Below, one piece after another: positions 1 to 64,000 of a stretch of 64,000 nt of DNA. The first letter of the stretch is position 1, and every line of letters begins with the position of its first letter. Position numbers and translations under genes: made by a program. The notes under the pieces were generated by a model. It worked only from the letters and a program-made list of their open reading frames with translations, was not told where the DNA came from and ran no database searches. The DNA is from Nostoc edaphicum CCNP1411 (GTDB taxonomy: Bacteria > Cyanobacteriota > Cyanobacteriia > Cyanobacteriales > Nostocaceae), in assembly GCF_014023275.1 (NCBI RefSeq), contig NZ_CP054698.1:3782001-3846000 (forward strand), in the 5' to 3' direction.

Positions 1-668
1 CGAATTCCGTGATTCGTCATTCCCTCTTCAATTTCTGTACGGACATCCTCATCAAAACCCTTCAAAATCTTTTCACCTCTGGTAATTTGTGTTACCTCAG
101 AACCCAAACCGCGCATAATACAAGCAAATTCTGTGCCAATATAACCAGCGCCAATAATGACGATGTGTTTTGGTTGTTCTTTTAAATGAAAGATTTCGTT
201 GGAGGTAATGCTATATTCCACTCCTGGTAAATCTGGCTTGACAGGACGCCCACCAACAGCAATTAAAATTTTGTCTGCTGTAACTTTTCGTCCATCAACT
301 TCTACCGTGTGGGGGTCTACCAATGTGGCGCGACCTGAAATTAGTTCCACTCCGGCTTTTTCTAAAAAGCTTATATGTAGTTGCGACAGTCGCCGAACTT
401 CATTATCTATAGATGTAATGAAATATTCCCAGTTAAACTCAGCATTACCCACTTTCCAGCCATAGCCTGAAGCGTCACTGAACAATGCAGGAAAGTGAGA
501 GCCATAGACCATAAGTTTTTTGGGAACACAACCGCGAATCACACAAGTGCCACCAACTAAATCATATTCAGCGATCGCCACTTTTGCGCCATAACTAGCC
601 GCTCTTTTGGAAGCCGCCAAACCTCCAGAACCCGCACCAATCACAAACAGGTCGTAATCAAAAGTCAT
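1..668 (-). CDS. gor: Glutathione reductase-like FAD/NAD(P) disulfide oxidoreductase, C-terminus outside window
   Basis: Only the first 222 or so residues lie in the window; the gene runs off base 1. The start is ATG at 668. The product begins with an FAD-binding Rossmann motif (VIGAGSGG) followed by the redox-active disulfide motif GGTCVIRGCVPKKL near residues 40-53. It then shows the start of the NAD(P)-binding fold (IVIIGAGYIG). This order is typical of the glutathione reductase family, which reduces oxidised glutathione with NADPH in the cytoplasm. A full-length paralogue lies at 26045-27391 and shares the same N-terminal signature (MTFDYDLFVIGAG). Substrate specificity within the family is inferred; trypanothione-like or mercuric reductase relatives are less likely given the PKKL motif. 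Confidence 0.93.
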   Translation of the reverse strand, partial: MTFDYDLFVIGAGSGGLAASKRAASYGAKVAIAEYDLVGGTCVIRGCVPKKLMVYGSHFPALFSDASGYGWKVGNAEFNWEYFITSIDNEVRRLSQLHISFLEKAGVELISGRATLVDPHTVEVDGRKVTADKILIAVGGRPVKPDLPGVEYSITSNEIFHLKEQPKHIVIIGAGYIGTEFACIMRGLGSEVTQITRGEKILKGFDEDVRTEIEEGMTNHGI

Positions 669-1008
669 AAATTTATGTTCTCTTTAGCAACAAATCAGTT
701 CCTGGGAACTTACACACAGAATGTGATTGAACTATATAAGGATATCTGGTGAACCCTGTATAAGTCCTGTCCTTGATTTAATCTAGCGTTAGCAGATGTT
801 ATCTCGTCGTAGGGAATATCACTTTTTGCTGTGATTGCTGTAGAGGGAGTAACTACAATTGTTTGTTATGGTTATGCCTCTGGTGTGGGGTATAAGTCTT
901 AGCTGCTGCGTTGTAACAGCTAAGTTCCATCAGGATTTACACAATATTAATAAAACAAACCGTGTTCGGTGTTTGCAGAGCATCTATCTTGTACCCCCAT
1001 TAGTATTT
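669..1008. other. Intergenic region, no gene seen
   Basis: About 340 bp between the divergent start of the glutathione reductase gene and the 3' end of the FecR protein gene. Several open frames enter from the neighbouring 24-bp repeat but lack any coding signature. It presumably contains the promoter of the reductase gene. No clear -10/-35 pair was picked out. Confidence 0.5.
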
Positions 1009-2655
1009 TTATGTGCTTGGAGAGTCACTTGGAGTTACAGGTGTTGGCTCAATTGGGGTATCAGGTGTTGTCTCAATTGGAGTTACAGGTGTTGTCTCAA
1101 TTGGAGTTACAGGTGTTGGCTCAATTGGGGTTACAGGTGTTGGCTCAATTGGAGTTACAGGTGTTGTCTCAATTGGAGTTACAGGTGTTGGCTCAATTGG
1201 AGTTACAGGTGTTGTCTCAATTGGGGTGTTGGGTGTTGTCTCAATTGGGGTGTCGGGTGTTGGCTCAATTGGAGTTACAGGTGTTGGCTCAATTGGGGTG
1301 TCGGGTGTTGTCTCAATTGGAGTGTTGGGTGTTGTCTCAATTGGGGTGTCGGGTGTTGGCTCAATTGGAGTTACAGGTGTTGGCTCAATTGGGGTGTCAG
1401 GTGTTGGCTCAATTGGGGTGTCGGGTGTTGTCTCAATTGGAGTTACAGGTGTTGGCTCAATTGGGGTGTCGGGTGTTGGCTCAATTGGGGTGTCGGGTGT
1501 TGGCTCAATTGGGGTGTCGGGTGTTGTCTCAATTGGAGTTATGGGTGTTGTCTCAATTGGAGTTATGGGTGTTGTCTCAATTGGGGTGTTGAGTAATTTC
1601 TCAATTGGGGTGTTGAGTAATTTCTCAATTGGGGTGACTGGTGTTGTCTTAGTTGGGGTGACTGGTGTTGTCTCAATTGGGGTTACTGGTGTTGTCTCAG
1701 TTGGGGTGTCGGATGTTGTCTCAATTGGGGTGACTGGTGTTGTCTCAGTTGGGGTGTCGGATGTTGTCTCAATTGGGGTGACTGGTGTTGTCTCAGTTGA
1801 GGCGTTGGGTTTTGTCTCAGTTGAGGCGTTGGGTTTTGTCTCAGTTGAGGCGTTGGGTTTTGTCTCAGTTGAGGCGTTAGGTGTTGTCTTAGCTGGGGTG
1901 TCGGGTGTAGGAGTTAGCTTCATTTCAAATACTCCCTCGCCTTTTATCGGTGGCTGTGCTTCCAAAGCCTCAACAGTTTCGGCTTGAACACTTGTGATTG
2001 CAGGATCAGGTGTAGGTACAGGATTTTGCCTGTTCAAATCAAGTTCTCGAACCAGTTGGCTCGTTTCATAAAAATTTCTTAGATCAAAATCATATAACCT
2101 ATCAAATTTCCCTTTAACTATAATCACCATTTGCCCTGCTTCCAACACCTGAGTTTCAGAAGCTTCCTTGTTAGAAACTTCAATGCCGCTATTTGTTAGC
2201 GCACCCACAATAGTGGTGTCTGTTTGTTGGTCGTAGCGCACAAATAATGCTGAACCACGAATTGCTGCTGCTGCATTTGGTGTTTGTATACGTGTTTGTC
2301 CTTGTCCTGGTGGGATGAGCAGCAACACAGTCCCATTTGACAGTTTAAAGTCACGAGTCTTCGGTAAAAATTGAAATAACGCCTGTTCTCCAACTCGTGC
2401 CAAAGAGCCATCGTTGAAACGTAAATCTGCTAGGGAAGCTCTACCAGTTGACAACCCGTCCCCAGGAGTCATCGCATCTAATTTGCGTGCAGGACGTTTC
2501 TTCAATTTATCTTTCGGTATCAGTTGTACGATGTTGCGGAGGTTCTGAATCTCTGCTCGCGTTAGAGGAGTTATGGCGCTTACCCGATTTGGCAAAGGCA
2601 GCACTATAACTGCCCATAAACTAATCACCAATAATGGAAACGATTTATAAAACAT
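1009..2655 (-). CDS. FecR-domain secreted protein with TPxTPIE repeat tail
   Basis: The 548-residue product has an N-terminal signal peptide or anchor (hydrophobic residues 5-27, ending near VSA). A FecR-like domain follows at about 60-200, with the typical stretch of a beta-rich wall or sensor fold (LRFNDGSLARVGEQALFQF, then GTVLLLIPPGQG and IRGSALFVRYD). From about residue 260 to the end it is a proline/threonine-rich tail made of octapeptides of the form TTPVTPIE, encoded by a 24-bp tandem repeat. FecR domains in cyanobacteria often occur in exported proteins of unknown role rather than in iron signalling. The tail looks like an extended periplasmic or surface stalk. It lies divergent to the outer-membrane-like protein at 3332, with which it could be functionally paired (inference). 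Confidence 0.85.
   Translation of the reverse strand: MFYKSFPLLVISLWAVIVLPLPNRVSAITPLTRAEIQNLRNIVQLIPKDKLKKRPARKLDAMTPGDGLSTGRASLADLRFNDGSLARVGEQALFQFLPKTRDFKLSNGTVLLLIPPGQGQTRIQTPNAAAAIRGSALFVRYDQQTDTTIVGALTNSGIEVSNKEASETQVLEAGQMVIIVKGKFDRLYDFDLRNFYETSQLVRELDLNRQNPVPTPDPAITSVQAETVEALEAQPPIKGEGVFEMKLTPTPDTPAKTTPNASTETKPNASTETKPNASTETKPNASTETTPVTPIETTSDTPTETTPVTPIETTSDTPTETTPVTPIETTPVTPTKTTPVTPIEKLLNTPIEKLLNTPIETTPITPIETTPITPIETTPDTPIEPTPDTPIEPTPDTPIEPTPVTPIETTPDTPIEPTPDTPIEPTPVTPIEPTPDTPIETTPNTPIETTPDTPIEPTPVTPIEPTPDTPIETTPNTPIETTPVTPIEPTPVTPIETTPVTPIEPTPVTPIEPTPVTPIETTPVTPIETTPDTPIEPTPVTPSDSPST
1031..1890. repeat. 24-bp minisatellite inside the FecR gene (about 35 copies)
   Basis: Direct tandem repeats of a 24-bp unit of the form GTTACAGGTGTTGGCTCAAT plus TGGG (+ strand), with variants in the first half of the unit (ttaca, tgtcg, tgttg, ttatg). 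The unit is a multiple of three, so copy-number change keeps the FecR frame. All three + strand frames are also open across the array. Confidence 0.93.
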
Positions 2656-3331
2656 AGGTTAATAATTTTTGAGCTTCAACTAATACAAAAAAAATTAATT
2701 TTTAATCTAAATGCTAATTTTTATAGGATTTTTTTAGGTAAATTTATTTGAATTTTTATTTACTTTCTAATAAATAGAGGAGATTATAAGTAAACTATAT
2801 AAATGCATGTTTGGTTTTTAAGAAAAATCAATATTATTTTATTACTTTTTTTCTCTTCCCTGCTCCCTCCCTACGCAAGTAACTTCAGGAATAAAACCAG
2901 ATTAGTAGTATGTACTTAGTTGATTGAATTTTTCCTTCCGAAACTAACATTAGTGTGTAATAAAATCTGTAGCAGATTTAAAAATTAGTATTTGATATCA
3001 ACAATTAAATAATGAGTACGTTACATATAATTCTCTCTAATCATTTCAGCCAAAGGGTTATCAGTTATGCAGGACAAGAAGTTGCGAGGGATTTTTTGTG
3101 AGATTACTCACTGGCTATATTTCACTAAATTTCAGCAGAAACTTGATCGGGGCATTTCAGTTTTACACAATAATGTGGGAAAAAATCCGAAAAGCAACAA
3201 TTTTAGTTTGTAGTTTCAGTATATACCTACAAGGCTAAAATAGATGCAGTCAATTGCCTATTCGGAATCGGAACTTCCGGTACAGCTTGTGGGTCTACAT
3301 TTGCCAAACGCGATCAACGCGATCTAACCAG
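2656..3331. other. Intergenic region with one weak small ORF
   Basis: AT-rich spacer of about 675 bp between the divergent FecR and beta-barrel genes. It holds a possible 48-codon frame at 3067-3213 (begins MQDKKLRGIF, ends NNFSL) with no recognisable motif, which I would not call a gene without conservation. No repeat or strong hairpin was noticed. Confidence 0.4.
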
Positions 3332-4636
3332 ATGCGACTCCAAAACTGGAAAAATTTGTTTTTTTGTATTTTATTAGCATCCAGTGGTGGAAGCTGGTGT
3401 TGCATTAGAGTAGATGCGGCAGAATCTGCAAATACAGATATTTCGCGTCCTAACAGTTTAGTAAGCACACAGGTAAGTTATCAACGGTTATGTCAGAAGT
3501 TGGAACAAGAGGCAATTAACTATCTGTGCAAGCAGTCGAGTGAGTCGCATTTTTTAGACTCTCAAATGCCGTTAAATCTGACACAGCAAGCACCAGAAAC
3601 ACCTCAAACTCCAGTCCAAACTGAAGAACTTGAAAATGCTCAAAGGCAAAATGACCCGCCACAGCTAGAATCGCAGCCAAGTAATTTGCCAATATCTCCT
3701 TCAGACTCAAAAGAGCGACTATTAAAGACACCTGAGATAGATTATTCTCAAAGGCTAGAGAGGCTAATAGAACTGCTGCGATCGCCAAAACAACCACCTG
3801 AGTCTGATAGCGATCGCGAATTGGGGTTGCGGGTGCGGTTAAGACCCCTAGAACAGCAGCTACCACCAATAGAACAACCCATCATACCTAAGAATTTTAA
3901 ACCAATAGGCTACCTACAGGGCCGTGTAGGCTACTTCCAGACGACTAATATTTTTTCCTCAGATGATAGTCCCATAGAAGATGGTTTAATTATTTCTGGA
4001 CTGACACTAGCCTCTGCATATTTCCCTTTGACATCTAAGACTTATTTAAACGCCTCAATTGATGGCAATCTCATTCGTTACATAAATCAGTCACAATATC
4101 ATTACAACCAGGTGAGATTGAATCTCAGTCTTTACCAGCATCTATCCCAGCGGATGTATGGAGAAATCACTTGGAGCAATCAACACTTATTTTATGCCAA
4201 CAACAGCGATCGCCTGGATGGCTTTAAAGCAGGCGATCGCTTTTTAAATGAGAATTCCCTGCAACTGTCTTTAGGAAGGCGAGATCCCTTAACTTCAAGA
4301 TTAACCCTAGATAGCTTTTACGAATTGAGTGTAAATTTTGCTGATCCACCGAGTCGTAATCGGATAACCAATACCTTTTGGGTGTCTCTGAACTACTACT
4401 TGCAAAAGCCTCTCCAGGTTGGCATTAACTACCAGGGTAACTTCTCAGACTTTACACAACGCGATCGAGAAGACCAATTTCATCGGCTATTCGGGCACTT
4501 AAATTACCGAATATCCAATACTAGTAATCTGAATTTACAGGCTGGAGCAAGTTTGGGTAGTTCAACCGCCGAAAACATTGATTTTGATGGCTGGTTCTTC
4601 AGTATTAATTACAGTTTGCAATTAGGTCGGTTTTGA
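3332..4636 (+). CDS. Putative outer-membrane beta-barrel protein
   Basis: Unrecognised protein of 434 residues if started at ATG 3332. An upstream in-frame TTG at 3254 is possible, but it would put about 26 polar residues before the signal peptide. A signal peptide is visible (LFFCILLASSGGSW near the start), followed by a proline/glutamine-rich linker to about residue 190. The C-terminal half consists of alternating-pattern segments (for example YLNASIDGNLIRYINQSQYHY, QVGINYQGNFSDF) and ends in aromatic phenylalanine (SLQLGRF). That combination suggests a small outer-membrane barrel with a periplasmic linker. It is divergent from the FecR protein. HIP1 octamers occur inside the gene, so it is native-looking DNA. 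Confidence 0.7.
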   Translation: MRLQNWKNLFFCILLASSGGSWCCIRVDAAESANTDISRPNSLVSTQVSYQRLCQKLEQEAINYLCKQSSESHFLDSQMPLNLTQQAPETPQTPVQTEELENAQRQNDPPQLESQPSNLPISPSDSKERLLKTPEIDYSQRLERLIELLRSPKQPPESDSDRELGLRVRLRPLEQQLPPIEQPIIPKNFKPIGYLQGRVGYFQTTNIFSSDDSPIEDGLIISGLTLASAYFPLTSKTYLNASIDGNLIRYINQSQYHYNQVRLNLSLYQHLSQRMYGEITWSNQHLFYANNSDRLDGFKAGDRFLNENSLQLSLGRRDPLTSRLTLDSFYELSVNFADPPSRNRITNTFWVSLNYYLQKPLQVGINYQGNFSDFTQRDREDQFHRLFGHLNYRISNTSNLNLQAGASLGSSTAENIDFDGWFFSINYSLQLGRF

Positions 4637-4639
4637 AAT

Positions 4640-4690
4640 TTGTCATTTGTCATTAGTCATTAGTCATTTGTTAAAAACCAATGACTAATG
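4640..4690. repeat. Short tandem heptamer repeats (GTCATTA type)
   Basis: Two to three copies of the heptamer GTCATTA/GTCATTT are followed by an inverted partner (aatgactaatgac). Tail-to-tail location between convergent genes suggests it may form the hairpin of a bidirectional terminator. Such heptamers are a known feature of Nostocales genomes. Confidence 0.7.
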
Positions 4691-4691
4691 A

Positions 4692-5513
4692 CTACATATA
4701 ACTAATCCAATCACTCCAACTGCCCGCATAAAGTTTACCTTTGGTAATATCAGCTAATTCTAAAGAAAGTAAATTTACGCAAGCAGTAACGCCAGAACCG
4801 CAATATACCAAGATTTCTTCGGCTGTTTCTAGCTTCTCCCACCGACGACGTTGTTCCTCTTGAGGGAGTAGGTAGCCGGAAGAATCTGTAACTTCTTGCC
4901 AAGGATAGTTGACTGCGCCGGGAATATGCCCAGCAATTTTATCAATTGGCTCTCGTTCTCCTCGGTAGCGATCGCTTTCTCTTGAATCTACCAATACTAC
5001 CTCGTGGCTATCTTTCCGACTTTTCACCGCTGTAATATCTACCACCTTTTCTGTTTGTACTTGAGCTACAAACGTACCCATTCGGGCGGGAGGAATAACA
5101 TCTGTAACAGGATAACCAGCTTTTTGCCATCCAGCAAAGCCTCCATCCAGTACTGCTACTTGCTCATGTCCGAGATAGCGCAACAGCCACCACAGACGAG
5201 CCGCAAAGGCAAAGCGCGAATCATCATAAGCTACAACTAAAGTTTTTTGGTAATTTACCCCAATCGCCGCAAATTTCTTCGCTATATCATTAGAGTTAGG
5301 TAAAGGATGTCTTCCACCATGCTTACCCACTGGACTAGAAAGATCCTGATTCAAATCTAGGTAATATGACCCCTTTATATGACTTGTCTGGTACTGTTGT
5401 TGTCCTAGTTGTGGATCGGCTAGGGAAAAGCGACAATCCACAATAACGACTTGCGGATCATCTAGATGTTCAAACAGCCAAGTTGGCGAAACAACAAATT
5501 GGGAATTGGGCAT
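4692..5513 (-). CDS. sseA: Two-domain sulfurtransferase (rhodanese / 3-mercaptopyruvate type)
   Basis: The 273-residue product has tandem rhodanese domains. The N-terminal domain (about 1-130) contains the structural motif VIVDCRFSLADP and the region GSYYLDLNQDLSS. The C-terminal domain (about 150-273) carries the active-site loop CGSGVTA, with the persulfide-forming cysteine near residue 238. It would move sulfane sulfur from thiosulfate or 3-mercaptopyruvate to an acceptor such as cyanide or a thiol. The CGSGVTA loop is closer to 3-mercaptopyruvate sulfurtransferases (CGSGVTA) than to thiosulfate-specific ones (CRKGVTA). The ATG start at 5513 lies 26 bp from the divergent methyltransferase gene, so the two may share a promoter region. 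Confidence 0.92.
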   Translation of the reverse strand: MPNSQFVVSPTWLFEHLDDPQVVIVDCRFSLADPQLGQQQYQTSHIKGSYYLDLNQDLSSPVGKHGGRHPLPNSNDIAKKFAAIGVNYQKTLVVAYDDSRFAFAARLWWLLRYLGHEQVAVLDGGFAGWQKAGYPVTDVIPPARMGTFVAQVQTEKVVDITAVKSRKDSHEVVLVDSRESDRYRGEREPIDKIAGHIPGAVNYPWQEVTDSSGYLLPQEEQRRRWEKLETAEEILVYCGSGVTACVNLLSLELADITKGKLYAGSWSDWISYM

Positions 5514-5539
5514 TGGTCATTATTTAGTTTTTTTGTAAG

Positions 5540-6472
5540 ATGTCAGACTTAGAGAATTTTACACCTAAGCTCACAGCAGATGGTTCTTTCACCTTTGTCT
5601 CTCAAGAGTTTGGTGAATCCTTTCACAGCCATTATGGAGCTACGCAGGAGAGTTTTTCCAAGTTTGTGGAACCGACTCAACTGGCTATAGCAGCGCAAAA
5701 ACCAGTCTTACGACTATTGGATATTTGTTATGGTCTAGGATATAACACGGTTGCTGCTTTGCAGACAATTTGGGCGGTGAATCCTAGTTGTTGTGTGGAA
5801 GTAATCGGTTTAGAACTAAATCCAGCTGTACCACAAGCTGCGATCGCTCATCGCCTGTTCGACAATTGGAACTGTAACTATGTTGAAATGTTGCAAGAGC
5901 TAGCTTTTGAGCATCAAGTGGAAACACCTCGCCTAAAAGCGAAGCTACTAATTGGCGATGCTAGAACTACGATAAAGCTAGTACATCAATCGGGTTTTTG
6001 GGCAGATGCAATTTTCCTCGATCCCTTTTCACCACCTCAATGTCCTCAATTATGGACTGTTGAATTTATTAAACAGCTGTCATTGTGCTTACATCCAGAT
6101 GGTTTATTAGCCACCTATTCTTGTGCTGCTGCTGTACGCATAGCGCTTTTATCTGCTGGCTTGATCATAGGTTCTACTCCACCTGTGGGAAGGCGATCGC
6201 CTGGTACTGTGGCATCGCACGCAAAAGGTGGGGAAGCAGAAGTTAGTTCACCCAAAGAGTCTTCTCTGCCCCTCTCACAAATTGAAAAAGAACACTTGCT
6301 AACTCGCGCTGCTATTCCTTATCGCGATCCTCAATTGAGCGATCCAACCAAAGTCATAGTGATGCGGCGACAACAAGAGCAAGAAATCTCTTCGCTGGAA
6401 CCTACCTCCCGTTGGCGAAAAAGGTGGCTATTAGGAAAACAAAGTAGAGATTTTTTGGGAAGTAGTTTGTAG
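5540..6472 (+). CDS. MnmC-like SAM-dependent tRNA methyltransferase (DUF752)
   Basis: The 310-residue protein resembles the methyltransferase half of MnmC. It has an N-terminal FTPKLTADGSFTF stretch, a SAM-binding segment (LDICYGLGYNTVAAL near residues 60-75), and the acidic/catalytic region DAIFLDPFSPPQCPQLWT near 155-175. MnmC methyltransferases act on the wobble uridine modification of tRNA. The FAD-oxidase half of the bifunctional enterobacterial enzyme is absent, as is common in cyanobacteria. A stretch around residues 215-245 (RRSPGTVASHAKGGEAEV, around a HIP1 octamer) looks like repeat-derived insertion and interrupts the family's usual spacing. The exact substrate is inferred. Confidence 0.82.
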   Translation: MSDLENFTPKLTADGSFTFVSQEFGESFHSHYGATQESFSKFVEPTQLAIAAQKPVLRLLDICYGLGYNTVAALQTIWAVNPSCCVEVIGLELNPAVPQAAIAHRLFDNWNCNYVEMLQELAFEHQVETPRLKAKLLIGDARTTIKLVHQSGFWADAIFLDPFSPPQCPQLWTVEFIKQLSLCLHPDGLLATYSCAAAVRIALLSAGLIIGSTPPVGRRSPGTVASHAKGGEAEVSSPKESSLPLSQIEKEHLLTRAAIPYRDPQLSDPTKVIVMRRQQEQEISSLEPTSRWRKRWLLGKQSRDFLGSSL

Positions 6473-7041
6473 TTCGGTTGTGATGTCTACGACGGGCTAC
6501 ACCTGAGCAGCTACAAATCTCATCTTTAGTCCTTAATTCCACAAAAGTAAACATTTTTTGGCAAAATTTCTGATTTCTTTATTCACATACTCAGGCAACG
6601 AGTTTTTACAAGCCAAATAGCTTGTTTTTGTGGTAGTATTTAATATCACATTAACATTGACAGTACTTGAGTATTGCTATAACTAAGTAAGTAAAAACAT
6701 GTATATATAATAATTACAATAAGGATTTAGCACTCAAAACCCGATATCTCAATATAAAGTGGTAAAATATAACGTTTTCTGACGCTACTGGGTTAAATAA
6801 TCTCCGTAAAAAACCTGATTTAACATTTGTGAAAATTCATCATACTGGAAATTAGGAGCAAAAAATTTGACAACAAGATACACCTTGTTCGTAACATAAA
6901 AGATACATACTGCAAAAAACTCAAATAGGCAGTTTGATATCATACATAATCCCTATGAAAACTACGGCTCAGATACCATCGAATATTAATTTTTTTTGAA
7001 ATCTAACACTATTAACTTGTGCAAAAACTTGGAGTGCCTTT
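6473..7041. other. Intergenic region with a small dispersed repeat
   Basis: About 570 bp of AT-rich DNA. At 6482-6505 it has a copy of the dispersed element GATGTCTACGACGGGCTAC, which recurs at about 12302 and about 50391. No gene seen. The region presumably carries the promoter of the HD-GYP regulator. Confidence 0.55.
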
Positions 7042-8280
7042 GTGATTCAATGGAAATCCAACCATACAGGCTTTACAGAACAAATTGTTAGTGGGTCAAA
7101 CCCCATTAACACAGTGAAGAGTATGGGTTTAAATAATACCGTAGGATCGCAAAATGCGGAGAGTTATTCTTTAGGCTTATCTCAAGGAGACCTTATGCTT
7201 GAAGATAGCCAAGCAGTGTCTTCTTGGATAAAAGCTGATGTTAGTTGTGGTGATGATTCACTGGTTTCTAGAACACTACAAGCCAAAGGTTCTAAAGTGA
7301 ATGGGTTTGATTTAGATCCGCCGAAGGTTTTAGTTGTTGACGATCATGCCGCCAGTCGGATGACTGCTGTTGCCCTCTTGGGGATGGAAGGATACGAAGT
7401 GATTGAGGCGGACAGTGGTTCCATTGTTGTGGGATTGGTAACTCAAAAACAACCAGATTTGATTTTGCTGGATGTGATGATGCCAGGAATGGATGGATTT
7501 GAAGTGTGCCAATTGCTTAAACAGGATGAGCAGACTAGGTTAATCCCAGTGATTTTTATTACAGCGTTAAATGACAGGCGATCGCGAATCCGGGGAATTG
7601 AAGTTGGTGCAGATGATTTTCTCACCAAACCCTTTGATCGAGTGGAACTGTCGGCGCGTGTAAAATCCTTGGTGCGGCAAAAGCGTCTGAACGAAGATTT
7701 AGACCATGCCGAACAAGTACTATTTTCCATTGCCATGTCCATTGAAAGTCGCGATCCCAATACGGGCAACCATTGTGAACGGCTAGTAAAACTGGGACAA
7801 GTTTTTGGTGAATACCTCGGCCTATCACGCTATCAAATTCGAGATTTAATGTGGGGTGGTTATCTCCACGATATCGGTAAGGTGGGTATTCCCGATGCAG
7901 TGCTGCTGAAAAAAGGCGAACTCACCCCCGAAGACTGGCAGATCATGCAGCAGCACGTTTTAATTGGGGAAAAAATCTGCCAACCACTACGCAGTATGCG
8001 GGGTGTAATTCCCATTATTCGTCATCACCACGAACGCTGGAATGGCTCAGGCTACCCTGATCAACTCAAGGGGGATGATATTCCCTACCTGGCGCAAGTA
8101 TTTCAGTTAATTGATATTTACGATGCCCTAACCAGCGAACGACCTTACAAAAAAGCTTTTACATCAGCAGAAGCACTTTCAGTGATGCAAAAAGAAACTG
8201 ATTCCGGTTGGCGTAGTCCCAAACTAATGCAGCAGTTTGCAGAGTTTATTCGCTCTTGTCATGGAAAAGAAAGAAAGTAG
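7042..8280 (+). CDS. Response regulator with HD-GYP domain (c-di-GMP phosphodiesterase type)
   Basis: The 412-residue product starts at GTG 7042, with GGAG 8 bp upstream. After a non-conserved N-terminal 90 residues comes a CheY-like receiver (about 94-215) with the acidic pair in VLVVDDH, the phospho-acceptor aspartate in LILLDVMMPGMDGFE and the conserved lysine in LTKPF. The HD-GYP domain (about 220-405) shows the signature residues: HCERLVKLG, HDIGKVGIPD, HHERWNGSGYPD and IYDALTSERPYK. HD-GYP proteins hydrolyse cyclic di-GMP, so this is probably a phosphorylation-controlled phosphodiesterase. The cognate kinase is not adjacent. It is followed by STRR-like repeats (gggagta heptamers) at 8280-8300. 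Confidence 0.93.
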   Translation: MIQWKSNHTGFTEQIVSGSNPINTVKSMGLNNTVGSQNAESYSLGLSQGDLMLEDSQAVSSWIKADVSCGDDSLVSRTLQAKGSKVNGFDLDPPKVLVVDDHAASRMTAVALLGMEGYEVIEADSGSIVVGLVTQKQPDLILLDVMMPGMDGFEVCQLLKQDEQTRLIPVIFITALNDRRSRIRGIEVGADDFLTKPFDRVELSARVKSLVRQKRLNEDLDHAEQVLFSIAMSIESRDPNTGNHCERLVKLGQVFGEYLGLSRYQIRDLMWGGYLHDIGKVGIPDAVLLKKGELTPEDWQIMQQHVLIGEKICQPLRSMRGVIPIIRHHHERWNGSGYPDQLKGDDIPYLAQVFQLIDIYDALTSERPYKKAFTSAEALSVMQKETDSGWRSPKLMQQFAEFIRSCHGKERK

Positions 8281-8500
8281 GGAGTAGGGAGTAGGGAATA
8301 ATTTGAATTTCTAGCTACTGTGATGAACGCTAATTGGTATTATTGCAACTTGCACCTTTGATCAGTTAATTTCTCACAACTCCTGAATTCTGACTCCTTT
8401 GATAATTTCAGTCTTCTATAATTAGCTGGTATGATTTGAGCCTGTATTTCAAAGTACCAACAGCATTAATCACAATTTCACTGATAGCTGATAGCTAATT

Positions 8501-9853
8501 ATGGTAGTTGTAGCAATTCTAGCGGCGGGACGCGGCACACGGATGAAATCACGCTTACCTAAAGTTTTACATTCTTTGGGTGGGCGATCGCTAGTGGAGA
8601 GAGTTCTCGAAAGTGTAGAACCACTTTCTCCCTCACGGCGAATCGTGATTGTGGGATATCAATCCGAGGAAGTGCAAGCCGCCATGCATTTAATTCCCAG
8701 TTTGGAGTTTGTCGAACAGACTGTGCAATTGGGTACAGGTCATGCCATCCAGCAATTACTGCCTCACTTGGAAGACTACACAGGGGATTTGTTGATACTT
8801 AACGGCGATTTACCGTTGATACGCACCCAAACCCTCAAGCAGATGTTACAAACTCACGCCCAAAATCAAAACGCCGCCACCATTCTTACCTCCCACCTAC
8901 CCGATCCCACGGGCTACGGGCGCGTTTTTTGTAACGATGAAAATATTGTGCAGCAAATGGTCGAACATAAAGATTGTAGTGCTGCCCAAAGACAAAATCA
9001 CCGCATTAACGCTGGAGTTTACTGCTTCCGTTGGCCAGATTTGGCAAAAGTGCTTCCCCATTTACAGGCAAACAATGCCCAAAAAGAATACTATCTCACC
9101 GATGCCGTAACTCAGGTAGGACAAGTGATGGCAGTGGATGTGGAAGATTACCAAGAAATTCTCGGTATCAACGATCGCTTGCAACTGGCAACAGCATCCG
9201 AGATTTTGCAAAAACGAGTCAAGGAAAAATGGATGCTAGCGGGTGTAACCCTCATCGATCCCACAAGCATCACCATTGATGAAACTGTAGAATTACAGCC
9301 GGATGTCATTATTGAACCCCAAACTCATCTACGGGGAAATACTGTGATTCAAACAGGAAGTCACATTGGGCCAGGGAGTTTAATTGAAAATAGCCAGTTG
9401 GCTGAAAATGTCACAGTGCACTATTCAGTAGTAATAAATAGCACTGTGCAGGCAGGAACCCGAATTGGCCCCTATGCTCATTTGCGCGGTCAGGTACAGG
9501 TGGGTGCTGGTTGCCGCGTGGGGAATTTTGTGGAATTGAAAAATACGCAATTAGGCGATCGCACTAATGCAGCCCATTTATCTTATATAGGTGATACCGT
9601 TGTCGGCAATCAGGTGAATATTGGTGCCGGTACTATTACTGCCAATTATGACGGCGTGAAAAAACATCGTACCAAAATAGGCGATCGCACTAAAACTGGT
9701 GCTAATAGCGTTTTAGTGGCTCCACTCACCTTGGGAGATGATGTCTATATTGCAGCTGGTTCTACAGTCACAGAAGATGTGCCTGATAATTCTCTGGTGA
9801 TTGCCCGTAGCCGTCAGGTAGTGAAACCAGCTTGGCGCAAGAAAAGCCAATAA
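8501..9853 (+). CDS. glmU: Bifunctional UDP-N-acetylglucosamine pyrophosphorylase / glucosamine-1-phosphate acetyltransferase
   Basis: The 450-residue protein is of normal GlmU length. The N-terminal uridylyltransferase domain begins with the nucleotide-binding motif [15 protein letters not shown] at residues 6-20. The C-terminal half is a left-handed beta-helix of hexapeptide repeats, with the acetyltransferase region containing [10 protein letters not shown]. It makes UDP-GlcNAc for peptidoglycan and lipopolysaccharide in the cytoplasm. The 220 bp upstream holds no gene. HIP1 octamers are frequent in the gene. Confidence 0.97.
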
Positions 9854-9900
9854 AGCGATAATTAAATCATCAAATTAGCTGATTTAACTAAAGGTAAAAG

Positions 9901-10128
9901 ATGAGGAAAACAAAACAACTTACCGCGATTATTGAGCGTGAAGAAAAGGGCTATGTATCGCTTTGTCCAGAATTAGATATTGCTAGCCAAGGTGACACCA
10001 TCGAAGAAGCACGCAGTAATTTGGTTGAAGCATTGGAATTATTTTTTGAGACAGCTGACCCCTCTGAAGTCCAAGATCGGCTAATTACAGAAGTCTTTAT
10101 TACGCGCCTAGAGGTAAATATTGGGTAA
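9901..10128 (+). CDS. hicB: HicB-family antitoxin
   Basis: A 75-residue protein with the partial RNase H-like fold of HicB antitoxins: a short beta-rich N-terminus (LTAIIEREEKGYVSLCPELD) followed by ASQGDTIEEARSNLVEALELFFE. HicB normally neutralises and autoregulates with the HicA mRNA interferase. Its partner gene follows with overlapping frames but carries an amber codon. The antitoxin frame itself is intact. Confidence 0.88.
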   Translation: MRKTKQLTAIIEREEKGYVSLCPELDIASQGDTIEEARSNLVEALELFFETADPSEVQDRLITEVFITRLEVNIG

Positions 10129-10345
10129 GCTGCGAGTTCTTTCGAGTGGGGAAGTGTGTCAAATTTTAGAGATGCATGGTTTTGTGCAAGTACGCCAGCG
10201 CGGTAGCCATATTATTATGCAGTAGCGAACAGAAGACTCAACTCTAACTGTTCCTGTTCCTAATTATGATGAGCTTCGTGTTGGCACTTTACGCTCTATT
10301 ACTCGCCAGTCAGGATTGCCACGCGCTCTTTTTGAGGTGACTTAG
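10121..10345 (+). pseudogene. hicA: hicA mRNA-interferase toxin with in-frame amber codon
   Basis: The frame starting at TTG 10121, overlapping the end of hicB, reads GKLRVLSSGEVCQILEMHGF, then VQVRQRGSHIIMQ, then TAG at 10223-10225. It continues in the same frame as RTEDSTLTVPVPNYDELRVG and SITRQSGLPRALFEV to a stop at 10343. This is the complete HicA double-stranded RNA-binding-like fold, with the catalytic histidine in GSHIIMQ. A single nonsense change replaces the residue expected just after the catalytic segment. No ATG is present. The toxin is most likely inactivated, although readthrough cannot be excluded. Confidence 0.85.
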
Positions 10346-10348
10346 CAG

Positions 10349-10771
10349 ATGGAAGAATTCCTAGAACTGAGGCAATTTCTAGAACAAGGCAAAATCCATG
10401 AGGCGCTGCTGTTGGTGGATGAGTTAGAAGAAATGAGCCTCAGTGACAAAATCAATAAAATTGATAGTTATGGTGTAGTTCTGCTCATCCATTTAATTAA
10501 ACAAAAGGCTGAAAAACGTTCTACTCGCTCTTGGGATGTTTCGATAGAAAATACAGTGCGGGAAATCAACAAAATAAATAAGCGCCGCAAATCCGGTGGT
10601 TTTTACTTGAATCAAGCAGAATTAATCGATATTCTACAACAAGGATATCAAGTGGCACTGAAAAGAGCGGCGCTAGAAGTTTTTGAGGGGCGTTATGAAG
10701 CCCAAGAATTGGCTGCAATGGTTGACCAGCAAGAAACTTTAGCCGAAGCGCTGGAACTGATTCAACAATAG
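10349..10771 (+). CDS. DUF29-like protein
   Basis: A 140-residue all-helical protein starting 4 bp after the hicA remnant. The sequence (MEEFLELRQFLEQGKIHEAL, then DSYGVVLLIHLIKQKAEKRS and FYLNQAELIDILQQGYQVAL) resembles the DUF29 family, which is abundant in cyanobacteria and of unknown function. It ends with EALELIQQ. Its last 10 bases overlap the 3' end of the convergent asparaginase gene. It may be transcribed with the hicBA remnant, but no functional link is shown. Confidence 0.75.
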   Translation: MEEFLELRQFLEQGKIHEALLLVDELEEMSLSDKINKIDSYGVVLLIHLIKQKAEKRSTRSWDVSIENTVREINKINKRRKSGGFYLNQAELIDILQQGYQVALKRAALEVFEGRYEAQELAAMVDQQETLAEALELIQQ

Positions 10772-11715
10772 CCAATCAATTCACTATCATTCCACTCCAA
10801 GGTGTCACCAACTTTTTCGCCGTCATGGTAGGCGGCGAGTAAGATTTCGCTAGTTTTTCCCCAGGCGATCGCTCCACTGACATCTAAGGCGATCGCCCCC
10901 AAATCTCGTTTGTTGTGGTGCGCTTCTCCAAAGGAGCGCTGCATAGCATCCTTCAGGGACATACCATCAGTGACACGCACTACAATCCGTGCGGCTAAAC
11001 ACTCATCAATGATATCTTCCCCAATCCCAGTACAACTCACACCAGCATTATTAGTAGCATAATTACCTGCGGGCATCGCAGAATCACTTACTCTTCCAAT
11101 GCGCTCAAAGCCCTTTCCACCAGTAGAAGTGCCAGCGGCTAGCCTACCATAGGTATCTAAAGCCACTACACCGATGGTGCCGCGTCCGGCATTGCTGGTT
11201 TCTACGAGTTCGGGTTCTGCTACCACGCCAGCCATTGTGCTTTTAAAATTATCTTGGCGCTCTTGTATCCATTCTTGTAACCGCAAATCAGTTAAAGCGT
11301 TATAGCTGGGAAGTTGCATTTCTCGCGCCAACTCAGCCGATCCGAAATCTGATAACACTCGGTCTGGCGAACTTTGTAAAAATTGCGCTAACTCAATGGG
11401 ATTTTTCACCCGCGAAATATTAATTACACCACTAAACCGCCCTAATGCCCCATCCATCAAAGAAGCACTCATACGGATTTGACCATCAGATTGTAATACT
11501 GAACCAGTACCAGCATTAAAGCGGGGATTGTCTTCGAGCATTTGGCAACCCTGCACCACTGCCTCAGAGGCAGTTGCTCCTGACAATAGTAGAGAATAGA
11601 CTTCTTCTATTACTGTATGGAGCGATCGGCGCACCGCATCCAATCCTCCTTTACCGTGGAGAGAACTACCAGCCCCTCCATGAATAATTAATTTAGGTTG
11701 CACCTGTAACTCCAT
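10762..11715 (-). CDS. iaaA: Isoaspartyl peptidase / plant-type L-asparaginase (Ntn hydrolase)
   Basis: The 317-residue precursor begins with the family motif LIIHGGAGSSLHGKG. The autocatalytic cleavage site is visible as NAGRGTIGVVALD. The threonine of GTIGVVALD becomes the N-terminal nucleophile of the small subunit, and the later motif GRVSDSAMPAGNYA also belongs to the family. The enzyme releases aspartate from isoaspartyl dipeptides and has asparaginase activity. It acts in the cytoplasm. In filamentous cyanobacteria such enzymes also release the products of cyanophycin breakdown, which would fit a nitrogen-fixing host (inference). Confidence 0.93.
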   Translation of the reverse strand: MELQVQPKLIIHGGAGSSLHGKGGLDAVRRSLHTVIEEVYSLLLSGATASEAVVQGCQMLEDNPRFNAGTGSVLQSDGQIRMSASLMDGALGRFSGVINISRVKNPIELAQFLQSSPDRVLSDFGSAELAREMQLPSYNALTDLRLQEWIQERQDNFKSTMAGVVAEPELVETSNAGRGTIGVVALDTYGRLAAGTSTGGKGFERIGRVSDSAMPAGNYATNNAGVSCTGIGEDIIDECLAARIVVRVTDGMSLKDAMQRSFGEAHHNKRDLGAIALDVSGAIAWGKTSEILLAAYHDGEKVGDTLEWNDSELIGYC

Positions 11716-11759
11716 TAATCTCTTGCGCTATTTGCGTCTGTGTTGCAGTTGGTTTTATT

Positions 11760-11880
11760 AGGCATTGGGGATTGGGTATCAGGGATTGGGTATCGGGAAT
11801 TGAGTATTGGAAAGAATTCATTCCCCATTCTCCAGTTCTTAGTCCCCAGTTCCCAGTCCCCATTCCCCAGTCCCTTTAAG
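11760..11880. repeat. STRR clusters (GGGATTG / CCCAGTC types)
   Basis: Two clusters of short direct repeats: GGGATTGGGTATC-like units at 11767-11800, then CCCAGTTCCCAGTCCCCATT-like units at 11845-11875. Both sets are typical Nostocales heptamer repeats. They separate the asparaginase start from the DUF2256 gene. Confidence 0.75.
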
Positions 11881-12031
11881 TTTGCGCTTCAGAACGGCGA
11901 CGACGACAACGTTCTGAACAGTATTTCACATCCTCCCAGCAATCTTGCCACTTTTTACGCCATGTGAAAGGACGTTGACATACCGGACAGATTTTTGTGG
12001 GTAGGTCAGATTTAGAACGAACACGTCCCAT
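11876..12031 (-). CDS. Small zinc-ribbon-like protein (DUF2256)
   Basis: A 51-residue protein from ATG 12031, containing [14 protein letters not shown] and later [10 protein letters not shown]. The two Cys pairs suggest a small zinc-binding module. Length and motif order match the DUF2256 family, widespread in bacteria and of unknown role. An in-frame upstream start would only add a hydrophobic stretch without motif. Confidence 0.8.
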
Positions 12032-12203
12032 ATAAATACTGTGTAGATGAGAATTTGATTTCTGAGGGAGATGGAAAATAATTATAACCAGTTTGCTACA
12101 AAGGAAGGATATTTTCGGCAAATAAATGTTTTGTCAATCTATCTTTAGGCTGATTTTTGAATTCTATTCTAAAAAGAGATAGCCAGAAACCAGATTTCAA
12201 GTT

Positions 12204-12326
12204 ATGCGATCCCCGATTCGCATTTTTTTGGTTGCCGAATATTTAAAAGCAGAAAGTAAAAGCGAACTCCGCCATGAGTATTTGGCTGGTCAAATTTTTG
12301 CGATGTCTGCGACGGGCTACGCCTAG
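12204..12326 (+). pseudogene. Uma2-family nuclease remnant
   Basis: A 40-codon frame matching the N-terminus of Uma2 (DUF820) proteins, with the family phrase EYLKAESKSELRHEYLAGQI. It then runs into a copy of the small dispersed repeat GATGTCTGCGACGGGCTACG, which supplies the stop TAG at 12324. The rest of the roughly 190-residue family domain is missing. The remainder of the 12122-12480 interval has no gene. Confidence 0.75.
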
Positions 12327-12480
12327 GCTAAACCTGTGTAATTGATGATTCGTTATAATAATATCCGCCTTTGATTTGATGAAAATTGAACTAGCGATCG
12401 CTATTCATCAATCAATATTTAAACCTAACCTACAGCAAACTCAGTATCAGAGCGCACTCTAGCAGGTTGAAAACCCAATA

Positions 12481-15402
12481 CTAAGAATCATTACCAACTA
12501 ACGGTAACAGCAACCGGCTAACTACTCGATTATCTGGTAACTGATAGAAATTCAACTCTCCTCCTAGTTCCTGCATGAGGTTTTGGCAGATTAGCAGATG
12601 TAAGGCTGGTGGTTGATCGAGGTTGCAGGGAGCAAGGACATCTTTGGGTGTATTATCATGTAGTTCTGTTAATAACTGTGGTTCGATCGCACCGTTGTAT
12701 GTAATCGACAGTTCTAGAGATGTCTGATGATCAGCTCCTTCACTTGTAGAATAATGCTTTGCCTCTGAGGGTTTTGACGCATCTAAACGGCGACACCAAA
12801 TATCAATTCTGCCGCCGCTTTGAGAACGGTTACAGGCAGTAACCAATAATTCATGGATAACTAATTCAATTTTGACAATATCACCAGCGATCGCCATTGA
12901 AGATTGAGCGCTGGAGCTAGGAACACCTCTGACTAATGAAGAATTCTTTGGCGACTCTTGCTCGTCAATAGGTTGTCCTAAGCCATGTACACCAATCCAC
13001 AGCTTTTGTTGTTTAAGTAAATTTTCGATGCGTTCGAGCGATCGCTTCAGTAAACTGGCTATGGGCATAGTTTCCCAACTAATATGTAGCTGCCAATGCT
13101 CAAGTTTAAGCATTCCACTCATAGAGGTAGCTGTATGATCTAACTGCCGCAGCAATAGTTGGTAGCGCATCTGAGTCAATTCATTAGCAGGAATCCCCAA
13201 ATCATGTATTTGTTTAAGGGACAGCGCCGTTATTCTTTGGATTTCCTCTAGGCGACGATGTTTATACCAGTTGAGTTGTCGTAATTCCTCTGTTGTGGAT
13301 TCTAAAAGTCGGGTAATTTGCTTTTCACGACGCCACCAGGCTAATTGAGAAATCAGGGTTGCTGTCGCACTGAGGTTTTGTTCTGACCAGCGACGCTCTT
13401 GATAGTCTGCTAACAAGACCATACCAGTAATTTCATAATCAGCATTAGTACGTAATGCCATCACCAAAATTTGACTTTTGTCTGGAACATTCAACCATTT
13501 CCGGGTTTCTGGAGGTAAATTATCTACCTTCAAAGTTAGGTAATTCTCTGTCGCAAGTGCCCACTGAATTAAGGCTTCAGACTGAATAGAAATAGATGCA
13601 TCGGAAACAATTCCAAATAGGCTATTATCAATCACTCCAGGGATAATTTCTGCCCACCTTTCACCAGGTGACCAGGATAGCATCACTGCTAAAGGACAAC
13701 CCAAAATTGATGCTATTTGTTCGAGTGCTGTACGTTCTAAATGCTTTTTTTCAACCTCAATGCTGTTCTGGGATTGTGTCAGGATGCGTAGGCATTGCTC
13801 AAATGCCTGGGAAGTTTTTTGCTGCTGGGTGGTACGGTTATGTAATTGCCACTGACGAACAATTACGCCAATCTGTTGACTGACGGCCCACAGCAATTCC
13901 TTTTCCAGAGTTGTCCAAGACCGATGGGTTTCGTGAGTGATGACCAAAAGTGGTGCTGGTATCTGACCGTGAGTGCATTTACAAATCAGTAGCGATCGCA
14001 CACCATTCTCTAACAACAAGGGACGCCAGTTAAAAAAGCGTAAATCTTCATCTAAGTTTTCAATCTCCACCGCTTGAGTTGAACGTTGCAAAAGCTGCCC
14101 ATCTAATTCCTTGAGAATATTCAGGCTAAATGTCAACGGTCGGCGATTATGAGGCTGACTTTGGTAAATAAATTGATAATTATTCTGCTCCGAGTCATGC
14201 TGCAACAGCAAAAAGCGGGTAGCACCTAGTCTAGCTAAAACTCTTTTAGCACAGCTGTGTAAGGTTTCCTGAAGGTCATGTTCGCTATAGATACCTTGGG
14301 CAACTTGGCTAGTCAGTTGGGCATCTTCTTGAATCTGTTTAATGGTGCTTTCCATACTTTCGTTAGGTGCAATCAGGGAGATTAAACCAGCCACACCCTG
14401 AACAAAATTTTTGTCTGCCTCTGTCCAGATTCGAGGTTCATTGCTTTCCACCGCCAGAAAACCGAGCAAATTCTTTTGCCAGATGATCGGAGCAGCTAAG
14501 AGCGATCGCACTTTCAGCCGTTGCAGCAATTTTGCCGTAAAATGACTCTTCAAAGAACTGCGTGCATCACCAATTGAGACAATTTGGTTAACTGCCAAAG
14601 CATAATAAAAGTCGCTCAACTCCTGTACAGTCATTCCCGCTGATTGCTGACTGCTGGAATTGCGATCGATTTTGACTAGCTGATTGCTCATTCGACACCA
14701 AAAGTAGCGCCCTTCCCGCTCAAACCAGTAAACATTTGTTCGGTTGGGGGAGACAAATTTATGAGTTGCTTGCACCGCTGCTTCAAGTCTTTGATTCAGG
14801 TTACTGAGAGTGCGTAAATTTTCCAGTAATTCTAATAATGGCTCGTCGGTTCGCTTGGTTTGCTTTTGCTGCTTATGCATCTCATCTTGATAAAGCACTG
14901 CCCCCAGTTCACCTAAAACCATCATTAAACGTGCTTTTGTTTCTCCTGTAAGTAGGTAGCCCCAGCGTTCTGAACCCAGTAACAGCAAGCCTAAGCAACG
15001 GTCTTTATAGCGAATTGGTAAAATAATCGTTCCTTGGATGTGGAATTTTTCGGCAATTTTTCCCCATTCGGCGGCGCGGATTTCAGTTTGTAAATCAGCT
15101 ATACCCAAGGGATGCTGTTCAATCACCACTTGTTCTAATAAATCTCCAGGACTCAGAACAACCCTTTGGCGTAAAAAGCTCGTATCATGATCAGGTGTAA
15201 TGCCGCCTTTGCCGAATAATATGTGATTTAGGCGATCGTAAAGAGCAATCCAAATTAGTCTGTAGTCAAACTCTTCCTTGAGATAAGAAATAGTAGTTTC
15301 AATCAGAACGTCAACATCATCTTCTTCTCTAAGGCTCTGGAGGACGCGTCCCAAGGAGAGGATCTGCTGTTCGGCGGCTATAGGTTTTTGCGGCTGCCCC
15401 AT
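12481..15402 (-). CDS. Multi-GAF sensor protein with degenerate histidine-kinase C-terminus
   Basis: A 973-residue soluble protein. Three or four GAF-type segments can be followed: about 15-170 (LRLIWIALYD-like core and IILPIRYKDRCLGLLLLG), about 195-345 (VRSLLAAPIIWQKNLLGFLAVES), about 370-520 and about 530-700 (ILVMALRTNADYEITGMVLLAD). The last 200 residues resemble a histidine-kinase dimerisation helix plus ATPase fold. They include IELVIHELLVTACNRSQSGG as an N-box-like stretch and end in LHLLICQNLMQELGGELNFY, but no canonical HExxxPL H-box or DxGxG box is seen. It may be an atypical kinase or a pure sensor. It is divergent from the coiled-coil gene at 15536. Confidence 0.8.
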   Translation of the reverse strand: MGQPQKPIAAEQQILSLGRVLQSLREEDDVDVLIETTISYLKEEFDYRLIWIALYDRLNHILFGKGGITPDHDTSFLRQRVVLSPGDLLEQVVIEQHPLGIADLQTEIRAAEWGKIAEKFHIQGTIILPIRYKDRCLGLLLLGSERWGYLLTGETKARLMMVLGELGAVLYQDEMHKQQKQTKRTDEPLLELLENLRTLSNLNQRLEAAVQATHKFVSPNRTNVYWFEREGRYFWCRMSNQLVKIDRNSSSQQSAGMTVQELSDFYYALAVNQIVSIGDARSSLKSHFTAKLLQRLKVRSLLAAPIIWQKNLLGFLAVESNEPRIWTEADKNFVQGVAGLISLIAPNESMESTIKQIQEDAQLTSQVAQGIYSEHDLQETLHSCAKRVLARLGATRFLLLQHDSEQNNYQFIYQSQPHNRRPLTFSLNILKELDGQLLQRSTQAVEIENLDEDLRFFNWRPLLLENGVRSLLICKCTHGQIPAPLLVITHETHRSWTTLEKELLWAVSQQIGVIVRQWQLHNRTTQQQKTSQAFEQCLRILTQSQNSIEVEKKHLERTALEQIASILGCPLAVMLSWSPGERWAEIIPGVIDNSLFGIVSDASISIQSEALIQWALATENYLTLKVDNLPPETRKWLNVPDKSQILVMALRTNADYEITGMVLLADYQERRWSEQNLSATATLISQLAWWRREKQITRLLESTTEELRQLNWYKHRRLEEIQRITALSLKQIHDLGIPANELTQMRYQLLLRQLDHTATSMSGMLKLEHWQLHISWETMPIASLLKRSLERIENLLKQQKLWIGVHGLGQPIDEQESPKNSSLVRGVPSSSAQSSMAIAGDIVKIELVIHELLVTACNRSQSGGRIDIWCRRLDASKPSEAKHYSTSEGADHQTSLELSITYNGAIEPQLLTELHDNTPKDVLAPCNLDQPPALHLLICQNLMQELGGELNFYQLPDNRVVSRLLLPLVGNDS

Positions 15403-15535
15403 CTGATTTATTGGTTAACATAACTTGTAATATATAAGATGCCCAGAAAAGCACCCTGAGTAATATTGCCACGGGTGTTTGCTGAAAGTTCTAAGTAACG
15501 AGTTGGTTGAAGTTAGATTATGGAGTGCTAGGGAA

Positions 15536-15931
15536 ATGGGCGAAACTTCATCCGATGCTCTAGAGGAGCAGAGACAAGTCTCAGAGGAAAAGCGAGAGTC
15601 TGCTGAAGATACCAGGCTCTCAAAAGAGAAGGAGCGAGAGTTTGCTGAAGATGTCAGGCTTTCACAAGAGGAGCAGCGACGGCTTGCTGAAGAAATGAGA
15701 AATTCTGTCGAAGAAATGCGGCAGATTGCTGAGGAAATGAGAAATTCTGCCGAAGTAACCCGGCAGATTGCTGAAGAAGTGCGGCTAGCGAAAGAAGAAC
15801 TCCGACAAGTTAGAGAGGAAGCACGGCAAGCCAAAGACGAACTCCGACAAGCTAAAGAGGAACTCCAAGAAGCTAAAGACGAACTCCGAGAAGCTAAAGA
15901 GGAAGCGCGGCGGTCTACCGAATTCGCGTAG
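15536..15931 (+). CDS. Heptad-repeat coiled-coil protein
   Basis: A 131-residue protein from ATG 15536; an in-frame TTG at 15479 is a less likely start. Almost the whole sequence is seven-residue repeats such as EEMRNSV-EEMRQIA and EELRQVR-EEARQAK, highly charged and without aromatic residues. They would form one long coiled coil. The DNA is a degenerate 21-bp tandem repeat, and the reverse strand is open as a consequence. Function is unknown. It sits 15 bp before pyrD. Confidence 0.65.
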   Translation: MGETSSDALEEQRQVSEEKRESAEDTRLSKEKEREFAEDVRLSQEEQRRLAEEMRNSVEEMRQIAEEMRNSAEVTRQIAEEVRLAKEELRQVREEARQAKDELRQAKEELQEAKDELREAKEEARRSTEFA

Positions 15932-15946
15932 TGTTTAAGGATTAAA

Positions 15947-17107
15947 ATGGATATTTATCAACTTGCTATTCGTCCGCTTTTATTCAATGTGGTAAAAACC
16001 GATTCAGAATGGTTACACCAGCAGACGATTCGCACTTTTAGCTGGCTATCGCAAACCCCTGCGAGTTGGGCAAACCAACGCTTACAAAAATCTTTATGTC
16101 TGTACGATTCACGTCTAGAACAAAATTTGTTTGGGCTAAACTTTCCAAATCCGGTAGGGTTAGCAGCTGGCTTCGATAAGGATGGAGTCGCTGCTGGCAT
16201 TTGGCCTAATCTGGGTTTTGGCTTTGCGGAACTAGGAACTGTAACTTTTCACGCACAGCCAGGAAATCCACGTCCTCGTTTGTTTCGCCTACCGTTGGAT
16301 AAAGCTGCTCTCAATCGGATGGGTTTTAATAATCTTGGTGCAGCAGCAATGGCGGCACGTTTGACACAGGAAAAACAGGAGTTAACTCAGTCAATACCCA
16401 TAGGGATAAATTTGGGTAAATCTAAGGTGACTCCCCTAGAAGCAGCCGCACAGGATTATCTCGATAGTTTTCGTTTACTCAAGGATTTGGGAGATTATTT
16501 TGTTGTTAATGTCTCTTCTCCCAATACACCAGGGTTGCGATCGCTCCAAGATGCTTCTATGCTCAGTGCCATCTTAGATTTATTACAACAAGAAAATACT
16601 GCACAAAAACCAATTTTTGTCAAGATAGCGCCAGATTTAGATTGGGTTGCGATCGCTGACATTATAACTCTTGCTAAAACCTACCAACTGGCGGGAATTA
16701 TTGCTACTAACACCACCATTAGCCGTGATGGACTAAAAACTCAGGTAATTGACCAAACTGGCAAATCACCCCAGGAAGAAGCTGGCGGAATTAGTGGTGA
16801 ACCATTGCGCGATCGCTCCACTGAGGTAATTCGTTTTATTTGGCAGCAAACCCAAGGACAAATCCCAATTATTGGCGTTGGTGGCATCTTTTCTGCTGAA
16901 GATGCTTGGGAAAAAATTACTGCTGGTGCTAGTTTGATTCAGGTTTATACTGGCTGGATTTACGAAGGGCCACTGATGGTACGCCGGATTCTAGCAGGTT
17001 TGCTTTCCAAGCTAGAACAAAACGGATTAAATTCCATCAACGAAGCTGTGGGTTTAGAATTCAAAAATCAACGAAGGCAGGAGGCAGAGGGCAGGAGGCA
17101 GGAGTAA
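15947..17107 (+). CDS. pyrD: Dihydroorotate dehydrogenase, quinone type (class 2)
   Basis: A 386-residue protein with the class 2 features: an N-terminal helical membrane-association segment, then the FMN barrel starting at [13 protein letters not shown], the catalytic-serine segment [14 protein letters not shown], and [11 protein letters not shown] with [15 protein letters not shown] near the end. It oxidises dihydroorotate to orotate in pyrimidine synthesis and passes electrons to quinone. The last 13 or so residues ([13 protein letters not shown]) are encoded by a purine-rich short tandem repeat and are not part of the conserved fold. The stop therefore seems to have been shifted by repeat DNA. 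Confidence 0.96.
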
Positions 17108-17270
17108 GATTGTCCGTACTCTAGAACTGCTGCGACCAGAGGGAGCAAGGGTTTAAGACAACAGACCCTGAACAAGAGTTCAGTGCTGCCAAATCATTCT
17201 CGGTCGAATAACAAGGATAATTTTCCCCTCCTGCCCTCTGCCTCCTGCCTCCTGCCTCCTTCAACCTTCT
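17075..17270. repeat. Inverted pair of GGCAGGA-type short tandem repeats
   Basis: A GGCAGGAGGCAGAGGGCAGG cluster at about 17075-17105, and its reverse complement (CCTGCCCTCTGCCTCCTGCC) at about 17229-17262, flank about 125 bp. The left copy forms the C-terminal codons of pyrD. The right copy reaches the 3' end of the convergent gene at 17261. As RNA it would make a large hairpin between two convergent genes. Confidence 0.8.
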
Positions 17271-17992
17271 TCCTCCACTGGGAAAAACTCCTTAGTTTTT
17301 TCCGAATATGTCCAGGCAATGCCATCAGGGTCTTTGCTGCGACTCCATTCTGGAAACTCTGGATCATTTCGCCGTTTATAAACTGTGCTGGAATATACAT
17401 TTAGCCGTTTAGCAAGTTCAGATTGAATCAGAGAGCCAAAAATTAACTGTTTTTCCAGCGATCGTTTCGCTTCCTCATGGGTTTGCTGTGGGAGTGATTC
17501 GGTTTCTGGTTCTTCCTCCTGTGGGATTGGTGCTGGCGGTGGTGCTAAGAGCGATCGCGCTGTTTTAGTAACTGCTTGAGCCGGAAGCTCTTTAACAGGC
17601 TCACTACTGTCAAGAATATTGCCGAGAATGCTGGCAGTTATAAAGTAATAAGACTGCCCCGCCTCTTCAGAGTTGACTATACTGGCACCAAATTCCGAGG
17701 CTTTACCATCCAAGTAGCGTTTTGCCGTTGTTCCAGGAAAATTGCCCTTGATTGCCAAGTCCATTGGCGTAAGTCTGCCTTGATTTTCGCGAACTAACTG
17801 ATGAAAAATTGGATTAACTCGATGAGTCCACTGTTGCCATTGATATTCCTGCCAAAGCTTGAAGCCAATTACCAGCACAATTACCGCCAGTAAAATTCTC
17901 CAAGTGGCAACTAGGAAAATAATCAAAAACGAGATGGGCAAAAGTAGAACGAGAAAAGCCTTGCCGTTATCTTCTATGGGTTTCTCACTCAT
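17261..17992 (-). CDS. Membrane-anchored protein with C-terminal helix-turn-helix-like region, unknown
   Basis: A 243-residue protein from ATG 17992. Residues 10-50 form one or two hydrophobic segments (AFLVLLLPISFLIIFLVATW, then ILLAVIVLVIGF). A soluble part follows with a proline/glutamate linker (APPPAPIPQEEEPE). The C-terminal 60 residues (KRLNVYSSTVYKRRNDPEFP, then DGIAWTYSEKTKEFF) resemble a helix-turn-helix found in phage-type excisionase or Cox-like folds. I do not recognise the family. The gene is convergent with pyrD and ends at an STRR cluster. Confidence 0.7.
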   Translation of the reverse strand: MSEKPIEDNGKAFLVLLLPISFLIIFLVATWRILLAVIVLVIGFKLWQEYQWQQWTHRVNPIFHQLVRENQGRLTPMDLAIKGNFPGTTAKRYLDGKASEFGASIVNSEEAGQSYYFITASILGNILDSSEPVKELPAQAVTKTARSLLAPPPAPIPQEEEPETESLPQQTHEEAKRSLEKQLIFGSLIQSELAKRLNVYSSTVYKRRNDPEFPEWSRSKDPDGIAWTYSEKTKEFFPVEEEG

Positions 17993-18133
17993 GCCGATTT
18001 TTGCCAAGTGAATTTTGGGAAATAATATTATTATATTGGCAAAAATTGGCACACTTTTTTGTATCTTTTGGCAAAGTTGCGGCAAATTTGTCGGCAAAAG
18101 CTTTTTTCAGTAGGTGTTATAGGCTTTGGTCTG

Positions 18134-18160
18134 CGATGCCTACGGCGGTAAACTACGCGC
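18134..18160. repeat. Small dispersed repeat GCGATGCCTACGGCGG type
   Basis: The sequence GCGATGCCTACGGCGGTAAA followed by CTACGC occurs here in non-coding DNA. It recurs in reverse complement inside the CHASE2-kinase gene at about 27713-27738. Confidence 0.75.
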
Positions 18161-18234
18161 AAAAGTTTTTTAGCAGAGAAAATGAAAGTATTTTTAACTC
18201 AACCAACAACTCTATAAATTAGCTTGCCACCCTC

Positions 18235-18263
18235 TTGACAACAAATAATACATATACTACATT
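18235..18263 (+). promoter_or_regulatory. Candidate sigma70-type promoter of the Y-like RNA / Ro60 operon
   Basis: TTGACA at 18235-18240 is a perfect -35. A 17-bp spacer leads to TACATT at 18258-18263, a fair -10. Transcription would begin near 18270, about 35 bp before the first tRNA-like RNA, consistent with 5' maturation by RNase P (inference). Confidence 0.5.
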
Positions 18264-18305
18264 AATAATACAAGTCAACTTTCATTAGGGAGTTAGCTTT
18301 CACCA

Positions 18306-18439
18306 GTAGCGGATAGCTCAAATGGCAGAGCGCCCACCTTGCCCGGAAGGGCCGATGTATCGAGGGTTATCGCATATAACAAAAACACCCTTGATCAAAC
18401 TTCTGGAGGTGTAGGTAAAAATCCTACTTCGCTACAGCA
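18306..18439 (+). ncRNA. Y-like RNA 1, tRNA-like, degenerate copy
   Basis: An 8-bp acceptor stem can be drawn between GTAGCGGA (18306-18313) and TTCGCTAC (18428-18435), with one G-U pair, followed by A and GCA rather than CCA. The D-arm is GCTC/GAGC with GG in the loop (18316-18331). The T-stem is GTAGG/CCTAC but its loop is TAAAAAT, not TTCRANY. Between them lies the Y module: CCTTGCCC, a GGAA loop, GGGCCGATG and GAGGGTTATCG (18337-18372). No clean anticodon arm can be formed, and about 20 extra bases precede the T-arm. Compared with the next three copies this one is divergent and may be decaying or specialised. Confidence 0.75.
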
Positions 18440-18510
18440 AATAGAGTGCTGAGTGACGAATTTTAAATGTTTAACTCATAACTCCTCACTCTTAACTCAT
18501 AACTTTATAT

Positions 18511-18640
18511 GTGGTGGGTAGCTCAGTGGTTAGAGCGCCTAAACATCCTTATTCACCCCTTGCCTGAAAAGGCCGAAGAATTGAGGGTTATCGCCTGCCA
18601 AGCGGGAGGTCGCGGGTTCGATTCCCGCTCCACTACACCA
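18511..18640 (+). ncRNA. Y-like RNA 2: tRNA fold (anticodon GCC) with Ro-binding module inserted at 29/30
   Basis: The acceptor GTGGTGGG pairs with TCCACTAC (18511-18518 / 18629-18636) over 8 bp, then A and an encoded CCA (18638-18640). The D-arm is GCTC-AGTGGTTA-GAGC. The T-arm is GCGGG-TTCGATT-CCCGC (18612-18628). The anticodon stem is CCT plus GC pairing with GCGGG, with a 7-nt loop CTGCCAA. The 52 nt at 18541-18592 interrupt it exactly between positions 29 and 30. They form a Y-RNA Ro-binding helix: CCTTGCC, the loop TGAAAA, GGCCGAAG (bulged CG) and GAGGGTTATC. Compare GGUCCGA...GGGUUAU with CUUGACUAG in human Y RNAs. Without the insert the RNA is a complete 78-nt tRNA-like molecule. Confidence 0.88.
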
Positions 18641-18682
18641 AATCTAGTCCTGAATTTTTAATTTTTAATTTTTAATTTTCAT

Positions 18683-18811
18683 GTGGCGGGTAGCTCAGTT
18701 TGGTAGAGCGCTAAACATCCTTGTTCACCCCTTGCCTGCAAAGGCCGACGAATTAGGGTTATCGATTAGGGTTCGAGAGGTCGCGGGTTCAAATCCCGCT
18801 CCGTTACACCA
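18683..18811 (+). ncRNA. Y-like RNA 3: tRNA fold (loop TTAGGGT) with Ro-binding module
   Basis: The 8-bp acceptor GTGGCGGG / TCCGTTAC (18683-18690 / 18800-18807; three G-U pairs) is followed by A and an encoded CCA at 18809-18811. The D-arm is GCTC-AGTTTGGTA-GAGC and the T-arm GCGGG-TTCAAAT-CCCGC. The Y module is the 50-nt segment 18714-18763 (CCTTGCC, TGCAAA loop, GGCCGACG, AGGGTTATC). The bracketing anticodon stem would be CTA plus GA against TCGAG (18773-18777), with one A-G mismatch and a 7-nt loop TTAGGGT. Variable region AGGTC (18778-18782) and all tRNA spacings match copy 2. AGG as an anticodon is not expected in bacteria, which argues against a role in translation. Confidence 0.85.
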
Positions 18812-18856
18812 AATAATTTTGGATTAAATTTAAAATCCAAAATCCAAAATTTTCAT

Positions 18857-18984
18857 GTGGCAGATAGCTCAGTTGGTAGAGCGCCGAAAAACATCCTTGT
18901 TCACACCTTGCCTGAGAAGGCCGACGAATTAGGGTTATCGCCTCTTAAGCCGGATGTCGCAGGTTCAAATCCTGCTCTGCCACC
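18857..18984 (+). ncRNA. Y-like RNA 4: tRNA fold (anticodon CTT) with Ro-binding module
   Basis: The acceptor GTGGCAGA / TCTGCCAC (18857-18864 / 18976-18983) is eight Watson-Crick pairs; C 18984 follows, and no CCA is encoded (TTT comes next). The D-arm is GCTC-AGTTGGTA-GAGC and the T-arm GCAGG-TTCAAAT-CCTGC. The anticodon stem CCG (18884-18886) plus GC (18940-18941) pairs perfectly with GCCGG (18949-18953) around the loop CTCTTAA. The 53-nt insert 18887-18939 holds the Y module: ACCTTGCC, TGAGAA loop, GGCCGACG, AGGGTTATC. It ends 37 bp before the Ro60 start codon, so RNA and mRNA are probably cut from one transcript. Confidence 0.87.
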
Positions 18985-19020
18985 TTTCATTTTTGCCCGC
19001 AAGGGCCGGGAGATGAAGCG

Positions 19021-20622
19021 ATGAATTACAATTTTTTCACTAAAAAGAAGACAACTACACCCCAAAATCAACCTATCCCCGGACGAGAAGCAGAAATGGT
19101 TCAAGGACGTTCCGGCGCCTGGATGTTTGATGCTGGCATTTGGAAAATGCTGCGCCGTTGTTTGTTGGTTGGCACAGCAAAAAGCACTTACTACGCTGGT
19201 AAACAGGAATTAACAGAGGATTTTGTAACAGTTGTAAGACTTGCTGTTGCCGAAAATCCTGGACGTGTAGCAGAAGAAATTTTGTATGCTAGCGATGGAC
19301 GCGCCATCAATAACAGTGCGCCTATCTTGGCTTTGGTATTGCTATCGATGGGTGAAACACCAGAAGCAAAACAGGCATTTGGTGAAATATTCCCGCAAAT
19401 TGTCCGCACTGGTAGCCACTTCTACGAATGGCTGAACTACACCAAATCTCTGCGGGGATTTGGCAAAGTAGTGCGGGAAGCTGGTAAAACTTGGCTCTCA
19501 AGGGAAGATGTCAAAGGCTTGGCTTATCAACTGTTGAAATATCAACAGCGTCAAGGCTTCTCCCACCGAGATGCGTTGCGGTTGTTTCATGTCAAACCGC
19601 CTACAGAAAATCACCGTCAACTATTTGAGTGGGTAGTTAGAGGCTGGGAAGAATTGCCAGCAGACATCCCCTCAGAGGCGTTGGCGCAGATTTGGTGGTA
19701 TGAGTGGCTCAAGCGGAATCCCACCCAAACCCATGAAGCTATTTCTCAAGGACGCTTAACCCACGAAATGGCTGCACCTGTGGGCAAAATGGATAAGCAA
19801 GCTTGGCAGCTGCTATTTCAAGAAATGCCAATAGGTGCAATGTTACGTAACCTGGGTTCTTTAACTGAACTGGGTGTGTTACGAGCTGATGAAAACGCTA
19901 ATTTGCTCCAAGTGGAAGCAGTTCTTAATCGCAGAGAACATCTGCGTAAAGGTCGCATCCATCCGATTGATGTTTTGAAAGCACTCAAAACTTATGAATC
20001 TGGTGGAACATTAGGACGCAGTAAGAAAACTTGGAACCCAGTTCCTCGAATTGTGGACATTTTAGAAAAGGCGGTTGAACTGTCTTTTGATGTTGTCCAA
20101 CCCACAGGTAAAGTGTTCATGCACGCCGTAGACGTTTCTGGTTCTATGGGTAGCATGGTTGCAGATATGGGACTGACTTGCTGTGAAATTGCCACCACAA
20201 TGGCACTGGTGACAGCAAAAGCAGAGAAAAACTACATGATTCGCGGCTTTGCTACCGAATTCCGGGAATTAGGTATCACCGCCAAAGATAGTTTTAGTTC
20301 TGCGGTTCGCAAAGCTAGCAACCAAAACTTTGGTGGAACGGATGCATCTGTAGCTTACGACTGGATGATTAAGAATAAGTTCAAAGCTGATGTAGTCTGC
20401 TTTTGGACTGACTCGGAAAGCTGGGCTGGGTATAAGCATCCAAGTCAAGCGCTGAAGGAGTACCGCAAAAAGGTAAATCCCAACGTCAAGGCGGTGTATG
20501 TCACCTTGACACCTTACCAAATTACTTTGGTAGATCCTGAAGATTCGCTGTCTTGGGATTTGGCAGGGTTCGACCCAGGTACGCCTCGGATCATCCAGAT
20601 GCTTGGTGCGGGTGAATTGTAG
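19021..20622 (+). CDS. rsr: Ro60 orthologue (TROVE and von Willebrand A domains)
   Basis: The 533-residue protein starts at ATG 19021 with GGGAG 8 bp upstream. Residues about 20-365 form the helical-repeat TROVE ring. It contains family phrases such as MLRNLGSLTELGVL (about 274-287) and KGRIHPIDVLKALKTYESGG (about 310-329), which are very close to human Ro60. Residues about 366-533 are a von Willebrand A domain with a complete MIDAS motif (DVSGSMGS from Asp371) and GGTDAS. Ro60 binds the 3' ends of misfolded RNAs through its central hole and binds Y RNAs on its outer face. In bacteria it works with PNPase or other exonucleases. Four Y-like RNAs lie directly upstream and one downstream, so the operon encodes both protein and RNA partners. 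Confidence 0.95.
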   Translation: MNYNFFTKKKTTTPQNQPIPGREAEMVQGRSGAWMFDAGIWKMLRRCLLVGTAKSTYYAGKQELTEDFVTVVRLAVAENPGRVAEEILYASDGRAINNSAPILALVLLSMGETPEAKQAFGEIFPQIVRTGSHFYEWLNYTKSLRGFGKVVREAGKTWLSREDVKGLAYQLLKYQQRQGFSHRDALRLFHVKPPTENHRQLFEWVVRGWEELPADIPSEALAQIWWYEWLKRNPTQTHEAISQGRLTHEMAAPVGKMDKQAWQLLFQEMPIGAMLRNLGSLTELGVLRADENANLLQVEAVLNRREHLRKGRIHPIDVLKALKTYESGGTLGRSKKTWNPVPRIVDILEKAVELSFDVVQPTGKVFMHAVDVSGSMGSMVADMGLTCCEIATTMALVTAKAEKNYMIRGFATEFRELGITAKDSFSSAVRKASNQNFGGTDASVAYDWMIKNKFKADVVCFWTDSESWAGYKHPSQALKEYRKKVNPNVKAVYVTLTPYQITLVDPEDSLSWDLAGFDPGTPRIIQMLGAGEL

Positions 20623-20670
20623 ATATTGCTGAAGGGTAAAGGATGAAACACTTTATCCTTCATACTTCAT

Positions 20671-20778
20671 GGCGGGTTATCCTTGTTCGCAACTTGCCTT
20701 TCGGGGCCGAAGAATTTAGGGTTATCGGTTACGTCTCCACCATTGTGGGGATTAGCGGGTTCAACCCCCGCACCCGCC
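20671..20778 (+). ncRNA. Y-like RNA 5, downstream of Ro60, without D-arm
   Basis: A 7-bp perfect closing stem GGCGGGT / ACCCGCC (20671-20677 / 20772-20778) and a T-arm GCGGG-TTCAACC-CCCGC (20755-20771) are tRNA-like, but no D-arm exists. The Y module follows the acceptor almost directly: TATCCTTG, CTTGCC, a TTTCGG loop, GGCCGAAG and AGGGTTATCGG, at about 20678-20727. Next is a separate 6-bp hairpin CTCCAC-CATT-GTGGGG (20735-20750). T-rich DNA (TTTGTTTTT) after 20778 could act as terminator. It starts 48 bp after the Ro60 stop. No CCA is encoded. Confidence 0.82.
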
Positions 20779-22291
20779 TTTGTTTTTGATTTTACCTCAC
20801 GCAAATAAGAAGGCGATTTAATTTTTGAATGGTCGTTTTTCTATTTCAGCGATGGGTAAGAGTAGGGTTTTTTCGATGTGCGATCGCATCTGTCAAACTT
20901 CCTAGTTGCAATTATGCTAATTCAATCAAAAATCTTGCTATGAATGTGCTGCAAGATTTTTCACTTATTTCTAGACTATGAATTGCTTTTTTTACTTCCT
21001 CTATTTTTTGCTCAAATGGCAGTTTAGTAAGTATTTTTAGTGCTTTATTTAAGCTTATTTTGCTCTCCCCAAAAGCTTCTTTACTTTCGTTATTTTTTAT
21101 AATTTGATGTAAAAATATTCCTAGCTCGTGTAAGGTTATTCCCCTAAAATAATGACAACAAGCTAAAGAGAGAAGTACGTTAATCATTAATTTATCTTCT
21201 TTAACTCTTGTTGCAATCACTAAAGCTGTTTGAAAAAAATCTTGGCTTACTTTAAAACTTCTTTGGCAGTATTCAAATTCTTTGTTACTTTCTATAAGTT
21301 TTCCTTCTCTTTCATCAATTATTCCTAATCTGTGTGTAGTTAATGCAAATTTATAAAGTACTATGCCTAAGTTACTATAACAATCAATATATTCCAAAAC
21401 CATATTTCTGATAGCTTGAAAAAAAACATTGTCTAATAAATTTGGCTCTTGTCTTAAGTCCTCAAAACAACCTGCTCCATAAAACTCCATAGAATGATAA
21501 ACAATTTCTAAGGCAATAGTTTCCTGCTTAGTAAGTTCTTGTTTTACTGCTATTTCTGCATTTTCTATATTTAGATACATTTGTTCTTGAGTATCATTCA
21601 CTTTCGTGCAAGTAATTTTTGGGATAATTGTTTTGCAATTTTCAGATATTAATGTAGATAAAAATATTCCAGCTTTACCGTGAGATTGTTTCCAATCATC
21701 TGTTAATTTAAGTCTTTCTATCGCTTCTTGGCGGATAAGTTCATATAAATAGTATCCTTCACTGTTAAACTTCACTAAAGCTCTGTTTTTTAAATCCCTG
21801 AGAAATCGGAGTTTCTTTCGCTCATTTTGCTCATCCCAAAGTAAGCAAAAAATTCCTTTTTCAGATATTACAGGAATATATTGATAACGGTAACATCCTA
21901 AGCGACATAAAAGTTTATAGGCTTGGGGATTATCTTGTTGAAGTTTGTCAAACTGGCGTTGAACAAGTTTTTCTAGATTTTCTAAAGTTGGATGCCTCAA
22001 TAGATAATCACGATTATCCTGCCAGTAAACTTTTAAATTTCCTTGTGATTCCTTTAAAATTTCAGGACTCAGGAGAGACATAGCAAAGGCATTTCCGCCA
22101 TAGGCTCGATTTATTTCATAAAGAGCATCAGTATCTATAGTAATGTTGAAACTAACAAAATAATCCTCCCAAGCTTTATATTCCAACGCTTTTAGCCAAT
22201 AATATTGAAAATTTTTAAGCTTGATTAAGTCGGGTTCGTGCAGTAACTCACAGCTTGTGATTAGGGTGACTGACTGCACACTTTGATGAGC

Positions 22292-23433
22292 TATAGGACT
22301 AATATTTGATTTCTGAAAAAGCTCCGTACATTTGAAGAGTCGCAAAATCAAAGGTAGTGTGCCGGATAAACCACTCAAACATCCATTTGAGATGTGAGAA
22401 CGAAGGAATCAAGGCACAGAAACGCCGCACCCAGGTTTTAGCTTGTAACCAAATATCCTCAATTGGATTTTGTGACGGGCAATTAGGAGCAAAGCGGACG
22501 CAGTGAATTTTCCACTCCTCTTGAGACAAATCTTGGTTTACCTCGCCTAAAAAGTTTTGAACCAGATGTGAACGATGGTAAGAAGCACCATCCCCAAAAA
22601 AGAAGTAATCTTTGATTGGGGGGACTGATCTAATAAATAACGTAGATAATCAATTGTATTTTCTGAGTTACCTGCGTTATACGCTTTTAGTAGTAAGCTT
22701 CCCTCCAGATAGTCAACTGCCCCGTAGTATGTCTGTTTGTCTCGTATATTAACAACTCTCACTGCTATTTCTTGGTCAGTTTTTCCCCAGACATACCCAC
22801 TTAAATCTCCCCCACATTAAATGACACTCATCAAGCAGCAATACTCTCAACTTTCCTTCTTCAATTTCCTGCCGATGCCTTGCCAATAGTGTTTCAATCT
22901 CTTTTTTTTTTGCAGCAACAGCGTCCTCGTCAGCTTTTGGATTTAAAGAAGTAGTTTTCTTCCAACTAATTCCTGCCGCATCAAATAAGTCATAATAGCT
23001 CCGCTTTGACTCATAAGTTACATCATATTCAAAAGCCAATTTATATTCGAGTTCACCAAGTTCCCAACATTCTTTTGTTTGCAACCAACTTAAAACTTCT
23101 TCTCGTTGTTGAGCAGTTAAGTAACTTTTTTTTCCCTTGTGGTTCAGGCGCAGTCCCGAAATTCCATCTTCCTCATAAGCTTGCTTCCAGCTTGTTATCG
23201 AACCCAGTGACACATCTAAAATTGTTTGAATTTCCTCATACTTGTAGCCTTGATAAACCAATTTGACTGCCAACGCTTTCCTCACCTCACGCGCATCTGG
23301 GCGATCATCTATAAATTCTTGTAGTTCTGCGATCGCGGCTTGTAGATGCTGGTTTATCATTGTTAGCTATTAGACAAATATTCTGTCCGTATTATCTCGT
23401 AGTTTTTTTCAGAAATCAAATATGATTCCTATA
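22292..23433 (-). mobile_element. IS630-family insertion sequence, 1138 bp, TA target duplication
   Basis: Ends are near-perfect 27-bp inverted repeats: TAGGA(C/A)T(A/C)AT, then ATTTGATTTCTGAAAAA, with two mismatches. They lie at 22294-22320 and 23405-23431. They are flanked by TA at 22292-22293 and 23432-23433, the expected IS630/Tc1 target duplication. The element splits the STAND ATPase gene. Confidence 0.92.
22299..23360 (-). pseudogene. IS630 transposase, two frameshifts
   Basis: The transposase starts at ATG 23360 with an HTH region (YKYEEIQTILDVSLGSITSW) and the first catalytic aspartate in LLLDECHLMWG. The frame then shifts near 22800 at a run of five G (the expected DLSGYVWGKT continues in another frame). 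It shifts back near 22622 at a run of six C. The second aspartate (FFFGDGASYH) and the glutamate (PSQNPIEDIW) are present in the restored frame. The two shifts cancel, so all DDE residues survive but no single frame spans them. Sequencing error or homopolymer slippage are alternatives to real decay. Confidence 0.85.
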
Positions 23434-24160
23434 GTACTGTTAATAGTTCTATATAGTTACTATTATGTGATTTTATGAATTCACCATTTATCAAAGCAAA
23501 TTCAAGATGATGAATTAACACGCCGATTCTATGCTCTTGGAGCTTGCTTTTAAATTGCTCCATCAAAGTCATAAAATCTTGTTCTGGATTCTCTTTAAAA
23601 TGATATCTGAGCGTGACGCTAACCCAATCTTCTAATGAGTTGAGGTTTTGGGGTGTAGTTCCTACACGCAGATCAAGATATTCTAAACCTTGAAGCTCAA
23701 ACCATTTTGTAGCCAAGGTTGTTTTACCTATACCACCCTCTGAGTGAATTAGAATAACTTTTGCACCTTTGTTAACTAGTTCATCGAGGTCTGCGATCGC
23801 ATCCTCACGCCCCACAAAATCAGAATTTTTTGATGTTGAATTTTGATGTTCCTCTGTTTGAGATTTGCAAACTGGAATATCAACTATCTCTTGCCAATTT
23901 AGACCAAGCCTTTTACAAATTTCTTCAAAATTAAGGCGTTCAATTGGGATTATACGAAAGAAATTAGTAACTGTTGCGCGAGATAGTCCTAAATCTCTTG
24001 CTAAAGCAGTCTTATTTAAACTATTACGGATCAAAGCTTGATTTGCTTTTGCGATACCTTCTGTAGATGCCTGAAGCCCTCGCTTGGTCATATTCTAACT
24101 ACGCAATTTTTAATCATTTTAACTGAGCTAATTAAAAGTCATACACACTCATACACCAAG

Positions 24161-24202
24161 TCAGACACTCTGGATAGCTGACTCAGACACTATCTCAGAC
24201 AG
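24161..24202. promoter_or_regulatory. Three direct repeats TCAGACA(C/G) between divergent genes
   Basis: TCAGACAC at 24161-24168 and 24183-24190, and TCAGACAG at 24195-24202, lie between the STAND ATPase start and the nuclease start. They could be operator sites for the HTH of the STAND protein. This is inference from position only. Confidence 0.3.
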
Positions 24203-24242
24203 CAGCCCTCGAAGCTAGTTGATGTAGTCATTCACAACACTT

Positions 24243-24902
24243 ATGAAATCTACCTACATCAACGGACGATACTACTATCAAGGTAATAATGGCGTTCTTC
24301 TTCCTGCTGTCACCACAGTTTTAAAAGCGACACAGCCACCAAAGTCTCTAGCTGCCCTTTCCTATTAGCGTAGTAAAGTTGGTAACGTCGAGGCAAATCG
24401 AATCGCTGCTAACAGCCGTCGCCGAGGAAATGCCTTGCACCAATTGATTAAAGAAAACGTGCAAGGTTACTCGCCCAAACCTGACAACAACCTGATTCAG
24501 CCTTACTGGGATAGCGTTCAATCTGTGCTAAACCAACTTAGTGATGTTCAACTTGTTGAAGAAGCCGTGCCTAACTATAAAGAACTTTACGCCGGGAAAG
24601 TTGATTTAGTTGCTCGTTATCAAGGTATTCCCCATTTAATTGAATGGACTACAGCCGAGGAACCAAAACTGAGATTTGATAAGCTTTATGACAAGCCTTT
24701 ACAAGTAGCTGCTTATGGTGGTGCGATAAATCGGTATTATAGCGATCGCCTCTTTAACTGCAAAATTAACCATGCTCTCATTGTCGTAGCCTTGCCAGAT
24801 CAAGAAGCAGAGATTTTTCAATTTGACCGTGCAAAGCTAATTCATGTCTGGTATCAATGGCTTAATCGGCTGAATTTTTTCTTCAGTGCAATTGCTGCGT
24901 AG
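24243..24902 (+). pseudogene. PD-(D/E)XK nuclease-like gene with in-frame amber codon
   Basis: From ATG 24243 the frame reads MKSTYINGRYYYQGNNG, then VTTVLKATQPPKSLAALSY. It meets TAG at 24366-24368 and then continues as RSKVGNVEANRIAANSRRRG and on to 24902 without another stop. The downstream part has the nuclease core: AGKVDLVARYQGIPHLIEWT (Asp and Glu of the active site) and a later LQVAAYGGAI helix. This is the arrangement of small MGME1- or phage-exonuclease-like PD-(D/E)XK enzymes. The amber codon sits where a tryptophan (TGG) seems likely. The gene is probably inactive unless the stop is read through. An internal start near 24435 would lack the N-terminal part. Confidence 0.75.
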
Positions 24903-25003
24903 AAGTGCGATCGCAAAGCTCTTAGGGGTGACTCTGTTCAAAAATAAAATCGAGTCAGATAGCTTGGTAGGTTGCAAAACCGAATAGTTGTTTGACTCAA
25001 TTA

Positions 25004-25411
25004 TTAACCTTCTTCCTCCCAATCCTCAATCTGTAACCCATTCACGCGATTGAATTCACTCTTATTGTGGGTAACTAAGATTAAATTATGTGCCTGAGCA
25101 ATTGAGGCAATTTGTAAATCATAAGGACCAATAGGCGTACCCAAACTTGCCAATTCAGCACGAATTCGACCAAAAATTGTGGCGGCTATATCATCGAAAG
25201 TCAGAGAGACAAAATTATTGAGGAAAGCTAACTGTAAAGCTAGACTGCGTTGAGGATTCTTGCTTCTCATCGCACCATAAAACAGTTCAGCCTTAACAAT
25301 TGAACAAACAGCAATATCTTGTGGTGATAAAGACTCTAACCGTCGTCGCACTCCAGATATTGGACGATTTAGATAAACAATGCAAGCATTGGTATCTAAT
25401 AAATACATCAC
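25004..25411 (-). CDS. vapC: VapC-like PIN-domain ribonuclease toxin
   Basis: The 135-residue PIN domain opens with YLLDTNACIVYL (first metal-binding Asp). It continues with VKAELFYGA (Glu), GPYDLQIASIAQAHNLILVT (Asp) and NKSEFNRVNGLQIEDW at the end. PIN toxins cleave tRNA or mRNA when released from their antitoxin. The start overlaps the antitoxin stop by 4 bp, so the pair is translationally coupled. The C-terminal GLQIEDW is typical of functional VapC. Confidence 0.92.
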   Translation of the reverse strand: MMYLLDTNACIVYLNRPISGVRRRLESLSPQDIAVCSIVKAELFYGAMRSKNPQRSLALQLAFLNNFVSLTFDDIAATIFGRIRAELASLGTPIGPYDLQIASIAQAHNLILVTHNKSEFNRVNGLQIEDWEEEG

Positions 25412-25674
25412 TCTAATGGCTCCCGCATTTCATAGTCACCTTGGGGATATCTCACCAGAGTATCATCTTGCAGACAACCAGCCGTCTGTTCAAAAAAACC
25501 AGGAGGCCACCCCAATTCTTCAGGTGTTTTTACCTGCACTGGTGCTTCAACGTGACCTTTTGCTGCAAACATCTTCAGAGCATCAACAATTACTTCCTCT
25601 GCTGAAGCATACTTACCACTTTCAATCTGAGTTTGGATGAATTGCTCTATCTCTGGATTTAAGAACACATTCAT
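25408..25674 (-). CDS. Antitoxin of the VapC-like pair (ribbon-helix-helix type)
   Basis: An 88-residue protein with an N-terminal ribbon-helix-helix-like segment (MNVFLNPEIEQFIQTQIESG, then KYASAEEVIVDALKMFAAKG). The C-terminal acidic/proline tail (ELGWPPGFFEQTAG, ending EMREPLE) would occupy the toxin. The N-terminal motif is ParD/CopG-like rather than AbrB-like, a frequent swap in cyanobacterial TA pairs. It lies directly upstream of, and overlaps, the PIN toxin. Confidence 0.85.
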   Translation of the reverse strand: MNVFLNPEIEQFIQTQIESGKYASAEEVIVDALKMFAAKGHVEAPVQVKTPEELGWPPGFFEQTAGCLQDDTLVRYPQGDYEMREPLE

Positions 25675-26044
25675 AGATTTATTTACAAGGGTGTTTTTCC
25701 ATAACTATTTTAGTCTTAGGTGAGATTGTAACTGAACATTAGGCTGTTATTTATATGCTTTGGAGCAACAGCGCGATCGCACACCCGCCCAAAGCGATCG
25801 CACTTATATCTCTTGTAAGATGTACAATATGCTTGTTTAGCAACATAATGTAATATAACTTAGCAATCATGGAGCGATGCTGTTCCTTTTGAATCTAATT
25901 GCTAGGAAAGCAGCAATCTGCTACATATCAGGATGGTTTGATCTCAATTTGTCCACCCAAAGACAGTAGATTAAGTTTTGTCTGAATAACTATAAGGGAT
26001 GAAATAGCTCTGCTTTCCAAAAAGTGAAAAAGGAACAGATTTTT
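25675..26044. other. Intergenic region with HIP1 octamers
   Basis: About 370 bp between the TA pair and the reductase. It has two HIP1-type octamers near 25773 and 25795. No gene, strong hairpin or repeat family member was recognised. Confidence 0.5.
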
Positions 26045-27391
26045 ATGACATTTGATTACGATTTGTTTGTCATTGGTGCTGGGCCTGGGGGATTGGCAGC
26101 AGCTAAAAAAGCAGCTAGTTACGGTGTACGTGTCGCTATTGCCGAACAAGAATCCCTCGGTGGGACTTGTGTAAATCGCGGTTGCGTTCCGAAAAAACTG
26201 ATTGTTTACGCCGCTGACTTCGCCCTGCAAAATAAAATAGCGCACAGTTATGGGTGGAGTGACTGTCAAACATACTTTGACTGGACATTATTTATTAAGT
26301 CAGTACATCAGCATATTGACACCATTAATCAATCATATTTTCAGCAATTGCACAAAGCTGGGATTGAATTAATTTCTCACCATGCCACTTTCATCGATGC
26401 CCATACGATCAATGTTGATGGGCGCAAAGTTACAGCAGACAAAATTTTAATTGCTGTGGGAGGGCAACCCCTCAAGCCTAAAATCCCTGGTATAGAATAT
26501 GCCATCACATCCCGCGAGATGTTTCAGCTACCTTATCTGCCAAAACGTTTAGCAATTATTGGCGGCGGCTACATTGGCGTAGAATTTTCCAGCATGATGC
26601 ACGCTTTTGGTTGCCAGGTGACGGTAATTGAAAAAGACGAGATGATTTTATCGGGGTTTGATAATGATATTCGCTCTGCGGTACAACAGGGTTTGAGTCA
26701 ACGCGGAATTAAATTATTTACCAACAGCACCGTTCAAGAAATCAAATACTCAGACGAGAGTTTGTTGTTAACTATTACTGGTAAGAAACGGGAAATAATT
26801 ACAGCAGATACCATCTTAGTTGCCACAGGTTACGCTCCAAATACCAAAAATCTTGGTTTGGAGAATGCCCGTGTTGAACTTGGCGAAGATGGTGCCATTA
26901 GAGTAGATGAATATAGCCGCACCAGCCAAAAAAATATTTTTGCTGTGGGTGACTGCACCAGCCGCGTGCAATTGTCTCCAGTGGCTAAGGCGGAAGGTAT
27001 TGCTTTTGCCGATACAGTTTTTGGTAACAAGCCGCAAAAACTAAATTATGATTATGTACCCTCTGCTGTTTTTTGTCGTCCAGAAGTGGCTAGTGTTGGG
27101 ATGACAGAGGCGGAGGCACGGGAAAAATTTGGTGAATCTGTAGAATGCTACTACACCCAATTTCAACCACTGTTGTCTCGGCTAATCGAACAAAGTCAGT
27201 CAACTACTATGAAGTTAGTAGTAAATGCTGATTCTGGGCAAGTTTTGGGTGCTCACATGGTGGGTGAACACGCAGCAGATATCATTCAAAGTCTCGGCGT
27301 GGCAATTCGCAAAGGCATTACGAAAGAAGACTTTGATGAAACCATAGGCATTCATCCCACAGCAGGAGAAGAATTTCTGTCGTTACATTAA
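26045..27391 (+). CDS. gor: Glutathione reductase family oxidoreductase (paralogue 2)
   Basis: A 448-residue protein from ATG 26045; an in-frame start 21 bp upstream would add MKKEQIF. The FAD motif VIGAGPGGLAAAKKAA, the redox disulfide GGTCVNRGCVPKKL and the NADPH-binding stretch IIGGGYIGVEF are present. The second FAD contact (FAVGDCTSRVQLSPVA) and the C-terminal His-Glu pair in IGIHPTAGEEFL are also present, so the enzyme looks complete. It reduces a glutathione-like disulfide with NADPH in the cytoplasm. Its N-terminus is nearly the same as that of the partial gene at 1-668, so the two are paralogues about 26 kb apart. Confidence 0.95.
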   Translation: MTFDYDLFVIGAGPGGLAAAKKAASYGVRVAIAEQESLGGTCVNRGCVPKKLIVYAADFALQNKIAHSYGWSDCQTYFDWTLFIKSVHQHIDTINQSYFQQLHKAGIELISHHATFIDAHTINVDGRKVTADKILIAVGGQPLKPKIPGIEYAITSREMFQLPYLPKRLAIIGGGYIGVEFSSMMHAFGCQVTVIEKDEMILSGFDNDIRSAVQQGLSQRGIKLFTNSTVQEIKYSDESLLLTITGKKREIITADTILVATGYAPNTKNLGLENARVELGEDGAIRVDEYSRTSQKNIFAVGDCTSRVQLSPVAKAEGIAFADTVFGNKPQKLNYDYVPSAVFCRPEVASVGMTEAEAREKFGESVECYYTQFQPLLSRLIEQSQSTTMKLVVNADSGQVLGAHMVGEHAADIIQSLGVAIRKGITKEDFDETIGIHPTAGEEFLSLH

Positions 27392-27471
27392 AATCGTGTG
27401 CAGGATTGATTCAAGAAGATGCGGAGAAATTTAAAATATTTTCTCCGCTTACCCCTATCCCCGCATCCTTT

Positions 27472-29844
27472 TCAAGGAGTTTCTGAGAATGGTTCTGAGG
27501 GAGATTTTGTGGGAGGATCTAATTCGGCTAAGGTATTCATTGATGAGTCATCTTCTGGAATATAGTATCTGCTTTGAGTGCTTCTCAAATCGTCAAAAGC
27601 TTCAAAAGCTTCAAGATCCTTAAGAGCCTCTGATGCAGACTGATATCGCTGTTTGAAGTCATCCAGTACCATTTTACTGAAAATCTTAGCTAGGGATTGA
27701 CTGACCTGGGTGCGTAGTTTACCGCCGTAGGCATCGCTCCATTTGATCTCCCCGTCAGCATCTCTTTCTAGATCACGGGGTGCGATACCAGTCAAGGCTT
27801 TAATCCCAACCATGCCGACTGCATAGATATCACTACTATAGTGTGGACGCCCAAAACATTGTTCGCTTGGTGCGTAACCCTGAGTACCAATGCCAATGGT
27901 GAAAGGGGTTTGCTCTTGCTCATCAAGCTGTTTGATGCTGACTTCTTTGACGGCGCCAAAGTCAATCAATATCAGTTTTCCGTCTGAGTGTCGCCGGATG
28001 ATATTGCTGGGTTTAATATCCCGATGAATCACGTAGTTTTCATGGACAAATGTTAATGTTTGCAATAAGTCCCTGACAATTTTGATCGCTGCAATTTCAT
28101 TAATTGCTCTACCTGCGATCAGTTCCTGACTTAGAGGATGACCAATTATCTGTTCTTGCACTAGATAAAATTCTTCATCTTCTTCAAAATACGCCAAAAG
28201 TTGAGGGATTTGTTCGTGCGTTCCCAATCTTTCTAATGTTTGCGCCTCTGAGTTAAATAAACGCCTAGCAAGTTGTAAACCTTCTGGTTTAGTGTTGGCT
28301 GGTTTTAGTTGTTTGACAACACATCGCGGATTGCTAGGACGTTGGATATCTTCGGCAATGTAGGTTTCGCTGAATCCACCGGAACCGAGAACTTTAACAA
28401 TTTTATAGCGTCCAGCCAGTATTTTTCCTGATAGGGCTAAATCCCTTTGTTGGATTAGGTATTGTAAGTCATATTGTTGACTGATAATCTCTTGGACAAC
28501 GGGGGAAGTTTTATACTTTTGAAAAATATCTACTAATTGGCGTTTTCTGATGCTTTCTCTCATTACTGAGGTTCCCAGGTAGCAAAGTCCGGTCATCGCG
28601 ATCGCGATCGCTGGGACTGTAGTGGGAAAAATTAACTGACCATAAACAAAGAACCCATAACTAATTACTACCCAAGTGCTAGACAGGGCGAGACTATACA
28701 GAAATCTATTGATACTACGCTTGCGTCTTTTAATCATCAAGGCTGTACTGCCAACTAGAATTAGCACAAACAAACCCCGCAATGGTAGATTTTTAATTCC
28801 TTGAGCGATCGCTTTATCTGTCATCAAAGTTGCGATCGCATTGGCGTGAATTTCCACGCCCGACATGGGTTGAGTGCTACTGCTAACGGCGACTGGATGA
28901 TAATCATTGTTTAACTTATCTGTTGCACCAATCAGCACAATCTTGTCTTTGAAGAACTTTCCCTGCTGCAAATAGGTGTTCCAGTTTTCCGGATCGAATA
29001 CGTGCCAAAAGGGTATTTGCTCAAATGTACCCGCAGACCCCCAAAAATAAATGCGATCGCCCTTTGGTCGGGGATAATTTACTTGTGCTGCCCTCAGCGC
29101 TGCTTCACCAAAGGATAGCCGCTTCTTGCTAAATAAATTATCTTCACCTAATAACTTGGGAAACTCACTCGCTAATCGATGAACTTTTCCATCAACTTCT
29201 AAGGGGAAATTAACTGAGCCAATAGACACTGGCCCTGTGCGAAACATTTGTTGTGGGTCTGTAAGTTGCATAAAAGACCCTTGGTGCGTTTCAGAATTTT
29301 CATAGATGGCTGCTAAGGTAACTTTGCGGCCATATTTTTGCAATGCGGCCTGAAGTTGGCGATCGTCAGTAGCTCCATAACTGCTTGCTGTGTCAAAAAC
29401 AACATCTATAGCTACAGAGCGGGCACCAGCTTTGATTAATTTTGTGATTACCTGGCCATAAGCAGCACGCTGATAAGGAAAAGATTTCAGTGTTTCTAGG
29501 TAGGCATACTGTTTTGGATCTGTTTTATAGTACTGTTCGGGAACTGATATTGACTGATCGTCTATTGCTAAAATTACGATATCTTCTGGAGGCACAATCG
29601 GCCCACGCACTTGCATAAAGCCAGAAAACACCTGATTATCCAGCAATTGAACCACTTCCCAACCAGAAGCACTCACAACTGCTGCCCCCATTACCCAAGC
29701 GCCAGCGAGGAGATGACCTAAACGAACCATCCACCTGGACTGGCGAACCGATGCAGTCGAAGTTACTTTTGTCGGTTTACTTGAGTGTCTATTTGCAGCA
29801 GAGACATAGTTTTTAGTTAAGGTAGATGTAGGTTCTTCTGCCAT
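27472..29844 (-). CDS. CHASE2-domain serine/threonine protein kinase
   Basis: The 790-residue membrane protein has an N-terminal cytoplasmic tail and TM helix (about 40-65), then a CHASE2 extracytoplasmic sensor (about 65-345, with VILAIDDQSISVPE and the later VLIGATDKLNNDYHPV). Two or three TM helices follow at about 348-435. The Ser/Thr kinase domain is C-terminal (about 470-750): GSGGFSETYIAED glycine loop, VVKQL lysine, HRDIKPSNI catalytic loop, LIDFGAVKE, and GYAPSEQCFG. It would phosphorylate cytoplasmic proteins in response to an outside signal. Near residue 703-711 the phrase SDAYGGKLR is encoded by a copy of a small dispersed repeat, inserted in frame. Confidence 0.94.
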   Translation of the reverse strand: MAEEPTSTLTKNYVSAANRHSSKPTKVTSTASVRQSRWMVRLGHLLAGAWVMGAAVVSASGWEVVQLLDNQVFSGFMQVRGPIVPPEDIVILAIDDQSISVPEQYYKTDPKQYAYLETLKSFPYQRAAYGQVITKLIKAGARSVAIDVVFDTASSYGATDDRQLQAALQKYGRKVTLAAIYENSETHQGSFMQLTDPQQMFRTGPVSIGSVNFPLEVDGKVHRLASEFPKLLGEDNLFSKKRLSFGEAALRAAQVNYPRPKGDRIYFWGSAGTFEQIPFWHVFDPENWNTYLQQGKFFKDKIVLIGATDKLNNDYHPVAVSSSTQPMSGVEIHANAIATLMTDKAIAQGIKNLPLRGLFVLILVGSTALMIKRRKRSINRFLYSLALSSTWVVISYGFFVYGQLIFPTTVPAIAIAMTGLCYLGTSVMRESIRKRQLVDIFQKYKTSPVVQEIISQQYDLQYLIQQRDLALSGKILAGRYKIVKVLGSGGFSETYIAEDIQRPSNPRCVVKQLKPANTKPEGLQLARRLFNSEAQTLERLGTHEQIPQLLAYFEEDEEFYLVQEQIIGHPLSQELIAGRAINEIAAIKIVRDLLQTLTFVHENYVIHRDIKPSNIIRRHSDGKLILIDFGAVKEVSIKQLDEQEQTPFTIGIGTQGYAPSEQCFGRPHYSSDIYAVGMVGIKALTGIAPRDLERDADGEIKWSDAYGGKLRTQVSQSLAKIFSKMVLDDFKQRYQSASEALKDLEAFEAFDDLRSTQSRYYIPEDDSSMNTLAELDPPTKSPSEPFSETP
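27713..27739. repeat. Small dispersed repeat inside the kinase gene
   Basis: GCGTAGTTTACCGCCGTAGG followed by CATCGC is the reverse complement of the element at 18134-18160. It lies in frame in the kinase coding sequence and encodes about nine residues. Confidence 0.85.
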
Positions 29845-30583
29845 GTCGTGTTACTAATTGATTTAAGTCCAACACTTTTATTTATTCAGACCACGTTTTA
29901 GTGTAAGCACATTGAAATAAGACTTAAATGATAATCTTATACATTTGTAAAGTATCTTCTATTCACCAACAAACTTCTATTGGCAGAGCTAGCCCCCAAG
30001 AGATTTCTACTCAAACACCACTTAAATTATTCTTTTTTTGTTGAATGAGTTACAACTAGTGATTGTCTCACAGATCAGAGCCGGATATCCTCTGCCTGTG
30101 CATTTGGTTGTGGTGAGATTTCACCCTAACCTAACCAACAAGTACGCTTCTAACTGGGTGCTTTACCCAAAGCTGTCCCAATTCTGTCTTCTGTCTTTGG
30201 CGCAATATTGGTAGTCCCTACAAAGCGTGTCCTGAGACTGAAAGCTTTACCTAAAGATGGGCATTAACTTATATCCTACCTTAAGCCTATGCTATACCTC
30301 TTTAGGAGTAAACTTTAGTGTTATGCAGCGATGAATGCTGTTACTGGGTCAATTTTATTGGTAGATTTTGATCACCGGGTGGCTCTTGTAGTGTCGGAGG
30401 TGAATACGGTTAGCACCCAGGATCTCAACTCCAATGTTGCATCCGTTTTTATGCCTTGAAAGAGGTAGGATAAAAGCTATAGATAAAGAGCTACTTTATA
30501 GATATTAGCAAACAAGGCATTTGAAAATTGCTATAATCTATTGTTCCATCTAAATTCATATATATTATTAGGTGTAAATTTGT
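29845..30583. other. Long intergenic region with a possible structured RNA
   Basis: About 740 bp without a convincing gene between the divergent kinase and NYN genes. TATCCTACCT (30272-30281) and AGGTAGGATA (30463-30472) could close a roughly 200-nt folded domain. Inside it are smaller pairings such as CAGC-gatgaat-GCTG, CACC-g-GGTG and GGTG...CACC. It might be a small RNA such as a 6S-like molecule or a long leader of the NYN gene. I could not assign it to a family. Confidence 0.35.
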
Positions 30584-31105
30584 ATGGGTTCTCCAATGAA
30601 TCGTCTGTCTATTTTTGTAGACGGAAACAATATGTTCTATGCTCAACAAAAAAATGGCTGGTTTTTTGACCCACGGCGAGTCTTAGAATACTTCAAACAT
30701 GAGCAATCAGAAACAACATTAATTAATGCCTTCTGGTACACTGGCTTAAAAGACCCGCAAGATCAGCGAGGTTTTAGAGATGCTCTAATTAGTCTAGGAT
30801 ATACAGTCAGAACTAAAATTCTTAAAGAATATTATGATGATACTTCCGGTCGCTACTCACAAAAAGCGAATTTAGATATTGAAATTGTTGTAGATATGTT
30901 TAATACAGTTGACCAGTATGACCGAGTAGTATTATTCAGTGGTGATGGGGATTTTGAAAGAGCAATAGAACTATTACGCTCAAAAAATACACATATTACG
31001 GTAGTATCAACTGAAGGAATGATCGCTAGAGAGTTACGCAACGCTACTGATAGATATATAGATTTAAATGATATCAGAGATCAAATAGAAAAAACCGAAG
31101 GTTAG
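30584..31105 (+). CDS. NYN-domain (LabA/DUF88-like) putative RNase
   Basis: A 173-residue PIN-like NYN domain: RLSIFVDGNNMFYAQQ (first Asp), LDIEIVVDMFNT (middle Asp) and VVLFSGDGDFERAIELLRS (C-terminal Asp cluster). These acidic residues form the metal-dependent nuclease site in the family. Relatives include LabA, which influences circadian output in Synechococcus. The function here is not known. Either ATG 30584 or 30596 could be the start; the earlier one has AGGTG at a suitable distance. Confidence 0.88.
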   Translation: MGSPMNRLSIFVDGNNMFYAQQKNGWFFDPRRVLEYFKHEQSETTLINAFWYTGLKDPQDQRGFRDALISLGYTVRTKILKEYYDDTSGRYSQKANLDIEIVVDMFNTVDQYDRVVLFSGDGDFERAIELLRSKNTHITVVSTEGMIARELRNATDRYIDLNDIRDQIEKTEG

Positions 31106-31200
31106 TAGCCTTAGCAATTATTTACAAAGGTAAGAGTAAAAGAAAAACTAAGGTTGAAGATATATTGAGCTACACGTAAACACTAAACAACAAACGGCAA

Positions 31201-32805
31201 ATGACAAACAAAACAGATCGAATCATCATTTTTGATACAACATTGCGAGATGGAGAGCAGTGTCCGGGAGCGACTTTAAATATAGACGAAAAGCTAGTTA
31301 TTGCCAAACAATTAGCGCGTCTGGGTGTAGATGTAATTGAAGCCGGCTTTGCTTTTGCTAGTCCCGGAGATTTTGAAGCAGTCAAGAAGATTGCTCAAGT
31401 TGTTGGGATAGAAAATGGCCCGGTAGTTTGTAGTTTGGCAAGAGCCATTAAAGCAGATATTGAAGCAGCTGCGGAAGCATTAAAACCAGCAGTTAATGCC
31501 AGAATTCACACATTTATTTCGACTTCTGATATTCATTTAGAGTATCAGTTACGGAAGTCAAGGGCAGAGGTGTTAGCGATCGCAGAAGAAATGGTAGCTT
31601 ATGCCAAGTCCTTCATGACAGATATCGAATTTTCGCCAATGGATGCGGCTCGTACCGATCCAGAATTTCTGTATCAAGTTTTAGAGCGAGCGATCGCAGC
31701 TGGTGCAACAACAGTTAATATTCCCGATACTGTAGGTTACACAACACCTAGCGAATTTGGAGCCATGATTAAGGGCATTATCGAAAATGTCCCCAACATC
31801 GACCAAGCCATTGTTTCCGTTCACGGTCATAATGATTTAGGCTTGGCAGTTGCTAACTTCTTGGAAGCCGTCAAAAACGGCGCACGGCAACTAGAATGTA
31901 CAATCAATGGCATTGGCGAACGTGCCGGAAATGCATCACTAGAAGAATTGGTAATGGCGTTGCATGTGCGGCGACAATATTTTAACCCTTATCTCGGCAG
32001 ACCAGAAGATTCTCAAGAATCTCTGACAAATATTGACACCCGACAAATTTACAAAACCTCACGCTTAGTTTCTAATTTGACGGGAATGTTGGTACAACCA
32101 AATAAAGCGATCGTTGGGGCAAATGCCTTTGCCCATGAGTCTGGGATTCACCAAGATGGGGTGTTAAAAAACAAGCTAACCTACGAAATTATGGATGCCC
32201 AATTGATTGGCTTAACAGACAATCAAATAGTTTTGGGCAAACATTCAGGTAGAAATGCTTTCCGTACTCGGTTGAAAGAATTGGGCTTTGAACTGTCAGA
32301 TACTGAGTTAAATAAAGCCTTCGTTAGATTCAAAGAAGTAGCAGATAAAAAGAAAGAAATTTCTGATTGGGACTTGGAAGCGATCGTTAACGATGAAATC
32401 CAACAAGCACCCGATTTGTTCCGGGTAGAGTTGGTGCAAGTTTCCTGTGGTAGCAACGCCCGCCCTACTGCTACAGTTACCCTGCGTACCCCAGAAGGTG
32501 AAGAATTAACTGATGCTGCGATCGGTACTGGGCCAGTGGATGCAGTTTATAAAGCCATCAACCGGGTGGTGAATGTACCCAACGAGTTAATTGAGTTTTC
32601 TGTGCAGTCAGTAACAGCCGGTATTGATGCCATTGGAGAAGTGACGATTCGTCTACGTTATGAATCTAAAGTGTTTTCTGGTCATGCAGCGAACACAGAT
32701 ATTATCGTGGCATCCGCGCAAGCTTATGTAAATGCGCTGAATAGGTTGTATGCATCTTTGCAAACTCAACAAAAGCCAGAGGAAGTAACTGCACAGAAAG
32801 TCTGA
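31201..32805 (+). CDS. leuA: 2-isopropylmalate synthase
   Basis: A 534-residue protein of normal length for bacterial LeuA. It starts with [20 protein letters not shown], the metal- and substrate-binding segment. [12 protein letters not shown] supplies the metal-binding histidines, and the C-terminal LeuA regulatory (leucine-binding) domain runs from about residue 390. It condenses acetyl-CoA with 2-oxoisovalerate, the first step of leucine synthesis, and is expected to be feedback-inhibited by leucine. [10 protein letters not shown], typical of this rather than of homocitrate synthase, supports the call. Confidence 0.96.
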
Positions 32806-32845
32806 GATCGGATTTGTCAATCTGCGCGTTTTTAGCTGATGCTAA

Positions 32846-33048
32846 CAAACTCCTCCCCAGCTTTGGCTACGGTGTACACACAAGTCTGAAATAGCTGATT
32901 AATCAGGGTTTTACCCCACCCTAACCCTCCCCTTGCAAAGGGGAGGGAACTAGATAGATTTTCTTGTTTCCCCCCTTGGCAAGGGGGGATTAAGGGGGGT
33001 AATTCGACTTCTGTGTACACGGTAGCCAACTTTGGGGAGGAGTTTTGT
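32846..33048. repeat. MITE-like element with GTGTACACA-containing ends
   Basis: Imperfect inverted ends of about 37 bp (left ACAAACTCCTCCCC then GGCTACGGTGTACACA; right the reverse complement with ACCGTG) bound about 200 bp. The middle has GC-rich hairpins (CCCTCCCCTTGCAAAGGGGA and CCCCCCTTGGCAAGGGGGG). Related ends occur at about 59192-59203, about 59373-59390 and about 59483-59503. It separates leuA from the acetyltransferase. Confidence 0.75.
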
Positions 33049-33075
33049 GTGAGTTCCAAAAATTCGTTGGAAATT

Positions 33076-33555
33076 ATGCTGACAGAAAAACATATAACTA
33101 TCAGAGAAGCCACTAGCAAAGAAGACTTACTGATTGCACAACACTTTTATCAAATGTGGCTAGATATTGGTGTTGATGAGAGTGATATCCTTCTGGAGTG
33201 CCAGAATATTACCCTCAAATTCATAGAAGAGGCGCGTCGAGATTTGTTTTACAAGGCTTTTGTTGCAGAGGTTGATAATACCGTTGTGGGTTCTGTAAGT
33301 TGTCAACTCTTTGCAGGTTTATACCCGAATGTTTTCAAAGATGAATACCGTAAATTTGGATATATTTGGGGCGTTTATGTTGAACAGCCTTACCGCAGAC
33401 AAGGAATTGCCAAATCCTTAACTAATAGAGCAATTGAATATTTAAAAGCGATCGGTTGTACGCGAGTAGTTCTTAACGCTTCGCCATCAGGTAAACCCGT
33501 TTACTCCAGCCTCGGTTTTTCTGAAGGGAATGTAATGCAATTAGATTTGGTCTGA
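33076..33555 (+). CDS. GNAT-family N-acetyltransferase
   Basis: A 159-residue protein from ATG 33076; a frame extension upstream lies inside the MITE-like end. It has a typical GNAT fold: N-terminal ITIREATSKEDLLIA, the acetyl-CoA-binding segment VYVEQPYRRQGIAKSLTNRA (motif A, R-x-x-G-I-A) and VLNASPSGKPVYSSLGFSEG (motif B). The substrate cannot be predicted. Confidence 0.9.
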   Translation: MLTEKHITIREATSKEDLLIAQHFYQMWLDIGVDESDILLECQNITLKFIEEARRDLFYKAFVAEVDNTVVGSVSCQLFAGLYPNVFKDEYRKFGYIWGVYVEQPYRRQGIAKSLTNRAIEYLKAIGCTRVVLNASPSGKPVYSSLGFSEGNVMQLDLV

Positions 33556-33601
33556 GAATGGTTTTGACTTAGACCTATGTAAATTCAATCCCGGAAATAC
33601 A

Positions 33602-34096
33602 ATGATAGACCGTATCCTTATTTTAGCTATTTTCATTTTAATTGGAATACCATTAAGTTTGTTAAGCATCTTCTATAGCTTAAATTATTCAGGTTTTTGT
33701 TTTGCAAAGATGCGTTATTTAAGTGATGAAGAAAAGTTACGAATGGCTTTTGATTATAACAATAGGGAGGATACATTACCTGTATATATAGGTCGAAGAT
33801 TAGAATATTACCAACATATAAAGTATGCAAGTTTTGATGAATATATCAAAGAAAATCCAGACTGTTGTTCTATAAATTACGGGGAACCATACAAGATTGC
33901 ACAGGCTTCATTTATTCCAGAGTCTTCATTTTTAGATCGTATATCTGGACTTGGTTTTCGCGATTTGACAGTCATTAACTTTAAAGTACGTTATTTAGAT
34001 GAAAACGGTAATCAGAGAGTACAAGAAGTACGTTTTGGAAATACTTTACGGAACTGTGGTCGTCCAGTATCCATTTGGTTTGATAAAGATACCTAA
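33602..34096 (+). CDS. Small membrane-anchored cysteine-containing protein, copy 1
   Basis: I do not recognise the family of this 164-residue protein. One N-terminal hydrophobic helix (ILILAIFILIGIPLSLLSIF) is followed by a soluble domain with conserved-looking cysteines: SGFCFAKMRYLSDEEKLRMAF, NPDCCSINYG, and LRNCGRPV near the end. The copy at 34355 shares these positions, so the pair is a tandem duplication. The soluble domain would face the periplasm if the helix is a signal anchor. No RBS is conspicuous. Confidence 0.75.
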   Translation: MIDRILILAIFILIGIPLSLLSIFYSLNYSGFCFAKMRYLSDEEKLRMAFDYNNREDTLPVYIGRRLEYYQHIKYASFDEYIKENPDCCSINYGEPYKIAQASFIPESSFLDRISGLGFRDLTVINFKVRYLDENGNQRVQEVRFGNTLRNCGRPVSIWFDKDT

Positions 34097-34354
34097 TCAC
34101 ATTAAGTACATATATTTTTAGGGGACTATAGCTATGTATCCCTAGCTTTTTATTAACTAAAGCGAGACATACTATACCTATTAAACAACTCAAATGTATC
34201 GGAGATTAATAATGCAAAATCTAACAATAATCAGATTATAACTTTGTGCCTATAGGGGCAAATTTCCACTAATACAATTTTTTTTAGATAGAAATTGGAT
34301 TTGACTGCAAGATGTTTTAACTGAAGAACTATCTAAATTATCACAGATTCAATA

Positions 34355-34813
34355 ATGAACCGCACCTATTTTTTAGCTATTTTCCTTTTCATCGGATTCC
34401 CGTTAACCATTTTAAGCATATACTTTAGCTTAAATTATTCAGGATTTTGCTGTGCTAAGATGCGTTATCTCAGCGAGAAAGATAAGCTTAAATTAGCTTT
34501 TGATTCTCTAAATAATGCAGAACAATTACGTATTAAAATTGCAGGTAAGATGCAATATCACGAATTTATCAAGTATAAAAGTTTTGATGAATATATTAAA
34601 GATAATCCTGATTGTTGTACGATTAGTCCTCATGGTGGTGTTGATGCTATAGGAGATTCTTTTTTAACTCGTATATTTGGACTTCATTCTGGCGAGGGGA
34701 TACGTATTAAGTTCAAAGTCCGCTATTTAGATGAAAATGGTTTGCAAATATCTCAAGAAAGAACTGCTGGCATTAGTTTACAAAACTGTGGGGAAGGAGT
34801 GACTTTAGATTAA
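34355..34813 (+). CDS. Small membrane-anchored cysteine-containing protein, copy 2
   Basis: A 152-residue paralogue of the preceding protein: N-terminal helix (FLAIFLFIGFPLTILSIYF), then LNYSGFCCAKMRYLSEKDKL, SFDEYIKDNPDCC, FKVRYLDENG and LQNCGEGV. The shared residues keep NPDCC and the NCG near the C-terminus, plus an additional C in FCC. A 258-bp AT-rich gap without a gene separates the two. Function is unknown. Confidence 0.75.
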   Translation: MNRTYFLAIFLFIGFPLTILSIYFSLNYSGFCCAKMRYLSEKDKLKLAFDSLNNAEQLRIKIAGKMQYHEFIKYKSFDEYIKDNPDCCTISPHGGVDAIGDSFLTRIFGLHSGEGIRIKFKVRYLDENGLQISQERTAGISLQNCGEGVTLD

Positions 34814-35121
34814 TAATTGTTAATTAACATAACTGAGATATTGGAGAATCGTAATGTCAATTTTAAATAAAAAATAAGGAAAACTACCTAATTATTTATA
34901 TACCTATGAATTTCTTCATCAAGAGAGTAAATTTCAGGATTTAGAAGCAGCCCTAGCGACTATAAGTCGCGGCTATACAGACAAAAGCAGGTTAGCAGAA
35001 CTTTAGATTTTGTGTCAATCCAACTGCATGGACTACCCTGCGGTAAGCAGCAAAGCACGTATGTTTGTGTAGTAGCGACTTCTACTCGTTTAATACTTTT
35101 AAAATATCCTCTTACTTATGC
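34814..35121. other. Intergenic region with a short palindrome
   Basis: About 300 bp with the palindrome GCGACTATAAGTCGC near 34956-34970, part of a repeat common in Nostocales. No gene is seen. Confidence 0.45.
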
Positions 35122-35553
35122 TTAATCAGTATTAGAATTTAAACGCATCATGATTTTTTCAGGCTCTGTCAAATTTTTAAACCCATAACGGCGATAAAGT
35201 CCATGAGCATCTTTTGTACCTAACAACCACCTTTGCAAATCTTGCAGTTCTGGATATTCCAAAATATATTCTACAAACCATTTTCCTAAACCCTGTCCTC
35301 GATAAGGCTCCAGAATAAAAACATCCTTTAATAACGCAGAAGTTGCATAATCAGTTATGACTCTGGCAAAGCCAACTTGTTGATTATCTTCATAAAGTCC
35401 AAAGCATAAAGAGTTTTGTATTGACTTTTCAACAGTAGCTAACGGGATGTTTTCAGCCCAATAGGAAGTTTGTAAAAAATCATGAATCATTTGAGTATCT
35501 AATTTAGATTTATCAGTGCTGATGTAAAACTTGTGTTTTAATTCTTCGTTCAT
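35122..35553 (-). CDS. GNAT-family N-acetyltransferase
   Basis: A 143-residue protein with the acetyl-CoA-binding motif DVFILEPYRGQGLGKWFVEY (R/Q-x-x-G-x-G/A type) at about 75-94. An aromatic C-terminal segment, GTKDAHGLYRRYGFKNL, is typical of the family. It starts 164 bp from the divergent RecQ gene. It resembles the small GNAT proteins found beside many genes; substrate unknown. Confidence 0.9.
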   Translation of the reverse strand: MNEELKHKFYISTDKSKLDTQMIHDFLQTSYWAENIPLATVEKSIQNSLCFGLYEDNQQVGFARVITDYATSALLKDVFILEPYRGQGLGKWFVEYILEYPELQDLQRWLLGTKDAHGLYRRYGFKNLTEPEKIMMRLNSNTD

Positions 35554-35716
35554 TTGGCTGAATGTTTTATTTAATATGTTGATGCATAATAATTCATTTT
35601 AATTCATTATTACAGTCAGTACTTTGAAAACTAAGATGATGAAATTACTGAACCATTAGCTGGTTAGTAGAGGCTATATTCAGTGTTCAAGGATATTGGT
35701 GCATCTACTATTGATT

Positions 35717-37159
35717 ATGAATCAGCCTACAACAAAATCTTGGCAAGAAGTTCTTGCTGCTTTTAAAAAAATCTGGGGTTATGAAGATTTCCGTCCGCCA
35801 CAGGGAGAAATTGTCAGCAGTTTATTGGCACAGAAAGATGCGCTGATTATTATGCCTACGGGTGGAGGAAAGTCGATTTGTTTTCAACTTCCTGCACTCC
35901 TACAAACAGGATTAACTTTAGTAGTTTCGCCCTTAGTTGCTTTGATGGAAAATCAAGTGCAGGAACTACTAGAAAGCCATCAAAAAGCAGCACTTTTGCA
36001 TAGTGAATTATCTTCATCTCAACGCCGTGCAACGCTGCAAGCTTTAGAACGTCAACAGCTAAGATTACTTTATTTATCACCAGAAACTTTGCTAAGTGCG
36101 CCAGTGTGGGAAAGATTATGTCACCCGCAATTGCAAATTAATGGTTTGATTTTAGATGAAGCTCATTGTTTAGTGCAGTGGGGTGATACTTTTCGCCCAG
36201 CTTACCGCAGATTAGGAGCCGTGCGTCCGGCATTGCTAAAATCAAAACCACCAGGAACAAAAATCAGTATCGCCGCTTTTACCGCTACTGCTGACCCCTC
36301 AGCCCAAAAAATTATTCAAACAGTTTTACAATTACAGCAACCAGAGATTTTTCGCTTGAATCCCTACCGTCCTAATTTGCATCCCAGCGTTCGCATTGCT
36401 TGGACACCACGAGGTAGAAAACAACAATTATTAAAGTTTATTCAAAATAGACCGCAACAATCGGGATTAGTTTATGTTCGCACTCGGCGAGATAGCGAAG
36501 ATTTAGCTGAATGGTTAGCAGAGATGGGTTACGCTACGGCTAGTTATCATGCGGGATTAGGTGCAACCGAACGCCGTGCAGTAGAAGCAAGCTGGTTAAG
36601 TGGTAAGATGCCTTTTGTCGTTTGCACCTGTGCGTTTGGCATGGGGATAAATAAAAGTGATGTCCGTTGGGTGGCACATTTTCACGCACCACATCTGCTA
36701 TCTGAATATGTGCAAGAAATTGGCCGCGCTGGACGAGATGGGAAACCGGCCCAAGCGTTGACATTGGTGAGTGAACCTACGGGGTGGTTAGATCCAGAGG
36801 ATAAGCAAAGACAGGAGTTTTTTCAAGAGCAAATGCGATCGCAACAACAAATAGCGCAGCAACTTGTGAAAAAATTACCAAAACAGGGAGAAGTGAATAC
36901 TGTAACCCGACAATTTCCCGAAGGTGCTACGGCTCTGGCATTACTCCACAGCAGTGGTCAGTTAAACTGGCTTGACCCTTTCCATTACACCATTGCTCAA
37001 AAAGCGGGAAATCAGCCAGCGACGCAATTACACGCTGCTAAACAAATGCAGCAATACCTAACAACTAAGCAGTGTCGTTGGCAGTTTTTGTTAAACGCCT
37101 TTGGTTTTGATAAAGAAGCAGCTAAGTTGCATTGTGGACATTGCGACAATTGCTGCTAA
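35717..37159 (+). CDS. recQ: RecQ-family ATP-dependent DNA helicase (short form)
   Basis: A 480-residue protein from ATG 35717. Superfamily 2 motifs are complete: IIMPTGGGKSICFQLPAL (Walker A), GLILDEAHCLVQWG (DEAH), AFTATADPSAQ, and GIGRAGRDG-like QEIGRAGRDGKP (motif VI). The C-terminus ends in LHCGHCDNCC, the zinc-binding part of the RecQ C-terminal module. There is no HRDC domain, so it is a short RecQ. It unwinds DNA 3'-5' in repair or recombination. A second longer RecQ may exist elsewhere in such genomes. Confidence 0.93.
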   Translation: MNQPTTKSWQEVLAAFKKIWGYEDFRPPQGEIVSSLLAQKDALIIMPTGGGKSICFQLPALLQTGLTLVVSPLVALMENQVQELLESHQKAALLHSELSSSQRRATLQALERQQLRLLYLSPETLLSAPVWERLCHPQLQINGLILDEAHCLVQWGDTFRPAYRRLGAVRPALLKSKPPGTKISIAAFTATADPSAQKIIQTVLQLQQPEIFRLNPYRPNLHPSVRIAWTPRGRKQQLLKFIQNRPQQSGLVYVRTRRDSEDLAEWLAEMGYATASYHAGLGATERRAVEASWLSGKMPFVVCTCAFGMGINKSDVRWVAHFHAPHLLSEYVQEIGRAGRDGKPAQALTLVSEPTGWLDPEDKQRQEFFQEQMRSQQQIAQQLVKKLPKQGEVNTVTRQFPEGATALALLHSSGQLNWLDPFHYTIAQKAGNQPATQLHAAKQMQQYLTTKQCRWQFLLNAFGFDKEAAKLHCGHCDNCC

Positions 37160-37380
37160 AGTGCCATGTTCCCTTTAAAAGTAAATAAAATTAGGACTTA
37201 CACACAGGTAATGAAAAATCGTAGACGCAAAGCGGTTTGCCACAGAATCACAGAAAACTCGGAGTAATAAGAGTTTGATACCATTTCTAGACATGGACTA
37301 AGAAAAAATTGAGGGTTTGAAACCCACGGAGATGGGTAAAGCCTCGTGTAGCTAAGGTTTATAACCGCCCTTGTTATAAA

Positions 37381-37421
37381 TTTAAAGGGACGACTCCAAC
37401 AGGTGAAATCGTCCCTTTAAA
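37381..37421. terminator. Bidirectional terminator hairpin
   Basis: A perfect 13-bp stem, TTTAAAGGGACGA (37381-37393) with TCGTCCCTTTAAA (37409-37421), with a 15-nt loop. It lies between the 3' ends of recQ and the convergent Tudor-like gene. Confidence 0.85.
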
Positions 37422-37442
37422 CTTATAAAAGTGAGATATTCT

Positions 37443-37832
37443 CTATCTGCTTACCCTAGAAGGTTCAACCCACTCATCCCAAGAGCTATCGTAGCCATCA
37501 TAAGTAATTTTATAAAGATTGTTACTAACTTCTAAAACCTGCCCTTGATACCATTTCCCCTTCCACAAAATTCTTACTGCATCTCCAGCTTCAAATGATG
37601 CCCGAAAGCGTCCAGTGCCTACCCATTCATTCCATGAGCTATCGTAACCTTCGTATGTAATATAGCAATTATCATTATTAACCTTAAGCACCGTTGCCGG
37701 ATACCATGCCTCCTTCCAAAGAACCTCAGCCTTTTGTCCTACAGAACAAGGTGAAGCAGCAAAAGCGCTAGGAATTAATGTTCCTACCCAAGTTGCCATG
37801 AATATAGCGCCAAACAATACTTTGTTTTTCAT
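37443..37832 (-). CDS. Exported protein with tandem Tudor/agenet-like repeats
   Basis: A 129-residue protein from ATG 37832. A signal peptide (LFGAIFMATWVGTLIPSAFA) ends near residue 25. Two copies of an SH3-like barrel follow: GQKAEVLWKEAWYPATVLKV with YEGYDSSWNEWV, and GDAVRILWKGKWYQGQVLEV with YDGYDSSWDEWV. The repeated DGYDSSWDEWV phrase is that of Tudor-knot or agenet-type modules, known mainly from chromatin proteins. In an exported bacterial protein the ligand is unlikely to be methyl-lysine histone and is unknown. Confidence 0.82.
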   Translation of the reverse strand: MKNKVLFGAIFMATWVGTLIPSAFAASPCSVGQKAEVLWKEAWYPATVLKVNNDNCYITYEGYDSSWNEWVGTGRFRASFEAGDAVRILWKGKWYQGQVLEVSNNLYKITYDGYDSSWDEWVEPSRVSR

Positions 37833-38103
37833 GATTATTTCTATCCTCAAATAGTAAAACCGAATTTTGATGATGATTTATGAAAATCTACTTCAAAATT
37901 TGCAACTAACTGTTACTATTTTCGTGGTATTTGTTTAGCGATCGCCTCAGCAAAAATTATGATTTTTTACCGTCATTTGTGAAGATATTGCATCTAAAAT
38001 TAGCAGTAGCTATTGATTTTACTTACTTGAAATTCTTAGATACCTGACTTATTTAAGAAGCTGGGGATCTATTAGTATTCATACTGAAACTGGACTTTAT
38101 GAT

Positions 38104-38874
38104 TCATTTTTGTAAGTTTTCCGTTCTAAATCTAATTTCATAAAGTCCGAGCAAACCTGCTGCTACTAGCAAAGGTAAGAAATAATAGACTCCCCGATAA
38201 GCTAACATTGAACCAAAAACTGCCGTAGCAGAAACTTTTGAGGAGAGAATCAGCAAAATTATAGTTTCAAATACTCCCAAACCACCGGGGACATTACTAA
38301 CCACACCTGCAAACATCGCTAGTAAATAAATGCCCAAAAAGTCTAGATATGACAAATATCTATTGCTAGGAAGTAAAACATAAAGAACTGCCGCTGCCAA
38401 AATCCAATCAAAACTAGAAATCACTATTTGAGCCAGGGATATTTTAAAAGAAGGAAATCGAAATTCATGTCCACGAATTATTAGTGGTTTTCTAATAAAA
38501 ATACTGCCTAGTAAATAAGCCGCAACTAATAGCAGAAAAATTACGCCGATGGGACGCACAGTAGCAAAAGGTAAATGTAATTGAGTGGGAATATTGAGGG
38601 GTTTGATGAGGAACAAGAAACCTGCAACGGCAAACATCCCTAACCAAAAGGTAAAATTGGCGAAAGCAATTACTTGAGCGATCGCAACTGCTGACACTCC
38701 CCAAGTTGAGTAAAATCGATAACGGATAGCACTACCAGTCAGCAAGGCAAAACCGATGGTATTACTAAATGCAGAGCTAATAAAGTTAGTGAAGGCTATC
38801 TTATTCCAACTTAAAGAACGATTAATGTAGTTAAAACCCAAAATATCGTACCCAATCATCACTAAATAGCCCAA
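38104..38874 (-). CDS. MprF flippase-like membrane protein, N-terminally shortened
   Basis: A 256-residue, six- to seven-helix membrane protein with the family phrases TNFISSAFSNTIGFALLTGSAIRYRFYS and FAGVVSNVPGGLGVFETIILL. These belong to the lysyl-phosphatidylglycerol flippase half of MprF (UPF0104). The first ATG lies inside the first helix; TTG 38874 is the first plausible start. The frame is open further upstream, to about 38962, where it overlaps the divergent gene. The helix that normally precedes GYDILGFNYI is missing. It is head-to-head with a protein carrying the catalytic half. Confidence 0.8.
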   Translation of the reverse strand: MGYLVMIGYDILGFNYINRSLSWNKIAFTNFISSAFSNTIGFALLTGSAIRYRFYSTWGVSAVAIAQVIAFANFTFWLGMFAVAGFLFLIKPLNIPTQLHLPFATVRPIGVIFLLLVAAYLLGSIFIRKPLIIRGHEFRFPSFKISLAQIVISSFDWILAAAVLYVLLPSNRYLSYLDFLGIYLLAMFAGVVSNVPGGLGVFETIILLILSSKVSATAVFGSMLAYRGVYYFLPLLVAAGLLGLYEIRFRTENLQK

Positions 38875-38908
38875 AGCTGTCAGCCAAATTGCCCAGCTTA
38901 AGCGACTT

Positions 38909-40039
38909 TTGGGACTGCAACCAAAAAGCCGATTTGGAAAATTTTTTGCTAATTCTATCTATATTATTGCCGCAGTTACGATTACTTATGCAATAGTAAT
39001 GCTCTTGCAACCTGTGTTTTGGCGGAATCTAGCAACCACAAATGAGCGGCAAAGAGCTAAAGAAATTGTCGAGCAATATGGACGTTTTTCTTTAGCAGCA
39101 TTCACACTTTTAAATGATAAAAGTTATTATTTCAGTCCTTCGGGTAATAGTGTAATTGCTTATGTTCCCAAGGGACGGGGTGCGATCGCGTTAGGAGATC
39201 CCATAGGCCCCGTTGAAGACCGCAAAGAGACAATTATTGCTTTCTGGCAGTTTTGCCAGCGTAATGACTGGTATCCTGGCTTTTACCAAACTTTGCCCGA
39301 TGATGTTGAGCTTTACAGGTCATTGGGGTTTAAAGTACTCAAGATTGGAGAAGAAGCGATCGTTGACCTAAAAAGTTTTACGTTACAAGGTAAAGCTGGT
39401 AAAAACTTTAGAACATCAATCAACCGTTTAACTAAGCTAGGATACCAAATCGACTTTTACCAACCACCCATCGCCAATGATTTATTACATCGGCTCAAAC
39501 CGGTGAGTGATGAATGGTTGAAAATGGTACAAGGTTCAGAAAAACACTTTTCTTTGGGTTGGTTTGACGAAGCTTACCTGCGAGAGTGCGAGATTGCTGT
39601 GGTGCATAATCCCAAAGGTCAGATCAGTGCTTTTGCCAACATTGTCCGCGAGTACCAACTCAACGAAGCGACTATTGACATGATGCGACACCTCCCATCA
39701 GTTGAAAATGGCACAATGGACTTTCTCTTTATTTCCATGCTCCAGCATTTTCAAGAGTATGGCTACAATAGCTTTAATTTCGGTCTTTCTGCCCTTGCGG
39801 GAGTAGGAGAAAACCCAGAATCGCGCCGCTTGGAGAAAGTATTGCACTATCTTTACGAGCATTTGAATCACTTCTACAATTTCAAGGGACTGCACACTTA
39901 CAAAGACAAGTTCCACCCTCATTGGGAAGCGCGTTATTTGGTTTACCCAAGTTTAGCTGCCTTACCCGATGTAGTTGTAGCATTGATTCGCGCAGATTCA
40001 GGCGATCGCCTCTTTGATTATTTTAAACCCGGAGCGTAA
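38909..40039 (+). CDS. DUF2156 / phosphatidylglycerol lysyltransferase-type protein
   Basis: The 376-residue product has one N-terminal TM helix (IYIIAAVTITYAIVMLLQ). It then has the MprF catalytic GNAT-like fold: RYGRFSLAAFTLLNDKSYYF-like start, AIALGDPIGPVEDRKETI, and FNFGLSALAGVGENPESRRLE near the end. Such domains transfer an aminoacyl group from tRNA to phosphatidylglycerol, or act as lipid transferases. A TTG start (38909) is used because the only ATG nearby lies inside the TM helix. The gene is divergent from the flippase half. Confidence 0.8.
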   Translation: MGLQPKSRFGKFFANSIYIIAAVTITYAIVMLLQPVFWRNLATTNERQRAKEIVEQYGRFSLAAFTLLNDKSYYFSPSGNSVIAYVPKGRGAIALGDPIGPVEDRKETIIAFWQFCQRNDWYPGFYQTLPDDVELYRSLGFKVLKIGEEAIVDLKSFTLQGKAGKNFRTSINRLTKLGYQIDFYQPPIANDLLHRLKPVSDEWLKMVQGSEKHFSLGWFDEAYLRECEIAVVHNPKGQISAFANIVREYQLNEATIDMMRHLPSVENGTMDFLFISMLQHFQEYGYNSFNFGLSALAGVGENPESRRLEKVLHYLYEHLNHFYNFKGLHTYKDKFHPHWEARYLVYPSLAALPDVVVALIRADSGDRLFDYFKPGA

Positions 40040-40084
40040 ACTAAATAATTAATAGAGTAGGCTTTTTGGCCTACCTCACAAGAC

Positions 40085-40948
40085 TTAACTCCTAGTTTCG
40101 ATATCGTATAGATTGCAGAGGGTAAGGAGTTTTTGTTTGAAGCGATCGCGCACATTCTCTGGTAATATCACTACACAATCTGGCGTATACTGCATGACTT
40201 CGCGGCTAAACCAAAATGTACTAGATACTCGCCTAACAACTCGCCGGACTCGCGCTTTATCTGGTAGCCACTCATTGATATTGTCTTCTGGTTTAGCTTG
40301 ATAGGCAAAAGCCAAGCCAGCAAATAGGTGCATTTCCACTTCTATCTCAGCTAAACTTCGCCAATCACCAGAAATTGGCATGACAGCAGCTTCAGTAATC
40401 CTGTCTAATCGCAAACTCCAGTTGTGAACCAGTTCTGGGATATCAAAGTTTCCTTCTGTCTCTTCACACCAGCAATCAAGATATACCCGCTTTTCGTGGG
40501 GTGTAACTTTGGCATAGCGAACGGTAAAATTAAACACACGCTCTGCTGCATCTTGATATGAAAGCTGAAAGGGCTGTTCGCGCAAGATATAGCGGTCTAT
40601 TTCTAAGCGCCAAGGTGGGGGCAAATTCTCTAAGAAACGTTCGATTTCGCCCCGCAACGGTAATGATAATTCGCTGCGTTCGAGAAGTAAGTTTGCAATG
40701 ATTTGGGCTTGTTCAATTTGCCCGATGTCTGTCAAAGCATTGATACATCTATGTAATGCCCTAATGCGTGGTTCTTTCCAATCGTTATTATTACCGATGA
40801 GTAACTCACGTTGAGCGATCGCTTTAATTAACTTAGAGATATTAGGCTCTTCTCCCCACATCATACCGAATTCACGAGCGATCGCTTCTAGCTCGGCTTT
40901 ATCACGTTCTGATATCGACAGTGTAATAGATTGACCTTTTCGACTCAT
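40085..40948 (-). CDS. RHH + WYL-domain regulator, divergent from the cas operon
   Basis: The 287-residue product begins with a ribbon-helix-helix-like segment (QSITLSISERDKAELEAIAR, then ISKLIKAIAQREL). The WYL domain lies at about 135-270, with YAKVTPHEKRVYLDCWCEET, NWSLRLDRITEAAVMP and FSREVMQYTPDCVVIL. A WYL protein (Sll7009) is associated with, and negatively regulates, a type I-D locus in Synechocystis, so this is probably the local CRISPR regulator. It starts about 320 bp from cas3' and would read through a TATAAT -10 on the minus strand (41005-41010). WYL domains sense nucleic acids or nucleotides in known cases. Confidence 0.85.
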   Translation of the reverse strand: MSRKGQSITLSISERDKAELEAIAREFGMMWGEEPNISKLIKAIAQRELLIGNNNDWKEPRIRALHRCINALTDIGQIEQAQIIANLLLERSELSLPLRGEIERFLENLPPPWRLEIDRYILREQPFQLSYQDAAERVFNFTVRYAKVTPHEKRVYLDCWCEETEGNFDIPELVHNWSLRLDRITEAAVMPISGDWRSLAEIEVEMHLFAGLAFAYQAKPEDNINEWLPDKARVRRVVRRVSSTFWFSREVMQYTPDCVVILPENVRDRFKQKLLTLCNLYDIETRS

Positions 40949-41055
40949 GTTTTATACGGACACTTTTATACGGATATATCTTGGCAACTTCTATTTTGCA
41001 TGGCATTATAAGGAATAACAACGAGTTACGGACAGTTTTTAAGTAAATTGAAAAA

Positions 41056-41074
41056 CTCGCACCATTGGTGCGAG
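41056..41074. promoter_or_regulatory. Palindrome 1 of three upstream of cas3'
   Basis: CTCGCACCATTGGTGCGAG is a 19-nt palindrome with centre at 41065. As RNA it gives an 8-bp stem with an ATT loop. It is followed by AAATA. Confidence 0.9.
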
Positions 41075-41111
41075 AAATAGGCTGGAGATGTTTTATACCC
41101 ATCTAAAAAAC

Positions 41112-41130
41112 TGCAACCAATGGTTGCAGA
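41112..41130. promoter_or_regulatory. Palindrome 2 of three upstream of cas3'
   Basis: CTGCAACCAATGGTTGCAG, centre at 41121, exactly 56 bp after palindrome 1, followed by AAATT. The arm sequence differs from copy 1 with matching changes on both arms. Confidence 0.9.
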
Positions 41131-41167
41131 AATTTGTGGGTGGTATTTCTTAGCACATAAATAAAAA

Positions 41168-41186
41168 CTGCCGCCATTGGTGGCAG
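41168..41186. promoter_or_regulatory. Palindrome 3 of three upstream of cas3'
   Basis: CTGCCGCCATTGGTGGCAG, centre at 41177, exactly 56 bp after palindrome 2, followed by AAATT. One arm position is G opposite T, which is a G-U pair only in + strand RNA. Confidence 0.9.
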
Positions 41187-41269
41187 AAATTGCTTGAATT
41201 CATAAGTTTGTCATTCTTTCAACATAGCAGTTTAGATAAACTAAGCATTTGCAAGGAATTTTCAAGGAT

Positions 41270-43402
41270 ATGTCCGAAAATTACAGCATAAATCTCAAAC
41301 CTGTCTATTCTCAAACCGTTAGCACACCTGACGGGGTGAAATTACCTAAAGATTGGTCGCTTTCTTGGCATCAAGCAGAAACCTATCAAGCATTACAAGA
41401 CCCAAATATTGATGTTGTCTTCAATAGAGCGATGACAGGCGATGGTAAAAGCTTGGCAGCTTATCTGTCAGCAATGACAAATCGCACGTACACTTTAGCA
41501 ATGTATCCCACAAATGAACTCGCACGAGATCAAGAAAAACAGGTTCAAGGATACAAAGATAAATTTAAACCCAAGTACGAACCTCAAATTAATCGTTTAA
41601 ATGCGGCTATTTTAGAAAAATATATAGCTACTGGTAAGCTGTCTTCTAAACGAGATGGGATAGAAGATTTTTCTACTAACTATGAAATTCTGCTGACGAA
41701 TCCTGATATTTTCCATTACATCCATAATTTTTACTACTTGAGAGGAAAGATAGATAATCCTGACAGGTTATTCAGACGTATAGATGAAAATTATAAATTA
41801 TTTATCTATGATGAATTTCATATTTTTTCATCACCGCAAATAGCTAGTGTTATCAATACAATACTTTTAATGAAACACACTGGCGATAATCATAAAAAAT
41901 TTCTCTTCCTTTCTGCTACACCTAATGAATTGTTAAAGACTTTTCTAGAAAAGGCTCAACTTAGATATAAAGAAATTGCTCCAGATGCTGTTGGAGCTTA
42001 CAAATTTTCATCAGATGATTCGACCGATGGGTGGCGGCAGATTAGTCAACCTATTAACTTATGCTTTGCTCAAGGAATAGAGCCTAATCTGAGTTCTAGC
42101 TATAAATGGATAGAAGAAAATGCTGAAACGGTGATTTTAAAGTTTTTTCAAGACTATCCTAACAGCAAAGGTGCAATTATTTTAAATTCCATCGCCGCAG
42201 TTAAAAAGCTAATAGATAAGCTAAAACCTATTTTTGAACCGCGATGGAAGGTTAGAGAAAATACTGGCTTAACAGGAGAAACAGAAAAATCTCAATCAGT
42301 TGCCGAAGCAGATTTACTTTTGGGTACATCTACAATCGATGTTGGCGTAGACTTTCGGATTAATTTTTTAGTTTTTGAAGCTGCTGATGCAGGAAATTTA
42401 ATTCAACGATTTGGTAGACTTGGCAGACATGAAGGTTTTGAAACTTATCAAGCTTATGCTTTAATACCTAACTTTCTTGTTGCAAGGCTATTTACAGATA
42501 AATCTCATCCTTTAGAAGATGGTGAAACTTATGACCGCATTACTTTTAATAATGCCATTAATGAATTTTGGACATTTAAAAATAAGTTTGAGCGATATCC
42601 TCAGCGATGGGGTGGTATACAGTCAGCTTATATCTATTCAAAGCTGCAAGGAAACTATCATATCAAAGAGAAATATCCAGAGGTGGCTAAGAAATTTGGT
42701 ACTAGTGTACAAAATGCTTTGGGAATTAGCATTAAACAGATGAATGCACAGTTTTATCGCTGTCAGAGTGAAGGAAAAACAAAAATTATTGATGAGGCTA
42801 GGAGTTTTCGGGGAAGTAGCGAGTTAGATTGTGCAATTTATGACTTAACTAATCCAGATGAGCCAGAAGCAGAAAGATTTAAAATGTATAACCTTCCTGG
42901 CATTCTCAATAACTTTATTTTCGAGTTATGGGATAAAAATAGCTTTATGGAAAAAGCCGAGAAAGCTGGAGTAATTACTACTCGCTTTGATAAAGCTTTG
43001 TGTTATTTAAAGTTCAAAGGCTATCGGGATGTGCGGGAAGATTGGCACTTCTATTATCCAGGCAATCTGAGAGAATTAGCTAAATCTGGTAAGGTGCAAG
43101 TTCTACCAGATAAACAACACGAACTACAAGGTTTAGAGATTTCGCAACGACACGGCTACGGTATCAACCAAATTAGTGATGCTGTGAGTAGACGTAAACT
43201 AGTGTGCTTCATTTCAGACCGCGATCGCAACTTTTTACGCGCCACTCTCGGATTACCTATGCACTTTCAAGCTTACCCCCTCACTAATGAGCCAGAAGAT
43301 AAAAGTCCTCGCTACACCATTACTTTTGGACAAGACGCGCTGTTATTGGAAACCTTAACTTGGCATTGGAAGCCAAAGGACGATGAAGGATGGATATGTT
43401 AG
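41270..43402 (+). CDS. cas3: Type I-D Cas3' helicase
   Basis: A 710-residue superfamily 2 helicase from ATG 41270; AAGGAA lies 11 bp upstream. The motifs are NRAMTGDGKSLAAYLSAM (Walker A), LFIYDEFHIFSSP (DEFH box), KFLFLSATPNE and LIQRFGRLGRHEG (motif VI). No HD nuclease domain is present, as in type I-D, where the HD nuclease is fused to Cas10d. It unwinds target DNA with the Cascade-like complex. It is the first gene of the cas operon and is 28 bp before the TA-like pair. Confidence 0.95.
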   Translation: MSENYSINLKPVYSQTVSTPDGVKLPKDWSLSWHQAETYQALQDPNIDVVFNRAMTGDGKSLAAYLSAMTNRTYTLAMYPTNELARDQEKQVQGYKDKFKPKYEPQINRLNAAILEKYIATGKLSSKRDGIEDFSTNYEILLTNPDIFHYIHNFYYLRGKIDNPDRLFRRIDENYKLFIYDEFHIFSSPQIASVINTILLMKHTGDNHKKFLFLSATPNELLKTFLEKAQLRYKEIAPDAVGAYKFSSDDSTDGWRQISQPINLCFAQGIEPNLSSSYKWIEENAETVILKFFQDYPNSKGAIILNSIAAVKKLIDKLKPIFEPRWKVRENTGLTGETEKSQSVAEADLLLGTSTIDVGVDFRINFLVFEAADAGNLIQRFGRLGRHEGFETYQAYALIPNFLVARLFTDKSHPLEDGETYDRITFNNAINEFWTFKNKFERYPQRWGGIQSAYIYSKLQGNYHIKEKYPEVAKKFGTSVQNALGISIKQMNAQFYRCQSEGKTKIIDEARSFRGSSELDCAIYDLTNPDEPEAERFKMYNLPGILNNFIFELWDKNSFMEKAEKAGVITTRFDKALCYLKFKGYRDVREDWHFYYPGNLRELAKSGKVQVLPDKQHELQGLEISQRHGYGINQISDAVSRRKLVCFISDRDRNFLRATLGLPMHFQAYPLTNEPEDKSPRYTITFGQDALLLETLTWHWKPKDDEGWIC

Positions 43403-43430
43403 AACTAGAGGCTATTAGAGGTGAAGCTAC

Positions 43431-43691
43431 ATGACTAACAATGATTTGCTTTCTCGTATTTCCATTGATCCAAATATTTGTTTTGGTAAACCGTGCATTC
43501 GCGGACATCGTATTTGGGTATCACTAATTTTGGATTATTTAGCTGGTGGTACGACAATTGAAGAAGTTCTTGAAGCTTATCCAAGCATAGAAAGAGAAGA
43601 TATATTGGCTTGCATCGCCTACGGTGCAGAGATGGCGCGGGATGTTTTTGTGGAACTTCCTTTGACAAAAAAAAAGGAAGCAAGTGCGTGA
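43431..43691 (+). CDS. DUF433 antitoxin-like protein
   Basis: An 86-residue winged-helix-like protein with the DUF433 signature: RISIDPNICFGKPCIRGHRI and VSLILDYLAGGTTIEEVLEAYPSI. DUF433 proteins pair with PIN-like DUF5615 proteins as putative antitoxins. The stop overlaps the partner's GTG start by one codon step (TGA at 43689 overlapping GTG at 43688). It sits inside the cas operon. Confidence 0.9.
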   Translation: MTNNDLLSRISIDPNICFGKPCIRGHRIWVSLILDYLAGGTTIEEVLEAYPSIEREDILACIAYGAEMARDVFVELPLTKKKEASA

Positions 43692-44068
43692 AATTAAAGC
43701 TAGATGAAAATATCGACTTGCGCGTTGTAACTTTATTGCAATTAGCAGGACACGATGTTGCAACAGTACCAGGACAAGGCTTAAGTTCTGCACCCGATCC
43801 CGAAGTTATTGATGTTTGTCGTCGTGAGGGTAGATGTTTAGTCACTTGCGATCGCGGTTTTGGAAATCGTCTGAAATATAATCCCTCTAACTATTCAGGA
43901 ATTGTAATTATCCGTCTACCCTCTCGCTACACATTTGCTGATTGGCGTGAAGCTATTGAAATATTAATCACTGGGCTAGAATCCGCCGATGTGATAGGTA
44001 AATTATGGATTATTCAACAAGCAAAAATACTCGAATATCAAGCTATTGAAAGCGAGGAAGCAAATTAA
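43688..44068 (+). CDS. DUF5615 (Mut7-C/PIN-like) putative toxin
   Basis: A 126-residue protein with start GTG 43688. It has the PIN-like acidic residues: MKLKLDENIDLRVVTLLQLAG (first Asp/Glu), VIDVCRREGRCLVTCDRGFGN (Asp) and a C-terminal helix ending SEEAN. DUF5615 is a PIN-clan family usually found after DUF433. The stop TAA at 44066-44068 overlaps the ATG of cas10d, so toxin and effector are translationally coupled. Confidence 0.9.
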   Translation: MKLKLDENIDLRVVTLLQLAGHDVATVPGQGLSSAPDPEVIDVCRREGRCLVTCDRGFGNRLKYNPSNYSGIVIIRLPSRYTFADWREAIEILITGLESADVIGKLWIIQQAKILEYQAIESEEAN

Positions 44069-47000
44069 TGAACGAATTTGATGATGATTTACCGGAAGAA
44101 GTACCAGATTTTGATTCAGCAAAAGATGAAGATGATGAATCGCCTGTCAAACGCGAACTTCTCACTATTCGGTTATTTAAAGAAGCTGTAAAAAAGGCAA
44201 AAGGAAATGAAGGCGATCGCATCCTAGAAAAGTTTGCAGATTATGTCTTACCTAATTTAATTCGGCAGTTAGCAGGCGCAACCGCTAAAGGCGGTAAATT
44301 CTTTGAAGTCACGATAGAAATTATAAATGCTAAACGCGCAGCCGCAGGTAAAAATCCTGTTCGTAGAGACAACGCTGGCGACCAATCTGTACTTGCTCAC
44401 TTACTCAATGGTCTATTTCCCAGCTATCGAATTTTGAAGAAGTTACAAGCAGAAGGAATAGGCACAAACCCAGTTAAGCGTAATTGTGAAGATTTGCAAT
44501 CATCTGTATTTATTGTTTCCTACTTGTTGCATGACTATGAAAAATTCCCTGACTATCGAGATTGGTTAGAACAAAATTTTATCATTCGCAATTGGGAAGA
44601 AGAACCACCAAAAAAAGAAGATGCTCCGAATTTGGGACGTGAGTACATTACCAAAAAGATTTTAGATTTTGGCTTATATCACTTACTAGGCGAACAATGG
44701 GAAGAACTTATTGATGACATCATTGAGATTAGCAGCAATGCAGGCGTTAAAAATGATTCGGATTTAGGTTTAAGTACTCGTGGCTTAAAACCTTTAGATG
44801 ATGAAAGACTAGATAGCAGAATTAGACAGGTTTTGATTGACTTAGTTTCACTATCTGATTTATTTGCTTCAGTCATTAAACATCCGAGAGATGTAGAAAA
44901 TGGCCGTTTACCTACATTGCTTGCAAGATTAAGCAATCATCAATTACAACTTACCTATCATTCCCTTTCAGAAAATCGTGGAATTCTCACAAATATTTTC
45001 AATAATGCTTTAATTGCAGAACATCCTGAAGATTTTTATACACCCTTACTCTATCTACCTGATGGTGTTGTTTATTTAGCTACTGTTGATGCTCCTCCGA
45101 TTACAACTGATGAAATTCCTGAACAAGTTATTGCCAAAATAAAGTACTTGTGTGCAGAGAAACTAAAGGAAAGACAGACAGGTTTTAATCGTGGTGGTAA
45201 GGGATTAAAATTTGCAGATTATTACTGGTTATTTTTTGATGTAGTTGAATTAATGGAAGTTAGTATTAATGCTACTTCTCGACTACTTCCAGACTCAAAA
45301 CCTGCTTCTGCTGATAAGCGAGGCGAAAGCTTGCTAAATTATCAAGCGCAAGGCGAGCTATCAGCACACTTAAATTTACAAATTGCTAATGAAATCCGCA
45401 TTGATCGCTTGGCAGAATTTGGTGATGTTTTGTGTCGAGGAATTTGGGGTAGTTGGTGCGAAAAAGTTAATGATTGGCAGAAACAACTAGCAAAAAATCA
45501 GAGAAAAAGTATTCCTGATTTAGATTTGACACAAAAGCTAGCTGAATATTTGGAATTATCAGCAGAAATTCCAGCCATCAGAGAAATTCAATCTTTGAAA
45601 AAAACAGGTGGTGTACCTCTTGATTGGTATTACCTAGCAGCGCAATACTTTCGTAATCATTCAGGATTAAGCTTTGCTCAAATTCTGGAAGTTATGAAAG
45701 GGATGGTGAATCATGTTGCTGCTTTTATTAGACCAATTTTAGCAGAGTTTCAGGATATGCCCGATGGCTGGGATGACTTAAAAACTTATGTCAATCAAGT
45801 TATTTCTTTACCAACAGGCGCAGTTATAGAACCAAACCCAGACTCATTTTTAGTTGAACTTAAACGCTATAATGCCGCCAAAATTACGGGTAGAGGACGA
45901 GAAAATGTTTGTGCGATTTCTAGTTCTTCATATACTGTAACTGAACAGATGGAATCAGCGACTTTATTTGCTCCTCAAGTCTACAGTAATCGTCAGATTT
46001 TATTTAATGCTCAAGCTGCTAAACGGCAAATTTGCTCAATTTGGTCAATTGAAATTATGTTGAGACAAATTTTGATGAACCAAACAAATGCCGTAGGAGC
46101 AGATTTTGAAGGACGCAAATATCGCTATCTTTACCTTTATCCAACTTACTTTTTTACCCCAGAAACCAATAAATTTTTGCAAAAGGCTTACAATCAATTT
46201 TCCCGAACTCGGTTTGATGCCGAAATGCGTAAGCATTTTATCGCAGAAAATCAAGTTGCAAAGTTTCAAATTGAAAATTACCAAAAAGTTGATTCTCTCT
46301 TGATTAAAGAAAATCTAAAACCAGAAGATGACCGCACTTTCAAAATTAGCTTTCCAGAACATGAAACTCTGACATTTTTCTTTTTAGGCTTACCGCCTGG
46401 AAGAGACGCTACAGATACAGAATCTTGGGTAACACCAGCTTGGTTAGCATTAGCATTACCGCTTATTCTCGATGTGAAAGTCGTAGCATCAGAATCACCT
46501 GTACCACCTTTTATTAGTGGTGCTGATTTTGAACAAACAGTTTTAATTGATGGAGAACATCAAGCGATTCGTTCTTTGATTCAAAAAGATAACTATCGTT
46601 TAGATAGCATTCTACCTCGTAGTTCAAAAAAGCGTGAATTTTCTCCCCTCAATACTCTTACTGCTGCTTACTCTATTCACTTGGAAGTTAACCGTAAAAA
46701 GGATGGCGATCCAGATTGGGGAAAATTAGCAGATTTGGCACGGGATTTAGAAACCAGTCCTCTCTATGTCTTCCATTACCTTAATAAATGGTTGCGAAAA
46801 CAAGACAAAATTGATTCTGTACCTATGGCGAAAGTTCGCCTATACTTGGATTTTTATCACTATTTTGAACCAGAAGGAAAAGCTGTGAATCAACTGCGTA
46901 AGTTAACAGAACTCTACCGTCGTTTTTATCGTTCCAAAAGTCAATATGCTAAAGCTAATGCAATTCTCAAACCAATTGATGAAGCTGCTGATGTAATTTT

Positions 47001-47382
47001 GAAAATTGATAAATCTATGGCTAGTGATACTGAATCTTTAATAGATGTGGTAGCGGCTCGTCTAGCCAAGCTGATGAACAATGTGCGACGGAGAGCGGCT
47101 GAAGGAAAACCAACATTAACTCTAGTTGATGGTAAGTGGAAACCTGCCTTAACTTCCGAAGAAGAACGTCAAGCAGTTTATGAGTTTTCTAAGTATTTTG
47201 TAAAAGAAATATTTGAGGGAAGCTTTAAAAGCGATCGCGCACGTTTAGCAGGTACTCAACTTAATTTAATTAGAGATACTTGTGAATACCTTTATCGCCT
47301 AGCAGATGACGAGGAACGCAAGGCACGTCCGCAAGATGAGCCTGATGATATTCCTGAATTAGAACTTGAAGCATCAGTCTAA
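44068..47382 (+). CDS. cas10d: Type I-D large subunit Cas10d (Csc3) with HD nuclease
   Basis: A 1104-residue large subunit of the type I-D effector. The N-terminal HD nuclease contains the motif SYLLHDYEKFPD with the His-Asp pair at 155-156, preceded by QSVLAHLLNGLFPSY. The middle is a degenerate Cas10 palm without a GGDD motif, and the C-terminus is helical. In type I-D this fused nuclease replaces the Cas3 HD domain and cleaves DNA. The start ATG overlaps the TA-pair stop. csc2 follows after 44 bp. Confidence 0.95.
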   Translation: MNEFDDDLPEEVPDFDSAKDEDDESPVKRELLTIRLFKEAVKKAKGNEGDRILEKFADYVLPNLIRQLAGATAKGGKFFEVTIEIINAKRAAAGKNPVRRDNAGDQSVLAHLLNGLFPSYRILKKLQAEGIGTNPVKRNCEDLQSSVFIVSYLLHDYEKFPDYRDWLEQNFIIRNWEEEPPKKEDAPNLGREYITKKILDFGLYHLLGEQWEELIDDIIEISSNAGVKNDSDLGLSTRGLKPLDDERLDSRIRQVLIDLVSLSDLFASVIKHPRDVENGRLPTLLARLSNHQLQLTYHSLSENRGILTNIFNNALIAEHPEDFYTPLLYLPDGVVYLATVDAPPITTDEIPEQVIAKIKYLCAEKLKERQTGFNRGGKGLKFADYYWLFFDVVELMEVSINATSRLLPDSKPASADKRGESLLNYQAQGELSAHLNLQIANEIRIDRLAEFGDVLCRGIWGSWCEKVNDWQKQLAKNQRKSIPDLDLTQKLAEYLELSAEIPAIREIQSLKKTGGVPLDWYYLAAQYFRNHSGLSFAQILEVMKGMVNHVAAFIRPILAEFQDMPDGWDDLKTYVNQVISLPTGAVIEPNPDSFLVELKRYNAAKITGRGRENVCAISSSSYTVTEQMESATLFAPQVYSNRQILFNAQAAKRQICSIWSIEIMLRQILMNQTNAVGADFEGRKYRYLYLYPTYFFTPETNKFLQKAYNQFSRTRFDAEMRKHFIAENQVAKFQIENYQKVDSLLIKENLKPEDDRTFKISFPEHETLTFFFLGLPPGRDATDTESWVTPAWLALALPLILDVKVVASESPVPPFISGADFEQTVLIDGEHQAIRSLIQKDNYRLDSILPRSSKKREFSPLNTLTAAYSIHLEVNRKKDGDPDWGKLADLARDLETSPLYVFHYLNKWLRKQDKIDSVPMAKVRLYLDFYHYFEPEGKAVNQLRKLTELYRRFYRSKSQYAKANAILKPIDEAADVILKIDKSMASDTESLIDVVAARLAKLMNNVRRRAAEGKPTLTLVDGKWKPALTSEEERQAVYEFSKYFVKEIFEGSFKSDRARLAGTQLNLIRDTCEYLYRLADDEERKARPQDEPDDIPELELEASV

Positions 47383-47426
47383 TTTATTCTTTTTTTTTCA
47401 ACTAACTAAATCGGAGCAATCAAATC

Positions 47427-48461
47427 ATGAAATTCTTGAAAACACTCGATTCTAAATTTTTCCACGATGTAATTCCTGCTAAACCAATGGGAAAATATGT
47501 TCATTTCATTACTATTCGCGTTACAGAATCTTATCCTTTATTCCAGACAGATGGTGAACTCAATAAAGCAAGAGTACGTGCTGGAATTGAAAACAAAGAA
47601 CCTATTAGTCGCTTGGCAATGTTTAAGCGCAAGCAGTCAACACCAGAACGTTTAACAGGTAGAGAATTATTACGTAACTACAAAATTGGTGACTCGGAAA
47701 AATGTGACTACAACGTAGATTTCAGCAAAACTACTCCTGATTGTATTCTCTATGGTTTTGCTATTGGTGATTCCGGTTCTGAAAAGTCGAAAGTAGTTGT
47801 AGACACAGCGTACTCTATTACACCCTTTGATGATTCTCACCTTAACTTTACCCTCAATGCACCTTTTGAAAATGGGACAATGAGCCGTCAAGGTGAAGTA
47901 ACCAGCCGTATTAATAGTCAAGACCATATCTTACCTCAAGTCTTTTTCCCCAGTATTGTCACGCTGAAAGATCCCACTGAAGCTGGATTTCTTTATGTTT
48001 TCAATAATATTCTCAGAACACGCCATTACGGAGCGCAGACTACCCGCACTGGTAGAGTGCGTAATGAATTAGTTGGAGTCATTTTTGCTGATGGTGAGAT
48101 TGTTAGTAATCTTCTCTGGACTCAAAAGATATATGACGTAATGAGCAATGCAACTCCCAAGCAAATTAATCCTCCTGATCCGCTCAATGAAGACGAGGTT
48201 TTAGAGGCGGCTACACAAGCAATTACTGCTCTAATGTCTCAAGAGTGCATTTCTCATACTGATTTTGTTGGTGCATCCTTCACACAACTTTTGAGTGAAG
48301 TTAAGTCTATCACCAGTAATGAAACTCGATTGCAAGAAATGTTGACTCAAGCAAACGATGAATCATCTATTTATGCTCAAACATGGGTTCTTAAATCAGG
48401 TAAGAAAGACCCTAAGAAAGATACCAAGGTTAATAAGAAAGCTGCTGCTGTCACGGAGTAA
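47427..48461 (+). CDS. csc2: Type I-D backbone subunit Csc2 (Cas7)
   Basis: The 344-residue protein forms the crRNA-coating backbone of the type I-D complex. Visible family features are the start MKFLKTLDSKFFHDVIPAKP, the segment RLAMFKRKQSTPERLTGREL and the glycine-rich LRTRHYGAQTTRTGRVRNEL, expected for RAMP-like RNA-binding loops. The tail SGKKDPKKDTKVNKKAAAV is lysine-rich. It ends 6 bp before csc1, so the two are one transcription unit. Confidence 0.95.
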   Translation: MKFLKTLDSKFFHDVIPAKPMGKYVHFITIRVTESYPLFQTDGELNKARVRAGIENKEPISRLAMFKRKQSTPERLTGRELLRNYKIGDSEKCDYNVDFSKTTPDCILYGFAIGDSGSEKSKVVVDTAYSITPFDDSHLNFTLNAPFENGTMSRQGEVTSRINSQDHILPQVFFPSIVTLKDPTEAGFLYVFNNILRTRHYGAQTTRTGRVRNELVGVIFADGEIVSNLLWTQKIYDVMSNATPKQINPPDPLNEDEVLEAATQAITALMSQECISHTDFVGASFTQLLSEVKSITSNETRLQEMLTQANDESSIYAQTWVLKSGKKDPKKDTKVNKKAAAVTE

Positions 48462-48466
48462 GCAAG

Positions 48467-49174
48467 ATGGTTTCAATTTATCGTTGTCAAATAGAACTTC
48501 ATGACAGCCTCTATTACGCAACTCGTGAAATCGGGCGATTGTATGAAACAGAGCCAATAATTCACAATTACGCTCTTTGTTATGCGCTGGGTTTAGTTGA
48601 TAGCCAAATCTACTCTACTATCGTTGCGGAAGAACATTCATATCGTTATTTTTGCCCCGAACAAGTGCCTAAATATGAGGAGCATCTAACGCCACTCAAT
48701 CAACAAGGAATTTACGTAACTCCGGCGCGATCGCTCAATCATTATTCTATCCTCAACACCTGGAAGTATGCTAACAACAACTACCACGTTGAAATGGAGA
48801 AAACACAGAAAAATATTCCTAGTTTTGGCAGAGCAAAAGAAATAGCAGAAGAAAGTAGATTTGAGTTTTTTGTCATTTCGCAAAAAGAACTCAAATTACC
48901 AAAATGGATTCGCTTGGGTAAATGGATGAGCAAGGCTGAAGTGACGGTTGAACAATTACCAAAACATAAAATTTCTGAAGGTATATTCACTTGTACACAT
49001 CCATTAAATCCTTTAGATGTAATGTTCACTAATCAAGTGATTAGCTATGATGTTGTGAATATGCCTCCAGTTAGTTTAATTCAAAATGTCCAAATGCGAG
49101 GTCAATACTATCAATTTGACGGGATTCCAAACTTAAAAATTCCAGTTCGGATAGAATATCGTTTTCGGAGTTAA
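48467..49174 (+). CDS. csc1: Type I-D subunit Csc1 (Cas5)
   Basis: The 235-residue RAMP protein with VSIYRCQIELHDSLYYATRE at its start binds the 5' handle of the crRNA in type I-D. The region IHNYALCYALGLVDSQIYST and the C-terminal IPVRIEYRFRS match the Csc1 fold. Its stop TAA is directly followed by the stop of a short antisense frame. Confidence 0.93.
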   Translation: MVSIYRCQIELHDSLYYATREIGRLYETEPIIHNYALCYALGLVDSQIYSTIVAEEHSYRYFCPEQVPKYEEHLTPLNQQGIYVTPARSLNHYSILNTWKYANNNYHVEMEKTQKNIPSFGRAKEIAEESRFEFFVISQKELKLPKWIRLGKWMSKAEVTVEQLPKHKISEGIFTCTHPLNPLDVMFTNQVISYDVVNMPPVSLIQNVQMRGQYYQFDGIPNLKIPVRIEYRFRS

Positions 49175-49297
49175 TCACTTCCCAAAACCTTTACCACGTT
49201 TTTTATTTTTCGCAGGTTCTAGCGTCCAGTCACAAATTACGTTACAATTTTTAGCCCCTGTTAGTTCTGTACGCTCCTCACACTCATCGTGAAACAC
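49175..49297 (-). CDS. Short antisense ORF with three cysteines (uncertain gene)
   Basis: A 40-codon frame starting GTG 49297: VFHDECEERTELTGAK, then NCNVICDWTLEPAKN and a basic end KKRGKGFGK. It fills the 115-bp gap between csc1 and the oxygenase and overlaps the oxygenase start. Cysteine spacing and basic tail look protein-like rather than random, but I cannot name the family and no RBS is clear. Confidence 0.35.
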   Translation of the reverse strand: MFHDECEERTELTGAKNCNVICDWTLEPAKNKKRGKGFGK

Positions 49298-49909
49298 TAT
49301 CAACAACAAACCAACGCCTTCCCCAGCGATTACCTAAACAACTTGTGGGGAGAAATCCAAGCTTGTCCTTATTTTGCTATCAACAACCTCAACCGCGATT
49401 TTGTCGCCACTAAAGGATTTTCTGTAGTATTTCAGCGTTCTGGATTAGCAAAAGTAGAACAGCAGTTTCCCTACTTCAAACCTTACCTAGATTTGGCTCT
49501 CCAACCGAGTTGTAATGCTTTTTACCTCAATCCTTTACAACTCAAGGAAGGCTCCCGCGTCGATCCGCATATCGATCGCTCTTTACGTTCCTACTCCAAA
49601 ACCATTGAACCACCTGCGGTTGTTAGTGTTCTCTATGTGCGCGTACCAGCAGATATGGAAGGGGGAGAACTGGTATTGCGATCGCACAAACGCCAACTTG
49701 GGCAAATTAAGCCCCAATTCAATACTTTAGTTTATTTTCAAGGTGATTTAACCCATTCGGTTAACGCTGTCAAAACCCCAGGAAATCGCCTAAGTCTCGT
49801 TTGTGAACAGTATAGTTTGAGTGATGCTGAACTCCAGGAAATCCCTGAGTTTACTGTAGAGTCAAGAATCACTCAGTCTACAACCAAAAAGAGAAAGTAT
49901 GCCTCATAG
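49289..49909 (+). CDS. 2OG-Fe(II) oxygenase-like protein in the cas operon
   Basis: A 206-residue protein from GTG 49289. The double-stranded beta-helix iron site is visible: PHIDRS (His94-x-Asp96), the distal histidine in GDLTHSVNAV (His156), and the 2-oxoglutarate-binding arginine in GNRLSLV (Arg167). It therefore looks like a PKHD/prolyl-4-hydroxylase-type dioxygenase. Its last 11 bases overlap the cas6 start, so it is co-translated with cas6. It is not a core type I-D gene; its substrate is unknown. A TACAAT at 49243-49248 could be an internal -10. Confidence 0.8.
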   Translation: MKHYQQQTNAFPSDYLNNLWGEIQACPYFAINNLNRDFVATKGFSVVFQRSGLAKVEQQFPYFKPYLDLALQPSCNAFYLNPLQLKEGSRVDPHIDRSLRSYSKTIEPPAVVSVLYVRVPADMEGGELVLRSHKRQLGQIKPQFNTLVYFQGDLTHSVNAVKTPGNRLSLVCEQYSLSDAELQEIPEFTVESRITQSTTKKRKYAS

Positions 49910-50789
49910 TTTAGTGTTGAATTTGCTACCTCAATCCCCTATTCCACCACAGTATCTTACAGGTAGACATCTCCACGCCCTATTTTTAACCCTCGTTAGT
50001 TCTGTAGATACCACATTGGGCGATCGCTTGCACGATTCCACCGCAGATAAAGCTTTCACCCTTTCCCCTCTACAAATAAGGGGAGAGGGGATAGGGGATA
50101 GGGAACAGGATCGGGGTAAATATAAATCTAAAATTTCTACTAGCAGTAGTTTGCAGTACTCACATCAACAACCCATTCCCGCCGGAACTCCTTGTTGGTG
50201 GCGCATCTCTTTATTAGATGACACTCTATTTGGCAAACTTACCCAACTCTGGCTAAATCTTAATCCCAATCGCCCTTGGCATCTTGGCCCGGCTGACTTG
50301 TATATTACCAGCATTCAAGGCACACCCCAATCTATTCAACCTTGGGCAAATGCTAGTACTTATGCTCAATTATACGAAGAAGCTAGCGATGTCTGCGACG
50401 GGCTACGCCTACGCAATCCTTCCATTAATCTTACCTTTTCCACGCCTACTGCCTTCCGTCAAGGACAGTATGATAGTACCCTTCCTACCAGAGAATCTGT
50501 TTTCAATTCCCTACTTTCGCGGTGGAATAAATACAGTGGTATAGAATTTTCTCAGATTGCGATCGAGTCAATATTTCCCTCATTTGTCAATATTCACACA
50601 GAAATATTAGCCGACTCTCGCAGCAAATTTATTGGCATCATTGGCGAAGTTAACTACAAGATTTTGGGAGAAATTAAACCCATACAAATTAAGCAAATTA
50701 ACGCTTTAGCTGACTTTGCTTTGTATGCAGGAATTGGTCGCAAAACAACAATGGGTATGGGGATGACACGGCGGCTGTATTCTCCATAA
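49899..50789 (+). CDS. cas6: CRISPR RNA endonuclease Cas6
   Basis: A 296-residue RAMP endonuclease that processes pre-crRNA. The N-terminal LNLLPQSPIPPQYLTGRHLH contains the likely catalytic histidine region, and the C-terminal glycine-rich loop GIGRKTTMGMGMTRRL is characteristic. Two stretches do not fit the family. Residues about 49-75 (FTLSPLQIRGEGIGDREQ) come from a low-complexity purine/pyrimidine repeat. Residues about 163-170 (DVCDGLRLR) come from the dispersed repeat GATGTCTGCGACGGGCTACG at about 50391-50417. The start overlaps the oxygenase gene. Confidence 0.92.
   Translation: MPHSLVLNLLPQSPIPPQYLTGRHLHALFLTLVSSVDTTLGDRLHDSTADKAFTLSPLQIRGEGIGDREQDRGKYKSKISTSSSLQYSHQQPIPAGTPCWWRISLLDDTLFGKLTQLWLNLNPNRPWHLGPADLYITSIQGTPQSIQPWANASTYAQLYEEASDVCDGLRLRNPSINLTFSTPTAFRQGQYDSTLPTRESVFNSLLSRWNKYSGIEFSQIAIESIFPSFVNIHTEILADSRSKFIGIIGEVNYKILGEIKPIQIKQINALADFALYAGIGRKTTMGMGMTRRLYSP
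50391..50417. repeat. Small dispersed repeat inside cas6
   Basis: GATGTCTGCGACGGGCTACG followed by CCTACGC matches the copy at 12302-12326 and the variant at 6482. It is in frame in cas6, adding about nine residues. Confidence 0.85.
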
Positions 50790-50819
50790 TTTCAATAATC
50801 ATTTAAAACCACATAATTT

Positions 50820-51413
50820 ATGAATCAAACTGAATATATTTCCATTGCGGCATTGAATCAATATGCCTATTGTCCGCATCGCTGTTGGAGGATGTTTTGT
50901 GCGGGGGAATTTACGGATAATCAATACACAATTGAAGGCACAACTTTACACGATCGCGTCCACACGACAAGCGATGTACAGCGAGGAGAAACTTGGCAAG
51001 TTCGAGCAATCTGGCTGAAGTCTGAGCAATACAAACTCATCGGTAAATCTGATTTAATTGAAGCAGAAGATGGTCAAATTTATCCAGTAGAATATAAACG
51101 AGGGCGCAAAGGCGAATGGGATAACGATGAGTTGCAAGTTTGCGCCCAAGCCTTATGTTTAGAAGAGATGACAGGACAACCAGTTAACACTGGATATATC
51201 TATTATGCCCACTCCCATCAACGGCAATTAGTAGAGATTAATGCAGAGTTACGGCAAAGTGCGATCGCTACTATTGAATCTGTCACAAATCTCCTAGAAA
51301 CAGGAGCAATGCCAAAACCAGTTTACAGCAAACGCTGCCAAGGATGCAGTCTTTATTCGCAATGTTTGCCCAAAGCAACCGATAAAGTCAAAAGTTACCA
51401 AGAAGTAAATTAA
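50820..51413 (+). CDS. cas4: Adaptation nuclease Cas4
   Basis: A 197-residue PD-(D/E)XK nuclease with an iron-sulfur cluster. The N-terminal cysteine is in YCPHRCWRMFC. The catalytic segment is LIGKSDLIEAEDG and PVEYKRGRKG, with QVCAQALCLEEM as the following helix. The C-terminal cysteines are in YSKRCQGCSLYSQCLP. Cas4 trims prespacers and helps choose the PAM end. It is 30 bp after cas6. Confidence 0.95.
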   Translation: MNQTEYISIAALNQYAYCPHRCWRMFCAGEFTDNQYTIEGTTLHDRVHTTSDVQRGETWQVRAIWLKSEQYKLIGKSDLIEAEDGQIYPVEYKRGRKGEWDNDELQVCAQALCLEEMTGQPVNTGYIYYAHSHQRQLVEINAELRQSAIATIESVTNLLETGAMPKPVYSKRCQGCSLYSQCLPKATDKVKSYQEVN

Positions 51414-51438
51414 ATCATACCCCAAAACCATCATGTAG

Positions 51439-51458
51439 AGACGCGATGAATCGCGTCT
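51439..51458. repeat. Dispersed palindrome AGACGCGAT-ga-ATCGCGTCT
   Basis: A perfect 9-bp palindrome with a 2-nt spacer, between cas4 and cas1. Related versions occur at about 55243-55267, 63689-63708 and 63835-63858. Confidence 0.85.
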
Positions 51459-51562
51459 TGAAAAAACAATTATCTACACCAACAACCCTTGCTAACCCGT
51501 ATTTAATTATACCCGACAAATCTATTCACTCAAGCCCCAATTATTACTAGGAATCATCAAAA

Positions 51563-52567
51563 ATGGGAACACTTTACGTGACACAAACCGATGCTTTTAT
51601 CGGTAAAGTTGACGAACGTCTCACCGTCAAAGCTGAACAAAAAACAATCATGGATATCCCTTTAATTAAAATAGAGGGAATTGTAGTACTAGGACGGGCT
51701 ACTATTTCTCCCGCCGTTGTCAATGAACTTTTAGAACGTCACATTTGTTTAACATTTCTCACACAAAACGGACGATATTTAGGGCGTTTAGAACCAGAAG
51801 CTACTAAAAATATCTTTGTTCGTAAAGCCCAATGGCAAGCTGTGGGAGAATCAGAACCAGCAATACATTTAGTCAGAGGATTTGTGCGGGGTAAATTGAA
51901 AAATTACCGCCATAGCTTACTTCGCACTCAGCGAGAACATCCTGATACTGACCTGAATAATAACATCACTCGATTGGAAAACGCGATCGCACCAATCGAA
52001 AAAACTAGCAGTATTGATTCCCTCAGAGGCTTAGAAGGTGCGGGTAGTGCAGCTTATTTCGGTTGTTTTCAACAGCTAATCAAAACCCCAGAGTTTAAAT
52101 TTGAAGCCAGAAAACGCCGCCCACCAACCGATCCGGTTAATGCCCTGCTGAGTTTTGGGTATTCATTGCTACGTCATGATGTGCAAAGTGCTTTAAATAT
52201 TGTTGGCTTCGATCCTTATCTAGGATACTTACACGTTGAACGTTATGGTAGACCTTCCCTAGCCTTGGATTTGATGGAAGAATTTCGTCCTTTAATAGTG
52301 GATGCTGTAGTGTTGTCGCTGATTAACAAGCGATCGCTAACCCTAACTGATTTTACCACCGAACCGCTCAGTGGTGCTGTGTCTTTAACCAAAGAAGGAC
52401 TGCATACATTTCTACGCACCTACCAACAAAAGAAACTATCGAGTTTCAAACATCCAGTGATGGGAAACAAATGCACCTACCAAGAATCTTTTGAAATTCA
52501 GGCGAGATTATTAAGTAAATACCTAATGAACGAAATCGATAAATATCCCCCCCTAGTTCTCAAATAA
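51563..52567 (+). CDS. cas1: CRISPR integrase Cas1
   Basis: The 334-residue integrase has an N-terminal beta domain (TLYVTQTDAFIGKVDERLTV) and a helical catalytic domain. The catalytic domain shows LRGLEGAGSAAYFGCFQQL (Glu), GYLHVERYGRPSLALDLMEE (His and acidic residues) and the later FRPLIVDAVV. With Cas2 it inserts new spacers. A MITE-like element separates it from cas2, so the two genes are 453 bp apart instead of adjacent. Confidence 0.96.
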   Translation: MGTLYVTQTDAFIGKVDERLTVKAEQKTIMDIPLIKIEGIVVLGRATISPAVVNELLERHICLTFLTQNGRYLGRLEPEATKNIFVRKAQWQAVGESEPAIHLVRGFVRGKLKNYRHSLLRTQREHPDTDLNNNITRLENAIAPIEKTSSIDSLRGLEGAGSAAYFGCFQQLIKTPEFKFEARKRRPPTDPVNALLSFGYSLLRHDVQSALNIVGFDPYLGYLHVERYGRPSLALDLMEEFRPLIVDAVVLSLINKRSLTLTDFTTEPLSGAVSLTKEGLHTFLRTYQQKKLSSFKHPVMGNKCTYQESFEIQARLLSKYLMNEIDKYPPLVLK

Positions 52568-52628
52568 CTATGATTTACGCATTGACAGAAAATACCAAAT
52601 ATGAATTCTTTGAAAAAGCACGTCTGTC

Positions 52629-52878
52629 GTAGGGGTAAAGCACATTGCTCATTGGTGTCAACTTAACGCGAAACTTCATGTCCGCCAGGGATTATAAATC
52701 CCTGTCTCATAGCTAAAGTCCTCTGAAGAGGACTTCATAGCGCAAAAATTTTCAGTCTACTTCAGTAGACTTGAGCAATTAGTCAGGGAATTATATTCCC
52801 TGACGGGTGAACAACACCTAATCAGTACGCTATTTTTGGCTTAAGTTGACACGCATGAGCAATGTGCTTTACCCCTAC
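52629..52878. mobile_element. 250-bp foldback MITE between cas1 and cas2
   Basis: 38-bp terminal inverted repeats with two mismatches (GTAGGGGTAAAGCACATTGC then TCAT, and GTGTCAACTTAA) at 52629-52666 and 52841-52878. The interior has four further hairpins: CAGGGATT-ata-AATCCCTG (52686-52704), AAGTCCTC-tgaa-GAGGACTT (52716-52735), AGTCTAC-ttca-GTAGACT (52754-52771) and GTCAGGGAA-ttata-TTCCCTGAC (52782-52804). No transposase is encoded. Confidence 0.88.
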
Positions 52879-53020
52879 ATCTGACCATCGAAGAACGATT
52901 AATAAAAGGCTGAAACGACCCATTCTCGTATATTCATACGATGATTAAGTTGTACAGTGCGTAAGTCCTAATAACTTGTAATTTCTCCCCATTCCCCATT
53001 CCCTATTCCCTATTCCCTTC

Positions 53021-53308
53021 ATGTATATTGTTGTCAGCTACGACATTCCAGAAGATAAGCGTCGGACTAAAATCCATTCGGTTTTGAAGTCTTACGGACA
53101 ATGGATGCAACTGAGTGTGTTTGAGTGCGATATCACTTCTACTCAGTATGCTAAACTGCGATCGCGTTTAGCTAAATTAATCAAACCTGACACTGATAGC
53201 GTGCGCTTTTATTTTCTCTGTGGCTGTTGTGAGCGAAAAGTTGAGCGTATTGGCGGAGAACAGCCACGGGACGAAACAATTTTCTTTGCTGAGTCAACTT
53301 CTAGATAG
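53021..53308 (+). CDS. cas2: CRISPR adaptation protein Cas2
   Basis: A 95-residue protein with the typical start MYIVVSYDIPEDKRRTKIHS and the ferredoxin-like fold (LRSRLAKLIKPDTDSVRFYF, then LCGCCERKVERIG). It forms the dimer at the centre of the Cas1-Cas2 integration complex. STRR-type CCCCATTCCCTATTCCC repeats lie just upstream at about 52987-53018. Confidence 0.95.
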   Translation: MYIVVSYDIPEDKRRTKIHSVLKSYGQWMQLSVFECDITSTQYAKLRSRLAKLIKPDTDSVRFYFLCGCCERKVERIGGEQPRDETIFFAESTSR

Positions 53309-53576
53309 ATTTCTGTATTTCAAATGCGCGGAGGGGTAGGTGTACAAATTCGACAGCCCCAGAAAAGTGCCTCTATTCCAACTACAGTAAGGCTTTCAAC
53401 TCATTGTTCTCTTACTCGTCATCCGCGCAATCTCTGAAATGCTTATCAAAACTCGATTTCAGCCTTGAAATTTTCCTAACACTCTTCCCAAATGAATTCT
53501 CTAATGCTATGATTGCCCTTGAATCGCGCAACCGCACCTTGAAAACTAAATACAGCTTGAGTTTGAGGCTCCCGCC
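53309..53576 (+). promoter_or_regulatory. CRISPR leader
   Basis: About 268 bp of non-coding DNA between cas2 and the first repeat. It contains GCGCGGAGGGGTAGGTGT near 53327, as in other cyanobacterial leaders, and is AT-rich with CTTGAAAACTAAATACAGC close to the array. Orientation is supported by the decayed repeat at the far end of the array. Confidence 0.8.
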
Positions 53577-55128
53577 ATTGCAATTCATCAAAATCCCTAT
53601 TAGGGATTGAAACAATCAGCAAAAATCAAGTCTTCGGTATATTCACTATTGCAATTCATCAAAATCCCTATTAGGGATTGAAACAAACCAATCACCAGAT
53701 CAAAAATGGCTTGAACAGATACGAATTGCAATTCATCAAAATCCCTATTAGGGATTGAAACGTTGTTTTCAAGTTTCTTGAGGCGCTTATCAAAAGATTG
53801 CAATTCATCAAAATCCCTATTAGGGATTGAAACGATGATAGCAGTATGTGAAATTCTCCATAATTTCAATTGCAATTCATCAAAATCCCTATTAGGGATT
53901 GAAACTTCCACTGCCTAAACATCCAATCAGCAGTAGATTGAAATTGCAATTCATCAAAATCCCTATTAGGGATTGAAACTTTCCATCTCGCCTTCAAACA
54001 GAATTCAGCTAAAATTGCAATTCATCAAAATCCCTATTAGGGATTGAAACGTCAAGCGATCACCTGTAACAGTGTTGAGACTATCATTGCAATTCATCAA
54101 AATCCCTATTAGGGATTGAAACGGACACCAGATCAACAGTTCTTTGCCCTTGGCGGATATTGCAATTCATCAAAATCCCTATTAGGGATTGAAACTTGCC
54201 TTAATTCTGCATCTAGTGCCAGCCAAGAAAATTGCAATTCATCAAAATCCCTATTAGGGATTGAAACCAATCACATTTCCGCAATCACATTGTAATCGCC
54301 ACATTGCAATTCATCAAAATCCCTATTAGGGATTGAAACTTATGCCAGATACAAGGGAACAACAGACGTAGTGCTATCAATCAAAATCCCTATTAGGGAT
54401 TGAAACTTATGCCAGACCTCCTCCGGTTCGACGGTACTATCATTGCAATTCATCAAAATCCCTATTAGGGATTGAAACATTGCTTTCATCCTTATATTGG
54501 AAACACTTATAAAATTGCAATTCATCAAAATCCCTATTAGGGATTGAAACTCGGTGATGTCTTTACCACCAGGAGTAAACAATGATGGATTGCAATTCAT
54601 CAAAATCCCTATTAGGGATTGAAACTCGATGTTGTGATATACCCTTTTTACACCGGAGTATTGCAATTCATCAAAATCCCTATTAGGGATTGAAACCATA
54701 CAGGACTTAAGGTTAAGTACATATTCCCTAGATTGCAATTCATCAAAATCCCTATTAGGGATTGAAACTGAAACGTAATAAGCTATTACTGTATCTGTTG
54801 TTTATTGCAATTCATCAAAATCCCTATTAGGGATTGAAACATAACTAATGATTATTTACTAAACTTTCTACCCTTATTGCAATTCATCAAAATCCCTATT
54901 AGGGATTGAAACTTATTGAAAAAACAACATAACCGTCGGGTAATACTATTGCAATTCATCAAAATCCCTATTAGGGATTGAAACATTTCAGCCGGCAGTT
55001 GCTCAACAATTTCTATGAGCATTGCAATTCATCAAAATCCCTATTAGGGATTGAAACGCTGAATTTAGCTGTCTGTGGGGTTCTACGTTGGATTGCAATT
55101 CATCAAAATCCCTATTAGGGATTAAAAC
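53577..55128 (+). CRISPR. Type I-D CRISPR array, 22 repeats of 37 nt, 21 spacers
   Basis: Repeats begin ATTGCAATTCATCAAAATCC and end CTATTAGGGATTGAAAC (37 nt). They contain an AATCCC-tatta-GGGATT hairpin and give an ATTGAAAC handle. Repeat starts include 53577, 53648, 53725, 53797, 53869, 53943, 54014, 54086, 54159, 54231, 54303, 54442, 54514, 54589, 54660, 54732, 54804, 54876, 54948, 55021 and 55092. Repeat 12 (54379-54406) is truncated to about 28 nt. Spacers are mostly 34-40 nt. The last repeat has ATTAAAAC instead of ATTGAAAC, marking the leader-distal end. Confidence 0.98.
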
Positions 55129-55199
55129 TAGTGTAGAAAAAGGAGTAAACCTCAAAGCCTCTCTCCTTTTAGGAGAGAGGTTTGGAGAGAGGTCAAAAT

Positions 55200-55290
55200 C
55201 AATACAGTTCGGATAAGGTTTTTTAATAACACGCCGCCAATTGTAGAGACGGCGATTTATCGCGTCTCTTGCCTTAACCGAACCGTATTG
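55200..55290. mobile_element. MITE with 10-bp target duplication, copy 1
   Basis: Ends CAATACAGTTCGGATAAGG (55200-55218) and CCTTAACCGAACCGTATTG (55272-55290) are inverted with two mismatches. Flanking direct repeats are AGGTCAAAAT (55190-55199) and AGGTCAAAGT (55291-55300). The interior carries the GAGACGGCGAT/ATCGCGTCTC palindrome. Confidence 0.85.
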
Positions 55291-55410
55291 AGGTCAAAGT
55301 GTATTGCATACAAACGAGCGATCGCGGTATATTCCTTTCAAACAAAACAATGCAAAAATGAAAGGGTGGGCAAGCAGCCCACCCTAAACCATTATTTACT
55401 TAGCAATAGT

Positions 55411-57718
<2,308 letters not shown>

Positions 57719-59167
57719 CCCTCTTCTGTCACTTTCCGGAATAAGCAAGTAGTTCAGGAGCTAAATCATCCAGAAGCATAAAAGGGTTTAAATTGATTCA
57801 TGGCTGCAATTAAATGATTGAATCCCAGTAACAACTGTGAATTAGGGAAAATACTTAACCAGGGATAAATTAACCAAAATAGTAAAAGTGGTTGGATAAT
57901 GAGACGCAGATTATTTAAAGTATTCTTCCATCCTGATTCATGATTCCATTGCGGATGATTAGAAAAATCAACATCACTATTTTCTTGTGCTTCAGTCTCA
58001 AGTTGACGAGATTGATTGAAGCCTAAGAAGACTGGAGAATTTAAACTAATCATCGTGTAAACACAAAAAATAATCTCCCACCATCTCTCAATATGTTGGA
58101 AATTAGTGAAACGGTAATCTGTCCAGCCTAGTTCCTGTTTACACTGTCGAAACCCATATTCTACCCAGGTTCTTAATCCATATAAATCGCCTAAAGTCTT
58201 CTTCAAATTCCCTTGAAGATTCGTCATCACGAAGGAGGTAGAATTTTCTGGCATAGTTTCTGGGTCAGTAGTTATTTCCCAGTAAGTTATGGCTCTTTTT
58301 TTACCATAAATTATTTTCCTAATGTATCTAATTTCTGATTTCTGATTGCTAAATGTTCTCTCAAATTTACACCACTTATTCGCCCTAACCCTCTGTCCTG
58401 CTGGCAACCAGACTCCATGATTACTTCTTATCGCTACGACATAATCTAATTTATACTCAGCTATTTTTCTAATAAATTGGCTACTTTCACCATATAAACT
58501 ATCTGCTAATATTAATTCAATATTAAAGCCTAATTCGATTAATTCAGTAATAATTTCTGATGCCAACTCTATTTTAGTTTTATATTTATCTGACTCCTTT
58601 AGGGTTCCTTTTGGTTTGAATACTTTTACAATTAATGGAAAAGTTATGTTAGAGCAAACTCCATAAGCATTGACTGAAACTATCCCATTATCTACCTTAC
58701 CCACACTTCCTAAATATTGCCTAGCCACATAATCAGTCTTTTTACCTTTTTTCCTATCTCCTGTTTCATCTATTACTACTGTAATTGCCTGACCATCTAA
58801 TTCTTTCTTTAATTTATTTAATCTTCGTTGTTTTAACTTATTTACTGACCAATCTGAATTTGCTAGAAAATGATGTAACGACTGTGCAGAGTTTATACTT
58901 ACTACTTTCGCTATCTCTGGTAATGATTTTCTTTGAATTTGGGACATTATTCCCAGATGTAAATATTTGAAGCACTCATAATTTCTTACTTCTTTAAACA
59001 GGTCTTTATACTCTGCACAATATTCATCTATCGTGGCAACTGTTGGGTGAGCGTCTCTTGCCAAATGTTTCAGGATTTGTAATTCTACATCCATTGCCCT
59101 GCTTACCTTCCAGAGTTTTTTATTTTAATCCTTTTATTAAGAATACTCGGAAAGTGACAGAAGAGGG
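57719..59167 (-). mobile_element. IS701-like insertion sequence, 1449 bp
   Basis: Perfect 20-bp inverted repeats CCCTCTTCTGTCACTTTCCG at 57719-57738 and (reversed) 59148-59167 bound a single transposase gene. No matching short duplication is obvious at the flanks (ATAT on the left, TTAG on the right). The right end is 5 bp from another repeat element. Confidence 0.92.
57766..59094 (-). CDS. IS701-family DDE transposase
   Basis: An intact 442-residue transposase. The first catalytic Asp is in AITVVIDETGDRKKGKKTDY, the second in IELILADSLYGESSQF, and the Glu in RTWVEYGFRQCKQELGWTDY. The N-terminal LHHFLANSDWSVNKLKQRRL also matches IS701/IS4-like enzymes. It catalyses cut-and-paste movement of the element. 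The frame is complete, so the copy may be active. Confidence 0.93.
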   Translation of the reverse strand: MDVELQILKHLARDAHPTVATIDEYCAEYKDLFKEVRNYECFKYLHLGIMSQIQRKSLPEIAKVVSINSAQSLHHFLANSDWSVNKLKQRRLNKLKKELDGQAITVVIDETGDRKKGKKTDYVARQYLGSVGKVDNGIVSVNAYGVCSNITFPLIVKVFKPKGTLKESDKYKTKIELASEIITELIELGFNIELILADSLYGESSQFIRKIAEYKLDYVVAIRSNHGVWLPAGQRVRANKWCKFERTFSNQKSEIRYIRKIIYGKKRAITYWEITTDPETMPENSTSFVMTNLQGNLKKTLGDLYGLRTWVEYGFRQCKQELGWTDYRFTNFQHIERWWEIIFCVYTMISLNSPVFLGFNQSRQLETEAQENSDVDFSNHPQWNHESGWKNTLNNLRLIIQPLLLFWLIYPWLSIFPNSQLLLGFNHLIAAMNQFKPFYASG

Positions 59168-59172
59168 TTAGT

Positions 59173-59401
59173 CCCCCCTTGTAAAGGCTACTGTGTATAC
59201 ACAAGTTGGGTTGAGAATCAAATAGAGGGAAAAGAACGGAAAATTATTTTTAAAATCCTTGATTTTCCGTTAATTCTATATCAATAAGCTGACACTATTG
59301 ATAATCAGCTTGATAAGCTCAAAAGCTTGCCTACTAAGGCTTGCATCTTACCAGGCAAGGATTTTAGGACTTGTGTATACACCGTAGCTTGTAAAGGGGG
59401 G
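59173..59401. repeat. MITE-like element with GTGTATACAC ends
   Basis: About 32-bp inverted ends: CCCCCCTTGTAAAGGCTAC then GTGTATACACAAG (59173-59205), and the reverse complement at 59370-59401, bounding 229 bp. The right end is followed by DNA like the interior of the element at 32846-33048 (CTCCCCTTTGCAAGGGGAGG near 59422) and another GTGTACACCGTAGC at about 59488. So two elements are nested or adjacent. Confidence 0.78.
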
Positions 59402-59689
59402 AAACAAGAAAATCTAGTTCCCTCCCCTTTGCAAGGGGAGGGTTAGGGTGGGGTAATTCGAGGACTGGTAGTGATTTGATAACTTGTGTGTACACCGTAG
59501 CTTTTCAAGGGCAGGGTTAGGGTAGGGTAAACACCAGATTCGTAAACCTATCTATATATAGTTTTCTCAATGATAGACCTAATGATAGAAGTAAATTCTA
59601 TCTTGCAAGAGAGGTGAAACTCTAGCACATAGTTAAAGATTAGATAAGAAGTAAAAAACAAAAAACCATTTAGTGATTAGGTCAGAAAC

Positions 59690-60088
59690 ATGTTGACACC
59701 ATTATTAACCGCCCTAGCTACAGCTTTGAGCCTGTTGATTGTTGATTTAGTTGTTCCAGGCGTTAATATTGCTAATTTTCCCGCAGCTTTGATTGCCGCT
59801 TTAGTAATTGGTCTAATTAACGGTTCAGTTAAGCCAGTTCTGTCTGCTCTCTCCCTACCGCTTAATTTTCTATCATTTGGAGCATTTTCGCTCATTGTTA
59901 ACGGTTTGTGTTTTTGGTTAGCAGCAGTCTTAGTTCCTGGGTTCTCAGTTAGTGGACTTATTGGTTTCCTTCTTGGGCCAGTGATTCTATCTTTCGCTAA
60001 TACCTTTATTAACAACTACTTTGTTGAAAGAAACCTCTTAACTAGTAGTGGTGATGTAAAAAGCCAAAATGAATTACCTTCAAGATAA
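59690..60088 (+). CDS. Phage-holin-family (superfamily IV) membrane protein
   Basis: A 132-residue protein with four hydrophobic helices (ALATALSLLIVDLVVPGV, ALIAALVIGLINGSVKPVL, GAFSLIVNGLCFWLAAVLVP, GLIGFLLGPVILSFAN) and a polar tail. The pattern VKPVLSALSLPLNFLSFG and GLCFWLAA matches the chromosomal holin-like family often annotated as phage holin family IV. In non-phage settings its role is unknown. Confidence 0.82.
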   Translation: MLTPLLTALATALSLLIVDLVVPGVNIANFPAALIAALVIGLINGSVKPVLSALSLPLNFLSFGAFSLIVNGLCFWLAAVLVPGFSVSGLIGFLLGPVILSFANTFINNYFVERNLLTSSGDVKSQNELPSR

Positions 60089-60215
60089 GTATTACAGGCA
60101 GTAGAGACGCCAGTTAAATTACGTTTCTAACCTACATAAAATCTCCGAAGGTGGATTTCCTAATTCGGCATCTTCAAAAGAATGTAATTAAACAAAATCA
60201 CAAAGTTGTAAAATC

Positions 60216-60407
60216 ATGAAATTAGTTCGCTTTCTTCTAGGTTTATTAGTGCCTCCTTTAGGCGTTTTCCTCACAGTTGGAGTTGGGCCTACCCTGTTTA
60301 TTAACATCTTGCTCACAGTTCTAGGTTGGCTTCCCGGTAGTATTCATGCAATTTGGGTTATTGCCAAGCATGAAGAACAACTTAATCGGGAAGGGCGTAT
60401 TTACTGA
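60216..60407 (+). CDS. Pmp3/YqaE-type small membrane protein
   Basis: A 63-residue, two-helix proteolipid. The first helix is RFLLGLLVPPLGVFLTVGVG, then LFINILLTVLGWLPGSIHAIWVI and a short polar tail EEQLNREGRIY. PGSIHAIWVI is diagnostic of the family, which is linked to membrane potential and stress. A terminator hairpin follows at 60439. Confidence 0.9.
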   Translation: MKLVRFLLGLLVPPLGVFLTVGVGPTLFINILLTVLGWLPGSIHAIWVIAKHEEQLNREGRIY

Positions 60408-61024
60408 TACGCAAGATGGATTTTAGGAAATTCTAAGTATGGTGCGTTAGGGCTAAAGCCGTAACGCACCATTTTAATTTCTAATAGAAGTATAAAACTA
60501 TACGCACTCTGGGGCAATTCATAAATTGCCCCTACCTAAAACTTAATTCTTCTCGACTATTATTTTTGTAAACCCTGTATTTGTTGGAGTCCCTTGGCAT
60601 ATATGCGAAAGGAAGCGATCGCAGTTAAGCTAAATCTAATCTTATCTCAGTATAATTGCTTGTAGTTTGCAGCTATTCCCATGTAAATAGACCATGCCTT
60701 ACTGATACAGCAATGCTCATTTGTATGCCCCCACAACAGATTACCAGGCAATACCAATAATCTCTCACCTACGGAAAACATTGGTTTATGTTTAAATGAG
60801 GGGTTTGACCCTCTATTCATCTATCTGTATCCGCCAGTGGGAAAGGATTCTAGTTAAGCCATGCTTGTTGGTAATCAACTTGGGCCTTGATTCACAGGAT
60901 GACGCTGGCTGAACAAGGGATTAAACTATGGATAATGTTCAGCAATTGTTGCTTTTAACACCAATTACATAAGTTTAATCTCATTCTTAAATCTAAAATC
61001 TCATCCTGCTATATAAAACCAGTT
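60408..61024. other. Intergenic region upstream of the adenylate cyclase
   Basis: About 617 bp. It has the terminator hairpin, then a dispersed palindrome GGGGCAATT-cata-AATTGCCCC (60511-60532), then AT-rich DNA that presumably carries the cyclase promoter. No gene is seen. Confidence 0.55.
60439..60472 (+). terminator. Terminator-like hairpin after the Pmp3 gene
   Basis: ATGGTGCGTTA (60439-60449) pairs with TAACGCACCAT (60462-60472) around GGGCTAAAGCCG, followed by TTTAATTT. The stem is 11 bp. Confidence 0.75.
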
Positions 61025-63610
61025 ATGTCAGCGTATCAAGGAAGTTGTGGGGAGACCACTGATGTGATTATTAGTGTTCACAACCAAGAAAACCTCGAGT
61101 TAACAGCAAATTCTGCTCCTGTGGGTGCTCTTGCCACAAGACAAGGAACTTTTTCTACGTTTCTTGCTCCCCTGACTCAAGATACTTTTAAACAGGTCGT
61201 TCAAGATGTTGAGCAAAAATTACAGATTGTTCATCAAACCCTGTCAATGCTGGATTCTCAGGGGTTTGAAACCATTCTGCAAGAAATGTTGCATTCCATT
61301 ACCTTAAAAACCGGGGAATTACTAGGAGCAGACCGGACAACGATCTTTTTATTGGATGAAGAAAAACAAGAACTCTGGTCAATTGTGGCTGAAGGGGAAG
61401 GCGGTCGCTCTTTAGAAATTCGCATCCCCGCTAATAAAGGTATTGGTGGTGAAGTCGCTACTTTCAAGCAAGTTATCAATATTCCCTTTGATTTTTATAG
61501 TGATCCGCGATCGCATTTTGCCCAAGAACAAGAAAAAAGAACTGGCTACCGCACTTACACTATGCTGGCTTTGCCACTCTTAAATGAACATGGGCAATTA
61601 GTTGCAGTAGTACAATTACTGAATAAATTAAAATCTGGTCATAATCATGATGCTCCACTTGCAGAGCGAATTGATACCAAAGGTTTTAGCTGTGCTGACG
61701 AACAATTATTTCAAGAATTTGCCCCTTCAATTCGCCTGATTTTAGAGTCCTCGCGCTCTTTTTATGTCGCCACCCAAAAACAAAGAGCAGTGGCGGCGCT
61801 AATGAAGGCGATTAAGTCTCTTTCTCAAAGCAGTCTCGACTTAGAAGACACCCTGAAGCGGGTGATGGATGAAGCCAAAGAACTGATGAATGCCGATCGC
61901 AGTACACTATGGTTAATAGACCGCGATCGCCATGAATTATGGACGAAAATCACTCAGGATGATGGTTCAACCAAAGAGTTGCGAGTCCCCGTAGGTAAAG
62001 GCTTTGCTGGTATAGTAGCGGCTTCTGGCAAGAAACTAAATATTGCCTTTGATTTGTACGATGATCCTGACTCGGATACCGCCAAACAACTCGACCAGCA
62101 AAATGGCTATCGCACTTGTAGCTTACTTTGTATGCCAGTGTTTAATGCCGATCAACAACTGATTGGTGTTACCCAACTTGTAAATAAAAAGAAAACTGGT
62201 GATTTTCCACCTTATAATCCAACCGCTTGGCCGAAAGCTCCCGAATGTTTCCAAGCTAGCTTTGATCGCAACGATGAAGAGTTCATGGAAGCTTTTAATA
62301 TTCAAGCAGGAGTAGCGCTGCAAAATGCTCAGTTGTTTGCCACAGTCAAGCAACAAGAACAAATGCAACGGGACATTCTGCGTAGTCTTTCTAATGGAGT
62401 GGTTTCCACTGATAAAACTGGGTTAATTATCGCTGCCAATGAAAGCGCCCAACGTTTGCTAGGACTGGGAGTTGATGATCGTTTAGAAGGTAAATTAGTT
62501 AATGATGTCATCGGCATCAAAGAAGGTGACTTTAGCAAGTGGTATCAAGATGCTTTACATGCAGTTGACTTAAAAGGCCGCCAGCAATATTATCCCGATC
62601 GCACACTGTTAACTACTGGTACAGAACAGCACAGTATTAATTTATCGATTAACACAATTGCCGATGCTAGCGACCAAGAGCAAGTCCGTGGGGCGCTGGT
62701 GGTGATGGAAGATATCAGTGATGAGAAGCGGCTCAAGAGTACGATGTACCGCTACATGACCCAGGAATTAGCCGAAGAATTGCTGAAATTGGATGACGCT
62801 AAACTAGGAGGCGATCGCAAAGAAGTTTCAATATTATTTTCAGATATTCGTGGCTACACCACTTTGACAGAAAACTTAGAAGCAGAAGAAGTGGTGAGTA
62901 TGCTCAATGAATATTTTGAATCAATGGTAGAAGCAGTCTTTAAACATAAAGGCACCCTGGACAAATACATCGGCGACGCCATTATGGCTGTCTTTGGTTC
63001 TCCTCTACCATTAGAAGAACATGCTTGGATGGCAGTGCAAACATCCTTAGAAATGCGGGTTCGCCTGCACGAATTTAATCAACGTCGTTATGTAGATGAT
63101 AAACCTAGAATCAAAATCGGCATTGGCATAAACTCTGATACCGTAATTAGTGGGAATATTGGTTCTAGTAAGCGGATGGAGTTTACCGCTATTGGCGATG
63201 GTGTTAATCTTGGCTCTCGATTAGAAAGTGTCAGTAAACAGTATGGTTGCGACATTATTATTAGCCATAACACTTTTAAACCATGCGAAGATTATATTTG
63301 GGCTAGGGAACTAGATTACATTCGTGTCAAAGGCAGAAATGAGCCAGTAGCTATATATGAATTACTGGGTTTGCGTTCCAATCCAATTGAAAGCGAAAAA
63401 TTGCAAGTGATTGAGCACTATCATAAAGGGCGCGAGTATTACCTCAAACGCGATTTTAACCGTGCTAGAGCTGAATTTGCCCTAGTTTTGGCAGCTGATA
63501 ACCAAGACAAAGCTGCTATGTTGCATCTGTTGCGTTGTCAGCATTGGTTACAATCACCTCCAACAGAATCAGATTGGGATGAAGGAGTCTGGACGTTCCA
63601 AGAGAAATAA
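61025..63610 (+). CDS. cyaB1: GAF-GAF-PAS adenylate cyclase (CyaB1-like)
   Basis: An 861-residue protein with two GAF domains (about 60-240: LGADRTTIFLLDEEKQELWS with NKGIGGEVATFKQVINIPFD; and about 260-445: NADRSTLWLIDRDRHELWTK with GKGFAGIVAASGKKLNIAFD). A PAS domain follows at about 450-580 (GVVSTDKTGLIIAANESAQR). The class III cyclase domain is at about 590-770, with metal-binding aspartates in ILFSDIRGYTTL and YIGDAIMAVFG and IGINSDTVISGNIGSSKR. The C-terminal 80 residues are TPR-like. Order and length match CyaB1 of Anabaena, whose GAF-B binds cAMP and activates the enzyme. It makes cAMP from ATP in the cytoplasm. Confidence 0.95.
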   Translation: MSAYQGSCGETTDVIISVHNQENLELTANSAPVGALATRQGTFSTFLAPLTQDTFKQVVQDVEQKLQIVHQTLSMLDSQGFETILQEMLHSITLKTGELLGADRTTIFLLDEEKQELWSIVAEGEGGRSLEIRIPANKGIGGEVATFKQVINIPFDFYSDPRSHFAQEQEKRTGYRTYTMLALPLLNEHGQLVAVVQLLNKLKSGHNHDAPLAERIDTKGFSCADEQLFQEFAPSIRLILESSRSFYVATQKQRAVAALMKAIKSLSQSSLDLEDTLKRVMDEAKELMNADRSTLWLIDRDRHELWTKITQDDGSTKELRVPVGKGFAGIVAASGKKLNIAFDLYDDPDSDTAKQLDQQNGYRTCSLLCMPVFNADQQLIGVTQLVNKKKTGDFPPYNPTAWPKAPECFQASFDRNDEEFMEAFNIQAGVALQNAQLFATVKQQEQMQRDILRSLSNGVVSTDKTGLIIAANESAQRLLGLGVDDRLEGKLVNDVIGIKEGDFSKWYQDALHAVDLKGRQQYYPDRTLLTTGTEQHSINLSINTIADASDQEQVRGALVVMEDISDEKRLKSTMYRYMTQELAEELLKLDDAKLGGDRKEVSILFSDIRGYTTLTENLEAEEVVSMLNEYFESMVEAVFKHKGTLDKYIGDAIMAVFGSPLPLEEHAWMAVQTSLEMRVRLHEFNQRRYVDDKPRIKIGIGINSDTVISGNIGSSKRMEFTAIGDGVNLGSRLESVSKQYGCDIIISHNTFKPCEDYIWARELDYIRVKGRNEPVAIYELLGLRSNPIESEKLQVIEHYHKGREYYLKRDFNRARAEFALVLAADNQDKAAMLHLLRCQHWLQSPPTESDWDEGVWTFQEK

Positions 63611-63802
63611 ACATTTAGACATCAAGTTAACTCAATTAAATATCTAATACCAATTTGAAAAAAGAATGCGACAAATAGACCATCTGTAGAGACGCGATTC
63701 ATCACGTCTTTGCCCAAGGATGTGTTGCAATTATTAATTGAATTGTTATAAACAAGCAAAGTCCACCTCCGTGGACTAATACAAAATCAAGAGTTTTTAA
63801 CC

Positions 63803-63904
63803 CAACACAGTTCAGATAATACCAAAACACTTGTATAGACGGCGATTTATCACGTCTCAAAAACCCACGATTTTGTACAAGTAGCGCTTAACCCAAGCGT
63901 ATTG
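63803..63904. mobile_element. MITE with 10-bp target duplication, copy 3
   Basis: Ends CAACACAGTTCAG (from 63803) and AAGCGTATTG (to 63904) are degenerate versions of the CAATACxGTTCGG ends. The element is flanked on both sides by the exact direct repeat GTTTTTAACC (63793-63802 and 63905-63914). The interior again carries a GACGGCGATTTATCACGTC palindrome. Confidence 0.78.
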
Positions 63905-64000
63905 GTTTTTAACCCACGGAGGTGGGTAAAGTCTCGTATAGACGCGACCTATAGTCACCCGGTGAGTATTGAAGAAGAATTCAGAGGTCAGAATTCAGGA

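Follow-up and report, generated by a model that had tools for sequence, protein, structure and literature searches.

The analysed window, a stretch of 64,000 nt of DNA from Nostoc edaphicum CCNP1411, contains a gene for the Ro60 protein (Rsr) that is flanked by five RNA units, four of them upstream and one downstream. The units were delimited by reading the sequence and scored with two covariance models: R1, which was built from 42 sequences of relatives with units 2–4 among them, and R2, the training set of which includes unit 1. The features are as follows (positions in the window):

18235–18275, + strand: candidate promoter TTGACA-N17-TACATT (consensus 10/12) with a conserved surrounding element, TAATACANNTACTACATTAATAATACAAG
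18306–18439, + strand: unit 1, type B (152.7 bits with R2)
18511–18640, + strand: unit 2, type A (134.9 bits with R1)
18683–18811, + strand: unit 3, type A (132.1 bits with R1)
18857–18987, + strand: unit 4, type A, proximal to the gene (135.3 bits with R1)
18985–19018, + strand: hairpin of the Ro60 mRNA leader, a mini Y lower stem (from conservation and folding)
19021–20622, + strand: Ro60/Rsr gene, 533 aa (vWA_Ro60 and TROVE domains, PDB matches)
20671–20778, + strand: unit 5, type A without a D-arm (30.6 bits with R1)

The open reading frame at 19021–20622 is identified as Ro60 by a domain search (vWA_Ro60, 8e-38; TROVE, 3.4e-18) and by its matches to the PDB entries 2nvo (Rsr, 2.4e-73) and 1yvp (Xenopus Ro, 2.9e-73). 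The protein retains a DVSGS sequence of the MIDAS type, a motif with a role in Ro60, and carries K, R and H where the Xenopus protein has K170, R174 and H187, so that these contact residues of Ro60 are kept. The role of H187 in Xenopus Ro60 is described in PMC4030889. A viral origin of the gene was considered and dropped, since a scan of viral contigs revealed no relative of this Ro60 and phage Ro60 proteins were at most 34.2% identical to it (among the 40 of 345 phage matches listed).

Units 1–4 run from the acceptor stem through D-arm, Y stem and T-arm back to the acceptor stem, and unit 5 follows the same order without a D-arm. The Y stem occupies the place of the tRNA anticodon arm, and the units contain no anticodon; the acceptor stem has 8 bp in units 1–4, compared with 7 in tRNA, and 7 bp in unit 5. 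In the Y stem CUUGCC faces GGC[C]GA with a bulged C and is followed by AGGGUUAUC, and a tetraloop shuts the distal end. The Ro-type stem, GGC[C]GA facing UUGCC, could be identified in all five units, which agrees with the Y-type Ro-binding core claimed in a first-pass annotation of this DNA; for the bulge, given there as CG, our reading is one unpaired C. The tRNA-type arms that it assigned to every RNA were found as acceptor stem and T-arm throughout; units 1–4 have a D-arm as well, and unit 5 has none. Unit 2 is composed of an 8-bp acceptor stem, D-arm, Y stem (upper and lower parts, capped by GAAA), variable hairpin, T-arm and an encoded ACCA. Unit 3 has the Y-stem loop GCAA and likewise encodes ACCA, and in both of these units the third acceptor pair is G.U. 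The Y-stem loop of unit 4 is GAGA, and its acceptor stem ends at 18983 and is followed by CTTT, without CCA. Unit 5 consists of a 7-bp acceptor stem (GGCGGGT/ACCCGCC), a UUCG-looped Y stem, a large hairpin and the T-arm. In unit 1, positions 18306–18313 pair with 18428–18435 and are followed by the tail AGCA; D-arm and T-arm are present, the lower Y stem is UUGCC-C-GGAA-G-GGC[C]GA, and the upper helix (AUCGAGGG/CCCUUGAU) lies separately downstream of it. Read in this way, the variant in unit 1 has its lower Y helix separated from the upper one by the tRNA body, so two topologies, type A and type B, stand side by side in one operon.

When R1 was run over the 64-kb window with E values up to 10, exactly five matches were obtained (135.3, 134.9, 132.1, 42.7 and 30.6 bits); with the Ro60 domains, these bear out the earlier description of a Ro60 operon with five RNAs at these places. 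The match to unit 5 spans 20634–20779 and is longer than the unit as read from the sequence. In the genome as a whole, the best R1 matches after the three array units were 77–79 nt long, and the top five of these were ordinary tRNA genes with at most 49.2 bits. It should be noted that only units with a flawless acceptor stem (8 bp) and T stem (5 bp) were admitted to R1 and R2, which makes the 100% pairing of these stems in the two sets a matter of construction; further pair types in these sets did not exceed shuffles (500/500 and 465/500 shuffles were at least as high). ARAGORN predicted neither tRNA nor tmRNA in the 64-kb window and made no call in 10 related loci, and no Rfam family matched the locus at its gathering score, as expected from the suggestion that annotation pipelines would overlook these RNAs.

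Among 145 genomes of the family, the RNA was present in 73 of the 84 with a Ro60 match and in none of the 61 without one, that is, all 73 RNA-bearing genomes have a Ro60 match. Within the same class, 24 genomes encode the vWA domain of Ro60, and R1 gave matches longer than 100 nt in 22 of them. G055 was shown to carry units, a genome with a distant Ro60 (G126) yielded ordinary tRNAs only, and G085 has a full-length Ro60 match, yet no upstream unit could be detected by R1 or R2. The Nostoc locus L053 gave only a 26.1-bit match. Picosynechococcus PCC 7002 carries three units, located on its plasmid pAQ7. With a simple pattern, two to five upstream units were counted in 68 of 81 loci and a single downstream unit in 20 of 81; these numbers are lower bounds, because the pattern misses units (for example, in L101 and L109) and some contigs end early. 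Number and tandem order, which had been put forward as the novelty of this locus, are thus a common property of such loci.

Covariation was analysed in more diverse cyanobacterial sets, each aligned by fitting to its model. For type A (50 units from 26 chosen sources, matches below 1e-13), 30 of 36 pairs displayed double-sided changes and 95.2% of cells were paired; for type B (24 units, 23 distinct, from 22 chosen sources, matches below 1e-14), the corresponding values were 16 of 33 pairs and 96.3%. D, T and acceptor arms all covary in both sets, and thus both structures covary across cyanobacteria. Duplex energies of type A and type B overlap for many units, and some type A units (such as the second unit of L031) are borderline by this measure, so we did not use the A/B strings as type counts. 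Single-sequence folding gave z-scores of −2.87, −1.70, −0.54, −2.35 and −2.18 for units 1–5, unit 3 folding no better than shuffles; free folding yielded the full proposed structure for units 2 and 5 only, while units 1, 3 and 4 partly deviated. Such predicted folds appear to be weaker support than recurrence and covariation. Recurrence beside Ro60 in dozens of cyanobacteria, together with covariation, indicates that the units are more than chance.

Upstream of the array, a TTGAC-type match was found in 69 of 80 named loci, and TACATT in 62 of those 69. The region holds 5 promoter-like sites, no more than expected from shuffles (mean 4.4). Because the array is preceded by one conserved promoter, we infer that array and gene are probably co-transcribed. 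The element TAATACANNTACTACATTAATAATACAAG occurred only once genome-wide at up to three mismatches, no regulon was found, and the idea of a regulon sharing it was dropped. The leader hairpin, UUUU-GCC-C-GCAA-G-GGC-[C]-GGGAG, has the Shine-Dalgarno sequence (19008–19012) as its 3′ strand and a folding energy of −14.4 kcal/mol, RNAfold drawing it with the 2-nt bulge CG. It was present in 76 of 81 loci, and its strict form in 65 of 80 loci, compared with 0 of 2400 CDS 48-mers. That a mini Ro-binding hairpin includes the Shine-Dalgarno sequence suggests feedback control of Ro60.

The same sequences could be read in another register, as conventional YrlA RNAs running from mid-unit to mid-unit, so that the Y stem would be terminal and the acceptor arms would form a hairpin in the interior. 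The Rfam YrlA model RF02553 aligns in just this register (18569–18741 and 18755–18917), across unit junctions, although with only 35.6 and 30.6 bits, under its gathering score of 69. None of 292 genomes of the phylum exceeded this gathering score, and ordinary tandem tRNA genes of the phylum reached similar or higher values (tRNA-Arg pairs about 32–37 bits, other tRNA neighbours up to 45), so that a YrlA match by itself proves nothing, and we dropped the bit score as a proof of kinship. Against the other register, the acceptor strands pair inside units, not across neighbours. The 80 named loci gave 394 overlapping core matches; after removal of 123 that lacked a D-arm and 21 that lacked a T-arm, 250 units remained, which were placed from these two arms alone, and all eight acceptor pairs were formed in 226 of them. 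The 57 distinct acceptor strand pairs formed 437 pairs, compared with a maximum of 387 among 5000 permutations, and where neighbours differed in both strands, own pairing exceeded cross-unit pairing in 65 of 86 cases, with 18 ties and 3 worse. A search pattern of fixed loop length matched 289 Y stems, in two locus sets possibly sharing species, and most of these stems are shut by a GNRA (249) or UUCG (11) loop. Acceptor strands also stand at both ends of the array. Moreover, some units are isolated, namely unit 5 and, in L107, the only unit upstream of the gene; each of them is whole when delimited by its acceptor stem, and the alternative register leaves no place for it. On the strength of the acceptor pairing, the tetraloops and these isolated units, we rejected the standard YrlA in the other register and regard it as very improbable.

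Decaying tRNA genes (pseudo-tRNAs), or tRNA genes whose anticodon arm is interrupted by an insert, would account for the tRNA-like body arms without any Ro60 function; the tRNA model RF00005 (gathering score 29) gives at most 20.4 bits at this locus and exceeds its gathering score in some related units, up to 52 bits. A Y stem that is kept and covaries, matches over 100 nt confined to Ro60-matching genomes in the two samples searched, the missing anticodon and the silence of ARAGORN in the window and the 10 related loci make this exceedingly improbable. It could also be supposed that the units are processing or regulatory parts of the Ro60 mRNA leader, through which Ro60 binding controls its own expression with no free Y RNA. 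Most units are indeed found downstream of the conserved promoter and upstream of the gene, and the leader has its mini Y stem; on the other hand, some loci have a downstream unit, and acceptor stems that are complete, and in many cases followed by an encoded CCA, indicate excision as tRNA-like RNAs. We therefore consider a pure leader function very improbable as well.

On the basis of these results, the five RNAs are probably Ro60-binding Y RNAs that are terminated like tRNAs and circularly permuted relative to YrlA. Transcription would start at the promoter ahead of unit 1 and yield a single RNA spanning array and Ro60 gene, and the units would be excised by tRNA enzymes (RNase P, 3′ processing and CCA addition). 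Each could then be bound by Ro60 via its Y stem, on the outer surface of the ring; the tRNA body, useless for decoding as it lacks an anticodon, may tether or gate a partner such as PNPase, by analogy with RYPER. Free Ro60 would bind the mini Y stem at the Shine-Dalgarno sequence of its own mRNA, repressing translation until Y RNA suffices. Ro60 binding, processing, charging and autoregulation are all predicted from sequence here. The free acceptor-stem ends, often with encoded CCA, led us to a further proposal, that some units go through tRNA maturation and receive alanine, the aminoacylated Y RNA bringing Ro60 to a translation-linked partner and the leader mini Y stem acting as a homeostat that matches Ro60 to Y RNAs. 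Its cue is the G.U at acceptor pair 3 with A as the next base, as in tmRNA; a third acceptor pair G.U and a following A are alanine determinants. Among 127 units of named loci with a perfect 8-bp acceptor stem and D-arm, uncorrected for relatedness, the third pair was G.U in 36 of 50 with xCCA and in 1 of 77 others. The sets of broader diversity show a weaker link: with and without CCA, respectively, the third pair was G.U in 10 of 15 and 1 of 9 units of type B, and in 6 of 13 and 4 of 37 units of type A. As these counts are uncorrected for relatedness, we hold alanine charging to be unlikely.

Compared with the first-pass annotation, what is new as we read the locus is the circular permutation relative to YrlA, the two topologies in one operon and the leader mini Y stem at the Shine-Dalgarno sequence. 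Co-transcription, also named there as new, has a precedent in the rsr-yrlBA-rtcBA operon of Salmonella (PMC7790460). No earlier description of the cyanobacterial form was found among titles and abstract openings, the main 2014 study of bacterial Y RNAs being outside reach. If the permutation is real, it suggests that Ro60 depends on the spatial presence of a stem and a tRNA-shaped module and is indifferent to the order of the chain. An acceptor-ended Y RNA should suit RNase P, CCA addition and perhaps aminoacylation, making the reason for the tRNA mimicry of bacterial Y RNAs directly testable, and the leader hairpin suggests a mechanism, itself testable, by which the amounts of Ro60 and Y RNA might be matched. 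For Y RNA discovery, it follows that searches with the usual motif order could miss such units or fuse neighbours.

With tRNA the units share the arm order (unit 5 without the D-arm), and an anticodon arm with anticodon is absent. The tRNA-like ends with a long insert replacing the anticodon arm are reminiscent of tmRNA, as are the encoded CCA and the G.U at acceptor pair 3 of some units, both of which are tmRNA features. The insert is an mRNA domain in tmRNA and the Y stem here; the tmRNA model RF00023 gave 23.4 bits over a 51-nt stretch (gathering score 47), and ARAGORN called no tmRNA. In human Y RNA, GGGUUAU stands beside the bulged-C stem, as in the units here. Animal and Deinococcus Y RNAs have a lower stem with a bulged C as the main Ro60 contact (PMC4030889), which they form from their 5′ and 3′ ends, whereas the strand order here is reversed and the strands are joined by a loop. 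The units thus have the bulged-C stem and the Ro60-adjacent gene of a Y RNA, and Ro60 binding is predicted.

YrlA is the closest comparison, being adjacent to Ro60, with D-, T- and acceptor-like arms around a tRNA-like core and ends that pair as a Ro-binding stem (PMC8394870), and it was already known as a circular permutation of tRNA (PMC11472068). The cyclic order of parts is identical to that of our units in the RF02553 alignment. However, the chain break lies in the Y stem of YrlA and would lie in the acceptor stem here, and the T-arm precedes the D-arm in YrlA, an order also seen near Ro60 in five comparison loci (L111, L114, L159 of phage Sixama, L160 of Bosea and L161 of phage FuzzBuster), whereas the D-arm precedes the T-arm in units 1–4. 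The Y stem of the units is loop-capped, so the units have the tRNA-like arms without the end pairing or the T-before-D order of YrlA, and with a model score far under the gathering score. Natural circularly permuted RNAs on record include hammerhead, twister, 5S rRNA, group II introns, SRP RNA genes and tmRNA genes, and neither Y RNA nor YrlA appears in that list (PMC10085705). In all of these the structure is kept while ends or gene order have moved, as appears to be the case here, and if this is true, Y RNAs would join the short list of natural RNAs with circularly permuted forms.

An ORF of 533 amino acids (19021-20622) in the 8.3 Mb genome of Nostoc edaphicum CCNP1411 is, judged by its sequence, a Ro60 ortholog, and the nearest named relatives of its protein among the best matches listed are Nostoc strains (97-99% identity). 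Contact of Ro with Y RNA needs H187, described as essential in passages of one report (PMC4030889). K, R and H occupy the positions of the Nostoc protein that correspond to residues 170, 174 and 187 of Xenopus Ro, the same as in Ro itself (PDB alignment, positions counted by hand). Of these, K170 and R174 of Xenopus Ro are presumably further contact residues. As the first-pass annotation had claimed, the gene is flanked by RNA units, four 5' and one 3' of it. At E up to 10, a covariance model built from relatives matched these five units and no other site of the 64 kb; units 2-4 were members of its training set.

The 5' part of a type A unit (units 2-4) consists of an 8-bp acceptor strand, UA, a D-arm and an anticodon-stem remnant of 2-3 pairs. 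The Y part follows, with the upper strand AUCCU..UUC, the lower strand CUUGCC and a tetraloop on its 5' side, and the lower strand GGC[C]GA, the upper strand GAAU..AGGG and UUAUC on its 3' side; a variable stretch, the T-arm and the second acceptor strand complete the unit. Units 2 and 3 then continue with ACCA. Unit 5 has the type A plan but lacks the D-arm, and its acceptor stem is 7 bp. In unit 1 (type B), the lower Y hairpin comes first and a separate upper helix, AUCGAGGG..CCCUUGAU, lies downstream, which places the junction with the tRNA body at the Y internal loop. Short AT-rich direct repeats (AATTTTTAATTTTT... and AATCCAAAATCC...) were seen between units 2 and 3 (18641-18682) and between units 3 and 4 (18812-18856).

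Both types showed covariation. In initial sets of 42 type A and 14 type B sequences, both sides had changed in 12 of 36 and 9 of 33 pairs, respectively; the 100% pairing in these sets is no evidence since they were picked for perfect acceptor and T stems, and further pair types were no more numerous than in shuffles. Wider sets were drawn by model score from 26 (A) and 22 (B) loci of our choice including the present one; here both sides had changed in 30 of 36 type A pairs (50 units) and 16 of 33 type B pairs (24 units, 23 distinct), and none of 500 shuffles reached any of five measures, with alignments fitted to the model and thus biased in its favour. Just 37-53% of cells were paired in slid controls. 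Single-unit folding gave weaker support than covariation: the whole proposed structure was obtained for units 2 and 5 only, and unit 3 folded no better than shuffles.

The operon has two further conserved elements:

18235-18275, promoter TTGACA-N17-TACATT in a conserved stretch before unit 1
18985-19018, leader of the Ro60 mRNA, miniature version of the lower Y stem whose 3' strand is the Shine-Dalgarno

An upstream TTGAC-type match was found in 69 of 80 named loci, with TACATT in 62 of the 69, and the promoter element has one site in the whole genome. Its flank is unusually conserved (TAATACA..TACTACATTAATAATACAAG, spanning the -10 and start region) and could be an operator. By a simple pattern that gives lower bounds, loci carry 0 to 5 upstream units (none in 6 of 81), and at least 20 of 81 have one downstream unit. 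In L053, a close relative, the sole match scored 26.1 bits, and the units have perhaps been lost.

The leader hairpin, which in most loci sits downstream of the last unit and ahead of the start codon, comprises a U-run, GCC/GGC plus a closing pair, a GNRA loop, a bulged pyrimidine and then the Shine-Dalgarno (GGGAG or similar). A pattern search found it in 76 of 81 loci, the five uncounted ones having similar sequences that fail the pattern; among the 76, the strands were GCCC/GGGC in 40 and GCCU/AGGC in 29, and the loop was GNRA in 68. A stricter pattern was present in 65 of 80 loci versus a mean of 0.005 loci in mononucleotide-shuffled leaders, and in none of 2400 coding-sequence 48-mers. 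The leader in the window folds at -14.4 kcal/mol. As a copy of the Ro60 binding site, the hairpin would most simply be read as a means of translational feedback by free Ro60.

Elsewhere in the window, a CRISPR array (53577-55128) gave 22 matches to RF01318. On the minus strand, 20912-24091 holds pieces of apparently one AAA/NACHT-type regulator (the label is a guess) with ORFs between them, as if split by an insertion element: 23429-24091 matches AAA_16 weakly and below the cut-off, 20912-22378 has no solid Pfam match, and an ORF between the pieces (22776-23360) encodes transposase-type helix-turn-helix domains.

The units are linked to Ro60 across genomes. In the family Nostocaceae, Ro60 was matched in 84 of 145 genomes, and matches at 1e-12 to the type A model were found in 73, all among these 84, and in none of the 61 without a Ro60 match (Fisher 6e-30, kinship ignored). 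In 8 of the 11 exceptions the Ro60 match was only partial (G005, G024, G028, G030, G048, G058, G087 and G093). Of the other three, G055 does have units, among them one of type B (135.1 bits); the Ro60 of G126 is distant (32%) and lies next to ordinary tRNAs; and G085 has Ro60 with no unit by either model in 2.4 kb upstream. At 1e-10, 28 of 292 phylum genomes, a set partly overlapping the 145, were matched. Six (G191, G205, G246, G249, G261 and G324) were left out because their sole matches were 77 nt, ordinary tRNA length; none of the six had the Ro60 vWA domain. All of the remaining 22 had it, out of 28 phylum genomes with the domain in total, the others being two of the family (G055 and G126) and four from outside the class (G162, G164, G181 and G183).

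Three tests supported the reading that type A units end in the acceptor stem and would be a circular permutation relative to YrlA. When units were located by D- and T-arm alone in the 80 named loci, all eight acceptor pairs were present in 226 of 250, and distinct acceptor strands paired with their own partners at 437 positions versus at most 387 with shuffled ones (5000 permutations). In 249 of 289 matches, the 6-nt segment joining the two lower Y strands consisted of a GNRA loop and its flanking bases, and 11 matches had UUCG there, the loop length being fixed by the pattern and the locus sets (L001-L030 and L031-L110) possibly sharing species; the flanking bases were T-A in 239, C-G in 27 and T-G in 18. 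Isolated units also occur (for example unit 5 and the lone upstream unit of L107). The matches of the YrlA model to the window (35.6 and 30.6 bits) span unit junctions; we gave them no weight because ordinary tandem tRNA genes give the same scores.

L188, from another family of the same class, has two directly adjacent units, one of type B and one of type A, and plasmid pAQ7 of Picosynechococcus PCC 7002 carries a Ro60 gene preceded by three units. The conventional T-before-D order near Ro60, in each case free of an overlapping tRNA match, was found in two loci of the same phylum that fall outside the class (L111 and L114), Gordonia phage Sixama (L159), a plasmid of Bosea (L160) and FuzzBuster, a Microbacterium phage (L161), all with YrlA matches below the gathering score and, in L160 and L161, to the middle of the model only; phage Myrna (L158) had no YrlA match. 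Of four additional Ro60 loci from outside the class, L186 had a YrlA match, and L184, L185 and L187 had none at E up to 0.01. The matches in these loci were as follows:

L186 (same phylum), 1920-2021, minus strand, conventional YrlA, 38.4 bits
L186, 627-756, minus strand, acceptor-ended unit of 130 nt with GGCCGAAG, 46.1 bits with the type A model
L184 (same phylum), 4031-4096, minus strand, match to RF01656, a nematode small RNA family, 37.4 bits (gathering 38)

Both L186 features are no more than 3 kb from the same Ro60 gene, and this locus is possibly an intermediate form, in an assembly with 7% contamination. The best Rfam label of 627-756 is tRNA-Sec (35.1 bits, gathering 47), so it may be something other than a Y-like unit.

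In RYPER, a Y RNA tethers Ro60 to PNPase, according to passages of three papers (PMC8058203, PMC7790460, PMC4726728). By analogy with RYPER and known Ro60 biology, the units would be bound by Ro60 through the Y stem and their tRNA body would be presented to a partner. No description of these cyanobacterial RNAs was found in the titles, abstract listings and selected passages of the literature searched. A 2014 study of bacterial Y RNAs reportedly covered over 250 bacteria and phages, and its lists may already contain these RNAs, possibly in the other register, with the ends in the Y stem. Y RNAs are absent from the natural circularly permuted RNAs listed in the relevant passage of PMC10085705. 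As described in part of a review, the 5' and 3' ends of YrlA make its stem (PMC8394870), and a solved bacterial Y RNA is stated to superpose on tRNA as a circular permutation (PMC11472068, in part). Aligned to the window, the Rfam YrlA consensus runs Y 5' strand, T-arm, acceptor-like hairpin, D-arm, Y 3' strand. Type A units share this cyclic order; however, YrlA ends in the Y stem, whereas they are broken in the acceptor stem with the Y stem closed, and the tRNA order is thus restored.
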